Of a DNA stretch of 15,553 nt, positions 1 to 15,553 are shown in pieces. Source of the DNA: a bacterium. GTDB taxonomy: Bacteria; Elusimicrobiota; Elusimicrobia; UBA1565; UBA9628. The stretch lies in assembly GCA_021822495.1 (NCBI GenBank), contig JAKAQO010000014.1, positions 1 to 15,553 of the forward strand, read 5' to 3'. Numbering within the stretch: position 1 is the first letter of the stretch; each line of letters begins with the position of its first letter. Made by a program: the position numbers and the translations under genes. The notes beneath the pieces were generated by a model. The model was not told where the DNA came from. It ran no database searches and saw only the letters and a list, made by a program, of their open reading frames with translations.

Positions 1-124
1 CCAAACCCTTCTTCGATAAATAGTGGGTAATCGCCGCCGTCAAGGTCGTCTTACCATGGTCCACGTGGCCAATCGTCCCGATGTTCACGTGAGGCTTCGT
101 CCGATCAAATTTCGCTTTTGACAT
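1..124 (-). CDS. tuf: Elongation factor Tu, 5' part (cut by window edge)
   Basis: The first 41 codons of EF-Tu, the GTPase that delivers aminoacyl-tRNA to the ribosomal A site, are present. The translation begins [19 protein letters not shown] and contains the P-loop GHVDHGKTT that binds guanine-nucleotide phosphates; the rest lies outside the window. The start at 124 is supported by a GGAG ribosome binding site eight bases upstream. The gene is the last of the str-type cluster (rpsL-rpsG-fusA-tuf), but here it is separated from fusA by two accessory genes. Its leader and first eight codons are duplicated at 1848-1893, where they form the start of the first accessory gene. The identification is certain although only about a tenth of the protein is visible. 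Confidence 0.98.
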
Positions 125-144
125 TTTACTTTCTCCTTTTTTTA
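100..144. repeat. Direct repeat copy 1: tuf leader and first codons
   Basis: This 45-bp copy of a direct repeat covers, on the minus strand, a TAA triplet, the A-rich leader with GGAG ribosome binding site, the tuf ATG and codons 1-8 plus one base. The partner at 1848-1893 has one substitution (GGAG to GCAG) and one extra A before the ATG. The TAA at its upstream edge is not a gene end here but aligns with the fusA stop codon in the other copy, so it looks like a fossil of the original fusA-tuf junction. Confidence 0.95.
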
Positions 145-169
145 AGCGTCGTTATATTCTACTGAAAAT

Positions 170-727
170 TTAGGCCGCTTTGTGACTCATTTTCTGGCCT
201 GCCCGCTCATACCAATAATTTTCAAGGGCTTCTTTAATTCGAGGGTTATCAAACTTGTCTCCATTTTCCATCTTGAACTCAAGATAAGCGACAATGGCCT
301 GGCATTCCTTCTGGTTGAAAATGGAGAATTTGTAGAGGGCGGCATCCCACCAAGTGCGCTCTCCATAACGTTTGGGATTAATCCTCTCATTTTTCGAATC
401 TGCGCTCAATCCATGGGTGAGATAGTAGACAGGATCAGTTTCTTTCAATTTAGAGTCAATATCCGCGATTAGATAGGCTTGCAGATAAAAATGAAATGCC
501 TCAGCGGAAAAAAAACTCAAAGCTGAAGCGAATCCATTGGGAGCCGAGTCCAAAAAGTGAGGTTCAAGGGACTCCCATTCTTTTTTCCCCTTAAAGGCTT
601 CTTTAAGCAAAACAGGTTCTTCTCCTTCGTTGCTTCCACTTAAGCACCAGTCGCCTGGATATTCGACCCCGGAAAAGGCCAACTTAACAGTTGTTTTTAG
701 CTGTTCCTTGGTCTTTGTTGCCATCAT
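170..727 (-). CDS. DUF6714-like protein, candidate immunity protein
   Basis: A soluble protein of 185 residues with no signal peptide or membrane segment. Visible landmarks are VEYPGD (21-26), an aromatic helical stretch with SAEAFHFYLQAYL (74-86), YYLTHG (101-106), and FNQKECQAIVAYLEF (138-152). From memory these match the layout of DUF6714 proteins (YPGD, then AFxFYLPAYL, then a Q-rich helix before a YLE-type motif). The start is taken as the ATG at 727, which overlaps the stop of the upstream gene as ATGA; a second ATG at 724 overlaps it as TGATG, so translation is coupled either way. A GGAT lies seven bases before the first ATG. A longer reading from a GTG at 781 only re-reads the upstream gene's C-terminus in another frame. 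Lying directly behind a toxin-like gene and lacking an export signal, it would fit a cytoplasmic immunity protein; that role is inference. It is followed by tuf 45 bases downstream. Confidence 0.8.
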   Translation of the reverse strand: MMATKTKEQLKTTVKLAFSGVEYPGDWCLSGSNEGEEPVLLKEAFKGKKEWESLEPHFLDSAPNGFASALSFFSAEAFHFYLQAYLIADIDSKLKETDPVYYLTHGLSADSKNERINPKRYGERTWWDAALYKFSIFNQKECQAIVAYLEFKMENGDKFDNPRIKEALENYWYERAGQKMSHKAA

Positions 728-1872
728 TTGGAATATCCAGCGGCGCCAACGTTGCATTCTCTTGAAATCCTGTTCATACACTTTTGCGCGGCCCTGCGAG
801 CTTGATTGGCCGCTTGGCGATGACCTTCATTTCCGCCTCGATAACAGGTATTATTTATTTCATCACGAGCCGCCGCGCATCGGTTATTTAAATCTAGGCG
901 CGTCCTTAAATCGTCGCAAGTAAGTTCTTGTGGGGTGCATTTTCTGTCCGCCCCACATATTTCATCAACCGCATTCTGAAGCCTTCGATGCTGTTCCGGA
1001 GAACAATCGCCGATATCGGCTTGGATGAACGTAGCTTTGACTTCCTCAACCCACGAGTCCATATCGTCCATCCAGGATTTAAGCGTCGAAATCCACTGAG
1101 AAGCGGAAGACTTAATATTATCTGCGCGCGAGTTAAAGTCATTGACCTTGGCATTGTATTGGGAAATATCGCTTTGGAGCTGCGAAATCTGGGAATCTAA
1201 ACTTTGGCGCTCGGACTCACACTCCTCATAGGGTCCCTGCGGCAAGGTCTTGCCCGCGCAAGATTCATTGTAGGAATCAATTGCGCTCTGAAGCGCACTT
1301 TGGCGATTATCCAAATCGGCGTTCTCCGAATCCAAATTTTGGTTCTCGGAAGAAAGCGCGTCATTTTCAGAATCCAAATCCGGCGCTTGATCGGTCAGTT
1401 GATCGTGAGTTTGAACGAGCGCGTCCCAATGCGTATTAAGCGGTTCAAGAGCCTGAGCGGAAAGATTTTGGTAATCTTGGGATTGCCTGATATTACTCGC
1501 GGCTTGATACATCGCTCCGGTTTGATTCATGGCGGCCGCCAAGGAACCTTGATAGACATAGCCCAAAGCGCTAAACCGCGTTTGCTCATTTTTTGAGAGT
1601 TTCCTTAAAATTTCTTTGGGCAATTTCGGAAGGATGAATTTCTTGGCGTGGATAACAGGCAGGAATTGAACGCGGATCGGGCTTAAACTTTTCCTCGTTT
1701 GACCCAGCATCTTATGGAACTCCTTCGATATTTTTTGCCCCCAACCATCGGATGAGGCAAGAGCGGGACGAGAAACCATCAAGAAAAGCGCGCCTAGAAA
1801 AATGACCGGAACCGCGCGCGCAATCATTTTAATGACGCGCGAACTCCTCCGATCAAATTTCGCTTTTGACAT
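724..1872 (-). CDS. Exported coiled-coil, Cys-rich toxin-like protein with EF-Tu-derived N-terminus
   Basis: A 382-residue protein, not a known member of the str operon. Residues 1-8 (MSKAKFDR) are identical to EF-Tu and encoded by identical codons. A basic n-region, a hydrophobic segment (about 19-34) and ALA|SS at 37-41 form a Sec signal peptide. Residues 164-199 are perfect heptads with Leu at 166, 173, 180, 187 and 194 and SEN repeated at 168, 175 and 182; a second 4-3 hydrophobic pattern runs from 225 to 250. The C-terminus (290-373) has eight Cys and motifs AARDEINNTCYRGG and GHRQA, which resemble, from memory, the Ntox16-type toxin domains at the ends of RHS and other polymorphic toxins. 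It follows fusA by 18 bases. A classical signal peptide would also start at Met16 (1827), preceded by GGAGGAG at 1844-1850, so an older start there is likely. Toxin activity is inference; an exported structural protein is the alternative. Confidence 0.85.
   Translation of the reverse strand: MSKAKFDRRSSRVIKMIARAVPVIFLGALFLMVSRPALASSDGWGQKISKEFHKMLGQTRKSLSPIRVQFLPVIHAKKFILPKLPKEILRKLSKNEQTRFSALGYVYQGSLAAAMNQTGAMYQAASNIRQSQDYQNLSAQALEPLNTHWDALVQTHDQLTDQAPDLDSENDALSSENQNLDSENADLDNRQSALQSAIDSYNESCAGKTLPQGPYEECESERQSLDSQISQLQSDISQYNAKVNDFNSRADNIKSSASQWISTLKSWMDDMDSWVEEVKATFIQADIGDCSPEQHRRLQNAVDEICGADRKCTPQELTCDDLRTRLDLNNRCAAARDEINNTCYRGGNEGHRQAANQARRAAQKCMNRISRECNVGAAGYSK
1844..1850 (-). promoter_or_regulatory. 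Internal Shine-Dalgarno-like site, possible older start
   Basis: On the minus strand a GGAGGAG lies inside codons 8-10 of the toxin-like gene, 16 bases before the ATG of Met16. Met16 would give a short, ordinary signal peptide (MIARAVPVIFLGALF onward, cleaved after ALA). This suggests that the gene once started there with its own ribosome binding site and was later joined in frame to the tuf start. The 16-base spacing is longer than the optimum, so present use is uncertain. Confidence 0.4.
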
Positions 1873-1893
1873 TTTTACTTTCTGCTTTTTTTA
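1848..1893. repeat. Direct repeat copy 2: tuf-like leader at fusA end
   Basis: This 46-bp copy matches 100-144 except for one extra A before the ATG and a G-to-C change that turns the GGAG ribosome binding site into GCAG. It starts on the fusA stop codon TAA and ends after eight codons shared with tuf. Identity stops abruptly on both sides, marking the likely joint between the original fusA-tuf junction and the inserted cassette. Confidence 0.95.
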
Positions 1894-3990
1894 TCTCTGG
1901 GTCGCCATGGCGGCGGCATTTTTCTCAACAATCGCTTTATACACGTTGGACGGCACTTCTTCATAATGACTGGGCTCCATGGTAAATGAAGCGCGGCCTT
2001 GAGAAATTGAGCGCACGACCGTCGCATATCCAAACATTTCGGCCAAGGGCACCGTCGCGCGGACAAATTTCAAGTGTCCACGGTCTCCCATGTCTTGAAT
2101 CTTGGCGCGGCGGCTGTTGAGGTCTCCGATGACGTCTCCCATGTATTGCTCGGGAGTCACCACCTCAAATTTCATCACGGGTTCCAAAATCGTTGGACTC
2201 GCCTTTTTACAACCCGAACGCAACGCCATCGCGCCCGCGATCTTAAAAGCCATTTCGGAAGAGTCTACTTCATGAAATGATCCGTCCATCAAGGTCACCT
2301 TGATATCGACGATTGGGTATCCCGCCAAGGCTCCGCCGTCCAAGGCTTCGCGAACGCCTTTTTCAACGGCCGGAATAAATTCCCGCGGAATACGACCCTG
2401 TTTAATTTCATTAACAAATTCAAAACCCTGGCCCATCGGTTGCGGCTCGATTTGAATAATGCAATGACCATATTGCCCGCGACCGCCGGACTGACGAATA
2501 AACTTTCCCTCTTCGACAAGTTTTTTGCGAACCGTCTCTTTATAAGCGACCTGGGGATTACCGACATTGGCTTGAACATTGAACTCGCGTTTCATGCGGT
2601 CAACAATAATGTCCAAATGAAGCTCTCCCATTCCGGAGATAATGGTTTGTCCGGTCTCGGTGTCGGTGCGCAAGCGGAAGGTCTGATCTTCTTCCGCCAA
2701 GCGGCCCAGGGCCATCGACATTTTTTCCTCATCCGCCTTTGATTTAGGCTCAATGGCCACTGAAATGACCGGTTCAGGGAAGGTAATCTGTTCCAAAATG
2801 ATCGGGTCCTTCTCGGAAGATAAAGTAACTCCGACCTGTGAGTTTTTCATCGCGACCGTGGCCGCAATATCGCCGGCAAAAACCTGCTTAATTTCTTCTC
2901 TTTGATTGGCGTGCATGCGGAGAATACGTCCGATTCTTTCGCTGCTTTTCTTGTTGGCGAAATAAATCGTGTCACCAACGCTCAAGGTTCCGGAATAAAC
3001 GCGGAAGAAGGCGAGTTTTCCCACATAAGGGTCCGACTGAATTTTAAACATCAATGCGGAAAAAGGTTCCGCATCCGAAGCCTTGCGTTCCGCGGGTTCT
3101 CCGGTATCCGCATTGGTTCCCTTGACGGGCGGCAGATCAACCGGAGAAGGAAGAAAATCGCACACCGCATCCAACATCGGTTGGACTCCCTTGTTCTTAT
3201 AAGAAGATCCGCACAGAATTGGAAAAATCTTGGATTTCAAAACGCCGGTGCGCAAGGTCTTGCGAAGTTCAACGGGAGTGAAATTATGCTCGCCGTTGAG
3301 ATAGCGTTCCATCATCGCATCGTCAAACTCGACGATTTTTTCGACCATCTTCTCATGGTATTCCTGAGCCTGGGATTTCATTTCATCGGGAATCTCAAGG
3401 ACTTCCCATTTGGCGCCCAGTTCTTCTCCAAGCCAAACAAGAGCCTTCATCTCGATTAAATCAATGAGCCCTTTAAAATCGGCCTCGGCTCCAATGGGGA
3501 GCTGAATCGGACAGGCATTGGCCCCGAGCATTTTTTCAATTGAGTGATACGACATATAAAAATCCGCGCCCAAGCGATCCATTTTATTGATATAGGCGAT
3601 GCGAGGCACATGGTATTTATCGGCTTGGCGCCATACGGTTTCAGACTGTGGTTCGACTCCTTGAACTCCATCAAAACAGACAACGGCTCCATCTAAAACG
3701 CGAAGAGATCTTTCCACTTCGGCGGTAAAATCCACGTGTCCTGGAGTGTCGATAATATTAATCTGGCAATCGCGCCATTTGCAGTAAGTCGCGGCGGCGG
3801 TAATGGTGATGCCACGCTCTCTTTCCTGCGGCATCCAGTCGGTCGTAGTCGCGCCGTCATGGACTTCTCCAATTTTATGAATGCGGCCGGTATAATAAAG
3901 AATGCGCTCGGTCGTCGTGGTCTTTCCGGCGTCGATGTGAGCGATAATTCCGATATTGCGAACTTTTTCGAGTGGAAATTCTCTGGGCAT
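1891..3990 (-). CDS. fusA: Elongation factor G
   Basis: EF-G is the translational GTPase that drives tRNA-mRNA translocation and, with ribosome recycling factor, splits ribosomes. At 699 residues it has normal family length. The G domain shows the P-loop AHIDAGKTT (17-25), the switch I region ending RGITI (59-63), DTPGH (81-85) with the catalytic His85, and NKMD (135-138); domains II-V follow, ending in the usual [18 protein letters not shown] segment. The ATG at 3990 has GAGG 12 bases upstream and lies 16 bases after the NYN gene stop. The gene normally follows rpsG directly and precedes tuf; here both junctions are interrupted. Its TAA stop is the first triplet of the repeat shared with the tuf leader. 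No truncation or missing motif is seen. Confidence 0.99.
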
Positions 3991-4006
3991 AATTTAAGTT
4001 CCTCTA

Positions 4007-4582
4007 TTACGCAATGTAGATAACTGTTCCCTCGGAGACCTTGTCATCTCCAATATCGTCTCGTTTGTCTTGGAAGGTGATACGAGGAAAAGATTGATCC
4101 AAATCGATGAATTTAGCCCCTGAGAGATTTTTTAGCTTTGAGGCCGCATTGCTCCAAAAATAAATTTCGACATCCCACCCTTTCTGCACGCAACGCTCCA
4201 TCGTAGAAAGATAGTCCAAATCCCCCGCCACCAAAGCAATAACTCCTTTTTCCGGACTATCCTCCATTACATCCCTAATCGCGTTAATAAGTTCCGCGTC
4301 AACGCCTTTTTCCCTCCCCGTAAACTGACTGCGATCAAAGATGCGGGGCTGAAGCCCTAAACTCTTAAGTTTATTCCAAAGCGTATCCTGCTTCGGAGGG
4401 CGCGAGCCTACCAGGACAGCCGTCCCCATCTCGCGTTCTGATTTAATCAAATCCAGCAATCGACCATACTCAATCCTGAAGCAATGCAATTGATCGACAT
4501 CGTAGACGTAATCAATTTTAGCGACCCTCTTGCCCTCGATAAAAAGGTTCGAGTTATCGACAAAGACGTGAACTTTTTTCAC
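4007..4582 (-). CDS. NYN-domain (LabA/DUF88-like) predicted ribonuclease
   Basis: A 191-residue cytoplasmic protein with the NYN fold, a PIN-like, metal-dependent nuclease domain. Visible family landmarks are the opening strand HVFVDNSNL with Asp9 and Asn10, EKGVDAELINAIRD with Asp95, and LVAGDLDYL with Asp121 and Asp123 followed by GWDVEIYFW; these acidic residues are the expected metal ligands. The domain fills residues 1 to about 165, and a short acidic tail follows. It starts with GTG at 4582, one base after the rpsG TAG stop, with a weak GGTGG before it, and ends 16 bases before fusA, so it is almost certainly cotranscribed and translationally coupled with S7 and EF-G. NYN proteins in general process or degrade RNA; a role in ribosome-linked RNA cleavage is inferred from context only, and no specific substrate can be named. 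Confidence 0.9.
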   Translation of the reverse strand: MKKVHVFVDNSNLFIEGKRVAKIDYVYDVDQLHCFRIEYGRLLDLIKSEREMGTAVLVGSRPPKQDTLWNKLKSLGLQPRIFDRSQFTGREKGVDAELINAIRDVMEDSPEKGVIALVAGDLDYLSTMERCVQKGWDVEIYFWSNAASKLKNLSGAKFIDLDQSFPRITFQDKRDDIGDDKVSEGTVIYIA

Positions 4583-4583
4583 T

Positions 4584-5063
4584 CTACCACCGGTAATGGG
4601 CGAAGGCGCGGTTGGCCTCGGCCATCTTATGAGTATCTTCGCGTTTTTTAAACGCCGTTCCTTCTTTTTTATGCGCGGAAATTAGTTCATCCGCTAAGCG
4701 CTCAGCCATGGGCTTTCCGGATTTGCTCTCGGCGGCATCAATCAGCCAGCGCATGGCAATGGTCGTTGAACGAGCCGGAGAAACCTCTATCGGAACTTGA
4801 TAGGTCGCTCCGCCCACGCGGCGGGCCTTGACTTCCAAGAGAGGGCGAATATTTTCAATCGCCCCGTTGAGAAAGTTGAGAGGGTCTTGCTGGGTCTTTT
4901 CTTTCACGATATCCATCGCGCCGTAAAGAACCTTCTGGGCCGCGAGTTTCTTTCCCATGAAATTAATTTTATTAATGAAGCGCGAAACTAAAACGCTCCC
5001 ATATTTATAGTCCGGAAGCGGCGCCGGCCTTCTATCTCTTGGTCTCAATCCTTTTCTTGGCAT
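4584..5063 (-). CDS. rpsG: 30S ribosomal protein S7
   Basis: S7 binds the 3' major domain of 16S rRNA, starts assembly of the 30S head and contacts the E-site tRNA. The 159-residue product has normal length, the basic start [12 protein letters not shown], the FINK and [10 protein letters not shown] helices, the beta-hairpin region [16 protein letters not shown], and the typical ending [15 protein letters not shown]. The ATG at 5063 has GAGG about 14 bases upstream, a longer spacing than usual, but no other start fits the family. It lies 27 bases after rpsL. In other bacteria S7 is the translational repressor of the str operon; the intervening region here is too short to judge whether that control is kept. 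Confidence 0.98.
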
Positions 5064-5090
5064 ACGCGATATTTCAACCTCTTTTTATTT

Positions 5091-5477
5091 TTAAGCTTTA
5101 GCGACAGCTTTCGGCCGTTTGGCGCCGTAAATGGAACGCCCTTGTTTGCGACCTTCGACTCCGGCGGTGTCCAAAACTCCGCGGATAATATGATAGCGAA
5201 CTCCAGGCAAATCTTTTACGCGGCCTCCGCGAATGAGCACAATGGAGTGTTCTTGAAGATTATGCCCCACTCCCGGAATATAGGCCGTGACCTCAGTCCC
5301 CGTTGTGAGCTTCACGCGGGCAATTTTCCGCAAAGCCGAGTTCGGTTTTTTGGGCGTCGTGGTAGACACGCGAGTGCAAACCCCCCTCCGTTGCGGACAA
5401 GAGCGAAGAGCTGGGGCTTTTGAACGCGACTTTTGGCTATGTCTTCCGTATCTGATAAGCTGGTTAATCGTGGGCAT
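5091..5477 (-). CDS. rpsL: 30S ribosomal protein S12
   Basis: S12 sits at the decoding centre of the small subunit and helps monitor codon-anticodon pairing. The 128-residue product begins [13 protein letters not shown] and contains the family cores [13 protein letters not shown] (39-51), [11 protein letters not shown] and [11 protein letters not shown]. The two Lys of PKKPNS and the Lys of RVKDLPG, whose substitutions give streptomycin resistance elsewhere, are the wild-type residues. The start at 5477 is chosen because it gives the conserved MPTINQ beginning and has AAGGA nine to ten bases upstream. An in-frame ATG at 5495 would add six non-conserved residues and overlap rpoC. The gene begins one base after the rpoC stop, so it is joined to the RNAP genes rather than opening a separate str operon. 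Confidence 0.98.
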
Positions 5478-5478
5478 A

Positions 5479-8400
5479 TTATTTTTCCTTCCCATTAGCG
5501 GAAGCGTTTCTCGCCGCCGCTTGTTCTAATATATTTTTTCTCACATCGAAACCGGTTCCCGCCGGAATCATGTGTCCGATAATAACGTTTTCTTTAAGTC
5601 CTTTTAAGTAGTCAACCTTGGAATTGGTCGCGGCATCGGTCAAAACGCGCGTCGTTTCTTGGAAACTCGCCGCCGAGACAAAGGAGTTCGAGGCTAAACT
5701 GGCCTTGGTGATTCCCAAGAGAACTGGCTCTCCTTGAGCTTCTTGCTTCCCCTCGTCCTTGGCTTTCTGATTGAAATCCGCGAAAGCGAAGCGATTGACA
5801 ATTTCTCCCTTGATGAACGCCGTGTCTCCGGAGCTAGTCACCTTCACGTTTTGCAACATCTGCCGAACGATGCACTCAATATGCCGGTCGGCCAGTTGAA
5901 CGCCTTGCAAGCGATACACTTCCTGAATCGCGTTGACCAAGAATTCCTGAACTTCTTTGATGCCCTTGACGCGCAAAACGTCGTGCGGGTCAATAGCGCC
6001 GTCTGTCAAGGCTTCTCCCACTCCGACGCGATCGCCCTCATAAACCATCAAATGTTTTCCCTGGGGAATCAGGTAATCCCGAACCAGATCGGTTTCCTCG
6101 TTGCGTACCGAAACCTGCACCAGGCCCTTGGGGCCGACGCCGAGACTGACGATTCCCTCGATTTCAGAAACAATCGCGCCGTTCTTGGGTTTTCGCGCCT
6201 CGAAAAGTTCGGAGACGCGCGGAAGACCGCCGGTAATGTCCTTGGATTTAGCGAATTCCTGCGGAATCTTGGCCAAAACATCTCCCGGGCGAGCCGCTTG
6301 ACCGGAGTCAACCATTAAAATAGTATCGGTCGGTAACGGATAGACGGCGAGCTCCTTGCCGTCTTTTTCAACAATCACCCGCGGATTGAGCCGCCGAGCA
6401 GATCCTTTCTCTTTCTCTGAAGTTCTCCGGGTTTCCTGGTCGATAATCTTGCGCTCAATAATTCCTGTGATTTTATTGCGCTCTTCATGGAGAGTCACGC
6501 CTTCCTTGACGTCCGCAAAGCGAAGAGTTCCTTCTTGTTCGCAAACGACCGGCATCGCGTACGGATCCCACTCGGCTACGAGCTCATTAGCCGCGACAGA
6601 GGCGCCGTCAGAGACCTTGAGACGGCTCCCGTAATGAAGCTTATATTCTTCCGGTTTCCCGTCCTTGGCGATCAAATTGACCACGCCCGCGCGGGAGACG
6701 ACCACGATTTGACCTTCTCGAGTTTTAATGGTCCGAACATTCTTAAGTTCAACCTTGCACGAATAAGTAGAAACGATTTGAGATCTCTTGGCCACGCGGG
6801 ACGCTGTTCCTCCGATATGGAAGGTTCTCAGCGTCAGCTGGGTTCCAGGTTCGCCGATGGATTGAGCCGCGATAATTCCAACCGCCTCTCCCACGTCGAC
6901 CAAACGCCCGGAACTGTTGTTGATTCCATAGCATTTCGCGCAAACGCCGTTATCAGACTCGCAGGTCAACACCGAACGAGTTCTTATATATTCGATGCCT
7001 AATGCCCGAATCTTGGAAGCGACCTCGGAGGTAATTAAATCTCCGGCTTTGCACAAAACCTTAGAATCCTTTTCGTTCTTGCCTTCCAAGGAGACAATAT
7101 CCTCTAAGGAGACCCGGCCCAAAACGCGCTCTTCCAAAGGTTCGATCACTTCATCGCCAGCGGATAAATCTCCCAAGCGAACTCCGTTTATCGTTTGGCA
7201 ATCTTCTTCGACAATCACCAAGTCATGGGCGATGTCGACTAAGCGACGGGTTAAGTACCCGGCGTCAGCGGTTTTAAGCGCAGTGTCGGCCAACCCCTTG
7301 CGGCCTCCGTGAGTGGAGATGAAATACTCAAGAACCGTCAAACCTTCTCTAAAGTTGGAGATAATCGGTTGTTCGATAATTTCACCGACGCCTCCAGTCA
7401 ACTTCTTCTGCGGTTTAGCCATCAATCCCCGCATACCGGCCAACTGGCGAACTTGTTGGCGACTTCCGCGGGCGCCGGAATCGGCCATCAAGAAGACCGA
7501 GTTAAACCTGGCTTTTTCGGGAGAATAGGTCTCGGCCTCTTCTTTTTTCATCTCATCGAACATGACGTCTGAAATTTCGTCGGTCACGTGAGTCCAAATG
7601 TCGATGATTTTATTATAGCGTTCGCTTTCGGTGATGATTCCGTCGCGACTCTGCTTCTCAATCTCGCGCACTTTCTTGCGAGCCTTCTCCACTTCTTCTT
7701 TTTTCTTTCCGGGAATATGCATATCCGAAATGGAAATCGAAAGCCCGGCCATCGTGGCGAAGCGGAAACCCAGTTGTTTAAGGTTATCCAATAGCATAGC
7801 CGTTTTATGATGACCCAAATTCTTGTAGGAATGGTCCACCAACTGGGACAATTCTTTTTTGCCCAAGGCTTTATTAATGAACCCCATCTCGGCAGGGAGA
7901 ATTTCATTAAAAATCACGCGGCCAACCGTGGTCCAGTCCTTCCAGTCGGAAGCCTTGGAATTTTTTCCTTCTTCCTCGATGATTTTATTGACGCCTTGAA
8001 CCTTGATTTTGGCGTGAAGATCGACTTTTTTATTCTGCCAAGCCGCCATGACCTCGGATTTGTCGGAGAAGATCATGCCTTCCCCGAGTTCTCCGGTCTT
8101 AAATTTTGTCAGGTAATGGATTCCCAAAACCATGTCATGAGAGGGAACCGCAATCGGCTTTCCAGAGGCGGGGGAGAGAATATTATTAGTCGCCATCATG
8201 AGAAGCCGCGCTTCCAACTGAGCCTCTTGGGACAAAGGCACGTGAACCGCCATTTGGTCGCCGTCAAAGTCGGCGTTGAAAGCCGCGCAGGTCAAGGGAT
8301 GAAGTTGAATGGATTTTCCCTCGATTAAAACCGGCTCGAAAGCCTGGATACCCAAGCGGTGAAGGGTCGGCGCGCGGTTAAGAAGCACCGGGTGTTTTTG

Positions 8401-9702
8401 GGTCACGTATTCCAAAATATCCCAGATTTCCGGCTGCACCTTGTCGAACATACGCTTAGCCGCTTTCAAGGTCAAGTTATCTTTCTTCATCAATTCGCGC
8501 AAGATAAAGGGCCGGAAAAGTTCCAAAGCCATTTCCTTGGGCAAACCGCATTGATTGAGTTTTAAATTCGGACCGACAACGATGACGGAGCGGCCAGAAT
8601 AGTCCACGCGCTTTCCGAGTAAGTTTTGACGGAAGCGACCCTGTTTCCCTTTCAGAATATCGGAAAGAGACTTTAAGGGTCGATTGCCCGCCCCGACGAC
8701 CTGGCGACCGCGCGCGCCGTTTTCAAAAAGGGAATCCACCGCTTCTTGAAGAAGACGCTTTTCGTTGAACACCATCACTTCCGGAGCTCGCAAGGATTCG
8801 ATGTGTTTAAGACGATTATTGCGATTGATGATGCGGCGATAGAGATCGTTTAAGTCGGAAGTAGCGAAACGCCCGCCGTCCAAGGGAACCAAGGGACGAA
8901 TCTCGGGCGGAATGACCGGCAAGGCCGTCAAAATCATCCACTGGGGCTCGTTTCCAGATTCAGCAAAACCCTGCAAAATACGGAGGCGGCGAATGAGGCG
9001 AGAACGCTCGGCATCCGAAGAAACTTCTTTAATTTGGGCAAGCACTCTTTCCGCTTCTTCCTTGGGCTTGACCTTAGAAAGTAGCTGGCGAATGGCCCCG
9101 GCTCCAATATCGACTTTAAAATGAGAACGATACTCCACCCTGGCTTTGCGAACTTCATCTTCGGATAATAGATCGCCGGTCTTGAAAACTTTTCGTCCAT
9201 TGGCGTCAACTAAATCTTCAAGAACAATGTAGTTCGCGTAATAGGCCACGCGCTCCAAATCGGAGGTCTTCATATCCAAGACGATTCCAACCCGGGAAGG
9301 GGTCTTTTTCAAGAACCAAACATGGGCGACCGGAACTGCAAGCTCGATGTGCCCCATGCGCTCGCGGCGGACCTTGGACTCGGTAATTTCGACTCCGCAA
9401 CGATCACAGACGATGCCGCGGAATTTAATCCAGCGATACTTTCCGCAGGCGCATTCATAATCCCGAACTGGCCCAAAGGTTTTTTCGCAGAAAAGACCGT
9501 CCCTCTCGGGTTTTAAGGTCCGATAGTTAATCGTCTCGGGTTTTTTGACTTCGCCGTAGGACCAAGACATGATCTTCTCGGGAGAGGCCAAGGACAAACG
9601 AATCGCGTCAAAATCAGAAAAATCAAAATCCACCTGCTTTTTTTTCTTCTTACCCCCCAAAGAAAGCTTTTTTTCCGCTGTCGCGCTGTAATAAGTCGTC
9701 AT
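5479..9702 (-). CDS. rpoC: RNA polymerase subunit beta prime
   Basis: Beta prime forms one side of the RNAP cleft and holds the catalytic magnesium. At 1407 residues it has full length. Visible parts in order are the zinc ribbon with Cys84, Cys86, Cys99 and Cys102; the rudder and lid region; the absolutely conserved NADFDGDQM (476-484); the secondary-channel and bridge-helix part ([13 protein letters not shown], then [21 protein letters not shown]); the second zinc site with Cys836, Cys915, Cys922 and Cys925; and the trigger-loop motif [11 protein letters not shown] (956-966). The C-terminus carries [13 protein letters not shown] and [14 protein letters not shown]. The start overlaps the rpoB stop by four bases (ATGA), implying coupled translation in equal amounts. 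The N-terminus is about a dozen residues longer than the E. coli one and holds a KKKKK tract (18-22). Nothing suggests a frameshift. Confidence 0.99.
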
Positions 9703-12700
9703 TTTTTACCCGCCTCGCTCTTTGTTCCGTTTTTAACGGCCGCTGCATTTCCGGCTTCATGACTGCCCGTTTTTAAAAGTTCGATATTGATGCCGAGCCC
9801 TTGCAATTCCTTCACCAGAACCTTAAAGGATTCAGGAATTCCCGGGCGGGCCAACGGCTCGCCTTTAATGATAGCCTCATACATCTTCGTCCTTCCTTGA
9901 ACGTCGTCGGACTTAACAGTCAAAAACTCTTGCAGGGCATACGCCGCGCCATAACCCTCGATAGCCCAGACTTCCATTTCTCCGAAACGCTGGCCTCCGA
10001 ATTGAGCTTTGCCACCCAAAGGTTGCCGGGTGATTAAGCTGTACGGTCCAATGGAACGGGCATGAATCTTATCCTCAACCAAGTGAATGAGTTTAAGGAT
10101 ATACATATATCCGACTGAAACCTTTTCCTGGAAGGCTTCCCCCGTGCGGCCGTCATACAAAGTAATGCGGCAATCATCCGCGGGAAGATATTTTTCCGGA
10201 ACCCCTTGAGAAATCAAATGCTTCTTGGCCTCGGCCACTTTCTTTTTAATTTCCGTCTCGCTGGCGCCGTCAAACACAGGATTAACCATCTGCGTTTCAA
10301 GCGTATAAGCCGCCCAACCCAACATCATCTCAAGAATTTGTCCGATGTTCATGCGGGAAGGCACGCCCAACGGAGACAAAACAACGTCAAGCGGCGTACC
10401 ATCAGGAAGATATGGCATATCTTCAATCGGAAGAATTTTGGCGATAACACCTTTATTTCCGTGGCGTCCGGCCAATTTGTCTCCGACCTGGACTTTACGG
10501 CGGGAAGCGATATAAACCTTAACGACTTTGTTGACCGTCACGGGCAAATCATCGCCCTCTTTAAGCCGCATCTTGGCTCTTTCGGCTTCGCTCCTGAGAT
10601 TATCTTCCATAATCTCGTAAAACTTATCCAAACGCTCTTTCTCTTGTTTGCGCTCGGAAGCGGATTTGCCTTCCAAAGCCTCGAAAGATTCCTTGCGGTG
10701 AGATTTAAGCGCCTCCAGATCGGAGGCCAGCTTTGTCTCAACCGCCTCAAAACGTTGTTTTTCCTCAGGCTTGGTCAACTTTTCCCGACGAACGAAAACG
10801 CGCGTGCCAATGATCTGTCCGGAAACGCCCGGGGGAACGCGCAGAGAAACGTCTTGAACATCCTCGGCTTTTTTGCCAAAGATAACTTTAAGCAAACGCT
10901 CTTCCGGAGACAATTGCTGCTCGCCCTTGGGAGCGATTTTGCCGACTAAAACGTCCCCCTGATGAACCACGGTCGAGGGAACAACAATGCCCTGCTCGTC
11001 TAAATATTCCAAAGAATCAGAACCAACGTTGGGAATATCGCGCGTAATTTCTTCGGGACCAAGTTTCGTGTCTCTCGCCTCAACTTCAAACTCAGAGATC
11101 ATAATCGAGGTGAACACGTCATCACGCACGAGTCTCTCGGAAAGAATAATGGCGTCTTCAAAATTATAGCCTTCCCAAGGGAGAAAGCCGACTAAAAGGT
11201 TGCGCCCCAAAGCTAATTGCCCGCCTGCGGTTGCCGGCCCATCAGCAAGAACGGATCCTGCTTTAACATGATCTCCCGAGAAAACCAAGGGAGTTTGGTT
11301 AATGCAGGTGTCTTGGTTTGAGCGAGAATATTTTCTCAAGCGATAAAGATCAACCAAATCCTTAGAACCTTCTGGACGATCAACGCTGACGGCGATTAAA
11401 TCTCCGGAGGAATAAATGACCTTGCCAGCGCGCTTAGCCACGATGCAGGATCCGGAATCTCGCGCCACCACTTCCTCAACCCCGGTCGTAACCAGAGGGG
11501 CTTCCGTCTTTAACAAAGGAACAGCCTGGCGTTGCATGTTAGAACCCATGAGAGCGCGGTTGGCGTCGTCATGTTCCAAGAATGGAACCAAGGCCGCGGA
11601 AACAGAAATAACCTGCATGGGAGAAATATCCATGTAGTCCACGCGAGCCGGCTCAACGACTGGAAAATCTCCGCGCGAGCGGCAAGAAACAGAATCAACA
11701 GCGATTTGATCGCCTTTCAAAGGAGTGTTGGCTTGGGCCACCACCATTCCGCTTTCCGTATCTGCGTTCAAATACTCGACGTCTCCGGTCAATTTACCCT
11801 TGACCGTCTTCCGATAGGGAGACTCAATCAATCCAAATTCATTGATGCGGGCATAGGTTGCCAAACTCATGATTAGACCGATGTTGGAACCTTCCGGAGT
11901 TTCAATTGGACAAATGCGGCCGTAATGGGTGTGATGAACGTCGCGAACCTCAAAGCCCGCGCGCTTTCGGTTAAGCCCTCCGGGGCCTAACGCAGACAGA
12001 CGACGCTTATGGGTAATCTCGGCCAATGGGTTAATTTGATCCATGAACTGAGATAATTGCGAGGCGCCAAAAAACTTGCGCAAAATACCGACTAAGGGAG
12101 CGGTGTTTAGAAGCTGCCGGGGCGTCAGATTCTCTCTTTCTTGGGAACTCATGCGATCTCGAATCACGCGGGACATTTGCGCAATTCCCATGCGAATTTG
12201 ATTTTCGAGAAGTTCTCCAACTCCTCTCACGCGACGATTGCCCAAATGATCGATGTCGTCAACGCGAATAGGGAAGTGCTGTTCCAAGAAACTTAAAACC
12301 GCGCCCTTCCACTGAGAAATGGCCTCGGAAAGCTTAATCATAGAGAACGCATCTTTCTTTAGCCCTTGATTATAATCATCTTCCGTCTCATCCAATTCCT
12401 TTTCATGCAGATGGAGAACGGCGACCTCATCCAACGATTCCCCACTCTTTTTCTTGCTGTAATCTTGAATTTTTTTCTTAAAATCAGCCAGCTCCATCGC
12501 GGAACCCACGCCGCGCACAGGAACGGAGGTAAATTGCGCCTCTCCATCCACCAAATGGGTCACCCCGTTATTAAGGGCAATGATATACTGCATGGCCGCG
12601 ATGAGGTCTTCCAAACAGAGGGTACGGCGATCAAACGCAGGAAGAGCTAAACCTTTATGTTTGCGGCTGTTGGGTCTGACGACGACGTCCTTGCGAGCGG

Positions 12701-13784
12701 CCAAGTTCCAAAGGAAGGGGTAAAGCTTGGAATTGATTTTGTGGCGGCCTACCTTGCTGAGATCATATTTGCGAAGATTTCGCATGAAGAGATTGTCGAT
12801 ATAAACTTCGGCCTGTCCGGGGATAATAAATTCCTGTCCGCGCAGTTTCTTATAAATGTCTTGCTGAGCTTCCCGGGTCGTATGAATCTTGTCTTTTCGC
12901 AGAGTTTCCAGAATAGTCGCGTCGTCTTTTTCCGGATCCCCGCTTAAAACCTTAAGAGATTTGATTCCTTTTTCCTTGACGCGGTGAAGCGCTTCATTGG
13001 TAATCTTTTTTCCAGCTTCAAGCAAAAGCTCGCCGGAAGATTCATCCACCACATCCTCAACCATAATCCGATGTAAAAGAGACGCTCCCCCATCTTCCGC
13101 CGACAAGGGAAGTTCTTCGTAGGGATAAAAGATTTTTAAAATATCGGAATCGGACTCAATCCCGCAAGCTCGCAAGAAGGTCGTCGCCTCGAATTTTTTC
13201 TTTCTGTCAACGCGGACATAAAGGATGTTGTTGATGTCAAATTCAAATTCAACCCAAGCTCCGCGATAAGGAATAATGCGGGCGAAAAATAGTTTCTTGC
13301 CGTAGGAAGAAATCTTTTTCTCTTCATCTTCCTCAAAAATAATTCCTGGCGAACGGTGCAACTGGCTGACCACGACCCGTTCCGCCCCATTGACAATGAA
13401 GGAGGCCGTATCGGTCATCAGGGGAATTTCACAGAGAACCACTTCTTGCTCAACGATTTGTTTGAGTTTTCCAGAGGGTTGCCGTGAAGAAAGGCGCAAA
13501 ATAGCTTTTAGAGGGCGCGACCAGGTCGCGTCATGAGCTCTCGCTTCTTCGGGAGAGAGATATCGCGGCTCGCCGAAATCATAACGCACAAAATCCAAAA
13601 CCATCCCACGATCGGAGGATTCAATCGGAAAAACATCGAGAAACGCGGCCTGAAGCCCCATAATCTCGCGTTCATCCGGTTTTTTATTTAACTGCATAAA
13701 ATCAACGAATGATTTTTTTTGCATCTCCAAGAGATCTGGAATGGGCATGAGCTGGGGGATCTGGCCAAAATTTATTTGTTTCAT
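9699..13784 (-). CDS. rpoB: RNA polymerase subunit beta
   Basis: Beta forms the other side of the RNAP cleft and binds rifampicin. From the ATG at 13784 the product has 1361 residues. Landmarks include [35 protein letters not shown] (about 509-524), the rifampicin region [13 protein letters not shown] (571-583) with sensitive-type Asp582, His592 and Ser597, the [13 protein letters not shown] motif, [27 protein letters not shown], and the C-terminal clamp segment [18 protein letters not shown]. The start is chosen because GAGGG lies five bases before it; an upstream in-frame ATG at 13796 overlaps that site. About 100 residues (roughly 407-507) separate the YIIALNNG helix from [10 protein letters not shown], where E. 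coli has only a few, so this looks like a lineage insertion. A charged coiled-coil insertion also precedes the [16 protein letters not shown] motif. The gene lies downstream of an intrinsic attenuator and overlaps rpoC. Confidence 0.99.
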
Positions 13785-13820
13785 TTTTTCCCTCATTATT
13801 GGAGATTTAATTTTTCAATG

Positions 13821-13861
13821 TAAAAAAAAGACAAAGAGACCCCTACCTTGATAGGGGTCTC
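13821..13861 (-). terminator. Intrinsic terminator/attenuator between rplL and rpoB
   Basis: On the minus strand a perfect 10-bp stem (GAGACCCCTA and TAGGGGTCTC, loop TCAAGG, 13836-13861) is followed by TTTGTCTTTTTTTT. It lies 52 bases after the rplL stop and 37 before the rpoB start, so transcription must partly pass it for rpoBC to be made. Partial termination between rplL and rpoB is known in E. coli and keeps RNAP subunits below L7/L12 output; the same use here is inferred. An AGAGAC just upstream (13872-13877) could pair with the 3' arm, but by only six bases. Confidence 0.9.
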
Positions 13862-13912
13862 GGATGACTGAGTCTCTAACGAAAAACTTCAAACGCAAGC
13901 TCTCGCGAAAAA

Positions 13913-14320
13913 TTAGCGAAGTTCAATCACGGCCCCAGATTCCATGAGTTTCTTTTTCATGTCTTCCGCTTGGGCTTTGGGCACTCCGTCTTTAACGGCT
14001 TTAGGAGCGGCTTCAACAAGATCTTTCGCTTCTTTAAGTCCAAGGCCGGTTAATTCACGGACAACTTTAATGACCTGAATTTTCTTGTCTCCGGCGCTGG
14101 TCATGAAAACGGTGAAATCCGTTTTTTCCTCGGAGGCGGCGCCACCGGCAGCCGGGGCTCCACCCGCGGCGGGAGCGGCCATCATCATCGGAGCGGCTGC
14201 AGCGGCCTTAACTCCGAACTTTTCCTCAACGGCCTTAACCAACTCGGAAAGCTCCAAAACGGAAAGGTTCCCGATCACATCCACAATTTCTTCTTTCGAC
14301 ATCTTTGTCGCTGTCGCCAT
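13913..14320 (-). CDS. rplL: 50S ribosomal protein L7/L12
   Basis: L7/L12 forms the multi-copy, mobile stalk of the large subunit that recruits and activates translational GTPases such as EF-G and EF-Tu, both encoded downstream. From the ATG at 14320 the protein has 135 residues: an N-terminal dimerisation helix pair (about 7-36), an Ala/Met/Pro/Gly hinge (39-62) and a C-terminal domain (67-135) with [17 protein letters not shown], the factor-binding surface, and the end [10 protein letters not shown]. This start has GGAG six bases upstream; an in-frame ATG at 14332 overlaps that site and is rejected. The intergenic distance to rplJ is 81 bases. Slightly more residues precede the first helix than in E. 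coli (MATATK). Confidence 0.98.
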
Positions 14321-14342
14321 TTTATTCTCCATTCAAGGCAGC

Positions 14343-14381
14343 TTTGCAAAAGCAAATTTATCCCGCCAATCCCAAGGGATT
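14343..14381 (-). other. Small hairpins in the rplJ-rplL spacer
   Basis: Two short inverted repeats lie in the 81-base spacer. AATCC-CTTG-GGATT (14368-14381) has five pairs plus possible wobble pairs and a CUUG tetraloop. TTTGC-TTTT-GCAAA (14343-14356) can also refold as GCTTT-TGC-AAAGC. Neither is followed by a U-tract. They might affect mRNA stability and the L12:L10 ratio, but the evidence is only the pairing itself. Confidence 0.3.
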
Positions 14382-14401
14382 AACCGGACTGCCAGCCGTT
14401 A

Positions 14402-14947
14402 TTAAGCCGCGGCCCCGGCTTGTTTTTTCTTCTCTTCCAAGGCCGCCAAGATCAAAGCAAAATCTCTCATCGGAGCTTGCAGAACCGAGGGGACTTGAGA
14501 AATCAGACCATGCAAAGTTCCCGCGAGTTGAGAGAGAAGCTCAGGCTTGGACATCAAGTTGGAAAGCTTCACGCAATCTTGAGGATTCAGCCATTTACTC
14601 TCGACAAAACCAGCTTTAATTTTGAGATTGGGGAACTGCTTGGCAAAAGTGGTTAGAATTTTGGCGGCGGCGACAGGGTCGCTTCCCTCGCAAATCACGA
14701 CGCCAATGGGGCCTTTAAAAATTTGAGGAGCAGCGCCGTCTACGCCCGCAGCTTTAACCGCATGACGCAATAAGCTATTTTTAACGACGGCATAACGACC
14801 TTTCAGCGGACGTAACTTTCCGCGCAATTCGTCAATCTCGCCGAATTTCAGACCTTTAAAATCCGTGAAAAAAATCTGCCCGGCAACCTTAATATCAGCC
14901 CCGAGAGACTTTGATCTTTCCGTTTTTTGTTGTTTTGTTAGTTTCAT
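14402..14947 (-). CDS. rplJ: 50S ribosomal protein L10
   Basis: L10 anchors L7/L12 dimers to 23S rRNA at the base of the stalk. The 181-residue product shows the RNA-binding N-terminal domain (FFTDFKGLKFGEIDELRGKLR, with KNSLLRHAV near 57-65) and a C-terminal helix (PMRDFALILAALEEKKKQ) that binds L7/L12. The ATG at 14947 gives the normal family N-terminus, but no GGAG-like ribosome binding site lies in the 20 bases before it. In most bacteria L10 represses its own mRNA by binding a long leader with a kink-turn; here only about 45 bases separate the gene from mature 5S, too few for that leader. rplK and rplA, its usual upstream neighbours, are absent at this place. Confidence 0.97.
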   Translation of the reverse strand: MKLTKQQKTERSKSLGADIKVAGQIFFTDFKGLKFGEIDELRGKLRPLKGRYAVVKNSLLRHAVKAAGVDGAAPQIFKGPIGVVICEGSDPVAAAKILTTFAKQFPNLKIKAGFVESKWLNPQDCVKLSNLMSKPELLSQLAGTLHGLISQVPSVLQAPMRDFALILAALEEKKKQAGAAA

Positions 14948-14978
14948 TGCGAATTCGCGCAGTTCTTTAATTTTGTTC

Positions 14979-15124
14979 CAGGAGATGACGAGACCGGCAA
15001 CGACCTACTCTCCCAACGCCGAGTTGGGCGTTAGTACCATTGGCCCTGGCGGGCTTAACTGCCGTGTTCGGAATGGGAACGGGTGTGTCCCCGCCGGAAT
15101 TATCACCGGCCTCGTCATCTCCTG
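14979..15124 (-). other. 5S rRNA precursor processing stem
   Basis: Two 19-base arms, 15106-15124 and 14979-14997, are complementary over their whole length with a single G-U pair. The inner bases form the terminal helix of mature 5S; the outer 12 or so extend it into both flanks. Such stems are known as substrates for 5S maturation enzymes (RNase M5 or RNase III type); which enzyme acts here cannot be seen. Cleavage of the stem would also create the 5' end of the rplJ mRNA. Confidence 0.8.
14992..15113 (-). rRNA. rrf: 5S ribosomal RNA
   Basis: The minus strand carries the conserved 5S core CCCATTCCGAACACGG, the loop AGCCCGCCAGGGCCAATGG and the 3' part GGGAGAGTAGG. The 5' and 3' ends pair as GAGGCCGG with CCGGTCTC to form the terminal helix. 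Aligning the CCGAAC of loop C to its usual place near position 42 puts the 5' end at about 15112; both ends are accurate to a few bases. It lies some 90 bases after 23S, the normal order, but is followed directly by rplJ with no terminator between them. Confidence 0.95.
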
Positions 15125-15135
15125 CAACTAGAGAT

Positions 15136-15164
15136 ATTGTAGCAATTTTTATCGAGAAAGCCAA
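15136..15164 (-). promoter_or_regulatory. Candidate sigma70-type promoter in 23S-5S spacer
   Basis: On the minus strand TTGGCT (15159-15164) and TACAAT (15136-15141) are separated by exactly 17 bases, matching the -35 box at four of six and the -10 box at five of six positions. The start site would fall near 15129, five bases before the outer end of the 5S processing stem. It could drive 5S and rplJL-rpoBC apart from the rRNA operon promoter. The spacer is A/T-rich there, so a chance match is possible. Confidence 0.5.
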
Positions 15165-15202
15165 GCTTCACACCTCCCTTGAATGGGAGCGATAGAAGAA
15201 TA

Positions 15203-15553
15203 CGGCCAAGCCTCACGGACAATTAGTACCGCTTCGCTGAAAGCCTCGCGGCTCTTACACTTGCGGCCTATCAAACCGGTAGTCTTCCGGTGTCCTTTAG
15301 CGCCCTTGCGGGCGGGGAAACCTTATCTTGAGGCGGGTTTCACGCTTAGATGCTTTCAGCGTTTATCCCTACCGAACTCCGCTACCCGGCTATGCCCCTG
15401 GCGGGACAACCGGCATACAGGAGGTTCGTTCAACCAGGTCCTCTCGTACTATGGTCGACTCCTCTCAAGTTTCCTAACGCGCATGGTAGATAGAGACCGT
15501 ACTGTCTCACGACGTACTGAACCCAGCTCACGTACCGCTTTAATGGGCGAACA
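15203..15553 (-). rRNA. rrl: 23S ribosomal RNA, 3' part (cut by window edge)
   Basis: About 350 bases from the 3' end of 23S rRNA are present. The minus strand shows TGTTCGCCCATTAAAG at the window edge (the A-loop region), GTCGTGAGACAGT, and the sarcin-ricin loop AGTACGAGAGGACC at 15437-15450, which EF-G and EF-Tu contact. The 3' end is placed near GGTACTAATTGTCCGTGAGG, followed by CTTGGCCGTA, by likeness to the E. coli end. Resistance sites further 5' are outside the window. No tRNA lies between 23S and 5S. Confidence 0.97.

Follow-up and report, generated by a model that had tools for sequence, protein, structure and literature searches.

Why is a gene for a predicted ribonuclease situated between rpsG and fusA, which encode ribosomal protein S7 and elongation factor EF-G, respectively? 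Few bacterial gene orders are as stable as rpsL-rpsG-fusA, and it is commonly taken that selection acts against genes inserted there. The gene considered here (4007–4582, minus strand) is found in the str operon of an Elusimicrobiota genome of 2.2 Mb, called G000 below, whose contig C8 is the window, that is, the whole stretch of 15.6 kb (15,553 nucleotides) that was analysed. Taken as a whole, the findings are probably best explained by a horizontally spread NYN endoribonuclease that has been installed repeatedly in ribosomal operons.

Whereas the NYN gene family is known, no account of its recurrent presence in ribosomal operons was found in the literature searched, nor any paper on NYN genes together with rpsG or fusA, or on str-operon insertions of such kind. 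The repeated insertion at one junction, along with a single insertion into the S10 operon in a different phylum, constitutes a natural experiment. If the RNase is tied to ribosome dosage, it would join the few NYN nucleases that are linked to the ribosome. Alternatively, conserved ribosomal junctions would serve as landing pads for transferred genes, and both options are testable.

The NYN Gene and Its Predicted Product

The open reading frame comprises 191 codons, with a GTG start, at the position where the orthologues have their ATG in the alignment, and a TAA stop. Its 191-residue product matches the NYN domain of Pfam (PF01936) with an E-value of 6.6e-13 and 49.8 bits, against a cut-off of 24.2, and beyond PF01936 no other credible Pfam match is obtained. 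A chance origin of the reading frame can be ruled out, because orthologues at 52–61% identity are present in five other genomes. Neither premature stops nor frameshifts were observed in the six NYN copies.

Previously described nucleases with this domain include VPA0982 (2QIP), the NYN domain of MARF1 and the CRISPR-associated NYN protein of Bacteroides fragilis, and the catalytic aspartates are D14/D92/D115 in VPA0982 and D358/D426/D452 in MARF1 (PMC11346440). The counterparts of these residues in the window protein are D9, D95 and D121, where D95 and D121 were equated through the alignment with VPA0982 and D9, the aspartate of strand 1, was assigned by position. These three putative catalytic residues are invariant across the six relatives in the family alignment. 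A fourth aspartate, D123, which is a candidate accessory residue, is kept by five of the six and is a glycine in the acidobacterial copy.

An AlphaFold2 model, with the six family members as input, has a pLDDT of 74 and a pTM of 0.74, with very low confidence for the last 23 residues (169–191). In the structure comparison it matches the MARF1 NYN domain (5yaa_A) with a Z-score of 16.1 and VPA0982 (2qip) with 15.5, while the next unrelated row has a Z-score of 7.9; the structural alignments to the known NYN nucleases have 13–18% identity. The predicted fold is of the PIN-like Rossmann type. The window protein would thus share the Pfam domain, the Rossmann/PIN-like fold and the three invariant active-site aspartates with VPA0982, MARF1 and the B. 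fragilis protein. It differs from the known NYN nucleases in being encoded by a stand-alone gene in a ribosomal operon. It has none of the RRM/LOTUS domains found in MARF1, and, unlike the case of B. fragilis, there are no CRISPR genes in the window. From the fold and the invariant aspartates we infer a metal-dependent endoribonuclease activity. The earlier note on this DNA had described a ribonuclease with the expected acidic residues, and as a prediction this description agrees with the PF01936 match and with the invariance of D9, D95 and D121.

In the C-terminal tail (window 4007–4080), which is the low-confidence part of the model, the same-class copies in G000, G065 and G012 have a common motif, G-x-x-(K/R)-V-(S/G)-E, that is missing from the other NYN copies. 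It is possible that this motif is a docking peptide.

The rpsG-fusA Junction in the Window

All window genes discussed here are on the minus strand. Upstream of the str operon lies rpoC (5479–9702), and the operon itself contains rpsL (S12, 5091–5495), rpsG (4584–5063), the NYN gene and fusA (1891–3990). The first junction reads rpsG ...CGG TGG TAG A GTG AAA AAA..., such that a single base separates the TAG stop of rpsG (4584–4586) from the NYN start. At the other end, a spacer of 16 bases, TAGAGGAACTTAAATT (3991–4006), extends from the NYN stop to the ATG of fusA. Both distances had been read in the same way in the earlier note. The spacer is not present in the empty junctions of the congeners, and its GAGGA (4000–4004) is a ribosome-binding site for fusA that has been brought by the insert.

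The TAG-A-GTG arrangement suggests that translation of the NYN gene is coupled with that of S7, and GGTGG in the last rpsG codons (4587–4591) could be a weak Shine-Dalgarno sequence for such a coupled start. The gene spacing likewise points to co-expression with the ribosomal proteins. As for other carriers, in G012 the GTG comes directly after the rpsG stop, and in G065 the NYN gene ends in TGATG, which overlaps the fusA start.

There is no tuf after fusA in the window. Downstream of fusA are a gene for a coiled-coil protein (724–1872, minus strand), whose C-terminus matches Ntox16 (PF15523, 40.5 bits, cut-off 25), and, next to it, a gene for a DUF6714 protein (170–781, minus strand). Possibly, the two form a toxin-immunity-like pair. 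Both also occur after fusA in the congener G003, with 38% and 75% identity, respectively.

Since the window is an entire 15.6-kb contig and every locus of this kind comes from a draft genome, one can ask whether the arrangement is an artefact of assembly or binning. We find this very hard to believe. The same arrangement is present in five genomes, and the contig carries the only full-length close copy of fusA in G000. The S7 and EF-G of the window are ca 97% identical to those of the congeners (97% for rpsG and 97–98% for fusA), and the genes following fusA are those also found in G003. The single fusA, the flanks and the two shared genes thus indicate that the contig belongs to the genome; a redundant or foreign contig was rejected on account of the first two.

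Distribution of the Family

The earlier note had called for a survey of the gene order across the phylum, with the expectation that a conserved order would argue for function. The order rpsG-NYN-fusA is not conserved: it occurs in 5 of 340 Elusimicrobiota genomes, most of the phylum being without the insert, and the idea of a phylum-wide order has therefore to be rejected. The close relatives of the window gene within the phylum, with 59–61% identity, are those of G012, which belongs to the same family as G000, of G065, from another family of the same class, and of G328 and G329, which are outside the class. All of them are located between rpsG and fusA.

One more relative, with 52% identity, is found in the acidobacterium QHZN01 (G340), where it lies between rpsJ and rplC in the S10 operon. 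A search of about 435 other acidobacterial genomes, some of which were possibly counted twice, gave no further close member. All six close members (at least 52% identity) are consequently inside ribosomal-protein operons. It is important to point out that the relatives were found by sequence and not by location. The family as known consists of these six members, all from draft genomes, and the named ones are all metagenome-assembled.

In the genome_contigs collection, a scan with a single sequence gave no relative, and an alignment-based scan found three, each of them within a ribosomal operon. Two of these appear to correspond to the loci of G065 and G012, and the third is that of QHZN01; the same-class relatives in this collection are the Elusimicrobia MAGs JACQJM01 and DAHVWT01, from which the phylum of G000 follows as Elusimicrobiota. 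The more distant relatives that were inspected, at ca 30–35% identity and from the same phyla, phages and plasmids, are in other settings, for instance beside a gene that is ruvA-like by eye.

Empty Sites and the Origin of the Insertions

The congeners G002, G003 and G004, whose S7 is 97% identical, have an rpsG-fusA gap of 4–5 nt with no NYN gene in it, and the same holds for G018 and G022, the sisters of G012, with a gap of 7 nt. Among the 73 Elusimicrobiota junctions that were read, the gaps besides these are mostly below 150 nt, and the short empty junctions showed no traces of an NYN gene. For the acidobacterial site, the rpsJ-rplC gap is −1 to 105 nt in 29 genomes of the same order without the insert, compared to 968 nt in G340. 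At the level of the sequence, there is thus an intact NYN gene in the window and a clean empty junction in sister species. The insertion is real and intact; it has no counterpart in the genus-mates, yet it is recurrent across lineages.

Two readings had been offered in the earlier note. The first, a recent insertion, is borne out by the 4–5 nt gaps of the congeners, whereas the second, a role in processing RNA or ribosomes that is linked to dosage, keeps partial support, which comes from the recurrence. The same note would have given up its proposal if the gene were confined to this strain and decayed in relatives; in fact four other Elusimicrobiota have intact copies in the slot, and no remnants were seen.

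Single foreign genes inserted into conserved operons by horizontal transfer are known from mosaic operons. As in these, a foreign gene is here situated within a conserved operon whose remaining order is kept. The difference is that one gene family recurs at one junction in several lineages and, in addition, in a second ribosomal operon.

On a host tree of 73 genomes built from rpsL, rpsG and fusA, the five carriers require four changes, while at least 11 losses are required if the gene is ancestral. Together with the rpsJ-rplC insertion in the Acidobacteriota, four separate changes at rpsG-fusA in the Elusimicrobiota are thus needed, and these would be horizontal gains, made independently in at least three lineages besides that of G000.

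The opposing scenario is that the NYN gene is an ancestral part of the str operon, kept in a few lineages and cleanly lost in most, with no horizontal transfer involved. The junction is indeed the same in two classes, and the NYN topology is not significantly different from that of the hosts (p-AU 0.084; 0.0495 with outgroups). However, at least 11 precise losses would have to be accepted in place of 4 gains on the 73-genome tree, including losses inside genera with 97% identity. The NYN distances are furthermore out of proportion to those of the hosts, being 0.84 with a host distance of 0.26 for G000 and G012 (same family), and 0.84 with a host distance of 0.66 for G000 and G328 (across classes). 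There is also a mismatch in GC3, which in the Elusimicrobiota copies is lower for the NYN gene than for the operon genes (0.63 vs 0.83–0.89 in G012, and 0.31 vs 0.57–0.61 in G328), although in the window it is only slightly under that of the operon genes and rpsL equals it. Since the topology of the hosts is not significantly rejected by that of the NYN genes, it is mainly parsimony, distances and GC3 that disfavour vertical descent, which we regard as quite improbable. Empty sites, tree counts, distances and GC3 together favour repeated horizontal gain.

For the G328-G329 pair of NYN genes, the only one close enough to test, dN is 0.12 and dS is saturated, which indicates purifying selection since the split of the two.

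Horizontal gain at the same junction could also come about if fragments with rpsG-NYN-fusA recombine between distant lineages through the 20–60 nt of shared sequence at the conserved rpsG 3′ and fusA 5′ ends. The recurrence would then reflect the opportunity for recombination and not function. Near-identical blocks, AAATGGCCGAGGCCAACC... and CGCAATATCGGAATCATCGC..., do flank the junction across classes. In G000, the lineage-specific changes amount to 4 and 3 per 30 nt flanking the insert, compared to ca 1.2–1.4 per 30 nt elsewhere. At its rpsG end, G000 agrees with G012 and not with its congeners. This excess is, however, a weak signal, being small, post hoc and not seen in G012, and over most of the flank the identity to the congeners is ordinary. 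As the rpsJ-rplC insertion is also left unexplained, we consider this scenario unlikely.

In G249 and G294 (loci L109 and L110; Elusimicrobiota family f21), the rpsG-fusA gap is 500–627 nt and holds a small ORF for a lipoprotein-like product, which by eye resembles SmpA/OmlA. The junction thus accepts other genes as well.

Possible Function

The recurrence favours one of two roles over chance insertion: the protein may have a task linked to the ribosome, or it may need to be expressed at the level of ribosomal genes.

In the mechanism that we propose, the horizontally spread single gene would encode a metal-dependent single-strand endoribonuclease of the NYN/PIN fold, set precisely between rpsG and fusA and translated in coupling with S7. 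The substrates of the enzyme would be RNAs located at or on the ribosome, where it could cut mRNA in stalled ribosomes, like Rae1 of Bacillus, or trim rRNA or tRNA. An NYN output proportional to S7 and EF-G would be useful in such a role, and the insertions in ribosomal operons would then be those retained.

Rae1/YacP (PF05991), a ribosome-dependent mRNA endonuclease of Bacillus subtilis, is proposed here as a functional analogue of the window NYN protein. It is an RNase of the NYN superfamily (PMC6294520), and an endoribonuclease of the ribosomal A site according to PMC6613710. With a ribosomal A-site endonuclease in the superfamily, a ribosome-linked role becomes the leading functional guess, and we tentatively put forward a ribosome-associated, Rae1-like role as the most likely function. 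The argument from gene context has to be weighed against the fact that most Elusimicrobiota do without the NYN gene. The window protein also differs from Rae1/YacP in that it matches PF01936 only and not PF05991 (NYN_YacP). The PF05991 match of G000 is a separate gene on contig C4, and several carriers have such a separate match. The option that the NYN protein replaces Rae1 was rejected, as PF05991 matches are found both in carriers and in non-carriers of the NYN gene.

A broader form of the proposal is that the horizontally spreading family is ribosome-associated and is kept specifically in operons of ribosomal proteins, either in coupling with S7 or downstream of S10, and that it serves as an add-on factor for quality control or ribosome processing that at least two phyla have acquired independently. 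This may be so, but we are inclined to doubt it.

No more probable, in our view, is that the RNase serves a purpose that has nothing to do with ribosomes, such as anti-phage activity or general RNA turnover, and that the copies persist since ribosomal operons give strong, growth-linked expression and resist large deletions. A patchy distribution, mobility as a single gene and a low GC3 are what one usually finds in accessory genes. Phages and plasmids contain distant NYN relatives, and the use of a different ribosomal operon in the acidobacterium is compatible with selection for expression. On the other hand, there is no PADLOC match and there are no defence genes alongside in the Elusimicrobiota loci that were read, and the exact junction is reused even though many highly expressed operons exist.

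As to the databases, none of the six NYN members matches the PADLOC-DB models (systems described up to 2023), and PHROG gives one weak match, to one member. A defence or phage gene known to these databases was rejected on the basis of the missing PADLOC match and of the phage and plasmid relatives being only ca 30% identical.

A type II toxin-antitoxin system has a small partner gene adjacent to the toxin, and none was found as a common feature of the NYN loci. In G000 and G065 the gene is directly flanked by rpsG and fusA, and no small ORF was seen in the short spacers of G328 and G329. Only G340 and G012 carry an extra small ORF, and the two are unrelated on inspection. The one in G012 (L003 2092–2280) has 62 codons and no Pfam match; it follows the NYN gene and ends right in front of the start codon of fusA. 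The one in G340 (L017 2146–2535), between the NYN gene and rplC, encodes 129 residues, also with no Pfam match; no relative of it was found in 44 other genomes, the five Elusimicrobiota carriers included, and it was rejected as a conserved partner. Upstream in the same locus, between rpsJ and the acidobacterial NYN gene (L017 1568–1603), the sequence GGGCAGCCGCCC followed by T6 resembles an intrinsic terminator inside the S10 operon.
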